Source: Eubacteriales bacterium (lineage in GTDB: Bacteria; Bacillota; Clostridia; Oscillospirales; CAG-382). Taken from it: a stretch of DNA of 64,000 nucleotides. Location: positions 62,001-126,000 of the forward strand of contig JAQVPJ010000003.1 in the NCBI GenBank assembly GCA_028702135.1, given 5' to 3'. The translations under genes were made by a program, and so were the position numbers. The notes under the pieces are model-generated. The model did no database searches. It was not told where the DNA came from and saw nothing but the letters and a program-made list of their open reading frames with translations. Shown here piece after piece: positions 1 through 64,000 of the stretch. How positions within the stretch are numbered: the first letter of the stretch is position 1; the number at the start of each line of letters is the position of its first letter.

Positions 1-536
1 TCACTAATACCGTGTCCGAGAGCTCCGAATTCTCCGGTAGACGGATCTATGAATGTTATCGTGCCGATGCCTGCTGTCGAATCCCGAACCCAGATACCTA
101 ATTTATAAGTGTTGTCGCCCTTATCCACAACCGGCGATATTGTCAGGCTGTTCTCGGCACCGTCGCGCAAAAATTTTAATTCTATCCCGCTGCCGCCGCT
201 GCCTGCAACCGTTTTTTGAAAATCCTCTGCGCTTTTTATATCCTTTCCGCCGACAGTTGTTATAATATCTTTCACCTGCAAGCCGGAATCCCTTGCCGGT
301 GCTCTAAGTCCCTCCGCTGTTTCTACGTCTGTCAGTCCCACAACCAACACACCCTTGGTGAAGTATTTTACTCCGAAAGCTTCTCCGCCCGGCGATAGAG
401 TGATTCTGCCGGAGTTTCTATTCGCCATTGTTGTAATCGATAATAAATTATGATTACCCGGATTGAAAATTGCCGCACCAATTAAGACGGAAAGGGTTAT
501 TACTGCAAAAATTAAAGACTTTACCTTGTTCTTCAT
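1..536 (-). CDS. spoIVB: SpoIVB peptidase (stage IV sporulation protein B), 3' end beyond window
   Basis: Not in the ORF track because it runs off the left edge; translated by hand from the ATG at 534-536. The visible 178 codons show a hydrophobic N-terminal segment, a region with LSPGGEAFGVK and TKGVLVVG, a PDZ domain (about residues 65-130, with RAPARDSGLQVKDII), then the start of the S55 peptidase domain with GIWVRDSTAGIGT and GALGHGI, a hallmark of SpoIVB. The His of GHG is the expected catalytic His; the catalytic Ser lies off-window. Known role: forespore-secreted protease that signals to the mother cell to activate pro-sigma-K processing. spo0A commonly follows it in Firmicutes, but that region is not visible. 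Presence indicates an endospore former. Confidence 0.9.
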   Translation of the reverse strand, partial: MKNKVKSLIFAVITLSVLIGAAIFNPGNHNLLSITTMANRNSGRITLSPGGEAFGVKYFTKGVLVVGLTDVETAEGLRAPARDSGLQVKDIITTVGGKDIKSAEDFQKTVAGSGGSGIELKFLRDGAENSLTISPVVDKGDNTYKLGIWVRDSTAGIGTITFIDPSTGEFGALGHGIS

Positions 537-1175
537 TCCCTTTACCTACCTCATTTTTTGATTTTTGCATCAATTCTAATTTGCACAAACCACCAAAAAA
601 TATGTGAGGTAAAGTTTATAAGAACATTTAAATTTTCGAAAACAGCATATAATATCTGTATATGTTTTCGATATAAAATCTTACCTTTGTTGCCGTTTTT
701 TCTCTTTTAATTGTTTTGATTTTTCCACAAGAGGCTTTTATAAATGACTTTTTTTATATATTCGCTCGCCGTGATTTAGCGGTAAAACCAGGTAATCCAT
801 CAAAAGGATTTATCTCTATGTAAAATATACAGGTCGAAGCAGTTGTGGCAGTTGTTAAAAATCATGTACCTGCTCGGGATTTAAGTTGTTTATTTTAAGA
901 TACAGTACGAGCTCGATCAAACCGTCAAGAGTGCTCTTCCAATCGTGCTGTGGAATTACTGCGATTGAAAATCCCTTTGCTTCAAGGACTCTGCCGATTA
1001 TTGCTGAACAGAAAGACAGATAACCATATGAGCATCTTCCGTTATTAAGAAGAAGTCAGCTGTACTTTGACCTTTTTCATATAATTCTTCAAATGCTATA
1101 GGTAAAAAGCTATTATAAATCCGTTTTTCAAACTGTGTTATTTTTTATATGATTAAATCCTGTTAACTATTTTTC
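537..1175. other. Intergenic region left of the small-RNA unit
   Basis: Apart from the ygiQ remnant, this stretch is AT-rich and noncoding. At 636-671 there is an imperfect inverted repeat, TCGAAAACA..ATATA facing TATATGTTTTCGA. It could be an operator or the end of a lost element. No convincing promoter for spoIVB was identified. Confidence 0.4.
781..1110 (-). pseudogene. Decayed YgiQ-family radical SAM protein remnant (internal deletion)
   Basis: Reading the minus strand, frame fragments match both ends of YgiQ-family UPF0313 radical SAM proteins. The N-terminal part reads FLPIAFEELYEKG then ADFFLITEDAH. After a frameshift it continues SAIIGRVLEAKGF and VIPQHDW. This joins directly to the C-terminal hallmark LVLYLKINNLNPEQVHDF and, after an in-frame stop and another shift, TATTASTCIFY. 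The middle of the protein, including the radical SAM CxxxCxxC core, is missing. The order N-terminus, deletion, C-terminus with two frame breaks shows an inactivated gene, not a small functional ORF. Family recognition is from memory of conserved motifs. Confidence 0.7.
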
Positions 1176-1217
1176 AATAAAAAAGCCCTGGGATATATCC
1201 ATACGGATAATGCAGGG
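1176..1217 (-). terminator. Intrinsic terminator of the candidate small RNA
   Basis: On the minus strand the stem CCCTGC..CCAGGG is followed by CTTTTTTATT. The U-tract lies only on the minus-strand side, so it terminates leftward transcription. Confidence 0.75.
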
Positions 1218-1294
1218 TCGGTTGCTCTATATACTAAAAACGCTGCAAGTGCCCAATTAAGCAGCATCCCTCATCGTATCCCTTTTCATCATAC
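1176..1294 (-). ncRNA. Candidate orphan small RNA (about 120 nt)
   Basis: A complete transcription unit with no convincing ORF lies on the minus strand. A consensus promoter (TTGACA, 17-nt spacer, TATCAT) places the 5' end near 1294, and an intrinsic terminator ends it near 1176. The RNA would contain a GCTGC/GCAGC hairpin (about 1241-1265), an AU-rich linker, and the terminator stem CCCTG/CAGGG with an inner ATCC/GGAT. It does not resemble 6S, tmRNA, SRP or RNase P RNA as far as can be judged by eye. It lies next to the divergent PerR-like gene, so a link to oxidative stress is possible but unproven. Confidence 0.5.
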
Positions 1295-1300
1295 ATATAA

Positions 1301-1329
1301 ATGATATCAAATATTTGTTTTTTTGTCAA
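1301..1329 (-). promoter_or_regulatory. Sigma-A promoter of the candidate small RNA
   Basis: Minus-strand TTGACA (reverse complement of 1324-1329), exactly 17 nt, then TATCAT (1301-1306). The -35 box matches consensus and the -10 box is 5/6. No coding sequence follows before the terminator. Confidence 0.7.
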
Positions 1330-1472
1330 GAATTTTTTGTATTTTTTTCAAAAACTATAAAAATAATGTTCTTTTTGTATATATCGGTCTCTTTTATCGA
1401 AAATGAAACAAAGCATTTTTAACTTTATTTTTTTAAGTAACACAATAAAAACAATATTATCAGAGAAAAGCG

Positions 1473-1502
1473 TTGACAAAAAAAACAGATTATGGTATAA
1501 TC
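1473..1502 (+). promoter_or_regulatory. Promoter of the perR-like/rubrerythrin operon with overlapping dyad
   Basis: TTGACA at 1473-1478, 17-nt spacer, TATAAT at 1496-1501: full consensus. A perfect 6-bp-arm inverted repeat, GATTAT-GGT-ATAATC (1488-1502), overlaps the -10 box. It is not a canonical 7-1-7 Fur/PerR box, but its position suits autorepression by the downstream Fur-family regulator. Confidence 0.7.
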
Positions 1503-1537
1503 AAATTAGCAATTAATACTATTAAGAGGTGTATCGT

Positions 1538-1924
1538 TTGAACAAAAGAAACACAAGACAAAAGAATCTTATTCTCAAAGCGGTCCAAAGTTCAATGATA
1601 CACCCTACGGCAGAGGATGTATATAAAACTGTGATGCGCGAGTTGCCCAATATCAGTCTTACAACCGTGTATCGAAACCTTAACCAACTCGCTGCCGACG
1701 GTGTTATAAAAAGGCTTCAGGTGCCGAATAAGAGCGACCGTTTTGAAAAAAATCCCGATAAGCATTATCATGTATGCTGCGATATATGCGGAAAATTTGA
1801 GGATTTATCCGAACCGGGTTATAATTATAATCTTGATAATATAGAATGTCCGGATAACGGTTTTTTGATAAAAAGCCACGATATAATTTTTAACGGGCTG
1901 TGCGCTCGGTGCAAAAATCAATAA
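1538..1924 (+). CDS. Fur-family transcriptional regulator, PerR-like
   Basis: A 128-aa Fur-superfamily repressor. The N-terminal winged helix contains HPTAEDVY and the recognition helix SLTTVYRNLNQL. The dimerization part carries HYHVCCDICGKFEDL and GLCARC, i.e. two CxxC pairs for structural zinc, with the HxH/Asp ligands expected of PerR/Fur. I chose the TTG at 1538 because AAGAGGTG at 1524-1531 is the ribosome site and overlaps the GTG at 1529 used by the ORF track. Rubrerythrin follows 25 bp downstream, which favours PerR (peroxide sensing) over Fur or Zur, but specificity is inferred from context. Confidence 0.85.
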   Translation: MNKRNTRQKNLILKAVQSSMIHPTAEDVYKTVMRELPNISLTTVYRNLNQLAADGVIKRLQVPNKSDRFEKNPDKHYHVCCDICGKFEDLSEPGYNYNLDNIECPDNGFLIKSHDIIFNGLCARCKNQ

Positions 1925-1949
1925 AAAATAAAATATAAGGAGATTTGAT

Positions 1950-2504
1950 ATGGATTACAAGGTTGAGAATTTAAAGGGTACAAAAACTGAGGCTAATCTA
2001 TTAGCCGCTTTTGCCGGAGAATCACAAGCAAGAGTCAAGTATGACTATTACGCAAGCGTAGCTAATAAGGAGGGTTATACGGTTATAGGCGACATTTTCG
2101 CCGAGACCTCCAAAAACGAAAAAGAACATGCGAAAATCTGGTTCAAAATTCTACATGACGGTGGCATTCCCGCTACGATGGATAACCTTAAAGATGCTGC
2201 TGCCGGAGAGAATTATGAGTGGACGGAGATGTATGCCGGCTTTGCCAAAACGGCAAGGGAAGAGGGCTTTGAGAAGATTGCTTTCCTTTTTGATTCAGTT
2301 GCAAAAATAGAGCAACGGCATGAGGAAAGATACAGAGAGCTTTTAAAAAAGGTTGAATCTAAGACAATCTTTATCCGTGAGGATGTAGTTATATGGCAAT
2401 GCTCCAACTGCGGTCATGTTTATGTAGGTAAAACAGCTCCTGAAATCTGCCCCGTATGCAATCATCCACAGTCTTACTTCCAAATCCACGCTGAAAACTA
2501 CTAA
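1950..2504 (+). CDS. rbr: Rubrerythrin
   Basis: 184 aa, typical rubrerythrin length. A ferritin-like four-helix domain binds the di-iron centre ([38 protein letters not shown] supply the ExxH/E ligands). A C-terminal rubredoxin-like FeS4 knuckle follows ([10 protein letters not shown] and CPVCNHPQ). In anaerobes it reduces hydrogen peroxide with electrons from rubredoxin or NADH oxidoreductases. It is preceded by AAGGAG and is co-transcribed with the PerR-like gene, giving a compact peroxide-response operon closed by a strong terminator. Confidence 0.95.
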
Positions 2505-2511
2505 ATTTATC

Positions 2512-2540
2512 AAAAAAGAGCCTTTTAAAGGCTCTTTTTT
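2512..2540. terminator. Bidirectional terminator after rubrerythrin
   Basis: AAAAAAGAGCC-TTTTAAA-GGCTCTTTTTT is symmetrical and can end both the rubrerythrin operon and the convergent minus-strand gene ending at 2579. Confidence 0.9.
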
Positions 2541-2578
2541 AGCGTTATATCATTATTTGATGATATTGATAAAAGCAA

Positions 2579-4684
2579 CTATTTCTTCCTCTTTTTGTTT
2601 ATCAAAAAAACCACGAACGCAACTGCTGCCACAGCAACCAAACCGACAATACCGTAAATCAGTCCTTTTCCAAGCGGTTTGTTTTTTGGTTTTTCCGAAG
2701 AAACATCGCTTGAGTCCCCGCTTTCATCAATACCCTCTGATACGGCGTTTGCAGGTGTAACGGTAACCTTAACAGGTACTTCGATTTGCTCACCGTCCGG
2801 ATTCATATATTTAAGAGTAAAGCTGTCATCCCCCGAAAATCCCCTGTCAGAGCGGTAAACATATATGCCCTCATCCAGTACCACGGTTATTATCCCGTGC
2901 TTAGGACGTTTGGAAATTGATAGCATGTACTCGCTGTTGCTCCAATCCCCATCGATATCGAAGGTGCCTTGGAATTTTTCGTTCTCTACTACCGTCACCT
3001 CGGTTGTTATATCAATCTTAAACTCCGGAAGATACAGCGTTCCCTTAATAAACTTATAAAGCGCATCATAGAACCACCTGACATAAGCATCGTCCGAATA
3101 GGCGAATTTATAAAAAACTCCGTATCCGGCACCCTGATAATAAGCATGTATAGCATCGGTCATCATACCGCTTTTTACAGAGGACACAAGGTATTGCTTA
3201 AAAAGCGGCCCATTTTTCTTAAGATCATATATAAAGCCATCAGCAGCCTCCATCTGTATACCCATATGATATTTAGCCGCTGTCTTTGCAAAATCCTCCA
3301 TCATCTTTTCGGGATTCTTCTGCAATGTCTCTTTAAATGCTAAATTCGCCTGCATTATTGTCGCATCGAAACCAATCTTCTGCGCTTTTTCTATACCCGT
3401 CGCCTGATAATACGGAATGAACACGCATTTCGTATTTCTTTTATGCAGCTCCTTGATACAGAGCTCGGCAAATTCCGGCTCCTGCTCGTAATACTCTGCG
3501 CTAAGAGATTCGTTTGACCAGAAAAATCCCTTTAACTCAATGTTTTTATAATTGTTACTGTTGAACTTCTCAAGCACAAGATCCACATACCAGGCGTATA
3601 CGTCAACACAGTCCTCAAGCGTAAGAATTTTGTTGTCGATACCATCCCCGTCATAATCCCCGAATACAAGCTCGCTGATCTTAGGATGCGGAACAGTCAG
3701 ATAAACGCCTGTTTTGTGTGTTTCGGGCAGGTTGAGCTCCTGCTTCATATCGGCAGTTGCCTGGTCGAGCGCATCAAGATTTATGTCTTTACCAAAGGTA
3801 TTGTCAAAAAGACACAGCCAGTCGCTCATCACCGTTGGTCCGCCATCGACGGTCAGTTTTCCTCCGGATGGGCATTTACCCTGTAAAGTCAGGAACATAA
3901 CGGCATCAAACATAGTGTCTATCATTTTTCCGTCTTTGTCAACATAGCTTATGTAGGGTTTGAAAACATCCTTTTTATTATTTACGAACAATTCTTCATC
4001 AGGATTATATCCGTTATGAAAACAGATTATATCCTTCGATCCTACACCCTCGCCATTATCATAGTAACTCTTTTCCTCCACTTTCTCATCAGGAGTGATT
4101 TCTAATGCGTTACCGGCATCTTCTCTGCCGAAAACCTTTATCTCATCAAGGAAAGTATTTACCTGAACATCAAAATAAAACCTTACATACCGTGCCTTGT
4201 AGCTCTTTCCCGCAGAGGCGTTATATACGACGCTCGTCGGTATTTCGACAGTATTGTCAACGCTGTTGCTTATGGTATTTAGCGTCATGTAGCTTATACC
4301 ATCCTCTGATACCGATATAACCAGCTCCTGCGGACAGTAAATTCCGAATCTTTTATTCTGAATAAAGGTAGCTTCAAAACCATCTACCGCCATAACAGCA
4401 CCGAGGTCAAGCGTAATGGTACGACTTACTCCCCTGATAAAATGACTCCATAAGCCGCTATAACAATTCGCCGGATCACCGTGTACACCATCGGTAAGCT
4501 GATCCTTGCTCCCCTTTTCCTCGGGGGTGTAGCTATAATCGTTCGCCGCTCCGCTTACAATCGTATATTTCTTATTTAAAGCAAGGTTGGTTCCTGACGC
4601 CTTTCCTGCGGCACAGACAGCATCTCCGGATAATGCTGACAATAAAAATATGCTCATAATAGCAGATATCACTTTCCTCTTCAA
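2579..4684 (-). CDS. Secreted, membrane-anchored DUF4855 protein with discoidin-like N-terminus
   Basis: 701 aa. A signal peptide (to about residue 25) precedes a galactose-binding/discoidin-like module (NLALNKKYTI, LTDG, ITLDLGAV, ARYVRFYFDV; about 30-185). A large DUF4855-like region follows (about 215-545, with FWSNESLSAEYYE and FIPYYQATG), resembling uncharacterised glycosidase-like barrels. An Ig/cadherin-like segment comes next (about 570-650), then a C-terminal transmembrane helix and KKRKK tail with no LPxTG. The start is TTG at 4684, about 12 nt after AAAGGCG. Likely a cell-surface carbohydrate-related protein. The next gene upstream shares the same architecture of carbohydrate-binding-like head, linker and TM-Lys tail. 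Enzymatic activity is unproven. Confidence 0.75.
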   Translation of the reverse strand: MKRKVISAIMSIFLLSALSGDAVCAAGKASGTNLALNKKYTIVSGAANDYSYTPEEKGSKDQLTDGVHGDPANCYSGLWSHFIRGVSRTITLDLGAVMAVDGFEATFIQNKRFGIYCPQELVISVSEDGISYMTLNTISNSVDNTVEIPTSVVYNASAGKSYKARYVRFYFDVQVNTFLDEIKVFGREDAGNALEITPDEKVEEKSYYDNGEGVGSKDIICFHNGYNPDEELFVNNKKDVFKPYISYVDKDGKMIDTMFDAVMFLTLQGKCPSGGKLTVDGGPTVMSDWLCLFDNTFGKDINLDALDQATADMKQELNLPETHKTGVYLTVPHPKISELVFGDYDGDGIDNKILTLEDCVDVYAWYVDLVLEKFNSNNYKNIELKGFFWSNESLSAEYYEQEPEFAELCIKELHKRNTKCVFIPYYQATGIEKAQKIGFDATIMQANLAFKETLQKNPEKMMEDFAKTAAKYHMGIQMEAADGFIYDLKKNGPLFKQYLVSSVKSGMMTDAIHAYYQGAGYGVFYKFAYSDDAYVRWFYDALYKFIKGTLYLPEFKIDITTEVTVVENEKFQGTFDIDGDWSNSEYMLSISKRPKHGIITVVLDEGIYVYRSDRGFSGDDSFTLKYMNPDGEQIEVPVKVTVTPANAVSEGIDESGDSSDVSSEKPKNKPLGKGLIYGIVGLVAVAAVAFVVFLINKKRKK

Positions 4685-4732
4685 TAAATGTTCACGCCTT
4701 TCTGAATACTTTATTCAAATATTTTATTTTAA

Positions 4733-4766
4733 AAATAAAGGACAGCGCAAAGGCTATCCTTATTTT
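4733..4766 (-). terminator. Terminator of the discoidin-like protein gene
   Basis: Minus strand AAATAAGGATAGCC..GCTGTCCTTTATTTT hairpin followed by a T-rich run. It separates the gene ending at 4783 from the DUF4855 gene. Confidence 0.65.
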
Positions 4767-4782
4767 GTTTTTTATTTACGCT

Positions 4783-5643
4783 TTACTTCTTCTTTTTAGT
4801 AGCAATGACAACGATTGCAATGATAATTATTACGCCAGCTGCAATAACGACTATAACCCAAGTATCAAGTCCGTCACTCTCTACCTCAGACGTAGAATCG
4901 CTTGAATCGGATTTTTTACTTGTGTCTTCCTTCGAAGTAGTGCCTTCGCTGCTAGTGTCTTCAGCCGCAGAGGATTCATCACCCTTCGACTCAGATGCGG
5001 AGGATTCATCGTCTTCGCTTACAGCTGAAACAGGATCTCCTGTCTCACCACCGGTAATAATCTCCAACTCGGATACAAAGCACCATGATGATGATTGCTT
5101 AATAACATATTTAACATATCTTGCGCTCTTCTCCTCGGGAGCGTTAAGGGTGAAAAGGAAAATACCATCGCCCTCAACAGCCGCTTCGTAAATCTTCTCG
5201 CCGGTCGCAGTTCCAACACTCTCATAATTTGTTTTATCAGATGAGACCTGAATCTCAATTGACTCTGGAGCTGATATACCGACAGCATTACTGTTCAGTA
5301 CATTAATTTTGTAGTTTGTGATACCCTCAGTAACTGCGCCGAGATCTACAACAATCTCGTTGAGCATATCAACCTTAGAAATTACATCGGGAGCATTGAT
5401 GTTCAGACCAGCCCAAACGGTTGCAGTGTAAGCATAATCAGCCTCGGTTGCTGCGGAAACACCGTCGGTAAACTTTGTTCCCTCGGGATCGGGATACAAT
5501 CCAATTCCGTTTTCGTCTGTGTAAAAGCCTGTAAAAGTATAGGCTTTACCCGCTGCCACATTCTTCTCTTCTGCGGTAACAAAGGTTGCGCATAATGAGA
5601 CGACAAGAATTGCAGCTAAAGCAAATACAATGATTTTTTTCAT
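4783..5643 (-). CDS. Membrane-anchored discoidin-like surface protein
   Basis: 286 aa. Signal peptide (MKKIIVFALAAILVV), then a galactose-binding-like domain (about 25-195; AAGKAYTFTG, FTDG, IVVDLGAV, ARYVKYVIK). A low-complexity Ser/Glu/Asp linker (about 200-255) leads to one TM helix and a KKKK tail. RBS AAAAGGAG. It shares its head-linker-TM-Lys layout with the DUF4855 protein downstream, so the pair probably acts together at the cell surface, perhaps binding wall or host glycans. No catalytic domain is seen. The Ser-rich linker explains the antisense ORFs in the track. Confidence 0.7.
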   Translation of the reverse strand: MKKIIVFALAAILVVSLCATFVTAEEKNVAAGKAYTFTGFYTDENGIGLYPDPEGTKFTDGVSAATEADYAYTATVWAGLNINAPDVISKVDMLNEIVVDLGAVTEGITNYKINVLNSNAVGISAPESIEIQVSSDKTNYESVGTATGEKIYEAAVEGDGIFLFTLNAPEEKSARYVKYVIKQSSSWCFVSELEIITGGETGDPVSAVSEDDESSASESKGDESSAAEDTSSEGTTSKEDTSKKSDSSDSTSEVESDGLDTWVIVVIAAGVIIIIAIVVIATKKKK

Positions 5644-5752
5644 ATAAATTTACTCCTTTTAATTTGTTTGTTTAATACTAAGACAAGTATATCATAACAG
5701 AATTTAAAAATCAATGTTTTTTTCATTTTTAAGCGAAAACATTAATAGGTTA

Positions 5753-7777
5753 TTAAACTTCTTTATTCTGTTTAATAGTAAAAGTGCCGAGATATTGCCT
5801 TTTTATCATTATGTAATCAACAACAGAAATATTACTTTTTCCGGCAACAAAAGCGGCTTTTAATCCGTTACCTTCTATCGTAATTGTACCCAGTAAGCTC
5901 CTTTTCAGCAGAAGATAATCAAGCGGGTCTATCTTTCCGTCGCAATTTATGTCTCCTCTTATAATTATGATTGCAGAGTTTACCACTCCACCGCCCGAAA
6001 GCATTTTTAAAGCACATCCCGTTGTCAGCATATTGTCGGGAGACATAAGTAATCCGTTTTTATCGTAAACGGCAAGATCCCCGCCCGTTACATGGGCAAG
6101 AAGCTCCCCTGCCGTGCAGTTCTCGAAGGCTCCGTAAATGCATCCCTCTTCTTCGGCAAAAACCGTATCGACAAATATAAAGGAGTGTTCCGGAGGTGGC
6201 GGAGCTGCTTTTTCTGTTATGACGATATAATTTGAGTTGGAGTATCCCGTACCGAACTCCCCGGTTCTCATAATGCCTTCAACATAATACCACTCGTCGT
6301 CAATGAGTCCCTCAGCGTTATAATAATTATCGGTCACGATGATATTCTGATTTGTAATACTTTTTTTATCAAAAAATCCAACAGCCTTTGCAGAAGCAGA
6401 GTCGTCCGATCTTATATAAAGCGATGTTACTGCATGCGCTGTGTATTTTACCTGCTCGGTTGTCACATTTACCACACATGAAGCAGAAGCACCTCCGACT
6501 GCGGTCGCCGTAATCGTCGCTGTTCCGTATTTATGCATAGTTACCAGACCGCCCTGATCCACGCTTGCCACCGTCGGATCGGAGCTCGTCCATGTCAATG
6601 TCTTATCGATCGGATACGTTGAACCTACGGCGTATCTGAACTGATATGTTTTACCGACATCCCTGTTTATTTCAAAACGGCTTAACCCGACTTTTATGTT
6701 GTTCTCTGTCTCTATTACAGGAGTGAGAGTAATATATTCAGCAAACGACCATCCGGTTACTCCGATACCGTCCGTGGAAACGCCGGACACAGGATACCAG
6801 CCGTCTACTGCATCGCCCGTAACATTTATAGCCTGATCTTTTCGGAACTCGCCGAGCTTTGCACCGTCTGTGCCTGCCTTATCCCTTACGTTCAGGTTCA
6901 CCGTCACCCTTGCGTTATATCTGCTTAATACCTTTACAATACAGCAGGCCTCCCTGTTACCTATGCTCGCAGTAATGAGCGTGTAACCTTCCGATTTTGC
7001 AGTAATGATACCGTTCTGATCCACAGTCGCGACCTCTTCGTTAGCAGAAGCCCATGTCAGCGGCTGTGTAACGTCTGTGCTCCCCAGCACCTCGGCGGTA
7101 AGTGTCACGCTGCCGTCAAGGTCAAGCACCTTCTCTGCATCACTCATTTTTATAGCAATGACTTTGTGTTCGTTTGGGTTGATGTCATCGAAAACGGTAA
7201 GATCGTAATTTTCAATAGCAGCGATAAGACTCTCTATGTAATTGGCATCCTTTGTATAGTTACACTCCACTAAAGCGTTGCAGACCGCTTTGTAATCGGT
7301 CATACCGGGAATTATCGCATAACCCGAAGTGTTCAGCAACGCACTATGGTCATTGATACTATCCACCCAGCTGTCATAAGCGCGCCATCCCCAGCCCGAA
7401 TAATCTGCTCCGTCAATTATGCCGTACTCTATAAGGTTGCTGCAGATGATGTTATTCTCCGCATCATATATTTTTCCGCCCCAGTCACTGTAGGTTCTGA
7501 TACCAAACAGATTTTTTCCCACTTCGGGAAGGTCGGTTCTTGAACTCTGCCCCCATCCGCTCTCCAGGATCGCCTGAGCCACGGTTACCGAAGCGAGTAT
7601 ACGGTTTTCATACATATCTGCGCGTGCAAACGAACCTATGGTCCTTCTGAAATACTGCTTGTATGTAGATAGATTTGAAATATATTCCTCGCTTGCGTCT
7701 GCATTTATATTAAAAGCTGATGCCGGAAGTATAAGCAGCAGTGCGATCACTATTGCTATATATTTTTTAATCCTCAT
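5753..7777 (-). CDS. Secreted endo-beta-N-acetylglucosaminidase with Big2, SH3-like and dockerin domains
   Basis: 674 aa. After a signal peptide comes a glucosaminidase (LytG/FlgJ-type, about 35-195) with SVTVAQAILESGWGQS, where the Glu of ILESGWG is the expected catalytic acid, and NLFGIR. Two repeats of Big2 Ig-like domain (SLTAEVLG..VATVDQNG; TWTSSDPTVASVD) alternate with two SH3-like wall-binding modules (NVRDKAGTDG; LYIRSDDSASAK). The C-terminus is a dockerin pair (GDINCDGKIDPLDYLLLKR and VVDYIMIKRQYLGTF). It would cleave peptidoglycan glycan strands. The dockerin suggests docking to an extracellular cohesin rather than simple secretion. RBS AAAGGAG. Confidence 0.88.
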   Translation of the reverse strand: MRIKKYIAIVIALLLILPASAFNINADASEEYISNLSTYKQYFRRTIGSFARADMYENRILASVTVAQAILESGWGQSSRTDLPEVGKNLFGIRTYSDWGGKIYDAENNIICSNLIEYGIIDGADYSGWGWRAYDSWVDSINDHSALLNTSGYAIIPGMTDYKAVCNALVECNYTKDANYIESLIAAIENYDLTVFDDINPNEHKVIAIKMSDAEKVLDLDGSVTLTAEVLGSTDVTQPLTWASANEEVATVDQNGIITAKSEGYTLITASIGNREACCIVKVLSRYNARVTVNLNVRDKAGTDGAKLGEFRKDQAINVTGDAVDGWYPVSGVSTDGIGVTGWSFAEYITLTPVIETENNIKVGLSRFEINRDVGKTYQFRYAVGSTYPIDKTLTWTSSDPTVASVDQGGLVTMHKYGTATITATAVGGASASCVVNVTTEQVKYTAHAVTSLYIRSDDSASAKAVGFFDKKSITNQNIIVTDNYYNAEGLIDDEWYYVEGIMRTGEFGTGYSNSNYIVITEKAAPPPPEHSFIFVDTVFAEEEGCIYGAFENCTAGELLAHVTGGDLAVYDKNGLLMSPDNMLTTGCALKMLSGGGVVNSAIIIIRGDINCDGKIDPLDYLLLKRSLLGTITIEGNGLKAAFVAGKSNISVVDYIMIKRQYLGTFTIKQNKEV

Positions 7778-7916
7778 TTTTTGCTCCTTTATTATAAGAA
7801 AACCCGAAAATGCGGGGAGTTAACAAATATTTATTCCCGATGTAATATATAAAATTGCCAATAAATGTACTCTTAAGACTGATTTTAACATTAAACCTTT
7901 AAAAAGTCAATAAAAT

Positions 7917-7943
7917 ATAAAAAAGACTGTTTACACAGCCTTT
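7917..7943 (-). terminator. Terminator of the AEC transporter gene
   Basis: Minus strand AAAGGCTG-TGTAAA-CAGTCTTTTTT hairpin with U-tract, just after the stop codon at 7951. Confidence 0.85.
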
Positions 7944-7950
7944 AATGTTT

Positions 7951-8955
7951 TCATACCTTTATGAACGTCAGCAGAACCGGAATCGTAATCACACAGAACA
8001 GAGTGCTTGTAAGAACAAGCTTTGCTGCGGTTTTTTGCCCTGTTCCGAATAATTCCGAAAAATTTAACACGGTCGATGCTGTCGGACAGCAGAATAGTAT
8101 TATCAGCGTCGCTTTGATATACGGCTCAAGCGGAAGAGTATACGCTGCTGCCATTCCCACGAGCGGAAACGCAATAAGCTTGAAAAACGCAACTATGTAA
8201 ACCTTTAAATCCATAAAAAGGTCTCGTACTTTCGTTAGTCCGAGCCTCATTCCGAGGATCAGCATCGAAATCGGAGTCGTCATTTTTCCCAGCAGAGCAA
8301 TAATATAGCTTAAAGTGCCGGGCAGTGCTTCGTTGTCCGCGCCGGTTCCCGGCAGCTTTGTACGGGTTAAGAACAGCGGCAAAGATATGATAAGGGTCAG
8401 CATTACGGGATTCAGCAAAATCTTTTTCAGGCTCATGTATTTTTTATCGCCGGTCAGTAAAGCGGACGAGAGCGTCCATGAAATAAGGTTCATACCGACA
8501 ATAAACACCGCAGAAAAAACAATCGCATTCGGATATTCGGGTAACAGCGCCTGTAACAGCGGAACTCCGAAAAAACCTGTATTTCCGAGTACGGATGCAA
8601 CTGTGCATATACGATACTCGGGATTTTCCTTGTATTTCCTTTTGAAAATCAAATATACGACAAAAAGCATCAAAACCTGTAAAATCAGGCTTGCAAAGAA
8701 AAATATCAACAGGGATATTCCCAACTCGGGAGTATAATCCGCTGTATTGAACGAATAAACCGAAAGACAGGGCTGGCAAACGAAAAGCAAAAACATTGCA
8801 AAAGCGCTTATTGCCTCCTGTTTTACCGATTTTGTTTTTATTAGAATAAAACCCGGTATCGCATACGCAAGCATTATCAGCACGTTGAACGCAGTTGTAG
8901 AGAAAGGCAAATAACCACATCCTAAAAAATATTTACACAAAAAAGTAAAGAGCAT
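7951..8955 (-). CDS. AEC family transporter (auxin efflux carrier-like permease)
   Basis: 334 aa, about ten hydrophobic helices in the 5+5 pattern of the AEC family. Diagnostic stretches include LGNTGFFGVPLLQALLP, where family members carry the NxGFxGxP motif, and MTTPISMLILGMRLG. Members export or import small organic acids such as malate or malonate; the substrate here is unknown. The ATG at 8955 lacks a clear RBS. A TTG at 8910 preceded by AGGATGTGG is an alternative that trims 15 residues without losing the first helix. It sits between secreted-protein genes and clpP with no evident functional partner. Confidence 0.85.
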   Translation of the reverse strand: MLFTFLCKYFLGCGYLPFSTTAFNVLIMLAYAIPGFILIKTKSVKQEAISAFAMFLLFVCQPCLSVYSFNTADYTPELGISLLIFFFASLILQVLMLFVVYLIFKRKYKENPEYRICTVASVLGNTGFFGVPLLQALLPEYPNAIVFSAVFIVGMNLISWTLSSALLTGDKKYMSLKKILLNPVMLTLIISLPLFLTRTKLPGTGADNEALPGTLSYIIALLGKMTTPISMLILGMRLGLTKVRDLFMDLKVYIVAFFKLIAFPLVGMAAAYTLPLEPYIKATLIILFCCPTASTVLNFSELFGTGQKTAAKLVLTSTLFCVITIPVLLTFIKV

Positions 8956-9035
8956 TACAAACTTTACAATTGAGCAGGGCTTTGCGAGCCATACCCCATA
9001 AAAGTCCTGCTTTTACTGCCCATACCCGATATCAA

Positions 9036-9620
9036 TTACTTTTTTGCTTCTATTATACTATCTATGATGCCATAAGTGAGAGCGTCCTCAGCATACATCC
9101 AGTTATCCCTCTCGGTATCCGAAGATACGGTTTCATAATCCTTGCCTACATTCTCCGCAAAGATTCTGTTTATTCTGTCCTTTGTCCTTTTTGCAAAATT
9201 AGTCGCAATAAGCATATCCGAAGCCTGACCCCCGATAGTGCCTATCACCTGATGTATCATAACCTCGCAGTTGGGCAATCCGAAGCGCTTTCCCTTAGTA
9301 CCCGCAGCGAGCAAAAACGCACCCATGCTGCATGCAGAACCGACACATATAGTCGAAACATCGCACTTCAGATTTTTTATAGTATCATATATGGCAAACC
9401 CGGCGGGAACGCTGCCTCCCGGTGAGTTGATATAAACCGTAATATCCTTATCAGGATCCTGAGCCTCAAGGTAGAGCAGCTGTCCTACCACTGTGCAGGC
9501 AAGATCATCGTTTATTTCGTTAAAAATCAGGACGATTCTGTCCTTTAAGAGTCTTGAAAACAAATCATAACCTATCTGTCTGCCGCCCTCGTTTTCAATG
9601 AATGTCGGTGAAGGTATCAT
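9036..9620 (-). CDS. clpP: ATP-dependent Clp protease proteolytic subunit
   Basis: 194 aa, standard ClpP size. The catalytic triad is intact at canonical numbering: Ser98 in GSACSMGAF, His123 in MIHQ, Asp172 in DTERDNWM. The GGS oxyanion strand INSPGGSV is present. The usual GLAAS around the Ser reads GSACS here, a mild variant. ClpP forms a tetradecameric barrel fed by ClpX/ClpC. Neither clpX nor tig is adjacent, so this may be a second clpP copy or a rearranged locus. RBS AAAGGAA. Confidence 0.95.
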   Translation of the reverse strand: MIPSPTFIENEGGRQIGYDLFSRLLKDRIVLIFNEINDDLACTVVGQLLYLEAQDPDKDITVYINSPGGSVPAGFAIYDTIKNLKCDVSTICVGSACSMGAFLLAAGTKGKRFGLPNCEVMIHQVIGTIGGQASDMLIATNFAKRTKDRINRIFAENVGKDYETVSSDTERDNWMYAEDALTYGIIDSIIEAKK

Positions 9621-9798
9621 ATCGGATTTCCTTTCTTCATAAAGATAATCGGTAATAAAAGTTTAGACCGATTTTATCGATATTATGTCAGTTGCCGGAA
9701 TAAATATCTGTAAGTTATATAATATAATGAACAAATATCGGTTTTCATATATTATCATACGGACGCTTTTTTTACAATACCTTTTTTATGAACAAAAA

Positions 9799-9829
9799 AC
9801 CCCGCTTCGGTTTTTTACCAAAAGCGGGG
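9799..9829 (-). terminator. Terminator of lipoprotein gene
   Basis: CCCCGCTT..AAGCGGGG hairpin; on the minus strand it is followed by TTTTTTG. Confidence 0.85.
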
Positions 9830-9845
9830 GATTTATTTGACTTAA

Positions 9846-10457
9846 TTACTTTATTTCAAATGATTCAATAACTTCATCGAATATGCTGCTTTCATCGGTC
9901 AGACCGGCAACAGATACGGTGATCTGATAATCCTCATCGAATATCATGCTGATATTATAATAGCACTTTATCTTTTGGGCTTCGCCGTTGAATTTTGCAT
10001 AAACTGCATTTCTGCCATCGACGGTATTTTCCTCAAAAAGGGTTAATTCTAAATTGTCAATAGATTCTTCATATACCTCTTTGAATTGTTCTTCTGTTAT
10101 TGTGGTTGCTTTCATCGTATTTGGCAACCTGATAACAGTAATAGATCCGCCTGTCGTTGCATCCATTAAAACAGCAAAGCTTTCATTCACAGATGCTGCG
10201 GTGAAACCCTCAGGAACATCAAAACAAAAGACATCGGAAATAAATACGCCGTCGACAATACCGGCCGACACTTCTGCTTCGCTCTGCTCTTCCACGGAGC
10301 TTTCCTCAGTGCTTTCCTCGGTGCTTACTACTGATATTTCGCTGACCTCGCTTTTTTCACTATTATCGCTTTCGGTGCTTACTGTTCCTTCTTTTTCACA
10401 AGCGGAAAAAGCAATGATAAGCATTAAAACAGATAATACAATTATTAGTTTTTTCAT
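9846..10457 (-). CDS. Small secreted lipoprotein (first of three related)
   Basis: 203 aa from the ATG at 10457, chosen because AAAGGAGAA lies just upstream; the longer ORF-track start lacks an RBS. Lipobox LIIAFSAC gives a lipidated Cys. A Ser/Glu-rich linker (about 25-65) leads to a compact beta-rich domain with FCFDVPEGFTAA and a GSITVIRLP strand. The same layout (lipobox, Ser/Glu linker, a VPEGF-type motif, about 140-residue domain) recurs in the next two genes. Function unknown; a sensing or binding role at the outer membrane face is a guess. Confidence 0.7.
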   Translation of the reverse strand: MKKLIIVLSVLMLIIAFSACEKEGTVSTESDNSEKSEVSEISVVSTEESTEESSVEEQSEAEVSAGIVDGVFISDVFCFDVPEGFTAASVNESFAVLMDATTGGSITVIRLPNTMKATTITEEQFKEVYEESIDNLELTLFEENTVDGRNAVYAKFNGEAQKIKCYYNISMIFDEDYQITVSVAGLTDESSIFDEVIESFEIK

Positions 10458-10526
10458 TATATTCTCCTTTTTTTCAATGGGCATTATTATACAATGTTTT
10501 GAATAACATGTCAACAACAATTTTTA

Positions 10527-10561
10527 CAAAAAAGCTCTTCTTTAAAATTCGAAGAGCTTTT
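10527..10561 (-). terminator. Terminator between paralogous lipoprotein genes
   Basis: AAAAGCTCTTC..GAAGAGCTTTT, perfect arms with a minus-strand T-run. It shows that the paralogues are transcribed separately. Confidence 0.85.
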
Positions 10562-10566
10562 GTTAA

Positions 10567-11184
10567 TTAGTCGTCTGTTTTAAAGGTTCCCATCATATCG
10601 TAATATACATCTGAATAATCAACATCGAACGCTTCCATTGTAATAGTGAAAACATCATCGTCTGTAAATATTACGGTATTATACACTATTACAGTCACGC
10701 CGTCAGCCTCCATAGGGAAAACAAAATAGATTCTGCTTTTCCCCTCTATCTTTAAATCCACAAACTCCGTAAATTCGATTTCACCGTAAATTGCAGAAAA
10801 CCTCTCGTCAAGCTGCCCCTGCGTCATTGTTGATATTTTATCGTTGTTTTTCTCTTTTGTAACGCTTAGCTGTGAACCCTCCTTGGTGGTAAACGTTGCC
10901 ACGCCGTTTACCTCGTCGTAAAAAGTAAAACCTTCGGGTATTCCCAAGCTGTATCCATCACCCTTGAATATATCGCTGAAAACGGTTGAAATGTCATCCT
11001 CGCTCTGCACGCTCTTATCTGTATCAGAAGCCAATGGTTCCTCGCCGCTGACTGAACCCGAGTTGTCTGTGTACGCCGGTCTGCTTTCGGAATCGCTTAT
11101 ACCGTCCGTAGTTTCCTTGCCGCAGGCAGAAGAGATAAAAACAAGTAAAAAAGTGATTAGAATGAATAAATTTCTTTTTTTCAT
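10567..11184 (-). CDS. Small secreted lipoprotein (second of three related)
   Basis: 205 aa; lipobox VFISSACG. A Ser/Asp-rich linker precedes the domain starting YSLGIPEGFTFYDEVNG, closely parallel in order to the neighbouring 203-aa and 218-aa lipoproteins. RBS AGGAGAT. Low sequence identity with shared motif placement suggests old tandem duplication. No enzyme motif recognised. Confidence 0.7.
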   Translation of the reverse strand: MKKRNLFILITFLLVFISSACGKETTDGISDSESRPAYTDNSGSVSGEEPLASDTDKSVQSEDDISTVFSDIFKGDGYSLGIPEGFTFYDEVNGVATFTTKEGSQLSVTKEKNNDKISTMTQGQLDERFSAIYGEIEFTEFVDLKIEGKSRIYFVFPMEADGVTVIVYNTVIFTDDDVFTITMEAFDVDYSDVYYDMMGTFKTDD

Positions 11185-11247
11185 AACTGATCTCCTATTT
11201 TTTTATAAGGGAATTATACTTTATTATATTATCCTTGTCAATGAAAT

Positions 11248-11904
11248 TCAGCTAAAGACTACCGATTCTGTAACGCTTTCAATCGTATGCGAAATATCCT
11301 CTCCCTCTGTATAAAAAGCGAGTGTAACTACTTTCGAGTTGTTCAAAAAAGTATACTGGTAAACAGTGGAATGCTCCTTTGTTTCGTCAAATCCGGCAGC
11401 TTGCGAATCATCTGCATCCGATACATCTCCGGATATCTCCTCTTCCGGTTGTTCAAGATATTTGTTATACACCAACAAAGCTCCCTGCACGTCGGAAATG
11501 GTTATTCTGTCATATGAAACGATAAAGGTGTCACTCGTTTCAAAGTCCTCGGCTTTTTTTCTGTCTAAATCTTCAATCGTTATATCAGTGTCCTTAACGC
11601 TCAATAATATCATGCTTATTATGTTTTTTTCATAAAAATAAGCAGATTCTTCTGTTTCCTCGTACAGTTCATATCCATCGGGTACATTAAAACTTATTTC
11701 GTTTCCGTAATAAATTCCATCGATTAAATTTGATGACTCAAAATCTGTTCTCTCGGACACATCGGCAGTATCACTCGAGTTGTAATCTTTATTATCCTCA
11801 GAAACAGCTCTGCTTACGGAATCAACCCCTCTTTCAGTAGCGCAACCGAAAAAAACGGTCGTCAACACAGCGACTAACAGTAGCGTATATATGTTTTTAA
11901 TCAT
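11248..11904 (-). CDS. Small secreted lipoprotein (third of three related)
   Basis: 218 aa; lipobox TVFFGCA. The acidic/Ser linker and core motif ISFNVPDGYELYEE match the VPEGF motif of the two neighbours, followed by an alternating beta pattern. It carries an extra acidic insertion (EEEISGDVSDADDS) near residue 160. RBS ACAGGAGG. Function unknown; most likely a paralogous surface-exposed family. Confidence 0.7.
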   Translation of the reverse strand: MIKNIYTLLLVAVLTTVFFGCATERGVDSVSRAVSEDNKDYNSSDTADVSERTDFESSNLIDGIYYGNEISFNVPDGYELYEETEESAYFYEKNIISMILLSVKDTDITIEDLDRKKAEDFETSDTFIVSYDRITISDVQGALLVYNKYLEQPEEEISGDVSDADDSQAAGFDETKEHSTVYQYTFLNNSKVVTLAFYTEGEDISHTIESVTESVVFS

Positions 11905-12086
11905 TAAAAAATGCCTCCTGTACAGAACTCTTTTTTCATTCTAATGCATATTCTGGTAAAAATCAATATCACAGGAGTTTCAAATTTTAACAAATCATTG
12001 TATAACAAGCCATTATTTGTAAACAATAAACACAGCAGACAAGCATTTGTCAGCTTTATAATTTTAAATCAATCGGAGGATTATAT

Positions 12087-12626
12087 ATGAAAGCCACAGG
12101 AATTGTCAGAAGGATAGATGATCTTGGCCGGGTCGTGATACCAAAGGAAATCCGGCGCAGTTTAAGGATTCGTGAAGGTGAACCGCTGGAAATATATACT
12201 GATCAGGAAGGAGGCGTTGTGTTTAAAAAATATTCCCCGATCGGTGAGGTCGGAGATTTTACAATGCAATATGCAGAAGCGATAAACAAATCAAGCGGTA
12301 TATCTGTTGCGATATGCGACCTTGATAATGTGATAGCGGTAGCGGGTGTGCCTAAAAAAGAATATCTTGAAAAACCGATATCCAATCCGTTGTCGAATCT
12401 CCTTGAAAGGCGGCAGATATATTCATCCACTTCAACCGCCGACGAGCTGTCTGTAATTGATTCAGCAGACGGAAAGGTTTCGTATTTATCGCCGATAGTT
12501 TCTGAGGGCAGCGTAATAGGAGCGGTAATGTCCTTACAGAGTTCTGAAAAAACAGCGCCGGACGAAACCGAAAAAAAGCTCATCAACACCGGAGCGTTAT
12601 TCTTAGCCAAACAGATGGAAATATAG
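12087..12626 (+). CDS. spoVT: SpoVT, AbrB-type sporulation regulator
   Basis: 179 aa, matching SpoVT length. The N-terminal AbrB swapped-hairpin DNA-binding domain reads MKATGIVRRIDDLGRVVIPK and continues with the RSLRIREGEPLEIY core. The C-terminal part (about 55-178) is the GAF-like domain typical of SpoVT and absent from AbrB. In Bacillus, SpoVT modulates sigma-G genes in the forespore and spore germination properties. It is monocistronic, with RBS CGGAGG and a terminator right after. With spoIVB this gives two sporulation genes in the window. Confidence 0.9.
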   Translation: MKATGIVRRIDDLGRVVIPKEIRRSLRIREGEPLEIYTDQEGGVVFKKYSPIGEVGDFTMQYAEAINKSSGISVAICDLDNVIAVAGVPKKEYLEKPISNPLSNLLERRQIYSSTSTADELSVIDSADGKVSYLSPIVSEGSVIGAVMSLQSSEKTAPDETEKKLINTGALFLAKQMEI

Positions 12627-12650
12627 AAATAGCAATACCTCAGAGAAATC

Positions 12651-12684
12651 GCCGTTCGAATCCCAGCTCGAACGGCGGTTTTTT
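12651..12684 (+). terminator. spoVT terminator
   Basis: GCCGTTCGA..TCGAACGGC followed by GGTTTTTT; it overlaps the stop of the convergent dockerin gene. Confidence 0.85.
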
Positions 12685-13381
12685 ATGCATACCAAGAAAG
12701 GTCATAGACATCCTCTTTAGAAATCAAGCCGTTATCAAAGGCGGTTTTTACATTATAGAACTCCGAATCTTTATAAATCATAAAGGTCTGACTGTTTGAA
12801 TAAACGAATTTATAACCCGCGATGATTTCAGTAGTGATTACAGTAAGAAACATTGTTTCCCTGTGGCATATAAACAGTGCATAACAGCCGTTATAATGTC
12901 CGCAGTACTCGTCAATAACAATATCCTCTTTGGTCAGGCTTGAAAAATGCTCTGCTCCTACTTTCAGTTTAATATATTCGGCATAATCCTCTTTGATTTT
13001 ATCGAACTGTTCATCCGTCGGAGGGATCTGTTCCTTCATTACCTCCGGAGAAAAGTAATAGGTTTTGAAAAAATATCTCTTTAGTACCATATAATCTACT
13101 GCGGTTATCTCTCCGTCGCTATTGGTATCGGCCGCATATGACTGTTTGATATTTGGTCTGTAAGTTCCCAGAAAAATCCTTTTGATTATCATATAATCGG
13201 CAGCGGTAATATTGCCGTCACCGTTTAAATCTCCCTTTGAATAAGCGGGTCTTTTCTCATCGTATGAAACCTCTGCGCTTACAAATGGTATGGAAACCGA
13301 AATAATCAGTGCAAAACATAAAAGCAGTCCTGTTATTCCCTTTGCCATTTTGCGTTTATTCAGTATGTTGTTTTTATTCAT
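12683..13381 (-). CDS. Secreted dockerin-domain protein
   Basis: 232 aa. A signal/TM segment (ITGLLLCFALIISVSIP) is followed at once by a dockerin (about 50-110) made of two F-hand repeats, GDLNGDGNITAADYMIIKR and TNSDGEITAVDYMVLKR. The remaining C-terminal half (about 115-230) has no recognised fold, but its ALFICHRE/MFLTVITTE strands look globular. An N-terminal dockerin is the reverse of the usual order. RBS AAGGAGG lies about 11 nt from the ATG. It probably docks to an unseen scaffold. Confidence 0.8.
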   Translation of the reverse strand: MNKNNILNKRKMAKGITGLLLCFALIISVSIPFVSAEVSYDEKRPAYSKGDLNGDGNITAADYMIIKRIFLGTYRPNIKQSYAADTNSDGEITAVDYMVLKRYFFKTYYFSPEVMKEQIPPTDEQFDKIKEDYAEYIKLKVGAEHFSSLTKEDIVIDEYCGHYNGCYALFICHRETMFLTVITTEIIAGYKFVYSNSQTFMIYKDSEFYNVKTAFDNGLISKEDVYDLSWYA

Positions 13382-13512
13382 ATCAACACGCAGCCTCCTT
13401 ATATGTTATAGTTATACCATTAATATAATAATCTTTTTTTACTGATATGACAATACTTTTTATTTATATCTGTAAATATTTTAATAATCGTATGTTAACC
13501 TTTATGTTTAAT

Positions 13513-13541
13513 CACCGTCCGGTTTTACCCGGACGGTGAAT
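13513..13541. repeat. Perfect inverted repeat downstream of the S8/dockerin gene
   Basis: ACCGTCCGG-TTTTAC-CCGGACGGT forms a strong 9-bp GC-rich stem. There is no U-tract on either side, so it may be an mRNA 3' stabiliser or a weak terminator for the protease gene ending at 13575. Confidence 0.6.
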
Positions 13542-13574
13542 ATGCCATAATGCTTAATCAGCACAGTAAACCGC

Positions 13575-15107
13575 TTAATATGGCGGAAAATAATAGGTCT
13601 CGTTGCAATACCTTACCACCATGATATAATCTATCGAAGTAACAGTGCCGCTTTTATTAACATCAGCTGCCACCAGCTGCTTTGGAGTAGGCGTGTATGT
13701 ACCGAGATAAATTCTCTTTATAATAAGAGAATCGCTTGAAGTAATCGTGCCCGATCCGTTTACATCGCCCTTTGAATAAGCAGGTCTGGTTGCGCTGTAT
13801 AGAGCATTTACGGCATTGATGAGGCTTAGCCTCCCTCCCGTAACACATAATCCCGACAAAGCCGGCAAGGCGGCTACATTATTCAGCAACAGGTCCTTTA
13901 TCTGAATTACTGAAAGGTCAGTAGCGTGTGCCATCAGAACGGCTGCTGCCGCAACTACAAGAGGTGCGGCAAAAGAGGTTCCGCTGCCGCTGCCGTATGT
14001 ATTGTTCCGTTTTGTAGAATAAACAGAATATCCGGGTGCAAATAAATCGACATAGGTAGCGCCATAATTTGAGAAACTAGCTCTTGTGTCGTTAGACTGC
14101 GTTGCACCCACTACTATCCAGTTCTGAACATTATTACAGTGGCCGTTCATATTTACATCGATATCATCCCCGTCATTACCGGCGGAAGAAACAAACAAGC
14201 CGCCGTAGTTTTGTACTGCCTGCTCAAGGGTAGTGCTCATAGACGACAGAGTATAACTCAAATTCAGGATATCGATACCGTACAAAGCAGCGTAGTTTAC
14301 TCCGCTTATCATTGTACTGATAGTCGAGCTTCCCTGTGCATCGTGGGATATTTTTAAAGGAATCATGGTGACGGCCTTATTAACACCGACAACTCCGCTT
14401 CCGTTTAAATCAGCTCCTATAAGACCGGCAATGAAAGTACCGTGCCCGTTTACGTCTGTAACATCACTCGTATTAAGGTAAATGTCCCACGCTAAAGTAT
14501 AATCGACATTTGATACAAGATCAGTATGACCCGTGTCGATACCCGTATCAAGTATACCGACTTGCACATCGGATTTTCCTGTAAAGCCCTTGTCCCATGA
14601 AGCACCCGTCCCTATTTTATCGAGCTGCCACTGATTATTCGAAAGAGGGTCGTATGTAGCATCCGGATATAGGATATAATTAGGCTCCGCGATCTCTACG
14701 TCGCAGTTATTGATAAGTATCCCAAGAGCTTTCTTCATTTCCGACTCGTCCTTTAATTTCAGCAGATAAATATCCCTGTAATTATCCGTATTTACTAATA
14801 CACCCTCGGGATTGGATACTTCGGCACCTTTATCCGCAAAAGGATTGTCGGTGAGCTTAACAATCGATTCTGAGCTTATCGGCTCAAAAACCGATTCAAT
14901 CGTTTGACGGTTCGAATACAATCCGCTGACTTCTTTTTTTAATGTAACCAGAATTTCGTCTGCGATGTATTCACCGCTATTGAGCATTTTTGTAACAGAT
15001 TCGTTTACCTGTTCATCTACCGCTGCATTTACACTCACAGGAAACGATGAAACCGCAATAAGAATAACGAAGCAAATAAGTAAACTGATAATTTTACTAC
15101 TTTTCAT
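13575..15107 (-). CDS. Secreted subtilisin-like S8 serine protease with C-terminal dockerin
   Basis: 510 aa from the ATG at 15107, preferred because AGAAAGGAAATTGAA lies 7 nt upstream; the ORF-track ATG at 15125 has only a distant AGGGG. Signal peptide, then an inhibitor-I9-like propeptide region (about 45-145). The S8 domain has an intact triad: Asp187 (GILDTGI), His222 (GHGTF), Ser378 (GTSFAAP), plus Asn311 in AGND. The dockerin (about 440-505) has the repeats GDVNGSGTITSSDSLIIKR and DVNKSGTVTSIDYIMVVR. Ile/Ser replacing typical Asp residues may weaken calcium binding. It probably acts extracellularly as a docked protease. Confidence 0.92.
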   Translation of the reverse strand: MKSSKIISLLICFVILIAVSSFPVSVNAAVDEQVNESVTKMLNSGEYIADEILVTLKKEVSGLYSNRQTIESVFEPISSESIVKLTDNPFADKGAEVSNPEGVLVNTDNYRDIYLLKLKDESEMKKALGILINNCDVEIAEPNYILYPDATYDPLSNNQWQLDKIGTGASWDKGFTGKSDVQVGILDTGIDTGHTDLVSNVDYTLAWDIYLNTSDVTDVNGHGTFIAGLIGADLNGSGVVGVNKAVTMIPLKISHDAQGSSTISTMISGVNYAALYGIDILNLSYTLSSMSTTLEQAVQNYGGLFVSSAGNDGDDIDVNMNGHCNNVQNWIVVGATQSNDTRASFSNYGATYVDLFAPGYSVYSTKRNNTYGSGSGTSFAAPLVVAAAAVLMAHATDLSVIQIKDLLLNNVAALPALSGLCVTGGRLSLINAVNALYSATRPAYSKGDVNGSGTITSSDSLIIKRIYLGTYTPTPKQLVAADVNKSGTVTSIDYIMVVRYCNETYYFPPY

Positions 15108-15356
15108 TTCAATTTCCTTTCTCATAAAATTTACAATACCCCTTTTAAACTGTTTGAGAATAAATGACCATTGGCATGATGTCGGTTAAGTGTGCTAAAG
15201 CAAGATGAGTCTCATTCAAGATTCCACCTTTCTGAATAGGATATACATATTTTACCATAATTGTATTTATTTGTCAATATGTTTATCAATATTTTTATTT
15301 ATTATTAATACTTATATTTTTTTCTGTGACTTAAGGTATATAAATTTAAAAAATAA

Positions 15357-15384
15357 TTGACAAATCAGCATTCTATGATAGAAT
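15357..15384 (+). promoter_or_regulatory. Promoter of the Gfo/Idh/MocA gene
   Basis: TTGACA (15357-15362), 16-nt spacer, TAGAAT (15379-15384). Confidence 0.55.
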
Positions 15385-15416
15385 ATAGTAAAAATATTGC
15401 TTATGAGGAGCTGTAT

Positions 15417-16481
15417 ATGAGAAAAATCAAAGTAGGTATTATTGGCACCGGAAATATCAGCGGTTGCCATATCGAGGGATACAAGGCACTCCCTGATTTA
15501 TGCGAGGTATCTGCGGTCTGTGATATCGATGAGGACAAGGTAAAAGCATATGCCGCAAGACACGGTGTGGCGAGATATTATACCGATTACAACGAAATGA
15601 TGGCAAAGGAACAGCTCGATGCCGTTTCCGTCTGCACATGGAATGCAGCACACAAGGGTGCAGCGATAGCTGCGCTCAGGGGCGGAGCTAATGTTATATG
15701 TGAGAAGCCGATGGCGATGAACGAATCGGAGTCTTTGGAGATGCTAAAAACAGCAGAAGAGACGGGAAAGCTTCTTATGGTAGGATTCGTGCGTAGATTC
15801 GGAAACGACGCCGATATACTTAAGAATTTTATAGATAGCGGGACTTTGGGCGACATATATTACGCTAAAGCGACTTATCTGCGGCGTAACGGCTGCCCCG
15901 GAGGTTGGTTTGGCGACAAGGAATACGCCGGTGGCGGTCCTTTGATCGACCTCGGTGTTCATGTTATCGATCTTGTTCGTTATCTTGCCGGAGGGCCTAA
16001 ACCTGTTTCGGTATATGGAGTTACTTACAGCAATTTGGGCGACAGCAGAGCTGTGGGCGGCCAAAGCTGGGTTTCCTCTACAAAGGGCTTTGACTTCAAA
16101 TATACAGTAGAAGATTTTGCCAGCGCGATGATCCGCTTTGACAACGGGATGACACTTGCCGTAGAAGCGAGCTTTAATCTGAATTTAAAAAAGGATATGG
16201 GAAACATCGAACTTTTCGGCACAAAAGCAGGTGCTAAAATCGATCCCCAGATCGAGTTTTTCTCGGACATGAACGGAATGCTTGTAGATATAAAGCCTCA
16301 TGGTGATACCTCCCTGAGCTTCAACGGGCTTTTTAACAGGGAGATCGCACACTTTGTCGACTGCGTACGCAACGGAACAAAATGCAAAAGCCCCGCCGAA
16401 GATGGCGTTGTTCTGATGAGAATCCTCGATGCTGTTTATAAAAGTGCTAATCTCGGCAGCGAGGTTAAATTGGATGTTTGA
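15417..16481 (+). CDS. Gfo/Idh/MocA family NAD(P)-dependent oxidoreductase
   Basis: 354 aa from the ATG at 15417 (RBS GAGGAG at 15405-15410); the upstream 20 codons in the ORF track overlap the promoter. Rossmann nucleotide-binding motif VGIIGTGNISGCH, the CEKPMA motif with its conserved Lys, and the C-terminal GGGPLIDLGVHVIDLVRYL motif with the catalytic-type Asp/His. These enzymes oxidise or reduce sugars, inositols or related polyols; the substrate cannot be told. Monocistronic with its own promoter and terminator, so no operon context helps. Confidence 0.92.
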   Translation: MRKIKVGIIGTGNISGCHIEGYKALPDLCEVSAVCDIDEDKVKAYAARHGVARYYTDYNEMMAKEQLDAVSVCTWNAAHKGAAIAALRGGANVICEKPMAMNESESLEMLKTAEETGKLLMVGFVRRFGNDADILKNFIDSGTLGDIYYAKATYLRRNGCPGGWFGDKEYAGGGPLIDLGVHVIDLVRYLAGGPKPVSVYGVTYSNLGDSRAVGGQSWVSSTKGFDFKYTVEDFASAMIRFDNGMTLAVEASFNLNLKKDMGNIELFGTKAGAKIDPQIEFFSDMNGMLVDIKPHGDTSLSFNGLFNREIAHFVDCVRNGTKCKSPAEDGVVLMRILDAVYKSANLGSEVKLDV

Positions 16482-16501
16482 TTTTCACATATGAAAATTA
16501 A

Positions 16502-16537
16502 TAAGCACGGACATCAGCTAAGTGTGTCCGTGCTTAT
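16502..16537 (+). terminator. Terminator of the oxidoreductase gene
   Basis: AAGCACGGACA..TGTCCGTGCTT long perfect stem followed by a short T-rich tail. Confidence 0.8.
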
Positions 16538-16572
16538 CTTGTTGCAGTCATAATTTGTTAATCTTTTTCTCG

Positions 16573-16601
16573 TTTACATTTTCGGGTAGTTATGATATAC
16601 T
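16573..16601 (+). promoter_or_regulatory. Promoter upstream of ddl
   Basis: TTTACA, 17-nt spacer, TATACT. It leaves a 5' UTR of about 150 nt before the ATG at 16754. Confidence 0.5.
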
Positions 16602-16753
16602 ATTTCCGCACTTGAAATCCTTCTGATATAAACGCATGTTTAGCCGGATTTTGGAAAAAACATCACATTTTCTGAACTCAAAAGCTGATTTAATATATAC
16701 TATATTGTAAGAATTGCAGAATGCATGACAATAACATATTACGAGGAGTGCTT

Positions 16754-17821
16754 ATGAAAAAACATATAGCCGTTCTTTTTGGCGGAGTATCAACCGAACA
16801 TGAGGTTTCCTGCATTTCGGCAGCCAGTATAATCGACAACATAGATAAAAACAAGTTTGATGTATCAAAAATAGGTATAACAAAAGATGGAGTATGGTAT
16901 CTTTATGACGGCGACACAGACGATTTACGCTCGCAGAAATGGTCTTTAAAAACAGAGAATCTGCGGGCGGCAATTATCTCTCCCTGTTCGGTTCACCATG
17001 GCTTTATGGTGCTCGACAAACCGAATAAGAAGTACGAGGTTTTGCGTGTCGATGCAGTATTCCCCGTGCTTCATGGGAAAAACGGAGAAGACGGCACAAT
17101 GCAGGGACTTTTAAGGTTATCGGGTATACCTTTTGTGGGCTGTGATACATATTCCTCGGCTATGTGCATGGATAAGGTCAGCGCGAAGATACTCTGCGAG
17201 AGGGAGAACATTCCGACCGTTCCCTTCATATGCGCACGGAACACTCCTGAACTCGATATCAACGCACTCGTCTGCCAGACTGAGGAGAGTTTTCCCTACC
17301 CTGTTTTCGTAAAGCCTGCGAATGCAGGGTCATCTGTGGGTATAACCAAAGCTGAAGACCGCGCTTCATTGATAATCGGTATTAAAACAGCGTTTGAAAA
17401 TGATGAAAAAATCCTCATAGAAAAAGCGGTTCGCGGCATAGAAATAGAAGTGGCAGTACTCGGCAATAATAACCCTGTCGTCTCCGCCTGCGGCGAGATT
17501 AATCCAAATGCGGATTATTACGACTACAACACAAAATACTTGTCTGATACCGCCGAATATTTTATACCCGCCCGAATAGATGAAGCACAAAGCAATAAAA
17601 TACGCAACACAGCGTTGAAAATCTATAAAACACTCGACTGTAAAGGCATGGCAAGAGTAGACTTTTTCGCTTGTGAGGACGGCGGCTTTTACTTCAACGA
17701 GATAAATACCATACCGGGTTTTACGCCTATCAGCATGTATCCGAGACTTATCAGGCACTTAGGTTATTCATATTCCGAACTTATCGGAAAACTTATTGCT
17801 CTTGCGCTCGGTGAGGAATAA
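16754..17821 (+). CDS. ddl: D-alanine--D-alanine ligase
   Basis: 355 aa from the ATG at 16754, which has the RBS GAGGAG; the ORF-track start adds 11 codons of leader. ATP-grasp enzyme with VLFGGVSTEHEVS at the N-terminus, PVLHGKNGEDG, the ATP-binding KPANAGSSVG, and the metal-binding FNEINTIPGFTP. The loop region carries YDYNTKY, the Tyr/Lys arrangement of ordinary Ddl rather than the VanA/VanB depsipeptide type. Cytoplasmic peptidoglycan precursor synthesis. murI follows after 100 bp, giving a D-amino-acid supply pair. Confidence 0.95.
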   Translation: MKKHIAVLFGGVSTEHEVSCISAASIIDNIDKNKFDVSKIGITKDGVWYLYDGDTDDLRSQKWSLKTENLRAAIISPCSVHHGFMVLDKPNKKYEVLRVDAVFPVLHGKNGEDGTMQGLLRLSGIPFVGCDTYSSAMCMDKVSAKILCERENIPTVPFICARNTPELDINALVCQTEESFPYPVFVKPANAGSSVGITKAEDRASLIIGIKTAFENDEKILIEKAVRGIEIEVAVLGNNNPVVSACGEINPNADYYDYNTKYLSDTAEYFIPARIDEAQSNKIRNTALKIYKTLDCKGMARVDFFACEDGGFYFNEINTIPGFTPISMYPRLIRHLGYSYSELIGKLIALALGEE

Positions 17822-17921
17822 CGTTTTTGTTATTTTTTGTTCTGTACTCTTCCCTCCGGCGGGGAAATGTGTTATAATGTTTGATACAGCAATCGTCCGA
17901 CTATGTCGGAGGAATTAATTA

Positions 17922-18764
17922 TTGCCGGAGAAGTGGTTCGTTTATATGCAAAATCAACCTATCGGAATATTCGATTCGGGTTTAGGCGGTTTGACCGCCA
18001 TGAGCGAGATACAGCGCCTGCTGCCCGATGAGGATTTTGTTTATTTCGGAGACACGGCGCGTATACCTTATGGTACACGTTCCCGCCCTGTTATTGAGAA
18101 ATACTCGATGCAGGATTGCAAGTTTTTATTGTCAAAGGGCGTTAAGGCTATCCTGATCGCCTGCGGTACCGTCAGTTCAAATGCTCTCGATTTGCTTGAA
18201 GGGAGCTTTTCGCTGCCAATCATAGGTGTTATCGAAGGAGCAGCAGGACGTGCTGCCGAAATTGCGGAGGCGGGCAACGGTATTGTTTGCGTACTCGGTA
18301 CAGAGGCGACAATAAAGAGCAACTCATTTGTAAATGCAGTTAATAAAATAAATCCGCACCTTAAGGTCATTTCAAAGAGCTGTCCGATGTTTGTTCCTTT
18401 GGTGGAGAACGGTTATACAAATAAGGACAATATAGCGGCCAATGCCATAGCAGATGAATATCTCAGCGAAATTGCATTGCAAAAACCGTCTGCGGTAATT
18501 CTCGGATGTACCCATTATCCTCTGCTTGCGGATGTGATTGGGAACTATCTTCCCGATTCGGCTCTGATAGACTCGGGCAGAGAAGCCGCTTTAATTTTGA
18601 AGGAAAAGCTGTCCGCTTCCGGTCTGCTTACCGGCAGCGGCAGGGGAAATACTGAATATTATACAAGCGATGACATAACATTGTTCGCAAGCCTTGCCAA
18701 ACGGTTTTTGGGCAGCGACATCAGTATGAATACATATAAAACAGATATTGAGAATTTTAGTTAG
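17922..18764 (+). CDS. murI: Glutamate racemase
   Basis: 280 aa from the TTG at 17922; GGAGGAATTAATTA is ideally placed for the TTG, while the internal ATG at 17946 lacks a good RBS. The motif IGIFDSGLGGLTA is followed by two catalytic cysteines, Cys81 in LIACGTVSS and Cys196 in LGCTHYPLL. The usual ACNTASA reads ACGTVSS, a variant also found in clostridial racemases as far as I recall. It supplies D-Glu for peptidoglycan and pairs with the upstream ddl. The downstream genes are DNA-replication related. Confidence 0.95.
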   Translation: MPEKWFVYMQNQPIGIFDSGLGGLTAMSEIQRLLPDEDFVYFGDTARIPYGTRSRPVIEKYSMQDCKFLLSKGVKAILIACGTVSSNALDLLEGSFSLPIIGVIEGAAGRAAEIAEAGNGIVCVLGTEATIKSNSFVNAVNKINPHLKVISKSCPMFVPLVENGYTNKDNIAANAIADEYLSEIALQKPSAVILGCTHYPLLADVIGNYLPDSALIDSGREAALILKEKLSASGLLTGSGRGNTEYYTSDDITLFASLAKRFLGSDISMNTYKTDIENFS

Positions 18765-18846
18765 CAATACTGTTTCACAGATTAGTTCTCGCCGGAAACT
18801 ATTATCTGCTTTGAATAACCACAGCGGCGAAGAAGAGGGATGAAAA

Positions 18847-19320
18847 ATGAAAATACCGATAGATATAAAAATAGATTCCGAACGTATTTACAGCGAGCTC
18901 GGATTTAGAAACGGAGAGGAAGTTCCGGCTCCTGAAACAAGCAGCATGCGTTTCAACGGCTTTATGAAAAAGACAAAGCAAGGCATACAGGTGGAGTACT
19001 CCGAAATCGGAGAGAGCGGGAAGAAGAGCTCGGTTACGACCATTAATACTTTTGGCGACAACAGAATAGTGTCCGTCAACCGTATAGGACAGCTCAACTC
19101 CCATATGGTTTTTGAAGAGGGAAAATGCCATACCTGCATATATGATACCGGATTTTTCCCAATGCACCTGCGAGTCTGCACAAAGGGTCTGACAAACAAC
19201 CTTTCGCTTCAGGGCGGTAAGATCGATATTGATTATTCAGTTGAAATTGTAGGCAACCTTGCAGAAAAAAACAAGCTATCCGTTTCGGTGTCACCTGACA
19301 AGAGCATAATTATCAGTTAA
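18847..19320 (+). CDS. DUF1934 (YwiB-like) beta-barrel protein
   Basis: 157 aa. Recognised by the strand pattern MRFNGFMKKTKQGIQVEYSE and YDTGFFPMHLRV, characteristic of DUF1934/YwiB calycin-like barrels, which are often found near murI or cell-wall genes. Function unknown. RBS AAGAAGAGGG. It begins 82 bp after murI and precedes the dnaD-like gene by 34 bp, probably one transcript. Confidence 0.8.
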   Translation: MKIPIDIKIDSERIYSELGFRNGEEVPAPETSSMRFNGFMKKTKQGIQVEYSEIGESGKKSSVTTINTFGDNRIVSVNRIGQLNSHMVFEEGKCHTCIYDTGFFPMHLRVCTKGLTNNLSLQGGKIDIDYSVEIVGNLAEKNKLSVSVSPDKSIIIS

Positions 19321-19354
19321 ATTATTAAGCAGTAAGGGAGCAGAAGTTTACAGA

Positions 19355-20257
19355 ATGTCCGAATCAACAAGAAAAAGGATTAAAACACCGAACGACAATA
19401 CCATACTTCTACCCCGTGAAGTCGAAAAGCTGCTGAAAAACGCGGGCGCTACGGAATTGAAGGTATTGATATACCTGTTTGCAACCGGAGATTATGCTCC
19501 CGGTGAAACAGCCCGTGAGCTCAGACTTACCGTAAGTGATGTGGAAAGTGCAGTGAGTTTTTGGAGAGGCGCCGGGATTATCGAGCTTTATACAGCAAAA
19601 GAAGCAAAAAAGATCGGTTCTGTCAATCTTTATCAGACCTATGACGCCGATATACTTTCTGCCGCCGTTGAAAAGGATGACGACTTCAAGAACGTCTGCG
19701 ACATGATAGGTGACCTGTTGGGCAGGCTTCTCAATAAAAACGATTATAATTCACTTTTTTATTTATACGATTATGCGGGTATGCCCGCCGATTTTATCTG
19801 CGGTGTCGCGGAATTCTGCTCGCAGGAAAAAAAGCTCAGCATGCAATACATAATGAAAACCGCACTGGGTCTTCACGACGATGGTATAGACAGCTATGAA
19901 AAGCTCGAGCAGCACCTTGCGCACAGAGAAAAAGCACGAACAAGCACCGGTATGCTCCGTAAGTTATGCGGGTTGGGTGAGCGGGAACTAACCACCAAGG
20001 AGAGCAATTTTGTATCAAACTGGTTTATTAAGTGGGATATTCCCTTTGAACTCGTCAGATTGTCATATGAAAAGATGATAAATGCGATCGGAAAGGTTCA
20101 GCTTTCCTATATGAACACTATCCTGAAAAGCTGGTACAACAACGGATACAAAACCCTCGAGGATGTTGAAAAGGGTGACGCAAAGGAATCTGTAGAGAGC
20201 AGTTTTGACACGGATGAATTTTTCGAAGCCGCGGTTAAACGCAGCAGGAATACATAA
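19355..20257 (+). CDS. DnaD domain replication/primosome protein
   Basis: 300 aa. An N-terminal winged-helix region (about 15-85; TELKVLIYLFATGDY) is followed by DnaD_2/DnaB-type helical domains (about 95-270), including the family-defining YxxxIxxxWxxxG element as YMNTILKSWYNNGYKT. Acts in loading the replicative helicase during initiation or restart, with the DnaI/DnaC-like loader encoded 23 bp downstream. The gene pair supports a clostridial primosome operon. Confidence 0.88.
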   Translation: MSESTRKRIKTPNDNTILLPREVEKLLKNAGATELKVLIYLFATGDYAPGETARELRLTVSDVESAVSFWRGAGIIELYTAKEAKKIGSVNLYQTYDADILSAAVEKDDDFKNVCDMIGDLLGRLLNKNDYNSLFYLYDYAGMPADFICGVAEFCSQEKKLSMQYIMKTALGLHDDGIDSYEKLEQHLAHREKARTSTGMLRKLCGLGERELTTKESNFVSNWFIKWDIPFELVRLSYEKMINAIGKVQLSYMNTILKSWYNNGYKTLEDVEKGDAKESVESSFDTDEFFEAAVKRSRNT

Positions 20258-20280
20258 ACATTTAAGGCAGGTGAGCCGCT

Positions 20281-21252
20281 TTGAATATCAACGAAATTTT
20301 ACAGCAAAAGCTGGACAGCCGCATGCATGCCATCAAAGCGGCAGACGAACGCAGCGCTCAACTAAGGCTTGAAATACCTGAAATAGCAGCGATTGACAAT
20401 GACCTACATACCGTTTCGATTAGAATAATGAAAGCTGCCCTCGACGGTAGAGATGAGCTTGACGAGAGGATTACCGCAATAAAAAACGAGAACGACAGTC
20501 TTCTTTTAAAAAGAGCGTCGGTTCTCGAGCAACACGGATACTCCGCTGATTATGACAGCCCCGTGTTTACCTGTGTGAGCTGCTCCGATACGGGATATGT
20601 CGGCCTTAATTTTTGTGAATGTATAAAAAAGGCTTATAACAACGATAGATATACGACTTCCGGACTCGGCAGGGCACTATACGGAAAGGACTTCAACAAT
20701 TTTTCGCTAAAATATTACAGCGGCAAGGGTTCTATCGGAATATCGGATCTTGAAAATATGACAATGATAGTTAACCAGAGCAAGAGATACGCTCAGAGTT
20801 TCAGCCCTGAAAGCGAAAGTGTCCTGATGATTGGCGGAACCGGTCTTGGCAAGACGCATCTTTCTGCCGCTATCGCAAAGGAAGTACTTTCTAAGGGCTT
20901 TTTTGTGTATTATGACAGCGCACAGAGCATCTTTGACACTTACGAATCGGTCAGGTTCGGCAAGGAGAGCAGAGAGAGTGCTAAAAAATACGAGAACTGC
21001 GACCTTTTAATTATCGACGACTTGGGTGCAGAGTGTTTGACACAGTATACCATTGCGGTATTTTCCTCCCTTTTGAATTGGAGAATCACAAACCGCAAAC
21101 AGACGATTATAAGCACAAACTTTACTCCGCAACAGATAAAAAAAAGTTATGGAGAACGTATTTATTCAAGGTTGATGGGTGAGTTTCTTATTATGAAGTT
21201 TACAGGTCAGGATGTACGGCTGTTAAAGCTGTCTGAAAAGACTAAGGTGTAG
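20281..21252 (+). CDS. DnaC/DnaI-like AAA+ helicase loader
   Basis: 323 aa with a TTG start preceded by CAGGTGAG. An N-terminal coiled region (1-85) leads to a Cys cluster (CVSCSDTGYVG..CEC) likely to bind zinc. The AAA+ core has Walker A GGTGLGKTHLSAA, Walker B LLIIDDLGAE and sensor-type IISTNF. Loads the replicative DNA helicase. Directly downstream of the DnaD protein and 4 bp before rnhA, i.e. tightly co-transcribed. Confidence 0.9.
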   Translation: MNINEILQQKLDSRMHAIKAADERSAQLRLEIPEIAAIDNDLHTVSIRIMKAALDGRDELDERITAIKNENDSLLLKRASVLEQHGYSADYDSPVFTCVSCSDTGYVGLNFCECIKKAYNNDRYTTSGLGRALYGKDFNNFSLKYYSGKGSIGISDLENMTMIVNQSKRYAQSFSPESESVLMIGGTGLGKTHLSAAIAKEVLSKGFFVYYDSAQSIFDTYESVRFGKESRESAKKYENCDLLIIDDLGAECLTQYTIAVFSSLLNWRITNRKQTIISTNFTPQQIKKSYGERIYSRLMGEFLIMKFTGQDVRLLKLSEKTKV

Positions 21253-21256
21253 CAGT

Positions 21257-21697
21257 ATGAAAAAAGTAAACATATATACCGACGGTGCGTGCAGGGGAAA
21301 CCCCGGAGCAGGCGGTTACGGAGTAATCCTTGAATACGACGGCAGGGAAAAGGAGTTGTCCGAGGGGTTCGCGGAGACTACCAATAACCGCATGGAGCTT
21401 ACCGCGGCGATTGTGGGGCTTGAAGCTCTAAAACAGCCTTGTGAAGTAACACTCTACAGCGATTCAAAATATCTTGTTTATGCGATAGAAAAAGGATGGC
21501 TTAAAAGCTGGCGTGCAAAGAACTGGAAAAAAAGCGACGGTAAACAGGTGCTTAACATCGACCTTTGGGAGCGCCTTATCCCGCTGATTGAAAAGCACCG
21601 CGTGAGCTTTGTTTGGGTAAAGGGGCACGACGGAAATAAGTATAACGAACGATGTGATACCATCGCCACTACTGCGGCGGATAAAATTATTGTATAA
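21257..21697 (+). CDS. rnhA: Ribonuclease HI
   Basis: 146 aa. The DEDD catalytic set is visible: Asp in YTDGACRGNPG, Glu in NNRMELTA, Asp in LYSDSKYL, and a C-terminal Asp in ERCDTIA, plus the basic protrusion WKKSDGKQVLN. It cuts RNA in RNA:DNA hybrids, removing primers and R-loops. Last gene of the murI-DUF1934-dnaD-dnaI-rnhA cluster. The window also encodes an RNase HIII domain in the RnlA-like fusion at 49.7-51.6 kb. Confidence 0.95.
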   Translation: MKKVNIYTDGACRGNPGAGGYGVILEYDGREKELSEGFAETTNNRMELTAAIVGLEALKQPCEVTLYSDSKYLVYAIEKGWLKSWRAKNWKKSDGKQVLNIDLWERLIPLIEKHRVSFVWVKGHDGNKYNERCDTIATTAADKIIV

Positions 21698-21739
21698 CTT
21701 GTGTATTTTTTTTACTGGTGACTATTTTTCTTCAAAATA

Positions 21740-21768
21740 TTGACATTATTCGTTATATGTGATATTAT
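21740..21768 (+). promoter_or_regulatory. Promoter of the small membrane protein gene
   Basis: TTGACA, 17-nt spacer, TATTAT. Confidence 0.7.
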
Positions 21769-21799
21769 GAATTCAATAATTAAAAAGGAGCTTGATAAT

Positions 21800-22129
21800 A
21801 TGAATAACGGTTACAGTCCATATCAACAGCAGCAGCAACAACCTCAACAGCCGATGTATCAAAAGCCCCCGTCATTGATTGACAGAATATATGGTAGAAA
21901 GACAGACACTCTCCAGAGTCTTTTATCGATTGTCTCATTGATTTTGTTTATTATTGCACCAATAATCTTTTTATACTGTTTTATTATGGGAATAGTCGTA
22001 GCTTCCAATGCGAACCGTCAGGAATTCGCACTTTTTCTTAATTATTTCTTTGACGGGGTATATAAGACAGCCATTTTTATAGCTTTAGGAATGATTCTTG
22101 CGGCTTTCAAAAGAATTATCAGCAAATAA
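21800..22129 (+). CDS. Small two-helix membrane protein with Gln/Pro-rich N-terminus
   Basis: 109 aa from the ATG at 21800 (AAAAAGGAG just upstream; the ORF-track start at 21740 lies inside the promoter). The N-terminal 25 residues are Gln/Pro-rich (YQQQQQQPQQP), followed by two hydrophobic helices separated by a short NANRQEF loop. Cytoplasmic Gln-rich tail plus two-TM layout resembles many unannotated Clostridia proteins. No function can be assigned. Confidence 0.7.
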   Translation: MNNGYSPYQQQQQQPQQPMYQKPPSLIDRIYGRKTDTLQSLLSIVSLILFIIAPIIFLYCFIMGIVVASNANRQEFALFLNYFFDGVYKTAIFIALGMILAAFKRIISK

Positions 22130-22151
22130 TACATAAATATTTTTTACAGCT

Positions 22152-22189
22152 AAAAATTCCCGGCATCCGAAAAGGAGCCGGGAATTTTT
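22152..22189. terminator. Bidirectional terminator between convergent genes
   Basis: AAAAATTCCCGGC..GCCGGGAATTTTTG; symmetrical, serves the plus-strand small membrane protein and the minus-strand giant protease. Confidence 0.9.
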
Positions 22190-22196
22190 GTTATAT

Positions 22197-25100
22197 TCAT
22201 TCTTTCTTTATGGACTTTTTTACCCTTCTGCGGACTACGATATATATCAGAGCCGCTATAAGAGGCAGTACCACGCAGGCTATATATATGCCGTTTAAAG
22301 ATATTGGTTCTGCTTCGGAATTCTCAGGTTTTTGTGAAACTGATGTTTCTGCCTCCCTTGTAACCATGACGGTATAGATTTTTACATTTCCGTCTTCGGC
22401 TATGCAGGTTATTCTTATCGTATTTTCACCAACCTTCAAATCGGGATTTGAAAGCTCGGTATCGCAATTATCACTCTCGGGAGAAAACTCCAAAGTTAAC
22501 TTTTTAACCTCATAAGGTACGGTAAGAGAATAGCGCAGAGTGCTCCGGTGGAATTCGGGAGAAATAGAAAAACCTTTGACAAATAAATATGAAAGATAAC
22601 AGTTATTATCCGGTATTACCTCTTTTTCTCTCTTCACATTTATCGTATATGTAAAGCTCTCTCCCTCGGGATCTTTATAAATCACCATAATCTCAAGCAC
22701 ATCGTTGTCGGGAATAATCGTATTACCCACAATACAGCTTGCGCCGAATGGATACTCGTAGTCAATATCCAGAGCCGCCACACTTGATTTAACAATTATG
22801 TCATACTCGAAAATATCTTTTGAGAAAACAAAGTTATCCGCATTATTTATCTTCAGCTTAAATTCTCCGTTCGAACGCAGATTCACCCTTCTGAGTGTTT
22901 GGGACCCCAAAACGGAATAGCTAAGCCCACCGCTCACTGCGATTATATTATTCAAATCAAAGAGAACCTGCCTGCCCAAAGCTCCCTCTCTTAAAACAAA
23001 TTCAATTTCAAGCACTGTTCTTGTGTTTCTTGTGCTTCCGGTCTTGTCGCTATCGTATGCAATAAAGGATATAAAACCGTTTTCATTGTGAGTAATAAGA
23101 CTCCACGATTGTTCCCTGACGCCTTTATACTCTAACAAATCTGCATTGAAGTCAAGAGTACCGCTGACCGCGTATGCTCCCAACGCACCTTCAAGCTGGA
23201 TTGCGACGATAACCTTTTCTCGGTCGTATATCCTTGAGTTCATAAAGGCATATATTTTCATTCCGCTGGATACCGGTGGAAGGGCGACAACCTCTACACT
23301 CTTATCATACCCCATTATCTGGGCTCTTAGCGCTGAAACATCGCTTTCCGTAATATTGTTGCTCCCATCGATATCCGCCGCTTCTAAGACCGCTTGATTA
23401 AAATCCCCGCCTTTGAAAATCTCCCTATAAACATAGAGATCCTCCGTGCTGATATAACCATCTCCGCTTAAGTCGCCTAAGACACACAGGGAAAGTTTGT
23501 CTATCTCCTCTCCAATGGAATTCATCAGCACCAAAATCATGCCTGTACCCACAACTCCATCGAACGGATTACCCTCACTGTCAAGTAGCTGAACCTCCCC
23601 TTCTGCATCAAGCGCAGCGAGCACCTCTGACGCTTTTGTTCCGGCAGGTATGCCTTTAACAAGCAGGTCGTTCCTGTCTATTTTGTACTTCGCTCCGGCG
23701 TTGAATTTTAGCAGTGCCCTGCTTACCCTGATTTTACATTCTGTGATAAACCTGCCGTCTGTGCTCTCGGCGTAAACCGTAGCAGTACCCACATTCAACG
23801 CGGTAACTAATCCATTATTGTTAATCTTTATTATGTCGATGTCCTTAGTTCTGAAATTAACCGCCACAGGAGACGCTTCTTCGGGCAGATATTGAATATG
23901 AAGCATAATAGTTTCGTTTACGCTCATATACCTCTCGCGGTTGGCAAAACGGATGCTCTCTAATGCAGGAATTATATAGAAATCAACCTTTTTTGTAATA
24001 CCGCACGGAAGAACAATCGTCAAAGTATTCGCTCCTCCGACGGAAAAAATGCTTCCTGACCCAAATTGCTCCGTTCCGATGTATCCATAACCATAGTTAT
24101 ATTTTATTGTTATATTATCGTTAAAAATACCGTCCTGCTCAGATCCCTCGTTATCATGCTCAAGGAGTTCGACATCCGGCATCTCTGTAAGGTCGGTACC
24201 GTTGGCACTTGCGACACGCAATATTTTGTCTGCGGAAACCGAATAATAATTATATCTCTCATCAAGATAATGATATAATCCCCCGGCAGAGAAATCGCTG
24301 AGATATGCCAAGCTCTTAAGGCTGAAAAGTCCGTTTTGCGTAAAAACGGTATTGCCCCTGCCTGTAAGTATCTGTCCGCCGGTGTTATAAACCTGTTTTT
24401 TTGTTACAAGGTCATAAATTCTGCCCGCAGAATATATATAATTACCGCTTACTGAAAATGAGCTGATGTTTATTCCCGTATTAAAGCTGTCTGTCAGGGT
24501 AAGCGACGCAAGATCGTATATGCTCAATGTCCTGCTGTTATACACATAAATCAGGGAATTGTCAGCATATACGCCGCCTGCAGCTATTCCGGTATTATAT
24601 AGTATCTCCTCGACTATGTTGAATATTGTCACCGCTCCGTCGCGTACTGATATCAGTTTATTGTCTGCAACTACAAGCTCCTGCGGAATAAATCCGATTT
24701 CGGTATACTCGCCGTAACCACCCAAGCTCGCCTGTGCGGAATACACAAAGGCGGCTTCCTTAAAGCTAACATATACATTGTCGTCAGACACAAAGACCTG
24801 TTTGGGCATATGTAAAAGGGGAATTTGGTCGACCTGTACGAGCGTATCAGCGTTTATTTTATACAGTACGGGAATATTCTCGCACAGAATATACATCCAT
24901 TCGCCGTAAATGGCAAAGGAGGATATATTTCGTTCCCTGTATATATTACAAAAACTCATATAAAGGCTCTGCTCCGTACTCCCCGCCGAAATTACTTCGT
25001 TATAAACTGCGGCTCTGAACTTCGATGGCGAAAAATCAGATATCGGATTAGCGGAGTTTGAAATAACATCGATAAACCCGTTTTCGTAAAAAACATATAC

Positions 25101-27746
25101 CTTGTTATCAGCTCCGATATAAACGTCCGACACCTTTTCATAAAATACAGCAAGGCACTCGTTTGTAACCGTGTTTATTATGTGTTTGTCGGTAAAAAGA
25201 AGATTACCATAAAACTTTATTGGATTTTCCGATATATTTTCGCTTACTCGCCATAAGCTCTGCTCGTTAATGACAACGCCGCCTATCGCAAACATTCCGC
25301 TTCCGTAAACGATTTTCTTTTCATATGTGTTTGCCGGTAGAAGGTCGGTCAGCTCATTGATTACCGTCCCTGAAGCAATATTGAATATAATAATGCTGTT
25401 GATATCGTCACGGGTGTTGAACATATACAAAAAGTTGCCGTCATTGCTGAAGAACATTTTGTCTATCCGTATGTCAAGCTGCAAAATCGGGGTGATCCCC
25501 CTGTCAGACAGGCTATACTTTTTCAGCGAAGTACCCACAGTATAATAGATATTGTCCGCGATACGGACGCAGGCTGTCATGCTCTCGCCGATGTTAAACT
25601 CCTCTTTAGTACCAAAGCCGCTTTTTACCTTGCTTCTCAGTATACGGGTAATTTTACTGTCGTGGAATAAATATAAATAATCCTCGTCAATATCATAACC
25701 GGTCAGTTTATCCATACGAGTAAAGTACAGGGAGTTGGTAAGATTATTAATGCTGTAAACATTAATCCCCTGTGTGTTTTTTGTATATAAAACAACATAC
25801 CCGTGCTTTTCATCAACGATGGGCTTAACGCTGTCGTTCACATTTAATATATCCGAATCAAAGGTCTTTACATTATTGCTCTGTATTTTAAAAGTATATG
25901 TCCTTGATTGTGTTAGGGTGCTGTTGGTTACGACCAGCGTATGGCTGCCCTCGGTTCCGACTATAGTTTCTCCCGTAAAGCTTATCCCGTCGAGAGTGGA
26001 GCTTCCCGAACCGATTATACGGATACAGACCGGGGTGTCGTATATGCCGCCGTCTGTCACTCCGACAACATACGGCAAATCCAGATTAAGGGTAAACCTT
26101 TTAGAAACGCTGTTGCTGTATGGACCGGAAAGTACAAAAACATGATCCCCGGATTTTGTTATTTTTTGTCCCGAGGCATATGGAACACCGTCCAAAGTCG
26201 CACTGCCCCGTTCAAAGGTGAAGACGGTGTAATCGTCGCTGTGATTATATGTAAGCGGCTTGTTGTCAACGTAAAAGTTTATTGTCCGTGAGTATTCTCC
26301 GTAACTGACCACAAATGTGTGAGAGCCGTTTTTCATCACCTCCAGTGTTTTTGCATACTGGGGTATACCGTCCAGTATGGCATCGCCACGGTTATAGGTT
26401 ATATTCACTTTATTTATGTATGTTTCTCCGTCGAAGATTCCGGTTACTATCGGGTAGTTAACCTGCTCTAAAACTCTTGACGCATTTATAATACCGTAAC
26501 CTCGGAACCTGTTCCATTTGCCCCCGGTGTACTTTAGCAGCGACATGAATTCCTCCGAACCGAAGGTGACATCCTCATCAAGATAGGAAACCGCAAGAGC
26601 TGCGATACCGGATACATAAGCAGCGGAATAGGATGTACCGGAATCGGTGTAATACCTGCTCTCATTGTTTTCATACTTCATGATATATATGCTCTCACCG
26701 GGTGCGGCGATGTCTATGTATTCATTTCGTTGTGAAAATGTGCTTGCGTCGCCGTTTTCCCCAACTGAGGCGACACTGATAACACCGTCATAGGATGCCG
26801 GGTACTCGGGCATATCGCCGTAATCGGTTTCGCCGTGATTGCCTGCTGCGGCTATGAGTATGCAGCCCTTGTTCAGCGCATATTTTATCGCTCCCTCTTC
26901 AGTCGTCCGTTTCGACTGTCCGCTAAAAGACATATTAATTATATCTGCTCCCGCATCCGCAGCGAAATACAACCCCTTAATAACGTTGCTCGACTGAATA
27001 TAATTCGGATCATCAGTAATCTTTACCGGCATTATCGTAGCACCATAGCTGATTCCGGCGGAACCGATTTTGTTGTTTGCCGTTGCCGCTATTAGTCCGC
27101 AAACTGCGGTTCCGTGACCGGACGCATCGCTTGTAACATTTGCTTTCTGCGTTAAGGCGTCATAACCGGATAGTATCAAGCTTCCTGCAAAGTCCTCGTG
27201 GTCCCTGCTTATACCTGTATCAAGCACTGCTACCGTGACATCAGCGTCTCCGCCCGTATAATTCCATGCATCGTATACGTTCATCTCTCTGTAAGCCCAG
27301 ACCTGGGGAAGATATGGATCGTTTGTTGCCGCCGAAATCTGTCTGTTTTGTATATCCTCCTCAATGCAGGAAACCATATCTCCGTGTTCGTCCATAAATG
27401 AGTTGAAATCATCTAAAGTAATAAGAAAAATTCTCTGAGCGCTGTCCGCAAGAAGCGAATAATCCAGCTCTCTTACTATTTCATAAATTCGCGAAAGTGT
27501 AATCTCATCCCTGAACTTTACTATATATTTTTTATTCTCCGTACCGGCAGGCGACATAGTGCTGTTACGTTTAAGAGTGCCGAAAACCTCCGCACTCCCG
27601 CCCATGGATTTTTTTATTTCTTCCCTGCGCCTGCTGTCGAATTCCTCAAAAGGATTCCGGGCATAATCGTACGCTCCCGCCGATAACACAAGGAGCGGGA
27701 GTAACAACAGTATAGAAATAACGATTGCAAGAAAACGCTTTTGCAT
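22197..27746 (-). CDS. Giant membrane-anchored S8 protease with dockerin, cohesin-like and cadherin-like domains
   Basis: 1849 aa from the ATG at 27746 (AAAGGTGGGCAGT upstream; the ORF-track GTG overlaps that RBS). Signal peptide and propeptide (to about 145). The S8 domain has Asp176 (VLDTGI), His211 (GHGTAV) and Ser372 (GTSYSAA). Several short beta repeats around the SATLDG/GDAILDG motif (about 440-640) follow, then a long beta-propeller-like stretch (about 650-1250). After Big2-like segments come a dockerin-like pair (GDLSGDGYISTEDLYVYR; ADIDGSNNITESDVSALR), a cohesin-like domain (VIVAIQLEGALGAYAVSGT, LEYKGV), two cadherin-like beta-sandwich domains, a TM helix and RRRVKKSIKKE. Dockerin and cohesin-like modules in one chain are unusual. 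Co-transcribed with the upstream methyltransferase gene (11-bp gap). Confidence 0.85.
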   Translation of the reverse strand: MQKRFLAIVISILLLLPLLVLSAGAYDYARNPFEEFDSRRREEIKKSMGGSAEVFGTLKRNSTMSPAGTENKKYIVKFRDEITLSRIYEIVRELDYSLLADSAQRIFLITLDDFNSFMDEHGDMVSCIEEDIQNRQISAATNDPYLPQVWAYREMNVYDAWNYTGGDADVTVAVLDTGISRDHEDFAGSLILSGYDALTQKANVTSDASGHGTAVCGLIAATANNKIGSAGISYGATIMPVKITDDPNYIQSSNVIKGLYFAADAGADIINMSFSGQSKRTTEEGAIKYALNKGCILIAAAGNHGETDYGDMPEYPASYDGVISVASVGENGDASTFSQRNEYIDIAAPGESIYIMKYENNESRYYTDSGTSYSAAYVSGIAALAVSYLDEDVTFGSEEFMSLLKYTGGKWNRFRGYGIINASRVLEQVNYPIVTGIFDGETYINKVNITYNRGDAILDGIPQYAKTLEVMKNGSHTFVVSYGEYSRTINFYVDNKPLTYNHSDDYTVFTFERGSATLDGVPYASGQKITKSGDHVFVLSGPYSNSVSKRFTLNLDLPYVVGVTDGGIYDTPVCIRIIGSGSSTLDGISFTGETIVGTEGSHTLVVTNSTLTQSRTYTFKIQSNNVKTFDSDILNVNDSVKPIVDEKHGYVVLYTKNTQGINVYSINNLTNSLYFTRMDKLTGYDIDEDYLYLFHDSKITRILRSKVKSGFGTKEEFNIGESMTACVRIADNIYYTVGTSLKKYSLSDRGITPILQLDIRIDKMFFSNDGNFLYMFNTRDDINSIIIFNIASGTVINELTDLLPANTYEKKIVYGSGMFAIGGVVINEQSLWRVSENISENPIKFYGNLLFTDKHIINTVTNECLAVFYEKVSDVYIGADNKVYVFYENGFIDVISNSANPISDFSPSKFRAAVYNEVISAGSTEQSLYMSFCNIYRERNISSFAIYGEWMYILCENIPVLYKINADTLVQVDQIPLLHMPKQVFVSDDNVYVSFKEAAFVYSAQASLGGYGEYTEIGFIPQELVVADNKLISVRDGAVTIFNIVEEILYNTGIAAGGVYADNSLIYVYNSRTLSIYDLASLTLTDSFNTGINISSFSVSGNYIYSAGRIYDLVTKKQVYNTGGQILTGRGNTVFTQNGLFSLKSLAYLSDFSAGGLYHYLDERYNYYSVSADKILRVASANGTDLTEMPDVELLEHDNEGSEQDGIFNDNITIKYNYGYGYIGTEQFGSGSIFSVGGANTLTIVLPCGITKKVDFYIIPALESIRFANRERYMSVNETIMLHIQYLPEEASPVAVNFRTKDIDIIKINNNGLVTALNVGTATVYAESTDGRFITECKIRVSRALLKFNAGAKYKIDRNDLLVKGIPAGTKASEVLAALDAEGEVQLLDSEGNPFDGVVGTGMILVLMNSIGEEIDKLSLCVLGDLSGDGYISTEDLYVYREIFKGGDFNQAVLEAADIDGSNNITESDVSALRAQIMGYDKSVEVVALPPVSSGMKIYAFMNSRIYDREKVIVAIQLEGALGAYAVSGTLDFNADLLEYKGVREQSWSLITHNENGFISFIAYDSDKTGSTRNTRTVLEIEFVLREGALGRQVLFDLNNIIAVSGGLSYSVLGSQTLRRVNLRSNGEFKLKINNADNFVFSKDIFEYDIIVKSSVAALDIDYEYPFGASCIVGNTIIPDNDVLEIMVIYKDPEGESFTYTINVKREKEVIPDNNCYLSYLFVKGFSISPEFHRSTLRYSLTVPYEVKKLTLEFSPESDNCDTELSNPDLKVGENTIRITCIAEDGNVKIYTVMVTREAETSVSQKPENSEAEPISLNGIYIACVVLPLIAALIYIVVRRRVKKSIKKE

Positions 27747-27757
27747 ACTGCCCACCT

Positions 27758-28480
27758 TTATTTGAATTCGTCGTATATCTTTTTCATATCATCACTGTAT
27801 ACAGCGTGATCGGAATCTGTGTAAATATATAAATTTTTAGTTATTATTATCCCTTCCCGTGCATCCTTTTTAGCTTCAACTAAAAACAGAGAGGGTGATT
27901 TTTCCGCAGAGGGACAAACAAAGGTCAGCCGTTTCGGCTCCAAACGATTTTCGCGCAGCGCCGTTAGAAAACCTACCATACGTTCAGGGCGGTAAACTGC
28001 ATAAAACTTTCCGCCTGTTTTCAAACACCAGCTTGCAGATTTGCATATATCGTTTATATCACAACAGACCTCATGAAATGCAATATTTTTATGTTCCGCC
28101 TCATTTGGCTTTCCGCATGTTGATTTTAGATACGGAGGGTTTGTAAAAACAACATCGGCTGCCCCGGATTCATAGTACATCCTGATATCTTTGATATCCC
28201 CGTTTATTGCGGTGAACCTATCGGAAAAACCGTTCACACTCGCATTTTTGTTGGCGATTTCACAATATTCCTTTTGTATTTCTATGCCCGTAATCGTAGC
28301 GTTGACACCGCCACTTAGCAACAGCAGCGACAGTATTCCGCTTCCCGTGCCGAGATCCACTCCCCTCCCGGACCTCCAGCTCTTCATAAAATCAGCAAGA
28401 AGAATAGCGTCGGTACCGTAATAAATACCGCCTTCAGGTTCGCAAAGAACGAGCTTTCTGTTGATATGCGTCCGCTTCAT
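27758..28480 (-). CDS. tRNA1(Val) (adenine(37)-N6)-methyltransferase-like (TrmN6 family)
   Basis: 240 aa from the ATG at 28480 (GAAGGGTGTAT upstream). Class I SAM-dependent methyltransferase: SAM-binding VDLGTGSGILSLLL, an acidic residue in GIEIQ, and the N6-adenine catalytic motif NPPYL. The early motif YGTDAILLADF is characteristic of the TrmN6/YfiC family, which methylates A37 of tRNA-Val. The substrate is inferred from the family. It precedes the giant protease by 11 bp, an odd pairing that may only reflect read-through. Confidence 0.85.
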   Translation of the reverse strand: MKRTHINRKLVLCEPEGGIYYGTDAILLADFMKSWRSGRGVDLGTGSGILSLLLLSGGVNATITGIEIQKEYCEIANKNASVNGFSDRFTAINGDIKDIRMYYESGAADVVFTNPPYLKSTCGKPNEAEHKNIAFHEVCCDINDICKSASWCLKTGGKFYAVYRPERMVGFLTALRENRLEPKRLTFVCPSAEKSPSLFLVEAKKDAREGIIITKNLYIYTDSDHAVYSDDMKKIYDEFK

Positions 28481-28678
28481 ATACACCCTTCATAAAACAT
28501 ACTATATATATAATACCATTAAACGACCCTAAAAGTTGCACAAACTGCAAATAAATAATAAACATTTTAATTTATAAAAGAACAAATGCACCCATAAATG
28601 AAATCTAATCCATCCATGAATGCACAGTCAAACGCTGTTGATATTTATAAAACAAAACTTAAGAAAATAAATTTAGTT

Positions 28679-28852
28679 TTATTCTTTTATAGCATCAACG
28701 GGACATACGCTTGCACACGCACCGCAGTCCAGACACTGCTCGGGATCGATAAGATACTTACCGTCTTCCCCAACGCTGATCGCTCCTGACGGGCATTCAC
28801 CTTCACAGGTTCCGCAACCGATGCAATCGTCTTTATTGATTGAATATGCCAT
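28679..28852 (-). CDS. 2[4Fe-4S] ferredoxin
   Basis: 57 aa from the ATG at 28852, which has GGAGG 9 nt upstream; the ORF-track start adds 7 leader codons. Two complete clostridial cluster motifs, CIGCGTCEGECP and CLDCGACASVCP, in pseudo-twofold arrangement. Low-potential electron carrier for anaerobic metabolism. Monocistronic. Confidence 0.95.
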   Translation of the reverse strand: MAYSINKDDCIGCGTCEGECPSGAISVGEDGKYLIDPEQCLDCGACASVCPVDAIKE

Positions 28853-28978
28853 TTTATGTACCTCCGTGTTCATTATTCAAAACATAATTTATTTTAACAT
28901 AACCACATTGTGAATTCAAGTGCTTTTTGATAAAAAAGCTTATAATATTATGTATTGCGGGTGTGGCAAAATGATCTG

Positions 28979-29914
28979 TTATCTGCCGTCCGCGGTTCTG
29001 AATGCTTTTACTGCCTTCTCCCAGTCATAAGTTGACGAAGCTGTTGATTTTGTAGGATAAACGACATTCTCTAACTGGTATACATCATAAGTGAACAAAA
29101 TGTCGATATATTCATCAAGTACAGCGGAATTTACATTCGTATTAGTGATTTTACTGAGAAGCTGATATGGTGCGCTGTCGTTTTTCGTGCCCGGATTCGT
29201 AAAGAACTGCATGAATATCGTCTCGTAAAGATGCTTTGTCTGTGTTTTATTCTGATTTCCGCTGTCAAAGTCGATAAGCTGCTTGAAGAGCTCCGCATTA
29301 AGCTCCTTCCTGCCCTGTCCGATATTTATATAGAACTCCTGCGGAATTTCATCCGGGTTTTCGTATAGCGCGGCTTCAGTCGCACGCTCGGGATTTATAT
29401 ATTTAATCTCCGATGCTATATCTATATACGGGTTTGTCATTTTGCCTGACACTTCCAAAAGCTCGTCTGTTCCGAGTATGCAATAATGATTGATTGTAAT
29501 ACCTGTCGCCGCAGAGATTTTTTGCGCTATTTCAGCACCCTGCATATCTGCAATCAGAAGTCTAAGCGGAACATCCACACCCACACTGTTTACCATTTTT
29601 AAATCTATAGGAATGAAGCTGTAAGAAAAGCGCTTTGTTATCTCGTTTGCACGAAAGTAAATAATGCTGGTTACCTGACCGTCCGAGGATTTTCCCACAA
29701 TTACCGCCGTAAAGATATCTCCCTCTATGGGAGCGGAAACCTCCGGTTCCGAGAGAATGTCACCGGGACTAACCGTCTCCTCCGATATGGTGCTCTCCTC
29801 AATTCCCGGTGTTATTTCGCCTATCAACGGATAAACGACAAATCTGCCGAGAAGCCCGAAAACGATCAGGCATATGCCAAAGGTAATCAGAAAATTTCTT
29901 AAAGAGGCTGACAA
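28979..29914 (-). CDS. LytR-CpsA-Psr (LCP)-like membrane-anchored protein, divergent
   Basis: 311 aa; TTG start at 29914 with AAAGGAG 10 nt upstream. One N-terminal TM helix, then an extracellular alpha/beta domain whose strand order resembles LCP phosphotransferases (FTAVIVGKSSDG, FSYSFIPIDLKM at the place of the usual SIPRDT, ATGITINHYCILG). The Arg and Asp residues that bind the polyprenyl pyrophosphate in LCP enzymes are not evident, so activity is doubtful. The C-terminal third is unrecognised. It may be a degenerate LCP used as a wall-associated binding protein. Confidence 0.55.
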   Translation of the reverse strand: MSASLRNFLITFGICLIVFGLLGRFVVYPLIGEITPGIEESTISEETVSPGDILSEPEVSAPIEGDIFTAVIVGKSSDGQVTSIIYFRANEITKRFSYSFIPIDLKMVNSVGVDVPLRLLIADMQGAEIAQKISAATGITINHYCILGTDELLEVSGKMTNPYIDIASEIKYINPERATEAALYENPDEIPQEFYINIGQGRKELNAELFKQLIDFDSGNQNKTQTKHLYETIFMQFFTNPGTKNDSAPYQLLSKITNTNVNSAVLDEYIDILFTYDVYQLENVVYPTKSTASSTYDWEKAVKAFRTADGR

Positions 29915-30078
29915 CTGTTAGCAACTCCTTTATCAATTATTTAAAGGTCTTTTGATTATACTATAACTGATATCTTTTGTCAAACAGTTATTATTTAACA
30001 TTTTTACATACATTTATGTATATAATAAACTGGTATGTCTCCTATGCCTAAAACGACTTTTTACACGACTCGATTGTA

Positions 30079-30107
30079 TTGACTTTATTGTAAAAATATA
30101 CTATAAT
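30079..30107 (+). promoter_or_regulatory. Promoter of the solute-binding lipoprotein gene
   Basis: TTGACT, 17-nt spacer, TATAAT. Confidence 0.75.
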
Positions 30108-30150
30108 TGAAGCATAATCGTGCTAAAAAATCATAAGGAGACCTAAACAA

Positions 30151-31614
30151 ATGAAAAAGCTGATAATCGCTTTACTTGCTCTTGTACTACTTCTTCCCTT
30201 TATCGCTTCCTGTAAAGAAGAGAAAGATAATTCGGGTTCTTCGGATACCGCTTCCAAAACTGATGAAAACGAAATAGTTGTCAAAGACATGGAGGGCAGG
30301 GATTTTAAAATACTGTGCTACAGCTTCGGACATGGTTCAAAGTCAATTGTTGGCTTTACCGGTGAGGTACTTTATAAAGAGGATTCCGCTTCCCCGCTTG
30401 ATGTAAAGAAAAAGGAAATTGTGGATTTAGTTCAGCAGCAGTACAACTGTACGATAACCGGTGATCTTTTTACAGGTACCCACCCGGAGCTCAACGAAAA
30501 GATAAGATTAATGGTAATGGGTGGCTCAAACGAGTATGATTTTTATTTTGATTGCTACCAGTTCAGCTCGGCAATGGTTGCGGATAATGTTCTTTATGAT
30601 TTGAACACAATATCGTCGATTGATTTTACAAACCCCTGGTGGGATCAGAACGCAAGAGAGGATTTTTCGATCGACAACAAGCTCTACTTTATGTGCGGCG
30701 ACATCAACACCTATGATAACGACGGCACATGGTGCGTGCTTTTCAACAAAAAGCTTAAGGAAACGCTTGGTATTACTGAGGATTTCTATCAGCTCGCAAG
30801 AGATTATGAATGGACCTTCGATAAATTTACCGAGATCTGCAAGCGCGGCATTTCCAAGGATATAAACGGTGACAACGTTCTGGATGAGAAGGATCAATGG
30901 GCGTTCGGCACGGAAACCTATAATATGTACGTTCATGTTGTCGCGGGCGGCGACAGAATCACTAAAAAAGACGAAAACGACATTCCTTATTTCACTATAA
31001 CAAACGAATCGACATACAACTCGCTCGGGAAAATACGTGATTTTTATCTCGATAAGACGACAGTTATGGTTGCAAACGCTCCGCCTTACACCGAAAAAGG
31101 CTTTGACAATTACTGGGAGGCAACCGTTCACAAGTCGTTTATGGAAGGACGGGAGCTGTTCTATATGTGCGGGCTCATCAATGCTCCCGGATTCAGGGAA
31201 ATGGAAGATGATTTCGGCATCCTCCCCGTTCCTCTTATGTACGAGGGGCAGGAATCCTACTTTCATACAGTTTCCATCAGCAATATGTCTGCGCTCTCTA
31301 TTCCCAAGAATGTAATCGGCGTTGAGGATGTAGGAATAATTATAGAAGCGCTGGGAAAATATTCAAAAAATATCTTAACTCCTGAATACTATGACAATCA
31401 GTTAAAATACAGAAACACCCGCGATAATGAAAGCAGTGAGATGCTCGATATTATATTTGCGTCACGTTCCTTCGATATCGGTGCGGCTTTCAACTGGGGC
31501 GGAGTGCTTAATGTTTATACCGAGATGGACAAAAATTATGTTTCTCATTTTGAGAGTATCATGACCTCGGCGCAGTCCAAATTAGACGCCGTTATAGAAG
31601 AAATCCAAAGCTGA
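30151..31614 (+). CDS. Extracellular solute-binding lipoprotein (ABC sugar-binding type)
   Basis: 487 aa. Lipobox FIASCKEE. The remainder is a class-I extracellular solute-binding fold recognised by the hinge-type segment TNPWWDQNAREDFSI, the QWAFGTETYN region and IPKNV near the C-terminus. It resembles carbohydrate-binding proteins of ABC importers, but no permease or ATPase lies nearby, so partners must be encoded elsewhere. A close paralogue is encoded on the other strand at 35.7-37.2 kb (shared WWDQNA, DIGA.FNWGG/YNWGG). Confidence 0.85.
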   Translation: MKKLIIALLALVLLLPFIASCKEEKDNSGSSDTASKTDENEIVVKDMEGRDFKILCYSFGHGSKSIVGFTGEVLYKEDSASPLDVKKKEIVDLVQQQYNCTITGDLFTGTHPELNEKIRLMVMGGSNEYDFYFDCYQFSSAMVADNVLYDLNTISSIDFTNPWWDQNAREDFSIDNKLYFMCGDINTYDNDGTWCVLFNKKLKETLGITEDFYQLARDYEWTFDKFTEICKRGISKDINGDNVLDEKDQWAFGTETYNMYVHVVAGGDRITKKDENDIPYFTITNESTYNSLGKIRDFYLDKTTVMVANAPPYTEKGFDNYWEATVHKSFMEGRELFYMCGLINAPGFREMEDDFGILPVPLMYEGQESYFHTVSISNMSALSIPKNVIGVEDVGIIIEALGKYSKNILTPEYYDNQLKYRNTRDNESSEMLDIIFASRSFDIGAAFNWGGVLNVYTEMDKNYVSHFESIMTSAQSKLDAVIEEIQS

Positions 31615-31638
31615 TTTAAACCGGAAAGGAACACTCCC

Positions 31639-32484
31639 ATGACTGTTGCTCAAGCTGTTTTATTCGGCATTATACAGGGTATTGCGGAATTTTTGCCCAT
31701 ATCAAGCTCGGGACATCTTGCCCTTGCGCATAACTTTTTTAAGATAAACGATGACAACGGCTTTGCCTTTGACATATTTCTTCATCTCGCAACGCTGGTC
31801 GCTGTCTGCATAGTTTATTATAAGGACGTATGGCAGATTATAAAGGGCTTTTTCTCTCTTGTGAAAAAGCTCTTTACAGGCAAAATAAAGCTTGCAAAAG
31901 GCAAAAAGACTAATTTTGAATACGGCGAGAAGCTCTTTATTATGCTCGTAATCGCCTCTCTTCCGCTCATCCCCGCCGCACTTATTGAGGATAAGGTGGA
32001 ATACATTTCCAGTTATAGCTGGATTATCGGAATTTTACTCGTCATCAACGGCGCAATGCTCTATATATCCGACAAGCTGGTAAAGCATTCCGAGAGCCTT
32101 AGCGACAGCGATTATCAAAAGCCCTTCTACATAGGACTGTTTCAGTTATTCGGTGTTCTTCCCGGCATCTCCCGTTCAGGCTCGACGATAACCGGCGGAT
32201 TATTTTTTGGACTCAACCGTCAGGATGCGGTTAAATTCTCATTTCTAATGTCAATCCCTGCGATTCTCGGCGCATGTGTCCTGAAGATTGACGATTTTCT
32301 GGATGTAGGTATGACGGGCAAGCTTATGAATACCTATATTGCAGGTGCAGTCACTGCCATGGTTGTCGGATTTTTCGCAATAAAGCTGCTGCAATATGTA
32401 GCGAAGAAAAACGGGTTTTTCGTCTTCTCAATTTATTGCATTATAGTCGGAATCACAGCGGTTGTAGCTGATGTCCTTATTTAA
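31639..32484 (+). CDS. uppP: Undecaprenyl-diphosphatase
   Basis: 281 aa, polytopic. Both family motifs are intact: GIIQGIAEFLPISSSGHL and PGISRSGSTITGGLFFG, which carry the catalytic Glu, Ser and Arg. It recycles undecaprenyl pyrophosphate for peptidoglycan synthesis and gives basal bacitracin tolerance. RBS GGAAAGGAA; 24 bp after the solute-binding protein gene. With ddl, murI and the LCP-like gene it adds to the wall-synthesis content of this part of the window. Confidence 0.95.
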   Translation: MTVAQAVLFGIIQGIAEFLPISSSGHLALAHNFFKINDDNGFAFDIFLHLATLVAVCIVYYKDVWQIIKGFFSLVKKLFTGKIKLAKGKKTNFEYGEKLFIMLVIASLPLIPAALIEDKVEYISSYSWIIGILLVINGAMLYISDKLVKHSESLSDSDYQKPFYIGLFQLFGVLPGISRSGSTITGGLFFGLNRQDAVKFSFLMSIPAILGACVLKIDDFLDVGMTGKLMNTYIAGAVTAMVVGFFAIKLLQYVAKKNGFFVFSIYCIIVGITAVVADVLI

Positions 32485-32540
32485 TTTTATATATTGTGAG
32501 TTAATTTATGCTCCCAAAATAAAAGTGGTTGGAGATATTA

Positions 32541-35003
32541 ATGTCAAAAGCAACAAAAAAGACAAGTAAATCAACAAAAAAAGCACCGGTAAAGAATGCG
32601 AAGCAGCCCTCTGCGGTAAATATCAAAGCCGAAAAACAAAAAATGGCGACCGAGAGAAAACCAAACCCCGCCGTTCCTTATGTGATTGGCTTTTTCGCGT
32701 TGTTCGTAATACTTACCTTCTTTGTTGCCGATTCGGGATTCTTGGGAAAATACATACGCAGTACCCTGAGGGGGCTTTTCGGAGTCGGTTATTATTATTT
32801 CCCCTTCCTGCTTCTGCTCATCGCTTTCTACTGGAAGCGTGACAGCGTAAAAGGAGCAGTACGGGCAAAAATAATTCTTGGTCTTATAAATTTTATTTTT
32901 CTTTTGATCATATATAATACAATCGTCGCCGCAGACCCGTACGAATATGGCTGGAATTTATTTGAGATAGGAAAAACGCTTGATGGCTCAGGCCTTTTTG
33001 GCGGAAATATCGGTGCGCTTTTTGTTAAAATGCTCGGAAAAGTTCCTACTCTGATCCTGTCGTCTCTCGCAGTGTTCATTTCGACGGTATTTCTGTTCGG
33101 CAGCACCCCTAAGTCTACAGTCAAGGCGATCATCGATTTTTTCAGAGAGATAGATTTTGGCATAGAGAGCGACACCGAGGACAACCTCAACAGCAAAGCT
33201 ACCGTAAAAGCGGAAGAGGAAGAGGCTATAAAACAGGTAAAAGGGTCCTACAAAACCGCACCGGTAATTATTCCGGACGAGGTAGATACTTCACAGCAGC
33301 GTTTTGAGCTTCCACTGGAGGAAGAGGTTGTCCCTTCTTTTCCCGAAAGAGAGCTTGTCGGTTTTAAGGAGATAAACCGCGAGATGCCGTGGGACGAGCC
33401 TGTTTCGGTACAAAAGCCAGAAAACGCTGAAACTACGGATTCCGAAGATTCGGAAAAAGATGGTTTTACTATTGATAAAAAAGAAGAGGTCTTTTCGGAG
33501 GAGGAACAGGAAAATCCCCCGTATGTGTTCCCGCCTATCTCCCTGCTCGCCGAGAGCGAAAGCGACGGCCTTACGCTTACCGAAACCGATATACAAAGGA
33601 CAAGCCAGAAGCTGGTTGATACACTCGCAAGCTTTGGTGTTCACACAAGGGTCATCAGTACAAGCTGCGGTCCGACCATCACCCGCTATGAGCTGCAGCC
33701 TGAAACAGGAGTTCGGGTAAAATCGATTGCCAATCTTGCTGATGATATAGCCCTGCATCTTGCGACGACCAATGTACGTATAGAGACGATACCCGGAAAA
33801 GCTGCCGTCGGTATTGAGATACCCAACCGCAGCGTGACGACAGTTAGGCTTCACGGACTTTTAAACACAGCAACCTTCAGGGACAACAAGAGCAGTCTGT
33901 TTTGTGCGCTCGGCATGGATGTGGCGGGTAATCCCATATATATCGATATCGGAAAAATGCCGCATCTCCTTATCGCCGGAGCGACCGGAATGGGAAAATC
34001 GGTATGTATTAACTCGATCATAATTTCTCTGTTATACAGAGCCAAACCCGACGAGGTAAAGCTGATACTCATCGACCCGAAACGCATTGAACTTTCGGAA
34101 TATAACGGAATCCCGCACCTTATGGTACCAGTAATTACGGAACCTAAGAAGGCAGCAGGTACTCTAAACTGGGCATGTATCGAGATGGAAAAGCGATATA
34201 CTCTGATACAGGAGGTCGGTGTCCGTAACCTTGCGGAATATAATTCGGTAGTCAGGGACGATCCCGAGCGCGAGACAATCCCGTATGTAGTAATTATTAT
34301 AGATGAGCTTGCCGATTTGATGATGACCGCGCCGGATGATGTAGAAACCTCGATTTGCCGTCTTGCGCAAAAAGCGAGAGCCGCCGGAATGCATCTCGTC
34401 GTAGGAACTCAGCGGCCGTCTGTTGATGTAATTACAGGTCTTATTAAAGCAAATATACCCTCAAGAATCGCTTTTACTGTTGCCTCTCAGGTCGATTCAA
34501 GAACAATTCTCGATATGGCAGGAGCCGAAAAACTAATGGGACGCGGTGATATGCTGTATTATCCTGTTGGTGCAATGAAGCCGGTACGTGTACAGGGTGC
34601 TTTTGTCGACGGAAAGACGGAGGTTACAGCAATAACCCAGTTTATTAAAGACGCTGCCGAGGTGCAATATAACGAGGAAGTAATCAATATGATCGAACAG
34701 GAAGCAAAACTTTGCGGAGTCAAACACTCCAAACGTGATGTTTTTAACGACAAGGTCGACGACGAAAAGGACGATCCTATGATAATAAGTGCGCTCGAGG
34801 TCGCTTTCGACTGCGGTAATGTTTCTACCTCCCTGCTTCAAAGAAGACTGTCGTTAGGTTACGCAAGAGCCGCAAGAATCGTTGATAAACTGGAACGCAG
34901 GGGTTATGTGGGTCAGTTTGACGCCGCGACAAAGAAGCGTGCGATTTTAATTACCAAAGAGGAGTTCCTTGAGCTGAAGCTCAATTCTCAAAAAAACGAA
35001 TAG
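32541..35003 (+). CDS. FtsK/SpoIIIE family DNA translocase
   Basis: 820 aa from the ATG at 32541 (TTGGAGAT upstream). A Lys-rich N-terminus is followed by four TM helices (about 45-190), an acidic linker, then the RecA-like motor with Walker A GATGMGKSVCINS, Walker B YVVIIIDELADLMM, and the QRPSVDVITGLIK motif. The C-terminal gamma winged helix (SLLQRRLSLGYARAARIVD) recognises SRS/KOPS-type orientation sequences. It moves chromosome DNA through the closing septum in division and sporulation; whether it is SpoIIIE or SftA/FtsK-like cannot be told. Confidence 0.95.
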   Translation: MSKATKKTSKSTKKAPVKNAKQPSAVNIKAEKQKMATERKPNPAVPYVIGFFALFVILTFFVADSGFLGKYIRSTLRGLFGVGYYYFPFLLLLIAFYWKRDSVKGAVRAKIILGLINFIFLLIIYNTIVAADPYEYGWNLFEIGKTLDGSGLFGGNIGALFVKMLGKVPTLILSSLAVFISTVFLFGSTPKSTVKAIIDFFREIDFGIESDTEDNLNSKATVKAEEEEAIKQVKGSYKTAPVIIPDEVDTSQQRFELPLEEEVVPSFPERELVGFKEINREMPWDEPVSVQKPENAETTDSEDSEKDGFTIDKKEEVFSEEEQENPPYVFPPISLLAESESDGLTLTETDIQRTSQKLVDTLASFGVHTRVISTSCGPTITRYELQPETGVRVKSIANLADDIALHLATTNVRIETIPGKAAVGIEIPNRSVTTVRLHGLLNTATFRDNKSSLFCALGMDVAGNPIYIDIGKMPHLLIAGATGMGKSVCINSIIISLLYRAKPDEVKLILIDPKRIELSEYNGIPHLMVPVITEPKKAAGTLNWACIEMEKRYTLIQEVGVRNLAEYNSVVRDDPERETIPYVVIIIDELADLMMTAPDDVETSICRLAQKARAAGMHLVVGTQRPSVDVITGLIKANIPSRIAFTVASQVDSRTILDMAGAEKLMGRGDMLYYPVGAMKPVRVQGAFVDGKTEVTAITQFIKDAAEVQYNEEVINMIEQEAKLCGVKHSKRDVFNDKVDDEKDDPMIISALEVAFDCGNVSTSLLQRRLSLGYARAARIVDKLERRGYVGQFDAATKKRAILITKEEFLELKLNSQKNE

Positions 35004-35037
35004 TATTTTTAATACAATTCGTAGGAGCATAACAGTA

Positions 35038-35583
35038 TTGAAAAAAATCAGCTTACGACATATTATTTTATTTTTGATTACTCTCTGTTTGTTGTTTTCT
35101 TCAGCATGCGGAACAAAAAATAAAGGTGACGAGACGACACAACCGCTTGATAAGATGATAAACGGTCTTTTGAGCGAGGATACCGGACTTTATAAATCCG
35201 CTTTCCCACCCGATTACATTACAGCTCTGACTGAAGAGCTGAGTAAGATAGGCGAAAATATTGACACTCTTATCTCCAATGCTTTTAAGGGTGGTCTGGA
35301 TGCTCATGTGGTAAATTACGGTGATGATACCAGAATAAACTATATCCTTATTTCAAAAGAGCCTATGACCCAAGAGGAGCTTAACGAACCTTATTGGGAT
35401 TATTATATTACTGATTATAATATCCCTGTCGGTGATATCACCGAAGCCTTTAAAGCCAACTTTGATCTCACCGTAAAAGGCGATGAATCCGGAAGCACAA
35501 AGCGTGCTGTATATAAGCTGTTGAAAATCGACGGTATATGGTATGTGCATCCCGAATCCTTTTTGAATATGTTCTCGGGATGA
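35038..35583 (+). CDS. Small secreted lipoprotein, hypothetical
   Basis: 181 aa with a TTG start; GTAGGAGC upstream. Lipobox LFSSACG gives a lipid anchor. The body has a helix-rich N-terminal half and a beta-rich C-terminal half ending WYVHPESFLNMF, similar in layout to DUF4878/NTF2-like lipoproteins. No catalytic motif. It lies 34 bp after ftsK and shares its terminator. Confidence 0.65.
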   Translation: MKKISLRHIILFLITLCLLFSSACGTKNKGDETTQPLDKMINGLLSEDTGLYKSAFPPDYITALTEELSKIGENIDTLISNAFKGGLDAHVVNYGDDTRINYILISKEPMTQEELNEPYWDYYITDYNIPVGDITEAFKANFDLTVKGDESGSTKRAVYKLLKIDGIWYVHPESFLNMFSG

Positions 35584-35618
35584 TTTTTCCGCTTATATAG
35601 AATTGATTTTCCCATATC

Positions 35619-35651
35619 AAAAGCGTGCCGTGGTATATGCGGCACGCTTTT
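35619..35651. terminator. Bidirectional terminator
   Basis: AAAGCGTGCCG..CGGCACGCTTTT between the convergent lipoprotein genes ending at 35583 and 35672. Confidence 0.9.
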
Positions 35652-35671
35652 ATAATATTTATTATTCTTTA

Positions 35672-37165
35672 TTAAGTTATCAGATTTTTATAATCCTCAA
35701 TGGTTTGTTCCATCGCCATCTGTGCTCCGTTTTTAATTTTCTCATACGAGGAAACAAGGGTGTTTGAACCGGAACGCATTGTTGCCGAATAAATACCTAT
35801 AAGATTGCCACCCCAATTATAAATCGCTCCGATATCGTAAAGACGGTTATTGAATACATTATCGAGCATCTTCTCGTCCTCGTCAACGAAGTCAACAGAT
35901 TTCAGCTTAAGAGTTGTCTCGTAATATGCGTTGGTTACACTCTCTCCGGTGCTGGGATACTTGCTGAAATAACCGAGAGCTTCCATAAGATAAATTGTCG
36001 CATCTCTCTTTTCGACGTTGGTGGTCGGTACTGCCATAACGGTCGCCTGATATACGTTAACTCCGTTGAAATACTTCTCCTGCTCCTCATCATACTTAGG
36101 AATCGGAATAACCCCAAAATCCACCTTATCTTCGGACTTGCTATCCCTGATACCGCTGATTGAGGAGGTGGTAGTAAGATAGAACAATCCTCTGCCGCTT
36201 ACAAAAGCATTGCTGACATCGGTCCAGCCGGTCTCTCCGAGCTGCTCAACGCGAAGAGTCGTGGTTTTGTCGGTCATCAGATTGAACACTTTATCAAATG
36301 CATTCACGCTTTGCTCCGAATCTACAAGAAGCTCAATACCCCCATCATTCGTCTTCTGAGCGGAACAAACGCCCGAGCCCTCAACGAGTATGCCTGTGCC
36401 GTAACCCTCTCCTAAAAGTCCGTAGGTTCCGCCGGTTGTGCCGAACTGTCCGTTATCATCGGCTTTAGAAACGGACTTTGCCATCTCATACATGGCGTCA
36501 TATGTCCATTTCCCGTCATTAACAAAATCATATATATCGCCGTACTTTTCAGAAAGATTGGTATTCTGCTCATACATCTTTTTATTATAAAGGATCAGAT
36601 ATGTGTGGTCATCGTCGGTCAGCAATGCGTCACCGGCTACAAAATAAGTCTTTTCCGTGATGGACAGATTTTCTATAGCGTTCTGGTCCCACCAATCCCT
36701 GTCGAGCAATAAATCGTCCTGAAGGGATACATAATAGTTAGCAGTGGCGTTAGGCAGCATTTTGTATACTGCATCCGCGACTATCTGATATTCATCCAAT
36801 CCGGCTTCAACTGTTGTTTTAATATCGTCACCCGGATATCTTGTTGGCTTAACCTCTATGGTAATGCCAAAATTCTCCTTAATATAAGCGTTTCTTACCT
36901 TGACCGCTTCGTTAATGGCGTCGCCGTCCAATTCGTCATTGGGCACAAACTGCAGTTCGCCATATTTGTGTCTTGCTTTCTCGACGCATAGAATCTTTAT
37001 CGTCGTATCAAAATTTTCTACTTCAAGCGGGAATGAATTCGGTTCGCCCGAAACATTGGATTTGACATCCTTTGAGGTATCATCTCCTGTTTTACAAGCT
37101 GTCAGCAACGGTGCTGTTATAAGGAGTAAAGCCAATACACACAGCAAAAATTTCCTGTTAAACAT
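35672..37165 (-). CDS. Extracellular solute-binding lipoprotein, paralogue of the 30.2-kb gene
   Basis: 497 aa. Lipobox PLLTACKTG. Same fold and signature segments as the plus-strand paralogue: DRDWWDQNAIENLSI, AVPTTNVEKRDA, RLYDIGAIYNWGGN. The two flank uppP-ftsK in inverted orientation, which looks like an old inverted duplication around a core block. No transporter genes are adjacent. The substrate is unknown; carbohydrate is likely from the family. Confidence 0.85.
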   Translation of the reverse strand: MFNRKFLLCVLALLLITAPLLTACKTGDDTSKDVKSNVSGEPNSFPLEVENFDTTIKILCVEKARHKYGELQFVPNDELDGDAINEAVKVRNAYIKENFGITIEVKPTRYPGDDIKTTVEAGLDEYQIVADAVYKMLPNATANYYVSLQDDLLLDRDWWDQNAIENLSITEKTYFVAGDALLTDDDHTYLILYNKKMYEQNTNLSEKYGDIYDFVNDGKWTYDAMYEMAKSVSKADDNGQFGTTGGTYGLLGEGYGTGILVEGSGVCSAQKTNDGGIELLVDSEQSVNAFDKVFNLMTDKTTTLRVEQLGETGWTDVSNAFVSGRGLFYLTTTSSISGIRDSKSEDKVDFGVIPIPKYDEEQEKYFNGVNVYQATVMAVPTTNVEKRDATIYLMEALGYFSKYPSTGESVTNAYYETTLKLKSVDFVDEDEKMLDNVFNNRLYDIGAIYNWGGNLIGIYSATMRSGSNTLVSSYEKIKNGAQMAMEQTIEDYKNLIT

Positions 37166-37356
37166 AACTACCTCCCATAATCGTGTTCATTGTCTTATAT
37201 TATAATATAATTTTTTACAATATGCAAGTATAACATTTATAAAAAATTGTGCGTTTTGTACATCATATATACCTAAGGCTTGCATTTTTCGCTTATAACG
37301 GATAATATATATAGTAGTATTGAATATAGATTTAAACTAAAAAACGGAGTTTGGCA

Positions 37357-38586
37357 ATGTATAATCGGATTTTTGATATATTGAATAAGCTGGGCACAGG
37401 TCAGTATGCAAGCCTTTTGACCTATATCGCGGTATTCCTGTTAATTCTGATAATATGTTTTATAACAATATGGTTGACAAGAGTAGCATTGATTAAGATT
37501 ATGATAAGAGTTTTTAAGCGGATTAATCCAGGCTGGAATACAATATTGCAAAAAAACGCTTTTTACCGCAGGTTATCATGGATCGTTGTTCCAATAATAT
37601 TTAATCTTTTTAACGGAAGCCTTCCGGATTATAACTTCGTATTGAAAAAATCCGCAGATATAATTTCCGCATTACTGTTTGTTTTTATAATCTCTTCATT
37701 CCTTAATGCCTTTGAAGAGATTTACAGGAGCTATGAAATTTCAAAAACAAGGCCAATCAAGGGCATAATTCAGGTAGTAAAGGTCATCCTATCGATAATT
37801 GGCGGTATTTTCCTTATATCTGTTTTTATAGGACAAAACCCGATCGTACTCATTGGGGGAATCGGTGCATTAACCGCAGTCATCAGCCTTATTTTCAAGG
37901 ATGCGATTCTGGGATTTGTTGCCGGAATACAGCTCACCTCAAACGATATGATACGGATAGGTGACTGGATAGAGATGCCGAGGTATTCCGCTGACGGAAC
38001 CGTTACGGATCTCTCGCTTACCACCGTGAAGGTCAGGAATTTTGATAACACTATCACAACCGTTCCCGCATATGCTCTTGTATCCGACTCTTTTATAAAC
38101 TGGCGCGGGATGGCGGAATCCGGAGGAAGACGGATAAAACGCTCTATCATGGTCGACGCTGCAACCGTCAGGCTCTGCGATGACGAAATGATAAGTAAAT
38201 TCAAAAGGATCGGACTAATCAGCGGTTATATGGAGTCAAAGCTTAACGAAATCGCCGAATACAATAAAAAACTGGATTTCGATACCAGCCTGCACATCAA
38301 CAGCAGGCATCTTACAAACCTCGGAACCTTCCGCGCCTATATTACCGAATACCTTAAGCACCACCCGGATATACGCAGTGATATGACGCTTATGGTAAGG
38401 CAGCTCGGTTATGAGGGCGAAGGTATACCGATTGAGTTGTATGCGTTTACGAATACGACAAAATGGAGCGAGTTTGAAATGATTCAGAGCAATATTTTTG
38501 ACCACCTTTATTCGGTAATATCCGAATTCGGACTCTCGGTTTATCAAAAGCCCTCGGGAAGCGATTTGCGTAAATCCGTAAAATGA
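37357..38586 (+). CDS. MscS-family mechanosensitive ion channel
   Basis: 409 aa from the ATG at 37357 (ACGGAG 7 nt upstream; the TTG at 37351 is too close). Four to five TM helices, then the pore-lining helix region GGIGALTAVISLIFKDAILGF and the beta domain with IRIGDWIEMP, GTVTDLSLTTVKVRN. The C-terminal region (about 250-409) is longer than in E. coli MscS and carries the IELYAF strand typical of YnaI/YbdG-like members. It protects from hypo-osmotic shock. Confidence 0.92.
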   Translation: MYNRIFDILNKLGTGQYASLLTYIAVFLLILIICFITIWLTRVALIKIMIRVFKRINPGWNTILQKNAFYRRLSWIVVPIIFNLFNGSLPDYNFVLKKSADIISALLFVFIISSFLNAFEEIYRSYEISKTRPIKGIIQVVKVILSIIGGIFLISVFIGQNPIVLIGGIGALTAVISLIFKDAILGFVAGIQLTSNDMIRIGDWIEMPRYSADGTVTDLSLTTVKVRNFDNTITTVPAYALVSDSFINWRGMAESGGRRIKRSIMVDAATVRLCDDEMISKFKRIGLISGYMESKLNEIAEYNKKLDFDTSLHINSRHLTNLGTFRAYITEYLKHHPDIRSDMTLMVRQLGYEGEGIPIELYAFTNTTKWSEFEMIQSNIFDHLYSVISEFGLSVYQKPSGSDLRKSVK

Positions 38587-38604
38587 GCATCACCTGCTTA
38601 TTGC

Positions 38605-38633
38605 TTGTAAAACATTGTGTTTTATGATATAAT
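38605..38633 (+). promoter_or_regulatory. Promoter of the MntR/DtxR-type regulator gene
   Basis: TTGTAA, 17-nt spacer, TATAAT. Confidence 0.6.
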
Positions 38634-38682
38634 ATGTATAATAAAAAATGCTTTAAAACAGTTTTTTCGGGAGATGATACAG

Positions 38683-39048
38683 ATGCAGCTTCAAGAATCG
38701 GGCGAGAATTATCTTGAAACTATCCTTATTCTAATGAGGAAAAAACCCGTAGTGCGTTCTATTGATATAGTCAACGAAACGGGGTATTCAAAGCCGAGCA
38801 TAAGCCGTGCCGTCGGGATTCTTAAGGATAATGATTATATCGAAGTCGATGAATCAGGATGCATTACGCTTACCGCCCTGGGTGAAAAGATTGCGAGCAG
38901 CATTTATGAGCGACATACCATACTGACGCAGTTTTTAATAACAATCGGGGTAAACGAAAGGACCGCTGCCGAGGATGCCTGCCGCATTGAGCATGTCATA
39001 AGCGAGGAGACCTTCGACAAAATAAAGGATTTTTCATCAAGTAAATAA
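38683..39048 (+). CDS. Metal-dependent transcriptional regulator, MntR/DtxR type
   Basis: 121 aa from the ATG at 38683 (CGGGAGATG upstream); the longer ORF-track start overlaps the promoter. Winged helix with SGENYLETILILM and YSKPSISRAVGIL, then the dimerization region with metal-ligand candidates in ERHTILTQFL and EDACRIEHVISEETFDKI. No SH3-like third domain, as in MntR. It would repress metal-uptake genes in response to Mn2+ or Fe2+. No metal transporter is adjacent. Confidence 0.88.
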   Translation: MQLQESGENYLETILILMRKKPVVRSIDIVNETGYSKPSISRAVGILKDNDYIEVDESGCITLTALGEKIASSIYERHTILTQFLITIGVNERTAAEDACRIEHVISEETFDKIKDFSSSK

Positions 39049-39077
39049 TTAAAAATTGTTGCAACAACAGCGCAAAA

Positions 39078-39121
39078 AAGAGGCTGTGTGACCAAAAAAT
39101 GGTTGCACGGCTTGTCTTTTT
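39078..39121 (+). terminator. Terminator of the MntR-like gene
   Basis: Imperfect AAGAGGCTGTGTGACC..GGTTGCACGGCTT stem followed by GTCTTTTTG. Confidence 0.5.
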
Positions 39122-39138
39122 GTTGATTCAGTATGATC

Positions 39139-39450
39139 TTAAGTATAATTTTTGCCTAAAAAAGTAAAAGATTTTTGTGGCAAATCATTTTCGATTTTTT
39201 CCGGAAGTTCCCCTTCCCATTCACCGGTATCTGTATACAACACAGTAAGTGGTTTGTAAGCATTTTTGTTGGTAATCTCCCCTCCGCTTTCATCGTTAGG
39301 TGTTGAGGTGCTGTTTTCTATAACACTCTCGTTTTGCTCAACGCTTTCATTCGGCAGGGTGTCTCTTGCACAAGAAGAAACAAGCAGGATAAGCGACCCC
39401 ATAATCGCCAAAAGCATGGTTTTATTTAATAAGACGCTAAGATGCTTCAT
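39139..39450 (-). CDS. Short lipoprotein, hypothetical
   Basis: 103 aa. Lipobox LLVSSCARD, an Asn/Ser/Glu-rich linker, and a short C-terminal sequence ending FTFLGKNYT that looks like the first strands of a domain, so the protein may be truncated. RBS AAAGGAA. It follows the 300-aa lipoprotein gene by 24 bp, one operon. Confidence 0.6.
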   Translation of the reverse strand: MKHLSVLLNKTMLLAIMGSLILLVSSCARDTLPNESVEQNESVIENSTSTPNDESGGEITNKNAYKPLTVLYTDTGEWEGELPEKIENDLPQKSFTFLGKNYT

Positions 39451-39474
39451 AGCTTTATTCCTTTCTATGAATTC

Positions 39475-40377
39475 TTAATAATCGCCATAACTATAAGAAA
39501 GCATCTCGGAAAATCCGTTTTTGGAAATGTCGAGAATTACATACTTAAATCCGTAATCATGTGTGCATTCCACAATTTCCAACTTCCCGTCACCGTTTAA
39601 ATCCATAATATTCAGTGCATAATAGTCCCTTACATAAATGCCCGCGGCAGGAGGGGTATATTGCCTGACAAACTCGCTTCCGTTATATATAACAGTCATC
39701 TTTGTTTCAGATGAATCAATATCGTCATTCAGCCAGTGCTCCCAGTGTATTTCGTCCGGCACGCCGTTTCCGTCAATATCTACGATTGCTTTATTCTCAT
39801 CGAATACAGGTTTGCGTGGAAAAACATTCCAATCACATGATATTCCGATTAGAATCTCGTCAGATAAGGTTATTTCTTTAGAAATCTCAGCAGATATCTT
39901 TGGTGTGGTATGTTGAAAGAACAATTCTACACTTTCGCAAACAGTCTTGCACTCATCGGCGTTTCTATTATGAAAAGTCAACAAATCATTACTCTTTATA
40001 AGCTCTGTTTTTACATCGGATATTTCACACGGTTCATAATCCAAGGCTTCTTTATTATTGTAGGTGTAATCATATATGGTTGTGAAACTACCGTTTTCTG
40101 AGCCACCTATGAGATCAATGTCAAATCCTTTCTCTTCCCCATTTTCCCATTTGCTATATACCATAATCGGATGGTTTTCATTTATTACCGCATCATCAAA
40201 ATTAATTTCACTTTCGGATATAAATGATTCACCTGACGATTCTACGGCCCCCGCTTCAACGCTATTTGAGATAATCGATGAAGAAGATGAAATTTCATCC
40301 GAGTTGCTTTCATCTGTCATATCGCAACCGGCGACAAAAATTAATAATACAGTTAATACAATAATGGCATTTCTCAT
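39475..40377 (-). CDS. Secreted lipoprotein with integrin/FG-GAP-like Asp loops
   Basis: 300 aa. Lipobox FVAGCDM, a Ser-rich linker (20-60), then a globular region with two calcium-loop-like motifs, DIDGNGVPDE and DLNGDGKLEI, as in FG-GAP/VCBS or EF-hand-like repeats. RBS AAAGGAGC. Transcribed from the promoter inside the 180-bp repeat upstream (40568-40748), with a long leader of about 240 nt. Function unknown. Confidence 0.65.
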   Translation of the reverse strand: MRNAIIVLTVLLIFVAGCDMTDESNSDEISSSSSIISNSVEAGAVESSGESFISESEINFDDAVINENHPIMVYSKWENGEEKGFDIDLIGGSENGSFTTIYDYTYNNKEALDYEPCEISDVKTELIKSNDLLTFHNRNADECKTVCESVELFFQHTTPKISAEISKEITLSDEILIGISCDWNVFPRKPVFDENKAIVDIDGNGVPDEIHWEHWLNDDIDSSETKMTVIYNGSEFVRQYTPPAAGIYVRDYYALNIMDLNGDGKLEIVECTHDYGFKYVILDISKNGFSEMLSYSYGDY

Positions 40378-40567
40378 CAGATTTTGCTCCTTTTATTAAT
40401 TGTTGTGACTCTGTCCGGCAGATATAATGTAAAAATATTATCTACATGGTATGTTTGAATTCTTGAATTTTTAGTGTTTACTTCTAAAATAACATTTGTT
40501 AGCCTGAATTCGTTTTTAAATCCGGATATTTAAATCACTTTTATTTATACATTGAACATTCTTGCAA

Positions 40568-40748
40568 GGGTTTCTGTGGTTGAAATTATCTTTTTTCATA
40601 CCTCAAATGAACATACTTTTACACGAATATTGTAAATTATTTTATATATATTGTCAAGCTGAATAATTCCTGTTTTTTTTGTAACATATTACATTTCGGG
40701 CATGAAAATACTGCTTATTCGGTTAAAAATAGGCAGTTTTTTGACATG
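40568..40748. repeat. 180-bp promoter-bearing repeat, copy A
   Basis: This segment is repeated with about 75-80% identity by eye at 51846-52026, in the same orientation. Shared parts: GGGTTTCTGTGGT, CAAATGAACATA, the TGTAA-CATA-TTACA dyad, GGGCATGAAAA, and the hairpin CTGCTTATT..AATAGGCAG followed by TTTTTTGACATG. Each copy contains a minus-strand consensus promoter and lies upstream of an unrelated minus-strand operon. No ORF is conserved, so it is a regulatory or miniature mobile repeat. Confidence 0.75.
40629..40657 (-). promoter_or_regulatory. Promoter inside repeat copy A
   Basis: Minus-strand TTGACA, 17-nt spacer, TACAAT; the dyad TGTAACATATTACA (about 40680-40693) lies upstream of the -35 box. 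Confidence 0.7.
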
Positions 40749-40882
40749 CGGGAAATAATGTACTTAATGAGAGTTTATGTGAGAGGTTTTTGAGACTCTA
40801 ATTGAAATGATCATTTAAAAGACTGCATTTGTTTGTATAAAAGCAGACCCGATAATCAACTTTTCATTAAGTAAAGATTCTA

Positions 40883-41425
40883 TTAAGAGCTTTCTTCTAT
40901 TGAATTGTTGAAAAAAGATATGGGATTGCTACAAAAAGGATGGCTTGGTTGAAAATCGCTTCCTTCAACCTTAATGTTAAGCGACCCAAGATCATAACAA
41001 TCAATAACAGTATTTACTAAAGATACTATCATCGTATGCTCTATTGTAGTACCTATCATTGCATCGTTAAGTTCTTTTGAAAGGTCAATCGTTGCAGTAT
41101 TTTCATCAATACTGAAAGAAATAACAGACGTCCCAGCCGGTAAAGTGCCAAGATCAATTAATTTAGCTATTAATCCATCAATCGTACCGTCGTATTCGTA
41201 TCTAAAGACACTTATTTGATTTTTTTCGAAATTTTCAATGTAAAAATTAGCTATCTTATTGTTTTCAGTAAAATTATCGGGTTCAGATATACCTGACTTA
41301 TCTGATGACAAATCTTCGAAAATCTTGGCTTCTTGCATACTATTTGTCTCGGCTTCGATCATACCGCATGAGCAGAGCGTGACCGTGAGGATCGTAACTA
41401 TAATTGCAATGACACTTTTTTTCAT
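40883..41425 (-). CDS. GerMN-domain lipoprotein
   Basis: 180 aa from the ATG at 41425; AAAGGA lies 9 nt upstream, while the ORF-track ATG at 41437 touches the RBS. Lipobox VTLCSCGM. The C-terminal half matches the GerMN/sporulation-germination fold: a GTSVISFSIDENTATIDLSK strand pair, then IEHTMIVSLVNTVIDC helix and SLNIKVEGS. GerMN domains occur in germination protein GerM and in wall-associated lipoproteins. Whether it acts in spores here is unknown. Confidence 0.75.
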   Translation of the reverse strand: MKKSVIAIIVTILTVTLCSCGMIEAETNSMQEAKIFEDLSSDKSGISEPDNFTENNKIANFYIENFEKNQISVFRYEYDGTIDGLIAKLIDLGTLPAGTSVISFSIDENTATIDLSKELNDAMIGTTIEHTMIVSLVNTVIDCYDLGSLNIKVEGSDFQPSHPFCSNPISFFNNSIEESS

Positions 41426-41598
41426 ACTTATAACCATTCCTTTCTTGTGATTAAAAATGCTTTATAACTATATTCAATATAGCAAAATAATATTTAATTG
41501 TAAAGTAAAAATATATTAACAATTCAATAAACGTTAAATTGCATATCAAGTTGCGAAAATCGCTGTAAAGATTAGAGTAATAAATTTCTGCATAGGGT

Positions 41599-41736
41599 TT
41601 ATGTGCCGGATGCGAATAAACCCTGTGCGGTACGCCTCCGATAAATGATGTCCAGTTTTTCAAGGTATTCTAAAAAGTCGGCAAGGATAAGGAAAATGCC
41701 GATACCCGTTAGTATGCCAATTGATGTTTGAATCAA
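41599..41736 (-). CDS. Candidate 45-aa single-TM small protein
   Basis: Too short for the ORF track; translated by hand. AAAGGAGTGATATT is ideally placed before a TTG at 41736. The product has a hydrophobic helix (IGILTGIGIFLILADFL) followed by a charged tail with LEKLDIIYRRRTAQG. This short hydrophobic-plus-basic layout resembles small holin-like or type I toxin proteins, but it is not a recognised family. The overlapping 70-aa ORF in the track (41451-41663) lacks an RBS and has an AT-biased tail, so this frame is preferred. Confidence 0.4.
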   Translation of the reverse strand: MIQTSIGILTGIGIFLILADFLEYLEKLDIIYRRRTAQGLFASGT

Positions 41737-41755
41737 AATATCACTCCTTTCAATG

Positions 41756-41788
41756 AAAAAACCGCCGGAGATTGATGTAATTCCGGCG
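41756..41788 (-). terminator. Terminator of the AraC-GGDEF gene
   Basis: Minus strand CGCCGGAA..TCTCCGGCGG followed by TTTTTTC. Confidence 0.85.
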
Positions 41789-41804
41789 ACTTTTCTACAA
41801 ATAC

Positions 41805-42602
41805 TTACTTCTTACTATCGGTTATTGCACGATGCATTTCGGTAAAAAATTCAGCGTATCTTAGTGATTCGGGTATTGTTGTTATGCCGCACCAGAGTGA
41901 AAGGGGATACTCTTTTCCTTCATGAAATATTGGGCTTCCATTTTTCGCAAGAACAGTATCGGCGATTTTCTTTGCTTCATTTTCGCTATACACGCCCGTA
42001 AGTAATGCAAACTCATCACCACCAATACGCATTGTGAGCATATCATCTGTTGCTACACTGTCAATCCGAGAAGCTTGTTCGAGTATTGCAGCGTCTCCCG
42101 CTTTGAGTGAAATGTTGTTGAACATTGTCAGATGCTGTATGTCAAAACACAAAACATAACTGCCCTTTTTTTCTTTCAAATAATCGTAAGCCTCGCTCAT
42201 ATCTACTCTTTTTCTTGCCATAAACAAATCATCTCCTTCTTTGAATTCATAATTGATCTTCGGAAAAATACCTGTAAAGGTCCATTTATTCTTAAACTCG
42301 GAAGGATTGACACCCCAGACAGTTTTGAAAGCTCTTGAAAAAACCTCAACAGAATTATATTGATATTTCATTGCAATATCCGTAATATTAAGCTCACCTT
42401 TGGCAATATCCTTTGCAGATTGCGTCATTCGACGTTTTGTAATATATTGCTTTATACTCATACCAAGTGCAAAGTGAAACAATTTTTCAAGCATAGAGAG
42501 TGATATATAACAATGCTTTGCAATGTCATTTCGTGTGATGTTCTCGTGCAAATTTTCCTCAATATAATTTATTGATTCGGTCAATATCATAAAATTTTTC
42601 AT
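41805..42602 (-). CDS. AraC-type DNA-binding domain fused to a GGDEF domain
   Basis: 265 aa. Residues about 5-105 form a two-helix-turn-helix AraC domain (TRNDIAKHCYISLSMLEKLF; ITDIAMKYQYNSVEVFSRAF). After a short linker, residues about 140-262 form a GGDEF-like domain with FDIQHLTMFNNISLKAGD and an intact RIGGDEFALL active-site motif. The AraC part is at the N-terminus, the reverse of most AraC regulators. It could make or sense c-di-GMP (or another dinucleotide) while binding DNA, though the GGDEF domain is short. RBS GGAAGGAAG. No EAL or PilZ gene is visible. Confidence 0.8.
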   Translation of the reverse strand: MKNFMILTESINYIEENLHENITRNDIAKHCYISLSMLEKLFHFALGMSIKQYITKRRMTQSAKDIAKGELNITDIAMKYQYNSVEVFSRAFKTVWGVNPSEFKNKWTFTGIFPKINYEFKEGDDLFMARKRVDMSEAYDYLKEKKGSYVLCFDIQHLTMFNNISLKAGDAAILEQASRIDSVATDDMLTMRIGGDEFALLTGVYSENEAKKIADTVLAKNGSPIFHEGKEYPLSLWCGITTIPESLRYAEFFTEMHRAITDSKK

Positions 42603-43110
42603 CTTATCTTCCTTCCAAACGAATCAAGAGAATTGTGTCGACCCAATTCCATCGTTTTCAATAACATTATAACAAAGAATAAGCTTGTTGGCTTGATGAT
42701 TTGAGCATAATTTACCTGTCGTATCTATCATATTCTTTTTAATGCAACAAAAAATTGATTATCATAGGAAATACCGTACACATTAAAGACTTCATTTTGC
42801 GAACAAATTTACTTTTTTGTGGATGAATATTATATAAATAATCCTTAATAAATAATATCATAATCACCAGTTATATTCAATCTATTTTGTATACCTTTTG
42901 CTTCTTTGAAATACATTGCAAAAGCGAGAGCGATGACAACAGTTATAATCAACGGGAAAATGAAAAAGAAATATAATTGATAAAATCAATCGTAATCAGC
43001 TCCTTTGCATTAATTTTTGGTATAAAAAAGCGAGCCGTTTTGACTCGCTTCGTGGGAAGATTTGTTTTGCTTTAATCAGTATGTGGATTGTTATATACAA
43101 TTATTAATCA
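42603..43110. other. Intergenic region upstream of the AraC-GGDEF gene
   Basis: AT-rich. On the minus strand, 42845 to about 42990 encodes a hydrophobic stretch (IFPLIITVVIALAFAMYF) followed by a charged tail, downstream of GGAG but without an in-frame start. It may be a broken small membrane protein. The right end holds copy 1 of an 80-bp terminator repeat. Confidence 0.35.
42982..43062 (-). repeat. 80-bp repeat with terminator, copy 1
   Basis: Shares AAAATCAATCG and TTTTTGGTATAAAA with the copy at 43907-43986, plus the complete hairpin AAGCGAG-CCGTTTTGA-CTCGCTT and CGTGGGAAG. On the minus strand the hairpin is followed by TTTTTTATACC, so it terminates the acetyltransferase gene. Confidence 0.75.
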
Positions 43111-43692
43111 TCATGTTATTATTTCTTCTCTCGCTATACACATTATTAAGCTATCTTTTAATTCACCGTTGCATAATTCTCTTTTTTCTATAACTTTTAT
43201 TGGTTTAAAACCACATTTCTTGTAACACTTAATGGCCCGTATATTCCATGTTTGTGGATCTATAAATACTTTGTTGGCATTTTTTTGTTTAAATAAAAAA
43301 TTTAGAATTAACTTGATTGTTTTAGTACCAAACCCACAATTCCTATTTGTTTCGTCAGCTATAAATAAATCGAGACCATAAATAGTTTTTGAGAAGTCAA
43401 GTGTTATCTCACCTTTAAGATCATAATCTTCGTCACTCTTTATCGGATAATATTGAATATAACCCACAGGTTTATCGCAAATTTCGATTATATACGCAAC
43501 AACAGATTCTACCCCTGTAATTCTCGGACGGTATTTCTTGATGATATTTTGTAAATCAAACACACTATTCAAGCCTTCATAATATTTTAATACCACTGGA
43601 TTCGAAAGCCAATCAAGCATTAAATTATAGTCGTTAATACAATCTTTCATTTCCCGAATTCCTATAGATGAATCTTTACAGATATAATTCAT
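43111..43692 (-). CDS. GNAT acetyltransferase related to aminoglycoside 6'-N-acetyltransferases
   Basis: 193 aa. GNAT fold with the acetyl-CoA loop NRNCGFGTKTIKLIL and the C-terminal motif NIRAIKCYKKCGF. Order and wording closely follow the AAC(6')-Ie type: MLDWLSNPVVLKYYEG, IYGLDLFIAD, NANKVFIDPQTWN, and ELCNGELKDSLIM near the end. This suggests an aminoglycoside-acetylating enzyme or a close relative with another amine substrate. Phenotype cannot be inferred from sequence alone. RBS CGAGGAA; AT-richer than the core genes, consistent with acquisition. Confidence 0.8.
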   Translation of the reverse strand: MNYICKDSSIGIREMKDCINDYNLMLDWLSNPVVLKYYEGLNSVFDLQNIIKKYRPRITGVESVVAYIIEICDKPVGYIQYYPIKSDEDYDLKGEITLDFSKTIYGLDLFIADETNRNCGFGTKTIKLILNFLFKQKNANKVFIDPQTWNIRAIKCYKKCGFKPIKVIEKRELCNGELKDSLIMCIAREEIIT

Positions 43693-44003
43693 AAAATTTT
43701 CCTCGCGTAAAATAAAAATTTGCTTTGTTGCGTATTACTTACACAACGTGTTATGCAAGTTTTTCTTAAATATTGTATTATATCAAATAAATGTGACATT
43801 TTCAACCATAATTCATTTTCAACCAATAATGATTTTCAAAAACATATTTAACTCATCCTGCGGTACGCCGAACTGCATGAATTTTTTAAAGTTATCACTC
43901 AATTGGGAAAATCAATCGAAGCAACTACTTTACTTATATTTTTTGGTATAAAAAGCGAGCCGTTTTGACTCGCTTCGTGGGAAGTTTTAAATTGTAATAT
44001 GGG
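43693..44003. other. Intergenic region between the acetyltransferase and AraC-GyrI genes
   Basis: Holds copy 2 of the terminator repeat. A short minus-strand fragment (about 43815-43905) reads SDNFKKFMQFGVPQDELNMF, which looks like the end of a lost regulator gene. Nothing else is recognisable. Confidence 0.35.
43907..43986 (-). repeat. 80-bp repeat with terminator, copy 2
   Basis: Second copy of the 42982-43062 repeat, with the same AAGCGAG/CTCGCTT hairpin and flanks. The two copies bracket the acetyltransferase gene in direct orientation, 925 bp apart, so recombination between them would excise the gene. Confidence 0.75.
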
Positions 44004-44918
44004 TTATTGTTCCTTTTCAAAGCTATTCAATTTTTTTATAGGACGCATGACTTGATATCCAAGTCCTTCCGGATAATGTCTTTGATAATCCTGACAAACA
44101 TCCTCGTTCCACTCGTACCCGATAACTGTAGGATCAAAATTCCAAGCAAGGTGCTCAACACGGCGCATTACTTCTCCGTTTTCAGATAGATAATCAAACG
44201 GTGGATGACAGAAAACAATGTAATAACTACCGGGAAATTCTCCGCGTAATTCAAAGCCCTCCGGGATATTTCCGGCATAATCAGTTTCAACTCCTAGACC
44301 GTAAAAATAACTCCTTTGTTTGTCTTTCCATGTCCATCCTGAAGTATGACCTGTGATAATTCTATGTGTGTCTTTGATACTGGATACAATTCCACAGAGC
44401 AAATCACAATCATGTCTGGGCCATATTTTCCCGTTTTTTGTTTCGGATTCTTTATAGACACCAAGATATTTGTGTTCGGGGATATACTCAAAACGATAGG
44501 ATGGTAATACTAAATTACTCATTGTTAAATCTCCTTCTTCAATATAATGTAAAGGAGTAATTACAATTTTTCTGAATGTCAAAGGGATGAGAACAGAATT
44601 CTTTCTGTATGCCGACGGTGCGCATCCGTAAGCATTTACGAAAGCTCTTGTGAAAGCTGACTGCGAGGAAAAACCATATTCCAGAGCAATATTGATTATT
44701 GGTATCTTTGTATCTCTGACTGCGAGTGCAGCCATACACAGACGACGTTTTGCCATATAATCCTTTATTGTCATACCTGAGACACGGTGGAACTGCTCTG
44801 AACAATAATACGGTGAATATCCGATTTGGTTAGATATTTCTGTTAAAGACGGATTATTAATCGCATTATCATCTATCCAGTCAATTAACCGTTGTACTGC
44901 ATATATCCATTCATACAT
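44004..44918 (-). CDS. AraC family regulator with GyrI-like effector-binding domain
   Basis: 304 aa. The N-terminal AraC double helix-turn-helix (about 8-105; LTEISNQIGYSPYYCSEQF; IINIALEYGFSSQSAFTRAF) is followed by a GyrI-like/SHV2 small-molecule-binding domain (about 135-295; YIPEHKYLGVY, FELRGEFPGSYYIVFCH). Such SoxS/Rob/TipA-like proteins sense hydrophobic drugs and activate efflux or detoxification genes. No transporter lies next to it. RBS AAAGGAGGAG. Confidence 0.88.
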   Translation of the reverse strand: MYEWIYAVQRLIDWIDDNAINNPSLTEISNQIGYSPYYCSEQFHRVSGMTIKDYMAKRRLCMAALAVRDTKIPIINIALEYGFSSQSAFTRAFVNAYGCAPSAYRKNSVLIPLTFRKIVITPLHYIEEGDLTMSNLVLPSYRFEYIPEHKYLGVYKESETKNGKIWPRHDCDLLCGIVSSIKDTHRIITGHTSGWTWKDKQRSYFYGLGVETDYAGNIPEGFELRGEFPGSYYIVFCHPPFDYLSENGEVMRRVEHLAWNFDPTVIGYEWNEDVCQDYQRHYPEGLGYQVMRPIKKLNSFEKEQ

Positions 44919-45424
44919 ATTGTACTCCTCCTTTCACATTGATAATAGCATAAAAAGATAGCAGATTTCTTTACATGAATTGGGGAGATTATATAAATTT
45001 GTTTTGAAGTATAAACTACATTACAGGTTATGCATTGAGCCATCACGGACTAATCCCAAAAGCGGTGTATACAATAACCTGTGCTTCTTTTGAAAAGAAA
45101 AAGAAAAAAGTACGATACACCGGATGGAACCTTCACTTACCGTGACGTCCCTTCAGCTGTGTTTGTACCGGTGAGCTGTATGCTCTCCCGGGTAATGAAC
45201 GTAGCATTACGCCAGGGCAAAGCTAAATTACAGTACCGTTGTAGCTAATTGTAATTATATCGGAGTTGCTGTCGGTGTATAAAAGGACAATAGTAATCCC
45301 TCCGGGTTCCGGAAAAATCAGAACTCGGAAGAATAAAAAAGTAAAATAAATAATTAAAAAGGTGCATCAGACCGATAAATGGTTTTATACAAAAGTTCTA
45401 CTAAGATAAAACTACTTCCGAAAT
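44919..45424. other. Intergenic region with a decayed gene
   Basis: Besides the AbiEi-like remnant, only AT-rich sequence without a convincing ORF or promoter is seen. Confidence 0.4.
45032..45248 (+). pseudogene. AbiEi-like type IV antitoxin remnant (frameshifted)
   Basis: Two overlapping plus-strand frames give consecutive parts of one protein: ALSHHGLIPKAVYTITCASF, then after a shift DTPDGTFTYRDVPSAVF. The HGLIPxxVYTxT plus TPxGTFxYRxxP order resembles AbiEi-family antitoxins of abortive-infection systems. No start, no complete domain and no AbiEii toxin remain, so it is a decayed defence-gene fragment. The family assignment is from memory and moderate. Confidence 0.4.
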
Positions 45425-47182
45425 CTATCTGTCCAATTCGCTAAGATTGCCTCCATCAAGATCCATGACATTGATAACGGCACTCATCACACCCGAAGAA
45501 TCGCTCATCGCATAATCCATTAACATCAGCTTATTGTTCACAAGATTCATATAGATTCCGTATGAAACACTGGAATAAACCGTTTTTTCATCGCTGCCGT
45601 CCATATTACAGCTCTTAATCGTGTAATTGTATCCGTATGCGGTATAGTTGAATTCGGTGTCATATTCGAAGAAGAAAATCCTGTCATTGTATGCGTTGAT
45701 ATTATAAATGGATGTCCCTGCTGCGCTTCTGATCAGCTGATTATTTCCTCCGTCCAGATCACAAGCATAAATGTTGTCGTTAAAATCTTTATATATAATT
45801 TTCTCTCCGCTTATAATATAAGTGTCCACCGTTGCAACCAGTAATACCTGAGGGTCTGTCCCATCCGGCTTGGTCCTATACATATTTCCTTGATTGTCAT
45901 AGTAATACAGCTGGTCTTTGTATATGAGCGGTGACAAACCATTGGTAAACAGCACTTCTTTGTTCTCGCCATTTATAAATGATCTGCATACTGACTTCGT
46001 ACCCTCGGAACCGGAACTGCTCTGTATGTAGTATAAGTAGTCTCCGTATAAAAACATACCGTAGCTATACTGATCATTGATCTTCTCTACCTGCGATCCA
46101 TCAAACTTCATTCTGAAAATATGATATGTTCCATCTATAGCTTCACCTTGATTTCCGGAAAAATACAACCAGTCGTCAACCACTACCAACGACCATCCGA
46201 ATCCATCAAATATAGACTTGACCTGTGATTCGTCTTTTTTCAATGCATAAATATGGGCTTTGTCGTTCACATCAAAGCTGGAATAGAAAATATACTGATC
46301 TGTGGCAAAATAGTATTGCCCGTTTAAAATATTACCTAAGTCTGATGCTTTAACACCTGATGAAACTACAGAAGAATTCGGACGGCTTGTAGAGTCCGAT
46401 GTTGTGGAGACTGTACTATCTAACTGGTCCTGTGACAGGTCTGTTTTTTTGTCTTTCAATCTGTTACCCAAAAAGATTCCGCCGACGATTAAACCCCCTA
46501 TGATTAATATTGATATAAGGATAATCGCTATAGTCGGAGTTTTCTTTTTTGGTTTGTTTTGCGCAGTATGCTGTACGGGCGGATATTGCTGAGCGTAAAT
46601 TGGTTGAGGGTCGCTCGAAACATATGGTTTTGGTCGCGCCGTTCCTTCTTGCCGTGAATCTGCTCCGCATGAAGGACAAAACCGAGAGTCTCCTGTCATT
46701 TTTGTCCCGCAGTTTGTGCAGAAACGCTCATACTTTTTGGGGTTTTGATTGATATTGGCATTTTCGATAACCACCGGCTTATAGCCCGGCGGATATGAAG
46801 CGTTTTGCTCATCATCGGTCTTTTGAAAAACAAACCCGCCTGATGCTGCAATAGCGGAAACCGAGTCAAGTATAGACCCGATTTTTATGAAGGCATCGGC
46901 ATCATCGCTATCTTTCGTTTTGACAATGATCTTACCGTAGTCCGGTTTTTTCGACAGCTCCTCGTCTCCCGCCATTACTTTTTCGTAAGCAAACACAGTG
47001 TTTTTTTCCTCATTCAAAAACAGCAGAGCAAAATACAGAATAGTAGCTGTATCCTCGTTCTCATCTTGCTGTTTTTTGAATGTCGCAGATATGGTGATAT
47101 CTGCTCTTTTCTCGGTTTGGAAGGGAACGTTCATCTCATTTAATCGCTTTGTCGTCTGCCGGATAAAGTAGTTTCTGTCCAT
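45425..47182 (-). CDS. Zinc-ribbon membrane protein with DUF5050 beta-propeller-like domain
   Basis: 585 aa. A cytoplasmic N-terminal domain (about 1-130) is followed by a zinc ribbon (CTNCGTKMTGDSRFCPSCGAD, near 155-175). A Pro/Gln-rich linker and one TM helix (IAIILISILIIGGLIVGGIF) lead to an extracellular repeat region (about 275-585). Its repeats, such as WLYFSGN, YLYYIQSSSG and QLYYYDNQGNMYRTKPDG, are typical of DUF5050/YncE-like propellers. It may sense an extracellular ligand. RBS AGGAGGGAA. Confidence 0.8.
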   Translation of the reverse strand: MDRNYFIRQTTKRLNEMNVPFQTEKRADITISATFKKQQDENEDTATILYFALLFLNEEKNTVFAYEKVMAGDEELSKKPDYGKIIVKTKDSDDADAFIKIGSILDSVSAIAASGGFVFQKTDDEQNASYPPGYKPVVIENANINQNPKKYERFCTNCGTKMTGDSRFCPSCGADSRQEGTARPKPYVSSDPQPIYAQQYPPVQHTAQNKPKKKTPTIAIILISILIIGGLIVGGIFLGNRLKDKKTDLSQDQLDSTVSTTSDSTSRPNSSVVSSGVKASDLGNILNGQYYFATDQYIFYSSFDVNDKAHIYALKKDESQVKSIFDGFGWSLVVVDDWLYFSGNQGEAIDGTYHIFRMKFDGSQVEKINDQYSYGMFLYGDYLYYIQSSSGSEGTKSVCRSFINGENKEVLFTNGLSPLIYKDQLYYYDNQGNMYRTKPDGTDPQVLLVATVDTYIISGEKIIYKDFNDNIYACDLDGGNNQLIRSAAGTSIYNINAYNDRIFFFEYDTEFNYTAYGYNYTIKSCNMDGSDEKTVYSSVSYGIYMNLVNNKLMLMDYAMSDSSGVMSAVINVMDLDGGNLSELDR

Positions 47183-47680
47183 AATTTCCCTCCTATGTAT
47201 AAATTAAAAAAATATTCATGAAGCAGAACCGTAAGAAAGGGTTGTTGCAAGACCTGATGGGGTATTTTTGGCCAACTCTGTTCCGCTATCTGACATACAT
47301 AAATAATTATAATTCATTATATCAGTATCTCTGACATTTTTCAAGATTTTTGTAACAATTTATCCGAAAATATCATTTTCGGATCTGGACGGTCTTTTTG
47401 TTCTTTCCTTAATTTGTCCTTCTTTACGGGCTGAGCCGTGTTTTGGTAAGGCTTTAACTATATAAGTAAGAATTGATAGTGCCAGGATAACGTTTTGTCG
47501 AGAAAATTATACCATATTTTTATATAAAATTATATACTTCAATGAAACACCGTAAAATTACCGGACGATCAACCCGATCGCCCGGCAAGGGAGTATTAAT
47601 TAACGAAAAGGTTCCAAATATTAGTGTGGGTGTATTAAGGATATAGTAAACATAGCACTAAACCGCCTGCGGCGATGGTA

Positions 47681-47709
47681 TTGACAGTGACTTTATCATC
47701 TGATATAAT
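47681..47709 (+). promoter_or_regulatory. Orphan consensus promoter
   Basis: TTGACA, exactly 17 nt, TATAAT, a perfect sigma-A match. No plus-strand gene follows; the RNA would be antisense to the 68-aa minus-strand ORF and run into the inverted repeat. Confidence 0.6.
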
Positions 47710-47915
47710 AACATCACAATTTAAACCACGTTGCCTCTAGAGAAAAACGGCTGGAACGATACCAGTAGAGTTTTATTTGTTGTGCCCAAAAGTTTAATTT
47801 CTCTCTTCTCCATACGTTGAAAACCCTGATTTTTAAGCCTTTTGAGAATATTATACATGTCATAAATCAAGTAAGAGAGATTATACTTTCCCCATATACG
47901 GCGGTTTCGTGCTAT

Positions 47916-47988
47916 GAAATTATCCAAAGTTGCGCTTAGAGACAGTTGTCTTGAAGCGTTTTTGTTTACGCAACTTCGGATAATTTTC
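47916..47988. repeat. 20-bp inverted repeat with nested stem
   Basis: GAAATTATCCAAAGTTGCG faces CGCAACTTCGGATAATTTTC, one mismatch and one bulge, around a 34-nt loop that itself contains CGCTT/AAGCG and GAC/GTC pairing. Too symmetrical for chance. It could be a mobile-element end or a structured RNA downstream of the orphan promoter. Confidence 0.6.
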
Positions 47989-48372
47989 TATTCATAATGA
48001 GCAGTCTAAAAGATAGGGGAGACAGCAACGTTTTAAACATTACTCGTTACGCGAATCTTGTTCCGATTTTCCAAGCAAAGATTGCTTGGAGTCGAAAAAT
48101 GCCAGAAGATTCATAAACAACTTACACAATTATGGACTGTTTTTTAAGTGCAGGTATTTCGATAATCCGACAACATTATCAGTGACAATAATTACAACAG
48201 CTCCATTAGTATCCAGAAACAGAAATAAAAGTAGTTAAATCACAAAAAAGTGTGCGTCAAAGAAAGAAGGTAAACGTTTTTTCAGGTTTTTATCTTAATC
48301 ACTGGCTTTATCCAATCTTAATTATATCGAACAAGAGAAGTAGCTTTTAACTTTCTTAACAATCCATACATG

Positions 48373-49683
48373 TTAATTTAAAATAGCTATGTTGGTTGCA
48401 GATAAACCTTTCTCGGTCTCTATTGGAATAAATGACAGTATCATACCTTCAATAATTTTATTTTGAAGGTACTTTGGAGCATTAGAGATATGAAAGAAAT
48501 ATCGTCTATTATTGCATTCAATAAAACCAAAACCGCGTTTTGAATTATAATTCGAAACTTTTCCATTGAGCCTTGTAGTTGTTTGTGTTATTGATGAATT
48601 AGACAAAAATGTCTTAAGTGCCTCTTCATTATCAGATGAATATGATTTCTCTTCCATTTGTTGTTGTATAATCCCTGAGAATTCAACAGCCTCTGTAAAG
48701 GCGCTCGAATATTTAGTATTTTTTAAAGACGTTGCATGTTCAGTTGAATTTTTTGCTGCTGATAAAAATCCAGCTCTATATAAGATTTGTGCTTTTGCAT
48801 ATTGCGTTAAATGGTTTTTGGAATTCATTTTTTCAGCTTGCATGATGCAAGAAATAGCATCGTTTAGATTGCCTATCTCATAATATTGCATTCCAAGTTC
48901 CCTATAAAGATAATCTTTTTTTCTGTATTTCAGTAAAGCACTACATTTTTCTATAGCCTCATTGTGCTTTTTATCAGCTACTAAAATATCAATCTCCAGT
49001 TCCTTCACATAATACTTTTTTGAATCGGTAGGAAACACTTTTTTTGCTCTTTCAATATTTCCTAGAGATAAATAGCTTTTTGAAAGTTGATATTGGTATT
49101 CTTCCTCTTTCGGCTTTATAAAAAAAGCTTTCTCAAGATAATTAATCGCTTCTTCAATATGATTTCTGTCAATAAGTAATTTTGCATGCTGAAAGCAAAT
49201 CGCTGCATAGGTGTCCTCATTTTGCCTTTTTTGCTCAGGAGTATAATTATTCCATATAGGATCACACTCGGCAAGTGATTTTAGCGCTTTCCAAAATTCA
49301 TCCTTTTTTAACACCATCATGCTCCCACACATTTGCCTTAGAGAGTAAGCATACCTATATTTTACAACTAAGTATTCAGGATACAATAATAATGCTTTTT
49401 CAAACCATTGGTTCGCGGTTTTCCAATCTTTTTGCATATAATATTGATATCCTACACAATAAGACCACTTCGCACTTTGGGGCTCCTTCTCAACTAACAT
49501 ATTATAACGTTTAATTGCAAGGTCGTATTTTGACAACCGCGAAGCACACCAAGCTGTTTTTTCAATAAAAAATATTTTCTCAGGTAATTGCCCAAGTAAT
49601 TCTTCATAGATATCTAGCGCCAATTGCCATTCATTATTTGATTCGTGCTCTTCAGCATTTCTTATTAGCTTATCTTCAGTCAT
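48373..49683 (-). CDS. TPR-repeat protein with C-terminal cold-shock domain
   Basis: 436 aa from the ATG at 49683 (GAGAAGGTGCTGAA upstream). It overlaps the stop of the RnlA-RNase HIII gene as ATGA, so translation is coupled. Residues about 5-330 are tetratricopeptide repeats (WQLALDIYEELLGQLP, WKTANQWFEKALLLYP, IEEAINYLEKAFFIKP). Residues about 371-436 form a cold-shock/OB fold with the RNP1-like KRGFGFIE and RNP2-like YFFHIS motifs, which bind single-stranded RNA or DNA. No RnlB similarity is seen. By position it may be the partner, antitoxin or RNA adaptor of the upstream nuclease. Confidence 0.82.
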   Translation of the reverse strand: MTEDKLIRNAEEHESNNEWQLALDIYEELLGQLPEKIFFIEKTAWCASRLSKYDLAIKRYNMLVEKEPQSAKWSYCVGYQYYMQKDWKTANQWFEKALLLYPEYLVVKYRYAYSLRQMCGSMMVLKKDEFWKALKSLAECDPIWNNYTPEQKRQNEDTYAAICFQHAKLLIDRNHIEEAINYLEKAFFIKPKEEEYQYQLSKSYLSLGNIERAKKVFPTDSKKYYVKELEIDILVADKKHNEAIEKCSALLKYRKKDYLYRELGMQYYEIGNLNDAISCIMQAEKMNSKNHLTQYAKAQILYRAGFLSAAKNSTEHATSLKNTKYSSAFTEAVEFSGIIQQQMEEKSYSSDNEEALKTFLSNSSITQTTTRLNGKVSNYNSKRGFGFIECNNRRYFFHISNAPKYLQNKIIEGMILSFIPIETEKGLSATNIAILN

Positions 49684-51554
49684 TTCAGCACCTTCTCGGT
49701 TGTTTTGAAATGTAGCTTTGCAAAACAATTGAGCTTGTCTTTTCCCTTGTTCTGAATAATGCTACGAGCTACACTCTCTACTTCAGATGAAGCACCCTTA
49801 GGTAAATCTATGCTAGCCTTTTTACTAAGTAATTTCAACTGCTTAAGATACATATCGCGTGCAAGTATAGATGCCGCAGCAACGGCAACATCTCTTTCAC
49901 CCTTTGGAGTTTGAAATAATTCTATTTTTTTACCTTTTTCCATTAAGGCTTTTTTTATGTAGGATTCGTCTCCAAATTGGTCGGCAATTGCATGTTCACA
50001 ATCTGAATGAGATAAAATATTCTCAATGACACGCGCATGACCCCAAGCAAGCAATAGATTCAGATTTTTCATTCTGCTATATAATTCATTGTATTTTTCA
50101 GGTAAAATAAATATAATTTCGTATTTTTTATTTCCTAATATATCACGTATTTGAGTAGCTAACTCTCGATTTTTATTATCAGTATTTTTTTTGCTATCTT
50201 GAACCCCAATTGAAACTAATTTTTCTTCATCAATTTTATCAAGCAATACACCGGCTATCACAAGAGGACCAAAATAATCTCCTTTTCCGGATTCATCAGT
50301 GCCAATATGTTTTTTAAAAACAGGAATTATTTTTTCTGTTGTAGTAGCTGACTGGATTCGGGTTTGCTCTTTTGGCTTTTGGTTTCCATGGATTTCTTTA
50401 CGTTGCAATATCTCAGATTCGGTGTATCCATTTTTAACTAAGATCCGATATCCATCCATAATCGCACTTGATATTTCTCCAATTCTATTCTCAACTTGCA
50501 TAATATCTTGCAAATTAACTATATCGTCATCTTGAGCCGGATCAGCGTGTAATTCATGGCATCGAATACTTTCCCAAACAGTATTTAATTTATTTAATAC
50601 AAAACCATTTCTCGAAAGGTCTTTTATGTACTTTTCAAATTTTTTATTTCTTAGGCAATTTCCAATATCAGCTTTATTCGGGTTTTGTTTATAATCCTCA
50701 AATGAAATAAAGCACTTGTCAATCATTAATCGAATAATAAAGCCTTCAAATGTTTTTGCAAAAGGATATAAGATAGGATTATATAATGGGATTTTTAGAT
50801 CTTTTTCTTTTACAGCTTCTAAAATTCCGATCGCACTAACAAGTGTTATTTGATCATTTTGATACAGATAATCAAACGCATCTCTAGAAATACGTTCTTG
50901 TGCTCTTTGATAAATGTCTGAGAACACCTTAGGTATTTCTTCTATTGCTTTTTTTACCTGCTTTTGCTCTCTTTCTGGAACATATATTAAAGCATTTTCT
51001 ATCTCAGATAATGGATTGATAGAATGCACTATACCTAATATCTCCGTAAACAATGGAGATGATGCACCTTGTAGCAGTAATGTACCATTGGTAAATTGCG
51101 TAATTGAAAACCTTTGCGTGCCCTGCATTACATCAAATTTGTAGTTAATAGCTTCTCTGGGTTTGCTTTCTTCAATGTTTTTGTATTTAGCTTTAATTGC
51201 TGATTTTATTTCTTCTTGTTTTGTTTGTGTTGCAATCCTTATTGCTAAATGTATTGGGATGGTCTTTGTCAACGGAGTCGTTTCGTTTTGTTCAGGATAA
51301 GTCTGCTTCTTTTCATATTGCTGAGGCTCAAAAAGCAAATTTAATTCCTCTGGAGCGTTTTCTAATACGATTTTTGAAGATTTGCCAGCTTTGAAATACA
51401 GTACCACGCCAAAGCTTTCGCAGAAATACTTATATCCGTAACCATTATTAATCGCTTTTTCGTTCGTAATACTATAGTGAGCATCTGTTAGTATAGTTCT
51501 AACTTTATTAATTGCTATATCCCTTTCTAATACAAACGTAATGGTAGTTGACAT
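49680..51554 (-). CDS. RnlA-like HEPN toxin fused to RNase HIII
   Basis: 624 aa. Residues about 1-180 are two TBP-like repeats matching the NTD and NRD of RnlA. Residues about 195-380 are a HEPN domain like the RnlA Dmd-binding domain. It has Glu270 (KTFEGF), Arg331 and His336 (RCHELH, R-x4-H), at nearly the spacing of E258, R318 and H323 in E. coli RnlA. Residues about 410-624 are a complete RNase HIII catalytic domain: Asp420-Glu421 (GTDESGKGDYFGP), QDSKK, Asp525 (IADQFG), VAVAAASILAR and LPKGAS. In E. coli, RNase HI is reported to stimulate RnlA, so this fusion joins two known partners. RBS GGGGAG; co-transcribed with the TPR-cold-shock gene. Confidence 0.85.
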   Translation of the reverse strand: MSTTITFVLERDIAINKVRTILTDAHYSITNEKAINNGYGYKYFCESFGVVLYFKAGKSSKIVLENAPEELNLLFEPQQYEKKQTYPEQNETTPLTKTIPIHLAIRIATQTKQEEIKSAIKAKYKNIEESKPREAINYKFDVMQGTQRFSITQFTNGTLLLQGASSPLFTEILGIVHSINPLSEIENALIYVPEREQKQVKKAIEEIPKVFSDIYQRAQERISRDAFDYLYQNDQITLVSAIGILEAVKEKDLKIPLYNPILYPFAKTFEGFIIRLMIDKCFISFEDYKQNPNKADIGNCLRNKKFEKYIKDLSRNGFVLNKLNTVWESIRCHELHADPAQDDDIVNLQDIMQVENRIGEISSAIMDGYRILVKNGYTESEILQRKEIHGNQKPKEQTRIQSATTTEKIIPVFKKHIGTDESGKGDYFGPLVIAGVLLDKIDEEKLVSIGVQDSKKNTDNKNRELATQIRDILGNKKYEIIFILPEKYNELYSRMKNLNLLLAWGHARVIENILSHSDCEHAIADQFGDESYIKKALMEKGKKIELFQTPKGERDVAVAAASILARDMYLKQLKLLSKKASIDLPKGASSEVESVARSIIQNKGKDKLNCFAKLHFKTTEKVLK

Positions 51555-51595
51555 TTTACTCTCCCCATTTCTTTGAATTCTGTGCTTCTTACAAT

Positions 51596-51736
51596 TTACA
51601 AGCTTCCCACTATTGCTACATGATCTGACCCGTGAACGAACTTCACATTATTGCTAAAATGCGAATTTCCTTTTTTTATCTTATCAGAATATGCATTCAA
51701 CCTTTCCTTCAAAGCCGAATATCCAACTGAAAACAC
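51596..51736 (-). CDS. Candidate small ORF upstream of the RnlA-like gene
   Basis: 46 codons from a GTG at 51736, ending 41 bp before the RnlA-RNase HIII start. The translation (SALKERLNAYSDKIKKGNSHFS..HGSDHVAIVG) has a protein-like composition, but the strong CGGAGG overlaps the GTG, and the TTG at ideal spacing is in another frame. It may therefore be a leader, a shifted remnant or a real small partner protein. Confidence 0.3.
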   Translation of the reverse strand: MFSVGYSALKERLNAYSDKIKKGNSHFSNNVKFVHGSDHVAIVGSL

Positions 51737-51845
51737 CTCCGTTTTTTATGCCGATAATGTCTTATTTACCTTTAAAAGTTTCAAATTCTCCATTACCATA
51801 AGGCTGTGATAACGGAAAAAGTTTCTGCGCCGAGCGTGTCTTCGG

Positions 51846-52026
51846 GGGTTTTTGTGGTAGGAAGTATCTTCTTTCAGAACGCAAATGAACATAATATTAC
51901 ACGGATATTATAAATCATTTTGTGCGTATTGTCAAGTTCAAAAAATCCTGTTATTTTTGTAACATATTACATTTTGGGCATGAAAAAACTGCTTATTCGG
52001 TTAAAAATAGGCAGTTTTTTGACATG
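51846..52026. repeat. 180-bp promoter-bearing repeat, copy B
   Basis: Same element as 40568-40748, including the TGTAA-CATA-TTACA dyad (about 51958-51971) and the CTGCTTATT..AATAGGCAG hairpin with TTTTTT. Its promoter drives the RnlA-RNase HIII operon. This copy has the closer match to the sigma-A consensus. Confidence 0.75.
51907..51935 (-). promoter_or_regulatory. Promoter of the RnlA-RNase HIII operon, inside repeat B
   Basis: Minus-strand TTGACA, 17-nt spacer, TATAAT; perfect consensus. The leader is about 345 nt long and includes the candidate small ORF. Confidence 0.75.
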
Positions 52027-52283
52027 TTTGAAAATAGTTATATAAACAACCGTTTATGCGGAGCAACACAAGTATAAAATGTTTCAACTTCCGAGCGGAA
52101 AAGGCACTTTGTTATAAAAAAATTACGCTTTTTGCGTTCATAATAAAGAAGCCTGCAATGCTTTTATGAACTGCACGGTTCACATTATGCTTGATTATGT
52201 TTTCGGGAATATCAGTATTTTCAGATACATACTAAAGATAATCCCTTTAAAATTGAGAACACGGAGAATAAATCTATATTTTT

Positions 52284-52325
52284 GTTGTAATTACAACATA
52301 CAATGTTATGCAAAACTTATATAAT
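52284..52325 (+). promoter_or_regulatory. Cupin promoter with a perfect palindrome at -41.5
   Basis: GTTGTAATTACAAC (52284-52297) is a perfect 14-bp palindrome. The -10 box TATAAT is at 52320-52325, but the -35 position (CATACA) is poor. With a start about 7 nt after the -10 box the dyad centre falls at -41.5, the class II activator position of CRP/FNR-type regulators. Confidence 0.6.
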
Positions 52326-52354
52326 ATAGAAAAATATTCAGGAGGTGTACTTCA

Positions 52355-52669
52355 ATGGTTGAACAGATATTCGAATTATCAAAAGGCAATGAAAAGGCTG
52401 TGGAAAAAGTCATATTTGATGAAAACCTTCACTATCTGCACATGGTATTCAACAAAGACGAGGGGCTTCCGGAGCACTTTACCAATTCTAACGTATACAT
52501 GACGGTAATACGCGGCAAACTCTCAATTGGCTTGAATGATCAGAATATTCACGAATACGAGGCCGGAACTCTGCTGAAAATCCCTTTTCAAACCAAAATG
52601 AATGTCAAAAATAAGCACAATGAAACCTTAGAGCTGATTATCGTAAAAGCTCCCGCTCCGAAAAGCTGA
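52355..52669 (+). CDS. Small single-domain cupin protein
   Basis: 104 aa. A lone cupin barrel: YMTVIRGKLSIGLNDQN is cupin motif 1-like, and the EYEAGTLLKIPFQTKMNV region is motif 2. Metal-binding His residues are mostly absent (only one around HYLHMVF), so it may bind a ligand without metal catalysis. RBS CAGGAGGTG. It lies between the RnlA module and the recombinase-tail array, with its own activator-type promoter. Confidence 0.75.
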   Translation: MVEQIFELSKGNEKAVEKVIFDENLHYLHMVFNKDEGLPEHFTNSNVYMTVIRGKLSIGLNDQNIHEYEAGTLLKIPFQTKMNVKNKHNETLELIIVKAPAPKS

Positions 52670-52702
52670 GAGGACAGTACCGGAAGCATAAAAGATTGAC
52701 AG

Positions 52703-52756
52703 GGCAAATTCACGGTAATATTCAAGTCCGGCTTGACGGTGGATTCAGAGGAATAA
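52703..52756 (+). pseudogene. Serine recombinase 3'-end remnant (unit boundary 0)
   Basis: Only the last 17 codons plus stop remain, in frame: GKFTVIFKSGLTVDSEE. This matches the closing beta-strand pair of large serine recombinases (typically DKFTVEFKSG). It is followed at 9 bp by the array's common terminator. It marks the left border of the passenger array. Confidence 0.65.
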
Positions 52757-52764
52757 GGGCAAAA

Positions 52765-52798
52765 AAGGCACTCTGCGAGATTACAACACAGGGTGCTT
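52765..52798. terminator. Array terminator (copy 0)
   Basis: AAGGCACTCTG..CAGGGTGCTTTGCTT; same family as 54667-54702, 59349-59384 and 60736-60771. It closes the minus-strand unit A and the recombinase remnant. Confidence 0.7.
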
Positions 52799-53002
52799 TG
52801 CTTATAATTCAGATTAGGGAATTAGACAAAACATTCTGGTTCGTTAATCATTAATTTGGATCTCCCTTATCATATTCTGTGTTCCATTTCACAGCCACCC
52901 AGCAACAATACTATATAATAAATTAGAATGTCAATATCAAGAGTTTGTGAAACCTACGAAATACTGATTAGTAAACTTCCTTTTTGTATGGGATCACTTC
53001 TA
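52799..53002. other. Spacer between array terminator and pirin remnant
   Basis: No gene or signal recognised; AT-rich. Confidence 0.3.
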
Positions 53003-53540
53003 TTATTCTATCCGAAGTGATATCAGTATTAATAGTACCGTCAAAGTGAGCAGGATAATAAAAATTCCAGAAATGCCGAGCAACAATCTGAGTTTGCCCC
53101 AATCAAACTCTATTTCTTCAATTTCCGGGTTTTTAATGCTGTGGTAAGCAGGAGGGACCATTTTATCCTTTGCGGGAAGATTCAGCCAGAGCTGCACACC
53201 AAGCAACCGCTCGGCAGCCGGTAATTTTTCTTCATGCATAATACCGGAGCCCGCCGTCATCCATTGAACTTCCCCATCACCGATCGTATCCTCATTACCC
53301 AAGCTGTCCTTATGAGTCATAAACCCACGATACACATAACTTATTATCTCGATACCTCTGTGCGAATGCATGGGAAACCCCGCTGTGTAGTCATCAGGAT
53401 TTATGCTATCAAAGGAATCTAGCATTAAAATCGGATCGTATTCCTGAACAGTTCTGTTTCCTAATACTCTGACCAGATTCACTCCTGCGCCATCCTGTTG
53501 TTCTGTAGCCTCTGACCTGTTGCCTGATTTTTCTTTCCAT
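53003..53540 (-). pseudogene. Pirin-family protein, frameshifted and 3'-truncated
   Basis: The genuine start is the ATG at 53540 with TAGGAGG upstream (MERKIRQQVRGYRTT), but it lies in a different frame from the body (DGAGVNLVRVLGN), so a one-base shift separates them. The body shows pirin hallmarks: MLDSFDSINPDDY, FPMHSHRGIEIISY, WMTAGSGIMHEE, LLGVQLWLNLPAKDKM. The metal ligands of the HxHxGIE motif are kept. After about residue 185 the sequence departs from pirin, and the C-terminal cupin half is missing. The ORF-track start at 53641 only translates the short repeats. Confidence 0.75.
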
Positions 53541-53587
53541 ATAGATAGCCTCCTATGAAATATTTTTAATAATATAAGTTTTTCAAA

Positions 53588-53636
53588 GCATCTAACCTGA
53601 CCACTCACGGGGCTATAATATCTAACCTGACCATAT
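53588..53636. repeat. Array short repeats (unit A, inner)
   Basis: Two copies of TCTAACCTGACCA with CCACTCACGGGGCTATAATA between them; the same unit as at 56124, 57083 and others. Confidence 0.7.
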
Positions 53637-53705
53637 GTCAAATACTGATTATCACCTTAAACGCTGAATATATCCTTGTCGGTAAAGTTTTACCCTCCTT
53701 CTATT

Positions 53706-54398
53706 TTATAAATTCATATATTTAGTTTTTAATTCACATAAATTTTTTATAACATCTTTAAAACCACGATTATCCCAAAGAAAATCATATAAATCTAGGA
53801 ACGACTGGTTAAGATAAAATCGCTGTGGATGTTTAGAATAGTCATCAGGACACATCTCACATAAAGCTACATATTTCCCATACTGGCGCGATACATAATC
53901 TGCAGCTTTATATCGCTCAATAACTGGCGCATTGAAAAATGCCTGCATATCACTGATAATTTTATCACATAGTCTGTCCGGTTTGTATATTATATCCTTA
54001 ACTAACAAGTACTTGCATACAAGGTAGTTTGCATGGAATTCTGACCACTTTACAAAGGCTTTATCATCCTGTAATTCCCGATATTGCTTGCCAGTCAGCT
54101 GCCGCATGTTATCAAAGTCATACAAATGCGTAATCTCATGAGGAATGTGTTCATAATAGTTGACATTCTCATCTCCTAATATATAAATTGTAACCTCGTC
54201 ATTAAATGTTGAATAGAACAGCCCATATAGCTGGTCTTCCGAACTCAAGAACGCTTCTGCATATTCCTTATCTATTTGAGCAACTGCCTCGAATATGTCT
54301 TTAACAAAAATGATGTTACAAACAGGCATATCATCCAACCTGTATTCTCCAGTCGTTTCCAGAAAATCTGCCAGCAACTTTATAATAGCATTGTGCAT
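53706..54398 (-). CDS. ImmA/IrrE-like zinc metallopeptidase
   Basis: 230 aa. HExxH zinc motif at His87-Glu88-His91 (PHEITHLYDF) and a downstream SEFHANYLVCKYLL that resembles the E..ANxFAxxLL motif of the ImmA/IrrE family. These proteases cleave regulators of mobile elements or stress. The C-terminal half (about 125-230) is unrecognised. No partner repressor gene is adjacent. RBS AGGGAGTGG. Unit A of the array, expressed from the promoter at 54461-54488. Confidence 0.6.
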   Translation of the reverse strand: MHNAIIKLLADFLETTGEYRLDDMPVCNIIFVKDIFEAVAQIDKEYAEAFLSSEDQLYGLFYSTFNDEVTIYILGDENVNYYEHIPHEITHLYDFDNMRQLTGKQYRELQDDKAFVKWSEFHANYLVCKYLLVKDIIYKPDRLCDKIISDMQAFFNAPVIERYKAADYVSRQYGKYVALCEMCPDDYSKHPQRFYLNQSFLDLYDFLWDNRGFKDVIKNLCELKTKYMNL

Positions 54399-54436
54399 TT
54401 ATTCCACTCCCTGCGACTTATATATTGCTTACGCTA

Positions 54437-54454
54437 ACATCTAACCTGACAACT
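54437..54454. repeat. Array short repeat (unit A, leader)
   Basis: One copy, AACATCTAACCTGACAAC, a few bases downstream of the unit A promoter on the minus strand. Confidence 0.65.
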
Positions 54455-54460
54455 TAATTT

Positions 54461-54488
54461 ATTATAACATATTCATTACGTTTAACAA
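54461..54488 (-). promoter_or_regulatory. Array promoter of unit A
   Basis: Minus-strand TTGTTA, 16-nt spacer, TATAAT with extended TG upstream (TGTTATAAT). The same promoter recurs at 59193, 60436 and 63906. Confidence 0.65.
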
Positions 54489-54652
54489 GCAAAAAATAAA
54501 TATAAATGCTTATTTCACCGCCTGCAACGAATACGATTAGCAGCTCGTCCGGCGGCTGATTAAAAGGTTACATATACAAGGTATCTGCCGATGCCGCGGA
54601 CAAATTTACTGTGGAATTCAAGTTCGGATTGATGATTGATTTAAATAAATAG
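54489..54652 (+). pseudogene. Serine recombinase 3'-end remnant (unit A/B boundary)
   Basis: After the shared CACCGCCTGC the sequence jumps (internal deletion) to EYD.QLVRRLI and a KVTYTR-like stretch, then, frameshifted, ADKFTVEFKFGLMIDLNK and stop. Part of the same tail as 60471-60721 but lacking the NRIKRLFKNSNRDELEKCMAD portion. Confidence 0.65.
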
Positions 54653-54666
54653 GGGCGAAAGTTAAC

Positions 54667-54702
54667 AAGGTACTCTATGTTAATAAAAACTTAGGATGCC
54701 TT
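54667..54702. terminator. Array terminator (unit B end)
   Basis: AAGGTACTCTATG..CTTAGGATGCCTTGCTT, degenerate member of the family; ends 4 bp before the kinase-like gene stop. Confidence 0.6.
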
Positions 54703-54705
54703 GCT

Positions 54706-55239
54706 TTATCTATGATTTTCTTGAAATTGGATTGCTATTTCTGCTGCCGTCTGCCTATAATCTTTAGTGCCATCCACATAGATGATGGGGCAATTAAGTG
54801 TTTCAGCCCACTTTTCAATATTCAACAGATTGCGTGAGCGGGCAAAATCAATAAACTTCAAGTGACTCTCATAAAGATCCCCGCCGTTGCAGATGCGCTC
54901 CCCATACTTAACATATTCCCGTTGTTCGATGCGTTGCATACGAATTTCAATTGGTGCAGATATCCATACCGCGAGTTCGTACATTGAAGATATCTCCTCT
55001 CCAAAATCCCCAGTAACTGCTGATAGCACAAATGATTTATATTTTCTTATGTCTGCAAGCATTAAATTCAAACAATCCTCATGTGAACGCTCTATGCTAT
55101 ATGGGATTTCTGACTTTTCAAAATGATAATCTTCAATATCCATATGCGTAAAATTCAAAACATAAGCAAGTTCTCGTCCAAGAGTTGATTTTCCACTACC
55201 GTTAGCTCCGAAAACAATTATACCGTGCAGTCCATTCAT
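54706..55239 (-). CDS. P-loop AAA/shikimate-kinase-like nucleotide kinase
   Basis: 177 aa. Walker A FGANGSGKSTLGREL at the N-terminus, followed by HMDIEDYHF, as in shikimate, gluconate or adenylate-kinase-like proteins. A lid-like SAPIEIRMQRIEQRE region and VDGTKDYRQTAAEI end typical of these kinases. The substrate is unknown; small-molecule or nucleoside phosphorylation is likely. It overlaps the upstream exonuclease gene by 4 bp (ATGA), so the two are translated together. Confidence 0.75.
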   Translation of the reverse strand: MNGLHGIIVFGANGSGKSTLGRELAYVLNFTHMDIEDYHFEKSEIPYSIERSHEDCLNLMLADIRKYKSFVLSAVTGDFGEEISSMYELAVWISAPIEIRMQRIEQREYVKYGERICNGGDLYESHLKFIDFARSRNLLNIEKWAETLNCPIIYVDGTKDYRQTAAEIAIQFQENHR

Positions 55240-56078
55240 TTCAATCCGATTCCTTTCAAAACCTCATTAGTCGTAACACCGCTATAATTGTAGGCAAGCT
55301 CCTCAAAAACAAACGGTAAAATTGCTTTATCCTCAAGTTTTATCAACTTATAGTTGATTTGTAAACGATCTGTGTTTCTTATGATAGATTCTTGGATAGA
55401 AGGCTTTTGAATCTTGTCTGCATTATTTATAATTTTATGTAAACTCCCAAATTGATTTAGTAGTGATGAAGCAGTCTTGGGGCCTACCTTCTCGGCACCT
55501 CTAATGTTATCGGAATTATCACCAGTTAAGGACTTGAAGTCAGCATACTGATAGGGAGATATGCCATATTTGTTTTTTATGTATTCGGTGTCGCAAACAA
55601 CCGTATTATTACCACGATATCGTAATACCTTTACATTATCGCTTATAAGCTGAAAGAAATCGCTATCAAAGGAAGCGATCACAATTTCTACTTCGTTTCC
55701 GTATGTATGTGTGTAGCTCGCGATAACATCATCTGTTTCAACTTCTTCAACCTCTGTGTGCTTGATATTCATAAAATCTAAAGCATCATATACATCCTGC
55801 AATTGCGAAAATGGACTTTCTTCCTCTGGCACAATAGAATAATCTATCCTATTAGCTTTGTATTCACCAAGTAGTTCGGCACGGTCATTGGGGTGTTCAC
55901 CGTCAAACAACACCACAATATGAGTTGGATTCGTCATTTTCATTATCTTAATAAAAGCTCCTACAAATCCCAAAGTTCCATGTATTGCTTTGCCATTAGT
56001 GTTTATGATTCTTGACGGCATTCCAAAGAACATCTGAAAATGCAAATTCAAACCGTCAATTATTAAAAGCTTTTCCAT
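55236..56078 (-). CDS. 5'-3' exonuclease (FEN/PolA-N-type)
   Basis: 280 aa. PIN-like catalytic Asp set: IIDGLNLHFQ, VVLFDGEHPNDRAELLGEYKANR, EVEEVETDDVIASY, IASFDSDFFQLIS. An H3TH DNA-binding region follows (KSLTGDNSDNIRGAEKVGPKTASSLL). A stand-alone relative of the PolA 5'-nuclease domain, like phage T5/T7 or Xni enzymes, common on mobile elements. Start codon behind CGAGG. Unit B, flanked upstream by array short repeats. Confidence 0.85.
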   Translation of the reverse strand: MEKLLIIDGLNLHFQMFFGMPSRIINTNGKAIHGTLGFVGAFIKIMKMTNPTHIVVLFDGEHPNDRAELLGEYKANRIDYSIVPEEESPFSQLQDVYDALDFMNIKHTEVEEVETDDVIASYTHTYGNEVEIVIASFDSDFFQLISDNVKVLRYRGNNTVVCDTEYIKNKYGISPYQYADFKSLTGDNSDNIRGAEKVGPKTASSLLNQFGSLHKIINNADKIQKPSIQESIIRNTDRLQINYKLIKLEDKAILPFVFEELAYNYSGVTTNEVLKGIGLK

Positions 56079-56123
56079 GCCGCAACCTCGTTTAATATCT
56101 AATAAATTACTGTATCATGATAT

Positions 56124-56168
56124 ATATCCAACCTGACCACTCGCGTGGCTATGACATCCAACCTGGCT
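56124..56168. repeat. Array short repeats with hairpin (unit B, between exonuclease and methyltransferase)
   Basis: TCCAACCTGACCACTCGCG then TGGCTATGACATCCAACCTG: two direct copies framing the palindrome CCAC-TCGC-GTGG. Nearly identical to 57083-57117. Confidence 0.75.
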
Positions 56169-56246
56169 ACTTTAACTAAAAGTACCGCTTTTATAGACAT
56201 CGCTTGTTGGTGATTGTATCCCGGTAAACTTCTGACAGAGTAAAAA

Positions 56247-57017
56247 TCACTTTCTGCCCATATATAAGTCGATCGTGTCTTTGATTTCAATTAAGCCATA
56301 ATCAGAAATAGCGTCAAAAATCTTTGAAAAAAACTCTTTTCTTTTATCTTCTGGCATCGCCATGTGATTCGAATAGGTATGAAGTAATTTTATGTATTCT
56401 ACTGTTGTAAATGTTCGATAATCATAATACAACTTGAGTTGAATATCAGAATAACCATACAGCTCGAAAGATTTATTCCTGTCATAACAGCGCTTTTGAT
56501 ACCAATCTTCCGTCAACCTTTCCCAAGAACCATCAGGGAGATGTATGTTATACAAATCAGCGATTCTTTTTTTCAACTCACTATTTTTATCTGAAATAAC
56601 CGGCGTGTTCCAGAATATCGCTAGTGCTCCGCCTTTTTCGAGCATGCTTAAACAATGTCTATAGGCATAATCGCTATTTATCCAGTGAAACGCCGTCGCA
56701 GAAAATATTAGGTCATACTTTTTATCAGTAATGAACTCCTCAAACGGCAGATTGACAATATGAAAGTTTTTTTCATTAGCAAATTTGTTCTTAACGAAAG
56801 TAGCCAGATTTTCTCCTATTTCTACCGCAGTCAGGTCTGCACCCGTTTTGAGGAAAGGCAAAGTGGCATTGCCCGGTCCGCATCCGATTTCAAGTATACG
56901 GCTTTTCTTGTTTATACCGGCATATGTAATTATATCATTGTAAATTTCTTTTCCATATGTCGGTCTGTATTTGTCGTAATAGACTATGTTTTCATCAAAA
57001 TATTTCTCGTTTCCCAT
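56247..57017 (-). CDS. Class I SAM-dependent methyltransferase
   Basis: 256 aa. SAM motif I RILEIGCGPGNATLPFL, acidic residue in AVEIGEN, and the YDLIFSATAFHWIN stretch characteristic of the methyltransferase 11/25 type (as in TAM- or UbiE-like small-molecule methylases). No DNA-target motif, so a restriction role is unlikely. RBS AAAGGAG. Unit B of the array, with short repeats on both sides like a gene cassette. Confidence 0.85.
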   Translation of the reverse strand: MGNEKYFDENIVYYDKYRPTYGKEIYNDIITYAGINKKSRILEIGCGPGNATLPFLKTGADLTAVEIGENLATFVKNKFANEKNFHIVNLPFEEFITDKKYDLIFSATAFHWINSDYAYRHCLSMLEKGGALAIFWNTPVISDKNSELKKRIADLYNIHLPDGSWERLTEDWYQKRCYDRNKSFELYGYSDIQLKLYYDYRTFTTVEYIKLLHTYSNHMAMPEDKRKEFFSKIFDAISDYGLIEIKDTIDLYMGRK

Positions 57018-57082
57018 GACAGTCTCCTTTCCCTTTTACTGAGTAGTCTAATGTAATCAATTTTGAATTAACTAATCATCCT

Positions 57083-57117
57083 CAACATCCAACCTGACCA
57101 CTCGCGTGGCTATGACA
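57083..57117. repeat. Array short repeat with hairpin (unit B)
   Basis: AACATCCAACCTGACCAC then TCGCGTGGCTATGACATC, with the CCAC-TCGC-GTGG palindrome. A small TACCACG-CACTCAA-CGTGGTA hairpin follows at about 57121-57141. Confidence 0.75.
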
Positions 57118-57315
57118 TCATTACCACGCACTCAACGTGGTACGATAGGCTCACCTTAATGTCTTTGTTATTTGTAACGATTCATCAGTTTTTAGTGATA
57201 TCGAAGCATGTGATAACATATCAACGATTTTATAATTTTAGGGAACATATCATCCTAATTATATTAAATTCGCTCCTTTAACGCTGTATACCTCAACACA
57301 ATTAGTAGGGATAAA

Positions 57316-58050
57316 TCACACTGCCGGAGGAGTCGCTTTTTTAATAGCACTCATAACAATCAGCGAAATGTCATTATTGGTATCGGAATTCAAAAACTCC
57401 ATATCGTTAAAACCCAGATTATCCTTTGCCCATTTTGCCCACGGATACCATATATCTTTAGGTTCTTCCATGTCGTAACAAACGGTGATGTCAACAATTC
57501 CGGTCTTTTCCCAAAGATGCTTCCACCAATTCTTGCTGTGAAAGCTGAACATGTCCCCTTCCCAATGCTCTTTAAGCGTATCTGGATAACCTTTTTCAAA
57601 TTCTCTCTTCAAACCCGGAACCACGATGCCAAATTGGCCATCGTTTTTTACCAACTTTGAGTATATGCAGGGAAAATACGTTTCATCCGCCCCATAATAT
57701 TGATAGCTGTCTATTGAGATTGCAGCGTCGAAAAATCCCTCGGCATAAGGCAGAGCATGGGCTTCCGCATGGATGGGAAAGACCAGTTCGGCCACACCGG
57801 CATTTTCAAAGCGTTGGAGGTTCTCCGTTGCGCTGATCCACAAGTCGTTGGCAAATACCGTTACGCCAAATTCTTTCGCCAGAAATATTGAAGTAATGCC
57901 CTTTCCACAACCCATATCAAGAACTTTCATACCCGGCTTCAAATCTATGTGTTCGCACAATTCCTCAAGCAGCCACAGAGGATTAGGTCCCATCCAGTTT
58001 TCACTAATCCATTCGTTATCGTATTTTTCTGTTCGCGGATATTTTTTCAT
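57316..58050 (-). CDS. Class I SAM-dependent methyltransferase (small molecule type)
   Basis: 244 aa. SAM motif KVLDMGCGKGITSIFLAKEFG, FDAAISIDSYQYYG, and a C-terminal IWYPWAKWAKDNLGFND segment. The WMGPNPLWLLEELC N-terminus is typical of a clostridial family of uncharacterised methyltransferases. RBS GAGAGGAAA. It follows the HD hydrolase gene in the same unit, separated by a short-repeat copy. The substrate is unknown. Confidence 0.82.
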   Translation of the reverse strand: MKKYPRTEKYDNEWISENWMGPNPLWLLEELCEHIDLKPGMKVLDMGCGKGITSIFLAKEFGVTVFANDLWISATENLQRFENAGVAELVFPIHAEAHALPYAEGFFDAAISIDSYQYYGADETYFPCIYSKLVKNDGQFGIVVPGLKREFEKGYPDTLKEHWEGDMFSFHSKNWWKHLWEKTGIVDITVCYDMEEPKDIWYPWAKWAKDNLGFNDMEFLNSDTNNDISLIVMSAIKKATPPAV

Positions 58051-58392
58051 TCGGTTTCCTCTCTATTCTCTTTAAGCAATATCTATACACAATCTACTAC
58101 TTACCATTTGGGATTAACAGCCGTCAGCCTTGTTAGAGCCGGCTCTTAATCTGATTAGCACTATTTGTACTCACATGACAATAAATACCTACGAGCTTTC
58201 TTTTTTCTGAGACAATGGTGGAATAAAGTGTATTCTTTATTATTTATCACATCTTACCTGACCGCACAATCTCAGTAAAAGCAGAAAAAACATCTAAAAC
58301 AGTTGATGCTAAAGGATATTTGATTCGTTTTGTAATATTTTTATATCAAATCCGTTGCTTCAATTAAGTAGGCTATTCCCCATTTTAAGTGC
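58051..58392. other. Cassette spacer with degenerate array repeat
   Basis: Holds TCTTACCTGACCGCACAATCTCAG (about 58252-58275), a diverged copy of the array repeat closest to the CCGACCACACAACCTCA version at 59101, and AACATCTAAAACAG further right. No gene or promoter is recognised. Confidence 0.5.
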
Positions 58393-58995
58393 CTAATAAA
58401 CCGGATTTTTACGGTCTATATGTACCCGTCCGACCACTTCATATATGCTTTTCCCTGCTTTTGCTTCAAAGTATGCTTTAAGTTTCATGTTTGAGTCCCA
58501 CTTTGACTTCGGGTAGTATCCGTATCGTTGTCTTACATCTTCCATCCTTTTTTCAATATCCAATACGCCCTCGCTACCTGCCAATGCATCGCATAATTGT
58601 ATTAGTCTGTCATAATCGTCTGTTTTTACAACTGCTAAAGAATCGTTAATCAATTCTAATTCCTCTTCAGTCGTATCAAAGTTTCCTATATATTCTTTTG
58701 TAGTTTGATTATTGAACGAATGGGTGAGACAAATCTGAGCCACCCTGTCATACCCCAGAGATAGCATATAGGTATAGCCGTCTGAAACATGTCCAAGATG
58801 TCTTACGCCAAATTTTCTTCCAATATCATGAAGCAGACCAAGAATATATGCTGTATCCGAGTCCAAATCTTTGCATGCCATTGCAATTTTTTCTGCACAA
58901 TGTGCAGCAACACGACTGTGGTTCCCCCAGGGACCAGGGTTGCAAATTTCTGCTTCTTTTAAAAGATTTTCTGCTTCTTCTCTCGTTGGCATCAT
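58393..58995 (-). CDS. HD-domain phosphohydrolase
   Basis: 200 aa. HD superfamily metal site spelled by WGNHSRVAAHC, LLHDIGRKFG and a later RLIQLCDALAG. Members hydrolyse nucleotides or phosphate esters; this family resembles the predicted HD phosphatases often annotated YedJ- or YqeK-like, without clear assignment. RBS GAGGTGATTG. First gene of unit B after the promoter at 59193-59220 and the repeat-rich leader. Confidence 0.85.
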   Translation of the reverse strand: MMPTREEAENLLKEAEICNPGPWGNHSRVAAHCAEKIAMACKDLDSDTAYILGLLHDIGRKFGVRHLGHVSDGYTYMLSLGYDRVAQICLTHSFNNQTTKEYIGNFDTTEEELELINDSLAVVKTDDYDRLIQLCDALAGSEGVLDIEKRMEDVRQRYGYYPKSKWDSNMKLKAYFEAKAGKSIYEVVGRVHIDRKNPVY

Positions 58996-59097
58996 AATAC
59001 AATCACCTCATAATGTTATGGCTTTTCTATTTCCTCTTTGAAAGGAAATCTAAAAATTTCATCCTTACTTGGGCTTAGATTTAATGGATCTTGTTAA

Positions 59098-59189
59098 AAC
59101 ATCCAACCCGACCACACAACCTCAACAAATCCCAAAAAAACATCCAAATCTACCACTCGCAACACCTGACATCCAACCCGACCTATTGA
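59098..59189. repeat. Array short repeats (unit B leader)
   Basis: ACATCCAACCCGACCACAC, ACATCCAAATCTACCACTCGC and ACATCCAACCCGACC in tandem. Nearly the same arrangement as at 60341-60428. Confidence 0.75.
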
Positions 59190-59192
59190 TTT

Positions 59193-59220
59193 ATTATAAC
59201 ATATTCGTTCTGTTAAACAA
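59193..59220 (-). promoter_or_regulatory. Array promoter of unit B
   Basis: Minus-strand TTGTTT, 16-nt spacer, TATAAT with TG extension. Confidence 0.65.
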
Positions 59221-59228
59221 GCAGAAAA

Positions 59229-59329
59229 TGAATTTTTATGCTAATCTCACCGCCTGCGTTAACAGAATCAAAAGGCTCTTTAAAAACTCCAACCGTGATG
59301 AACTCAAGTCCGGTTTGACTGTAAATGTG
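59229..59329 (+). pseudogene. Serine recombinase 3'-end remnant (unit B/C boundary)
   Basis: MNFYANLTACVNRIKRLFK then NSNRDEL, followed by a deletion that fuses directly to KSGLTV, the final strand of the recombinase tail. The plus-strand 105-aa ORF of the track is this fragment plus repeats. Confidence 0.65.
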
Positions 59330-59348
59330 AAAAAAACAAGGTTAAAAC

Positions 59349-59384
59349 AAGGCACTCTACGAAAATTACAACGTAGGGTGCCTT
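59349..59384. terminator. Array terminator (unit C end)
   Basis: AAGGCACTCTACG-AAAATTACAA-CGTAGGGTGCCTT; 12-bp stem with one G-T wobble. Confidence 0.8.
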
Positions 59385-59420
59385 AGTTCGTTTGCCAATA
59401 GAAGCTATGTTTATTTATAT

Positions 59421-59795
59421 TCATCTTGTTATAATTGCATTTTGGCACCATGTAAACAATAGGTCAAATGCATAATTAAAGTCATACTCCTTATTGTCTT
59501 TAAGCATTATCGCCATTTCCACTACTTCTTTGTCTTTATTTTTTAGATGTTTGATAAGTTCTCTCTTCTTGTCGATGAAGATTCCACTGTCTATATAATA
59601 CATATTTTGAATAATAAAAAATACTGATTTATAAGTAAGCGGTAACCGAACAACGTTTTTTTCTCTATCAGAGTGAATATAACAATGACATATTTCATGA
59701 AACAGGTTGCCTAAACCGACATAAAGAAGTCTTTTATCAAATTTTTCTTTTATTAATGCTAACAGATCATTTAAATACTTCTCTAATCTAAGCAT
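59421..59795 (-). CDS. Shortened nucleotidyltransferase-like protein, probable internal deletion
   Basis: 124 aa. The first 28 residues (LLALIKEKFDKRLLYVGL) look like the start of an antibiotic nucleotidyltransferase just before its GSxxxG active-site loop. The rest (GNLFHEICHCYIHSDREK, TYKSVFFIIQNMYYI, FDLLFTWCQN) looks like the C-terminal helical half. The catalytic core between them is absent, so the frame has probably been kept through an in-frame deletion and the product is likely inactive. It overlaps the NUDIX gene by 13 bp. Family assignment is by memory. Confidence 0.5.
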   Translation of the reverse strand: MLRLEKYLNDLLALIKEKFDKRLLYVGLGNLFHEICHCYIHSDREKNVVRLPLTYKSVFFIIQNMYYIDSGIFIDKKRELIKHLKNKDKEVVEMAIMLKDNKEYDFNYAFDLLFTWCQNAIITR

Positions 59796-60247
59796 TCAGG
59801 ATCACCTGCCTCTTCGTTCCCGAGATAGACCTGGTATGGCTTGCCTTCGTAATAGTTCATTATTTGCCGTCTGAGCTTTGATGGATATAAAGGTTGAATA
59901 TTAAGCGTTGATATGTCTAACCAGTCATAACCTATCTGGTTTGTGTCCTGGTGAAGCGCGGCATTTGGAATGTCACCAATATACTCACAAAGAAAGACCA
60001 AATCAACTCTATGAAAATTCTCTCCATGCAATCCTTCAACTACAAAGAGCAGTTCTTTACTTTCCGTGAGAATACCCATTTCCTCTGCAACTTCACGGCA
60101 AGCCGCAGATGACAATAATTCTTCCACATCCTGTCCACCACCTGGCATGATGTACCATTCGCCGTCAGAATCTTTCAATTTTATCGCTAACATTTTCCCA
60201 TTTTTAATAACAAGAGCCTTGGCAGAATTTCGTATGTTTCTTGCCAT
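59783..60247 (-). CDS. NUDIX hydrolase
   Basis: 154 aa from the ATG at 60247 (CGAGGTGATGTT upstream); the ORF-track start adds leader. A complete Nudix box, starting GGQDVEELLSSAACREVAEE and continuing MGI, fits G-x5-E-x7-RE-V-x-EE-x-G-I. Hydrolyses a nucleoside diphosphate linked to some moiety; substrate unknown. Pairing with a nucleotidyltransferase-like gene recalls NUDIX-kinase or NUDIX-ANT pairs on resistance-type islands. First gene of unit C. Confidence 0.88.
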   Translation of the reverse strand: MARNIRNSAKALVIKNGKMLAIKLKDSDGEWYIMPGGGQDVEELLSSAACREVAEEMGILTESKELLFVVEGLHGENFHRVDLVFLCEYIGDIPNAALHQDTNQIGYDWLDISTLNIQPLYPSKLRRQIMNYYEGKPYQVYLGNEEAGDPECLD

Positions 60248-60340
60248 AACATCACCTCGCAAAATATAAATAAATATCATTATCGTAAATATCATTATCG
60301 ACTGAGATTATACAATACAAATCAACTTTATTACTTGTCG

Positions 60341-60428
60341 ACAACCAACCTGACCACACAACCTCAGAATTTTCTGAGAAAACATCCAAATCTACCACTC
60401 GCGAACACCTGACATCCAACCCGACCAA
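60341..60428. repeat. Array short repeats (unit C leader)
   Basis: CAACCTGACCACACAACCTC, ACATCCAAATCTACCACTCGC and ACATCCAACCCGACC, then CAATTGATTTATTATAACAT; same series as at 59098 and 63780. An AGAATTTTCT palindrome lies between copies. Confidence 0.75.
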
Positions 60429-60435
60429 TTGATTT

Positions 60436-60463
60436 ATTATAACATATTCATTCTGTTAAACAA
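60436..60463 (-). promoter_or_regulatory. Array promoter of unit C
   Basis: Minus-strand TTGTTT, 16-nt spacer, TATAAT with TG extension. Confidence 0.65.
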
Positions 60464-60470
60464 GCAAAAA

Positions 60471-60721
60471 ATGAATTTTAATGCTAATCTCACCACCTGC
60501 GTTAACAGAATCAAAAGGCTCTTTAAAAACTCCAACCGTGATGAACTCGAAAAGTGTATGGCTGACATGAGCACATTCCTTAACAAGCAATCCTCCGCTC
60601 TTATCGAATACGATGATCAACTTGTCCGGCGTCTGATTGAAAAGGTTACATATACAAGGTATCTGCGGATAAATTTAATATGGAATTTAAGTCCGGCGTG
60701 ACGGTGGACGTGGATGAATAA
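60471..60721 (+). pseudogene. Serine recombinase 3'-end remnant, longest copy (unit C/D boundary)
   Basis: MNFNANLTTCVNRIKRLFKN, then DELEKCMADMSTFLNKQS and EYDDQLVRRLIEKVT in one frame, then a frameshift into SADKFNMEFKSGVTVDVDE and stop. The EYDDQLVRRLIEKVT..DKF..EFKSG series is the C-terminal signature of large serine recombinases of clostridial mobile elements. The resolvase and zinc-ribbon parts are absent. Confidence 0.75.
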
Positions 60722-60735
60722 ATCAAGAAACAAAC

Positions 60736-60771
60736 AAGGCACTCTACGATCAAATAAACGTAGGGTGCCTT
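60736..60771. terminator. Array terminator (unit D end)
   Basis: AAGGCACTCTACG-ATCAAATAAA-CGTAGGGTGCCTTG. Ends the mgtA transcript and the recombinase remnant. Confidence 0.8.
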
Positions 60772-60833
60772 GCTCATTTAATTATGATATGGGGTTAAAG
60801 CAAACTCGGGCAAATTTGCCCTTAAGCGATAAC

Positions 60834-63479
60834 TCATAGCCATTCCTTGTACCGTCTGATATAGATTTTTTTAATCAACTGGGCAAACACAAAGTATCCT
60901 GCTAAAATTAACACAAGCCACGGAGCAAAGGCAATAGGTAGCGGCATCATATCAATACCTATCGCTAGTTTAGTGAATCCAATTGCTAGCGCCACAACTA
61001 CTACAATTAAAGAGGATACTATAAGTGGGAGTGATGGCTTGCTCTGTAAAAAGGGAACCTTTCCCGTGCGAATTATATGAATAACCAGCACTTGGGATAC
61101 TGTGCCGAACACAAACCAACCACTTTGAAACAGTGGTGCCAACTCTATTCGGTTGGCGCCGATAGCCCACCACAAGACGGCAAAGCACAGAATATCAAAG
61201 ACAGAGCTAAGCGGACCCATGTACGCCATGAAAGACTTAATCGAACGCGTTTCCCATTTGCGTGGCTTTTTAACATACTCATTATCCACATTATCAAAAG
61301 GCATGCCCATTTGGGAAAAGTCACATAATAAATTTTGCGTTAATATCTGCACCGGCAGCATCGGTAAAAACGGCAGGAAAATACTAGCAACGATAACTGA
61401 TATCATGTTTCCAAAATTACCACTTGTCGCCATTTTAATATATTTGATAATATTCCCGAAAGTACGGCGGCCTTCGATTACGCCTTCTTCAAGAACCATA
61501 AGATCTTTTTCTAATAGGATAATATCAGCAGTTTCCTTGGCGATGTCAACGGCACTGTCTACCGATATTCCTACATCCGCCTGACGCAGTGCAGGAGCAT
61601 CGTTGATGCCATCTCCTAAATATCCGACCGTATGCCCGGCCGTTTGGAGAGCTTTTACCACCCGTTCCTTTTGAGATGGCGACAACTTGGCAAACAAGTC
61701 GCAGGTATTTACTGCATCAAGCAATGCGGTGTCATCCATTAGCTCTACATCGCGACCTGTTATCAGATGGGAAGTATTTACGCCCACTTTACCACAAACC
61801 TTCAAAGCCACACCTTCGCTATCTCCTGTGAGAACAACGGTACGCACCCCATGTTCTTTGAGCGCAGTAATGGCAGATTTGGCGCTCTCTTTAGGCGGAT
61901 CAAGAAAGCCCAAAAATCCAATCAAAACCATATTACATTCGTCTTTTACACCGAAAGAACCGCTGCCCGGAACCTCATTTTTCTGCGCAACAGCAACCAT
62001 CCGCAGTCCGTCAGCATTATGTTTTTCGTAGGTTGCCATTGCCATTCGCCGGGTTTCCGCATCCATAGGTAAAACGTGGCCATGGATCTCCACAAAAGAT
62101 GAGATTGCAATCATCTCCTCAACTGCGCCCTTTGTGACAAGTTGCCTTTTCCCCTTTTTATCTGTTAAGACCACACTCATTCTGCGGCGAGAAAAATCAA
62201 AGGGGATCTCATCCACACAGTTGTAATTATCTAAAATATTTTCCAAATTGTACTTTGCAGCCCGATTAATAATAGCAATGTCAATGAGATTTTTAAGGCC
62301 GGTTTGAAAATAGCTGTTGAGGTAAGCGTGGCGCAGGATTCGGACGTCGTCCTCGCCGTGTACATTCATATACTTTTCGAGTGCAATCTTATCTTCGGTC
62401 AGCGTCCCGGTTTTGTCAGTGCACAAAACATCCATTTCCCCAAACGTTTGTATTGCACCAAGGGTACGGACAATGACCTTGTGTTTTGACATGGTTATTG
62501 CTCCCTTGGCTAAGGTTGAAGTCATAATAACAGGCAACATTTCCGGTGTAAGCCCCACTGCAATGCTGACTGCAAAAAGGAGCGAGTTTGGCCAGTCATT
62601 CTTCATAAGCCCGTTAATCAGAAACACAATGGGAACCATCACTAACATCATGCGAAGCAATAGCTTGCTAACAGAACTTACGCCACGCTCAAAGCTAGTT
62701 TCTGCTCTGTTACCGGACAGGGTATTTGCCATTGACCCGAAATATGTGTTATTGCCTGTTGTTAATATAATGGCCGTCGCACTACCGCTGACAATGTTAG
62801 AGCCCATAAAGCCTATGTTACATAAATCCGTTAGCGCATCATCCTGCTTGTTTCGTATATCACTGAATTTTTCCACCGGATTGGATTCGCCTGTCAAAGC
62901 CGATTGTGCGACAAATGTATCCTTTGTAGATAAAAAACGCACATCTCCCGGGAGCATATCTCCCGCTGAAAGCCACACAACGTCGCCAGGGACAATTTCA
63001 TCCATTGGAATCTCAATTAGTTTTCCGTCCCTCCGCACACTCGATTTGTTTGAGATCATTTTTGATAGTTTTTCAGCAGCAGTGTTAGAGCGCTGACTCT
63101 GTATAAAAGAAACCAAGCTGGACAGAAAAACTAGCGATAAAATAATGATGACTGTGAGATAATCTGGATTTTTGGATGCCACAACATCAGTAAAATAGGT
63201 AACAACGGCAACAAGCAATAAAATGATGTTAAAGGGATTAATAACCGCTTCCTTTAATCGGTGAAGCGTTGTATTTTTATTTCCTGTGGTAATAACATTT
63301 TTACCGAATTTATCTTGCCTATTTTCTACTTCCTGATTTGTAAGCCCTGTGTATGCAGAGGATAGATGTGTGAACAACTCCTCCGCTGTCAAAGAAGCAT
63401 AGGAGCGGAGCTTGAGCTCGATGTCATGCTTGTTTTTTTGAATCTGCCTGCCGTGGTTTTTTCTGTTGATAAAGTTCAC
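60834..63479 (-). CDS. mgtA: Magnesium-translocating P-type ATPase
   Basis: 881 aa from a GTG at 63479, 9 nt after AAAGGA; the ATG at 63488 touches the RBS and the ORF-track start lies in the leader. All P-type ATPase marks are present: TGES actuator, phosphorylation motif CTDKTGT, KGAVEEM nucleotide-binding region, TGDSEGVALKV, and GDGINDAPALRQADVGI. HAYLNSYFQTGLKNLID and the ten-helix layout fit MgtA/MgtB. Imports Mg2+ under scarcity. Preceded by a leader ORF and an intrinsic terminator, so expression is probably attenuation-controlled. Unit D of the array. Confidence 0.93.
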   Translation of the reverse strand: MNFINRKNHGRQIQKNKHDIELKLRSYASLTAEELFTHLSSAYTGLTNQEVENRQDKFGKNVITTGNKNTTLHRLKEAVINPFNIILLLVAVVTYFTDVVASKNPDYLTVIIILSLVFLSSLVSFIQSQRSNTAAEKLSKMISNKSSVRRDGKLIEIPMDEIVPGDVVWLSAGDMLPGDVRFLSTKDTFVAQSALTGESNPVEKFSDIRNKQDDALTDLCNIGFMGSNIVSGSATAIILTTGNNTYFGSMANTLSGNRAETSFERGVSSVSKLLLRMMLVMVPIVFLINGLMKNDWPNSLLFAVSIAVGLTPEMLPVIMTSTLAKGAITMSKHKVIVRTLGAIQTFGEMDVLCTDKTGTLTEDKIALEKYMNVHGEDDVRILRHAYLNSYFQTGLKNLIDIAIINRAAKYNLENILDNYNCVDEIPFDFSRRRMSVVLTDKKGKRQLVTKGAVEEMIAISSFVEIHGHVLPMDAETRRMAMATYEKHNADGLRMVAVAQKNEVPGSGSFGVKDECNMVLIGFLGFLDPPKESAKSAITALKEHGVRTVVLTGDSEGVALKVCGKVGVNTSHLITGRDVELMDDTALLDAVNTCDLFAKLSPSQKERVVKALQTAGHTVGYLGDGINDAPALRQADVGISVDSAVDIAKETADIILLEKDLMVLEEGVIEGRRTFGNIIKYIKMATSGNFGNMISVIVASIFLPFLPMLPVQILTQNLLCDFSQMGMPFDNVDNEYVKKPRKWETRSIKSFMAYMGPLSSVFDILCFAVLWWAIGANRIELAPLFQSGWFVFGTVSQVLVIHIIRTGKVPFLQSKPSLPLIVSSLIVVVVALAIGFTKLAIGIDMMPLPIAFAPWLVLILAGYFVFAQLIKKIYIRRYKEWL

Positions 63480-63531
63480 TGGAATCATTCCTTTCTTTTT
63501 AGAATTCCCCAGTAAAAATACAATATAGCAA

Positions 63532-63557
63532 CAAAAAAGCCGCCCCAAAGGACGGCA
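63532..63557 (-). terminator. Intrinsic terminator in the mgtA leader
   Basis: Minus strand GCCGTCC-TTTG-GGGCGGC followed by TTTTTTG, located between the leader ORF and mgtA. It is positioned to act as an attenuator. Confidence 0.85.
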
Positions 63558-63582
63558 TCAAATACACAGGCAAACTACTCCA

Positions 63583-63693
63583 TCAGCGTAGGTGCACAAT
63601 GGACAACAGCCCGCTATAAGTAGCGTCACATTGGTTTATATTCTCACATGGGGGGTTGAAGCTGTTTATCAAACTTCGAGGGTCGCTGTCCAT
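63583..63693 (-). CDS. mgtA leader peptide candidate (36 aa, MDSDP...)
   Basis: Too short for the track; read by hand. AAAGGAAGTGAGACA precedes an ATG at 63693, and the ORF ends TGA at 63585. The product begins MDSDPRSLINS and continues FNPPCENINQCDAT. Alternating acidic/Pro residues right after the start recall the MgtL leader (MEPDP..) whose nascent chain destabilises ribosomes at low Mg2+. The start and end of the ORF also form a long imperfect stem (ACAATGGACA / TGTCCATTGT). Regulation is inferred, not shown. Confidence 0.6.
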   Translation of the reverse strand: MDSDPRSLINSFNPPCENINQCDATYSGLLSIVHLR

Positions 63694-63721
63694 TGTCTCA
63701 CTTCCTTTCAATTGAAATATT

Positions 63722-63750
63722 ATCTTATCATAATAGTACTAAAATGTCAA
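63722..63750 (-). promoter_or_regulatory. Promoter of the mgtA leader
   Basis: Minus-strand TTGACA, 17-nt spacer, TAAGAT. Confidence 0.6.
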
Positions 63751-63779
63751 TCAGTCGCCAATAGGCATCTGATAGGTAT

Positions 63780-63898
63780 CTACGTCCAACCTGACCACAC
63801 AACCTCAAAAAGTTCCGAAAAACATCTAACCTGACCACTCGCCAACGCTGACATCTAACCCGACCACTCGCGAACACCTCAACATCTAACCCGACCAA
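63780..63898. repeat. Array short repeats (unit D leader)
   Basis: Four copies: TCCAACCTGACCACACAACC, TCTAACCTGACCACTCGCC, TCTAACCCGACCACTCGCG and TCTAACCCGACC. The largest cluster in the window. Confidence 0.75.
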
Positions 63899-63905
63899 TT
63901 GATTT

Positions 63906-63933
63906 ATTATAACATAATCATTCCATTAAACAA
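63906..63933 (-). promoter_or_regulatory. Array promoter of unit D
   Basis: Minus-strand TTGTTT, 16-nt spacer, TATAAT with TG extension. It would transcribe through the repeats into the mgtA leader, adding to the local promoter. Confidence 0.65.
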
Positions 63934-63935
63934 GC

Positions 63936-64000
63936 AGAAAATGGATTTTTATGCTAATCTCACCGCCTGCGTGACCAGAGCAAATGTTGCAAGTTGAAAA
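63936..64000 (+). pseudogene. Recombinase-tail element, cut by the window edge
   Basis: GCAGAAAATGGATTTTTATG and the CTAATCTCACCGCCTGCG block match the other copies. It then diverges (TGACCAGAGCAAATG) right after CACCGCCTGCG, the same place where the 54.5-kb copy breaks. Whether the tail resumes outside the window is unknown. Confidence 0.5.

Follow-up and report, generated by a model that had tools for sequence, protein, structure and literature searches.

The mgtA gene in the DNA that we analysed (a stretch of 64,000 nucleotides, hereafter the window) is preceded by a conserved leader which we take, with a probability of roughly 0.6, to be a leader-peptide transcription attenuator that reads the progress of a ribosome through a short upstream open reading frame (uORF) and is induced by low Mg2+. 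The conservation of the leader, the covariation of its helices and the dependence of its fold on ribosome position were all computed directly. We infer that the uORF is translated (given its Shine-Dalgarno sequence, frame and conservation), that low Mg2+ is the signal (given the target gene, the M-boxes of sister leaders and the precedents of mgtQ and MgtL) and that destabilisation or stalling at D2-P5 is the trigger.

Under this mechanism the conserved MDxxPRS start of the peptide would be the sensor. With the ribosome absent, or beyond about codon 8, the start of the uORF (arm 1) would pair with its end (arm 2), blocking the antiterminator, and the terminator would halt transcription before mgtA. 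A ribosome held on codons 1-7 would cover arm 1, upon which the RNA from codon 23 to the 5' arm of the terminator would fold as an antiterminator and polymerase would enter mgtA. At low Mg2+, ribosomes bearing an acidic and proline-containing nascent chain would be destabilised or stalled at the start, as in MgtL and MgtQ, and the importer would be induced; at high Mg2+ they would run through the uORF, leaving the OFF stem and the terminator to form. The elements, all of which lie on the minus strand together with mgtA, are as follows.

63722-63750, minus strand: promoter matching the consensus, TTGACA (63750-63745), 17-nt spacer, TG before TAAGAT (63727-63722); similar promoters stand 5' of homologous leaders, e.g. 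at loci L010 and L036
63698-63708, minus strand: Shine-Dalgarno sequence of the uORF, AAAGGAAGTGA, present in all aligned leaders
63583-63693 (stop included), minus strand: leader-peptide uORF of 36 codons, ATG at 63693, TGA at 63585-63583, MDSDPRSLINSFNPPCENINQCDATYSGLLSIVHLR (MDSDPRS...), assigned by conservation
63685-63695, minus strand: arm 1, the uORF start, CAATGGACAGC, partner of arm 2 in the predicted OFF state
63597-63607, minus strand: arm 2, the uORF end, GTTGTCCATTG, partner of arm 1 (OFF) or part of the antiterminator (ON)
about 63696-63685 with 63610-63596, minus strand: start:end stem, ACAATGGACAGC with GCTGTTGTCCATTGT
63621-63627, minus strand: antiterminator outer helix, 5' strand GACGCTA, in uORF codons 23-25; its partner is the terminator 5' arm at 63557-63551 (TGCCGTC)
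63609-63615, minus strand: antiterminator middle helix, 5' strand AGCGGGC; partner at 63571-63565
63565-63571, minus strand: antiterminator middle helix, 3' strand, the conserved GCCTGTG
63579-63603, minus strand: antiterminator inner hairpin, TCCATTGTGC-ACCTAC-GCTGATGGA, with the uORF stop codon inside
63551-63557, minus strand: arm 3, the terminator 5' arm, common to terminator and antiterminator
63533-63556, minus strand: intrinsic terminator GCCGTCC-TTTG-GGGCGGC-TTTTTT, hairpin at 63556-63539 followed by T6
63489-63494, minus strand: Shine-Dalgarno sequence of mgtA, AAAGGA, kept in relatives
60834-63479, minus strand: mgtA, Mg2+-importing P-type ATPase of 881 amino acids, GTG at 63479 (TIGR01524, 1115.7 bits against a cut-off of 610.75)

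The promoter, the 36-codon MDSDPR frame with its strong ribosome-binding site, the stem joining its start and end, the terminator and the GTG-initiated mgtA that an earlier note had described are thus all present, and conservation and covariation lift them above chance; the antiterminator hairpin and the lack of in-frame conservation in the C-terminal half of the peptide go beyond what that note contained. About 54 nt separate the terminator from mgtA. Promoter-like matches are at chance level when taken alone (2 found, 2.7 expected), and because the fold of the single leader sequence is only modestly better than that of shuffles (z -1.72), the case rests on comparison.

A DNA similarity search of 60 related genomes matched the window alone. 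This is explained by the sporadic occurrence of MgtA in the genome's own family, where 6 of 63 genomes gave any match at E<=1e-100 and one of those six, besides the window's own, carried a high-identity MgtA (78%). Leaders were therefore traced through MgtA, whose close relatives are scattered over the Clostridia. A homologous leader precedes mgtA at 18 loci, the window and 17 others (L009, L010, L012, L015-L022, L031, L032, L036, L038, L044/L073 and L045/L083; L022 and L046/L084 are apparently one genome), and has been lost or has decayed at L013, L014 and L023. At L013 and L014 a short leader remnant stands directly 5' of mgtA (GACAATGGATAATGAAAGGAATGG in L013, a single-base variant of it in L014), which looks like the outcome of a deletion of the attenuator. 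A covariance model of the leader gave four strong matches in 391 genomes of the class, every one directly 5' of mgtA, with matches near E=1e-3 set aside as the chance expectation for that number of genomes. A plasmid collection yielded no match.

Several further features of the locus and its genome may be recorded here. Direct repeats of roughly 60-300 nt with the core CCTGACCACACAACCTCA occur in the window at 58257-58274, 59107-59124, 60349-60366 and 63790-63807, and also at 8033-8094 of L162. Each is followed by a gene module (a NUDIX gene, mgtA, cyclase-like genes) in the manner of a cassette array, and mgtA is flanked by two copies, an arrangement consistent with horizontal acquisition. 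An ORF fragment within the repeat (60429-60701) had no Pfam match above its cut-off. In the window's own genome mgtA is the sole MgtA among seven P-type ATPase matches, and an MgtE family protein was not found.

The earlier note had expected an MDSDP-type N-terminus to be conserved before mgtA elsewhere, and this is the case: D2 and P5 are invariant in 18/18 leaders while the third bases of their codons vary (GAC/GAT; CCT/CCC/CCG), and the Shine-Dalgarno sequence and start codon are likewise invariant across the aligned leaders. A ratio resembling dN/dS was 0.65-0.69 for the uORF in frame and about 1.0 for most readings in the other frames; codons 2-8 gave 0.70 in one shifted reading, so that the signal in that segment is weak. 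The C-terminal half shows no in-frame conservation and carries indels in L015, L031, L036 and L038. Judged from sequence, then, the N-terminus of the predicted peptide and the RNA are both conserved and the remainder of the peptide is not; the situation named in the earlier note as counting against a leader peptide, a conserved RNA with a divergent N-terminus, did not arise.

Two alternative folds were found in the RNA. The OFF fold, in which the uORF start pairs with the uORF end, was evaluated together with the terminator over 16 leaders: 94.4% of cells were paired, compared with 32-56% in slid registers, and 7 cells were doubly changed against 1.5 in shuffles (0/500). The terminator helix by itself was 99.1% paired across the 16 leaders, C-G to U-A changes among them. 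When a ribosome-sized stretch over the Shine-Dalgarno sequence and first codons is masked in silico, a conserved antiterminator hairpin emerges, which competes with the start:end stem and nests GACGCTA:TGCCGTC outside AGCGGGC:GCCTGTG and then TCCATTGTGC:GCTGATGGA. In a sub-alignment, 82.9% of the cells of its 23 pairs were formed, against 79.9 +/- 0.8 in shuffles (0/500) and 31-48% in slid registers; nine pairs changed doubly where 3.6 were expected (1/500), and 16 cells were doubly changed where shuffles gave 4.7 (0/500). Of these two controls, slid registers model relatedness and shuffles do not. The covariation of the antiterminator persists without close relatives or without the window's own subclade, and L044 appears by eye to have rebuilt both the start stem and, as CCTATGT/ACATAAGG, the inner hairpin with other, compensating bases. 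The antiterminator also makes use of, and thereby explains, the conserved blocks GCTGATGG and TTGCCTGTGTA, which would otherwise have no explanation.

We also considered a direct pairing of arm 1 with arm 3 (GGACGGC:GCCGTCC) as a general antiterminator and rejected it. Although 90.8% of its cells pair, its covariation is no better than that of shuffles, and it is not predicted in the window, where it has an A-C mismatch. It could form in six relatives once arm 2 is covered, where it would blur the switch logic.

To place the ribosome, its footprint was masked at successive codons of a nascent transcript ending after the terminator 5' arm, and the probabilities that follow are those of equilibrium folding rather than of a simulated transcription. 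In the window without a ribosome, the start:end stem had a probability of 1.0 and the outer helix of the antiterminator a probability of 0. With the P site at codons 1, 4 and 7, the antiterminator with arm 3 had probabilities of 0.98, 0.78 and 0.45, falling to 0 at codons 10-31 and 0.01 at codon 34. The OFF stem stood at 1.0 for codons 10 to 22 and was still 0.95 at codon 25; with the ribosome at codon 28 or beyond, neither fold was formed. Thus, the antiterminator is predicted in the window only for a ribosome on codons 1-7, which is the conserved MDxxPRS segment. L010 and L017 showed the same dependence, and in L009, L012, L016 and L019 the outer helix likewise formed with early ribosomes only; in L020, L031 and L038 the antiterminator was preferred whether or not the start carried a ribosome, and a stable OFF stem was missing from L036. 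Once the whole RNA is present, the terminator exceeds the antiterminator in stability, its probability in the window being 0.86 even when arm 1 is masked. The finished terminator being favoured at equilibrium, the switch must be kinetic.

Another way to view the leader is beside the known systems in which a uORF precedes a Mg2+ transporter. MgtL carries an EPDP motif and acts with Rho (PMC11282234). Like the leader of the window, it is encoded before mgtA, has acidic and proline residues at positions 2-5, and should be ON when ribosomes fail at low Mg2+. However, MgtL acts through Rho access, whereas the window leader combines an antiterminator hairpin with an intrinsic terminator that is conserved; MgtL is also about 17 codons long, against 36 in the window, belongs to another phylum and shares no sequence homology. 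The motif in the window, with D2, D4 and a single proline, is weaker than EPDP. In the Salmonella mgtQ leader, Asp2 and Glu5 are required, and stems 1:2/3:4 alternate with 2:3 to act on translation (PMC8092293). The window has analogous folds and an acidic residue 2, and in both a ribosome on region 1 would free region 2 to sequester region 3; MgtQ, of 8 codons, controls translation at the mgtB ribosome-binding site within an operon, whereas the window leader is predicted to control transcription, its 3:4 helix being a U-tract terminator. By analogy, the window leader is closest in logic to mgtQ, with an intrinsic attenuator as its predicted output. It further has the elements of trp-type attenuators such as TrpL (a translatable ORF with a Shine-Dalgarno sequence, an intrinsic terminator before the gene, and a covarying antiterminator overlapping the terminator 5' arm), in which the position of the ribosome in the leader peptide selects antiterminator or terminator; such a choice is predicted in silico for the window and for most of its close homologs. 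It differs from them in having no run of regulatory codons, the sensor probably being nascent-chain chemistry at the very start, and in an OFF stem whose 5' strand includes the start codon itself, paired to the end of the uORF.

The M-box (ykoK) riboswitch, RF00380, is likewise a leader of Mg2+ transporters; in related Bacillota it stands at the corresponding position before mgtA, together with acidic uORFs. It is a different RNA, and none was found in the window's own genome or in the scanned loci of its clade; an Rfam search of window positions 60000-64000 at E up to 5 matched no family, RF00380 included. Behind mycobacterial M-boxes lies uORF2 (Rv1805A), which is conserved and whose function is unexplained (PMC12810186). 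It resembles the present uORF in standing between a regulatory RNA, there an M-box, and its target, and in having a conserved N-terminus with a constant proline, but it is actinomycete and Rho-dependent, with the proline at position 7 (PMC12810186).

We examined the breadth of such leaders in a census of about 98 Bacillota mgtA upstream regions, taking the uORF with the best Shine-Dalgarno (SD) sequence from each and counting distinct N-termini. Strong-SD uORFs were several-fold enriched over shuffled sequence, with 37 distinct ones where each shuffled set had about 7. Residue 2 was D or E in 10/10 uORFs with SD>=8 and in 18/25 with SD>=7, and 23 of the latter 25 had D or E within residues 2-4; the corresponding background for residue 2 and for residues 2-4 was 9% and 26% in 141 long ORFs, and 9% and 20% in shuffled upstream regions. 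Examples are METGSS, MEAGSSSG, MDVGSSSS, MEDGLPSN, MDGGGSS, MDTGSST, MEPESSNG, MLEDGSSR, MVDDGSSS and MDSIPRR. Many of the acidic mgtA uORFs lie 3' of an M-box, which ties these leaders to Mg2+; L121, L122, L124-L126 and the window's clade have acidic uORFs and no M-box. The proposal of a Gram-positive analogue of mgtL with the same acidic-proline logic was therefore borne out in part, acidic N-termini being the rule in Gram-positive mgtA uORFs. It did not hold for the mechanism, which is predicted to work through an intrinsic terminator and antiterminator and not through Rho, nor for the residues outside the clade, where acidic plus Gly/Ser(AGU) is commoner than acidic plus Pro.

In these leaders outside the window's clade, Asp accounts for 16% of the residues encoded by codons 2-9 and for 2% of those further on. 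Of 55 serines in codons 2-9, 41 are encoded by AGT, compared with 16 of 78 in the rest of the uORF. The AGT bias is left unaccounted for by the acidic nascent-chain model and indicates that bases or tRNAs matter too. AGT often occurs as AGT AGT after a Gly codon, within codons 4-8 (e.g. L063, L065, L066, L110, L113, L121 and L126); the idea that such pairs provide TAG-TAG stops in another frame found no supporting pattern in the other leaders.

The MDxxP start also occurs in unrelated leader RNAs, namely MDSIP and MDSSP before Paenibacillus mgtA, MDSGP in M-box leaders of mgtE, and MDADP in a corA leader. In a control of 26 M-box loci drawn independently of MgtA, where mgtE and corA were identified by eye from their N-termini and not by profile search, most mgtE/corA leaders had no strong-SD uORF, and those with one started MDSGPS, MDSGPL (twice), MDADPG, MESAEP and MSDPLP. 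The background of this control, with Mg2+-transporter loci removed by hand, comprised 7 uORFs, one of them acidic at residue 2, and is too small to lean on. At L145, L152, L153, L154 and L155, MDSGP, MDADP or MSDPLP uORFs stand between the M-box and mgtE/corA-like genes. These data suggest that the leader-peptide logic extends beyond mgtA. In L034 and L035, both Paenibacillus mgtA loci, an M-box, its terminator, an MDSIP or MDSSP uORF and a second terminator follow in series, like two stacked Mg2+ controls. Ribosomes that fail on an acidic nascent N-terminus may be a general means of sensing low Mg2+ in Bacillota, one that probably evolved repeatedly before mgtA and some mgtE/corA genes and is often layered on an M-box, with the uORF-antiterminator switch replacing the M-box in the window's clade; we hold the chances of this broader proposition to be even.

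Among other accounts of the leader, the best placed, though an improbable one, is an attenuator that responds to EF-P capacity or to the charging of particular tRNAs rather than to Mg2+, through ribosomes stalled at Pro CCN, Arg CGA and Ser AGT (codons 5-7). It is over these codons that stalling is predicted to turn the switch on, codons 6-7 are nearly invariant at the base level as CGA-AGT, the AGT bias of the other leaders points the same way, and charged tRNA-Pro is sensed by the Salmonella mgtCBRU leader (PMC8092293). However, the leader lacks the single-residue runs of classic attenuators, L015, L016, L020, L022 and L038 have substitutions of R6, S7 or both while D2 and P5 stay, the target is a Mg2+ importer, and the sister leaders use M-boxes. 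Slightly less probable still is a plain riboswitch, in which the folded leader would bind Mg2+ or another ligand directly and the uORF would be incidental. Its helices are indeed conserved with covariation, and the last two thirds of the peptide lack in-frame conservation (L015, L031, L038), but this account sits poorly with an invariant Shine-Dalgarno sequence, start codon, D2 and P5. The two alternative folds, moreover, use up the conserved blocks and leave no aptamer-like core, no Rfam family matches, and acidic uORFs recur before mgtA in unrelated RNAs, even in M-box leaders that already have a Mg2+ aptamer. We think it quite unlikely that the uORF product is a functional peptide acting in trans, in the manner of the small regulators of MgtA/MgtB: the modest in-frame purifying signal would fit, but frame-shifting indels in the middle or at the end of the ORF, its variable length, and the lack of an evident membrane segment or family match do not. 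The remaining account, an ordinary 5' UTR with a terminator in which ORF and fold are coincidental, would agree with the z score and the chance-level promoter match; conservation at 18 loci and covariation contradict it, and we give it hardly any weight.

Attenuation and nascent-chain Mg2+ sensing are each known, and it is their combination, anatomy and breadth in Bacillota that appear new. We found no description of acidic leader peptides before Gram-positive mgtA in the open-licence literature, where the mycobacterial uORF2 comes nearest, though subscription papers may have been missed; to our knowledge, enterobacteria alone had been known to sense Mg2+ through the nascent chain. The present attenuator, conserved and Gram-positive, with an ON state predicted to require a ribosome on acidic and proline start codons, offers a clean, testable system, and the census suggests that Gram-positive mgtA is as a rule preceded by an acidic leader peptide. 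If this is true, it would explain the otherwise puzzling uORFs 3' of M-boxes, and would make the stability of the ribosome itself a widespread gauge of Mg2+.
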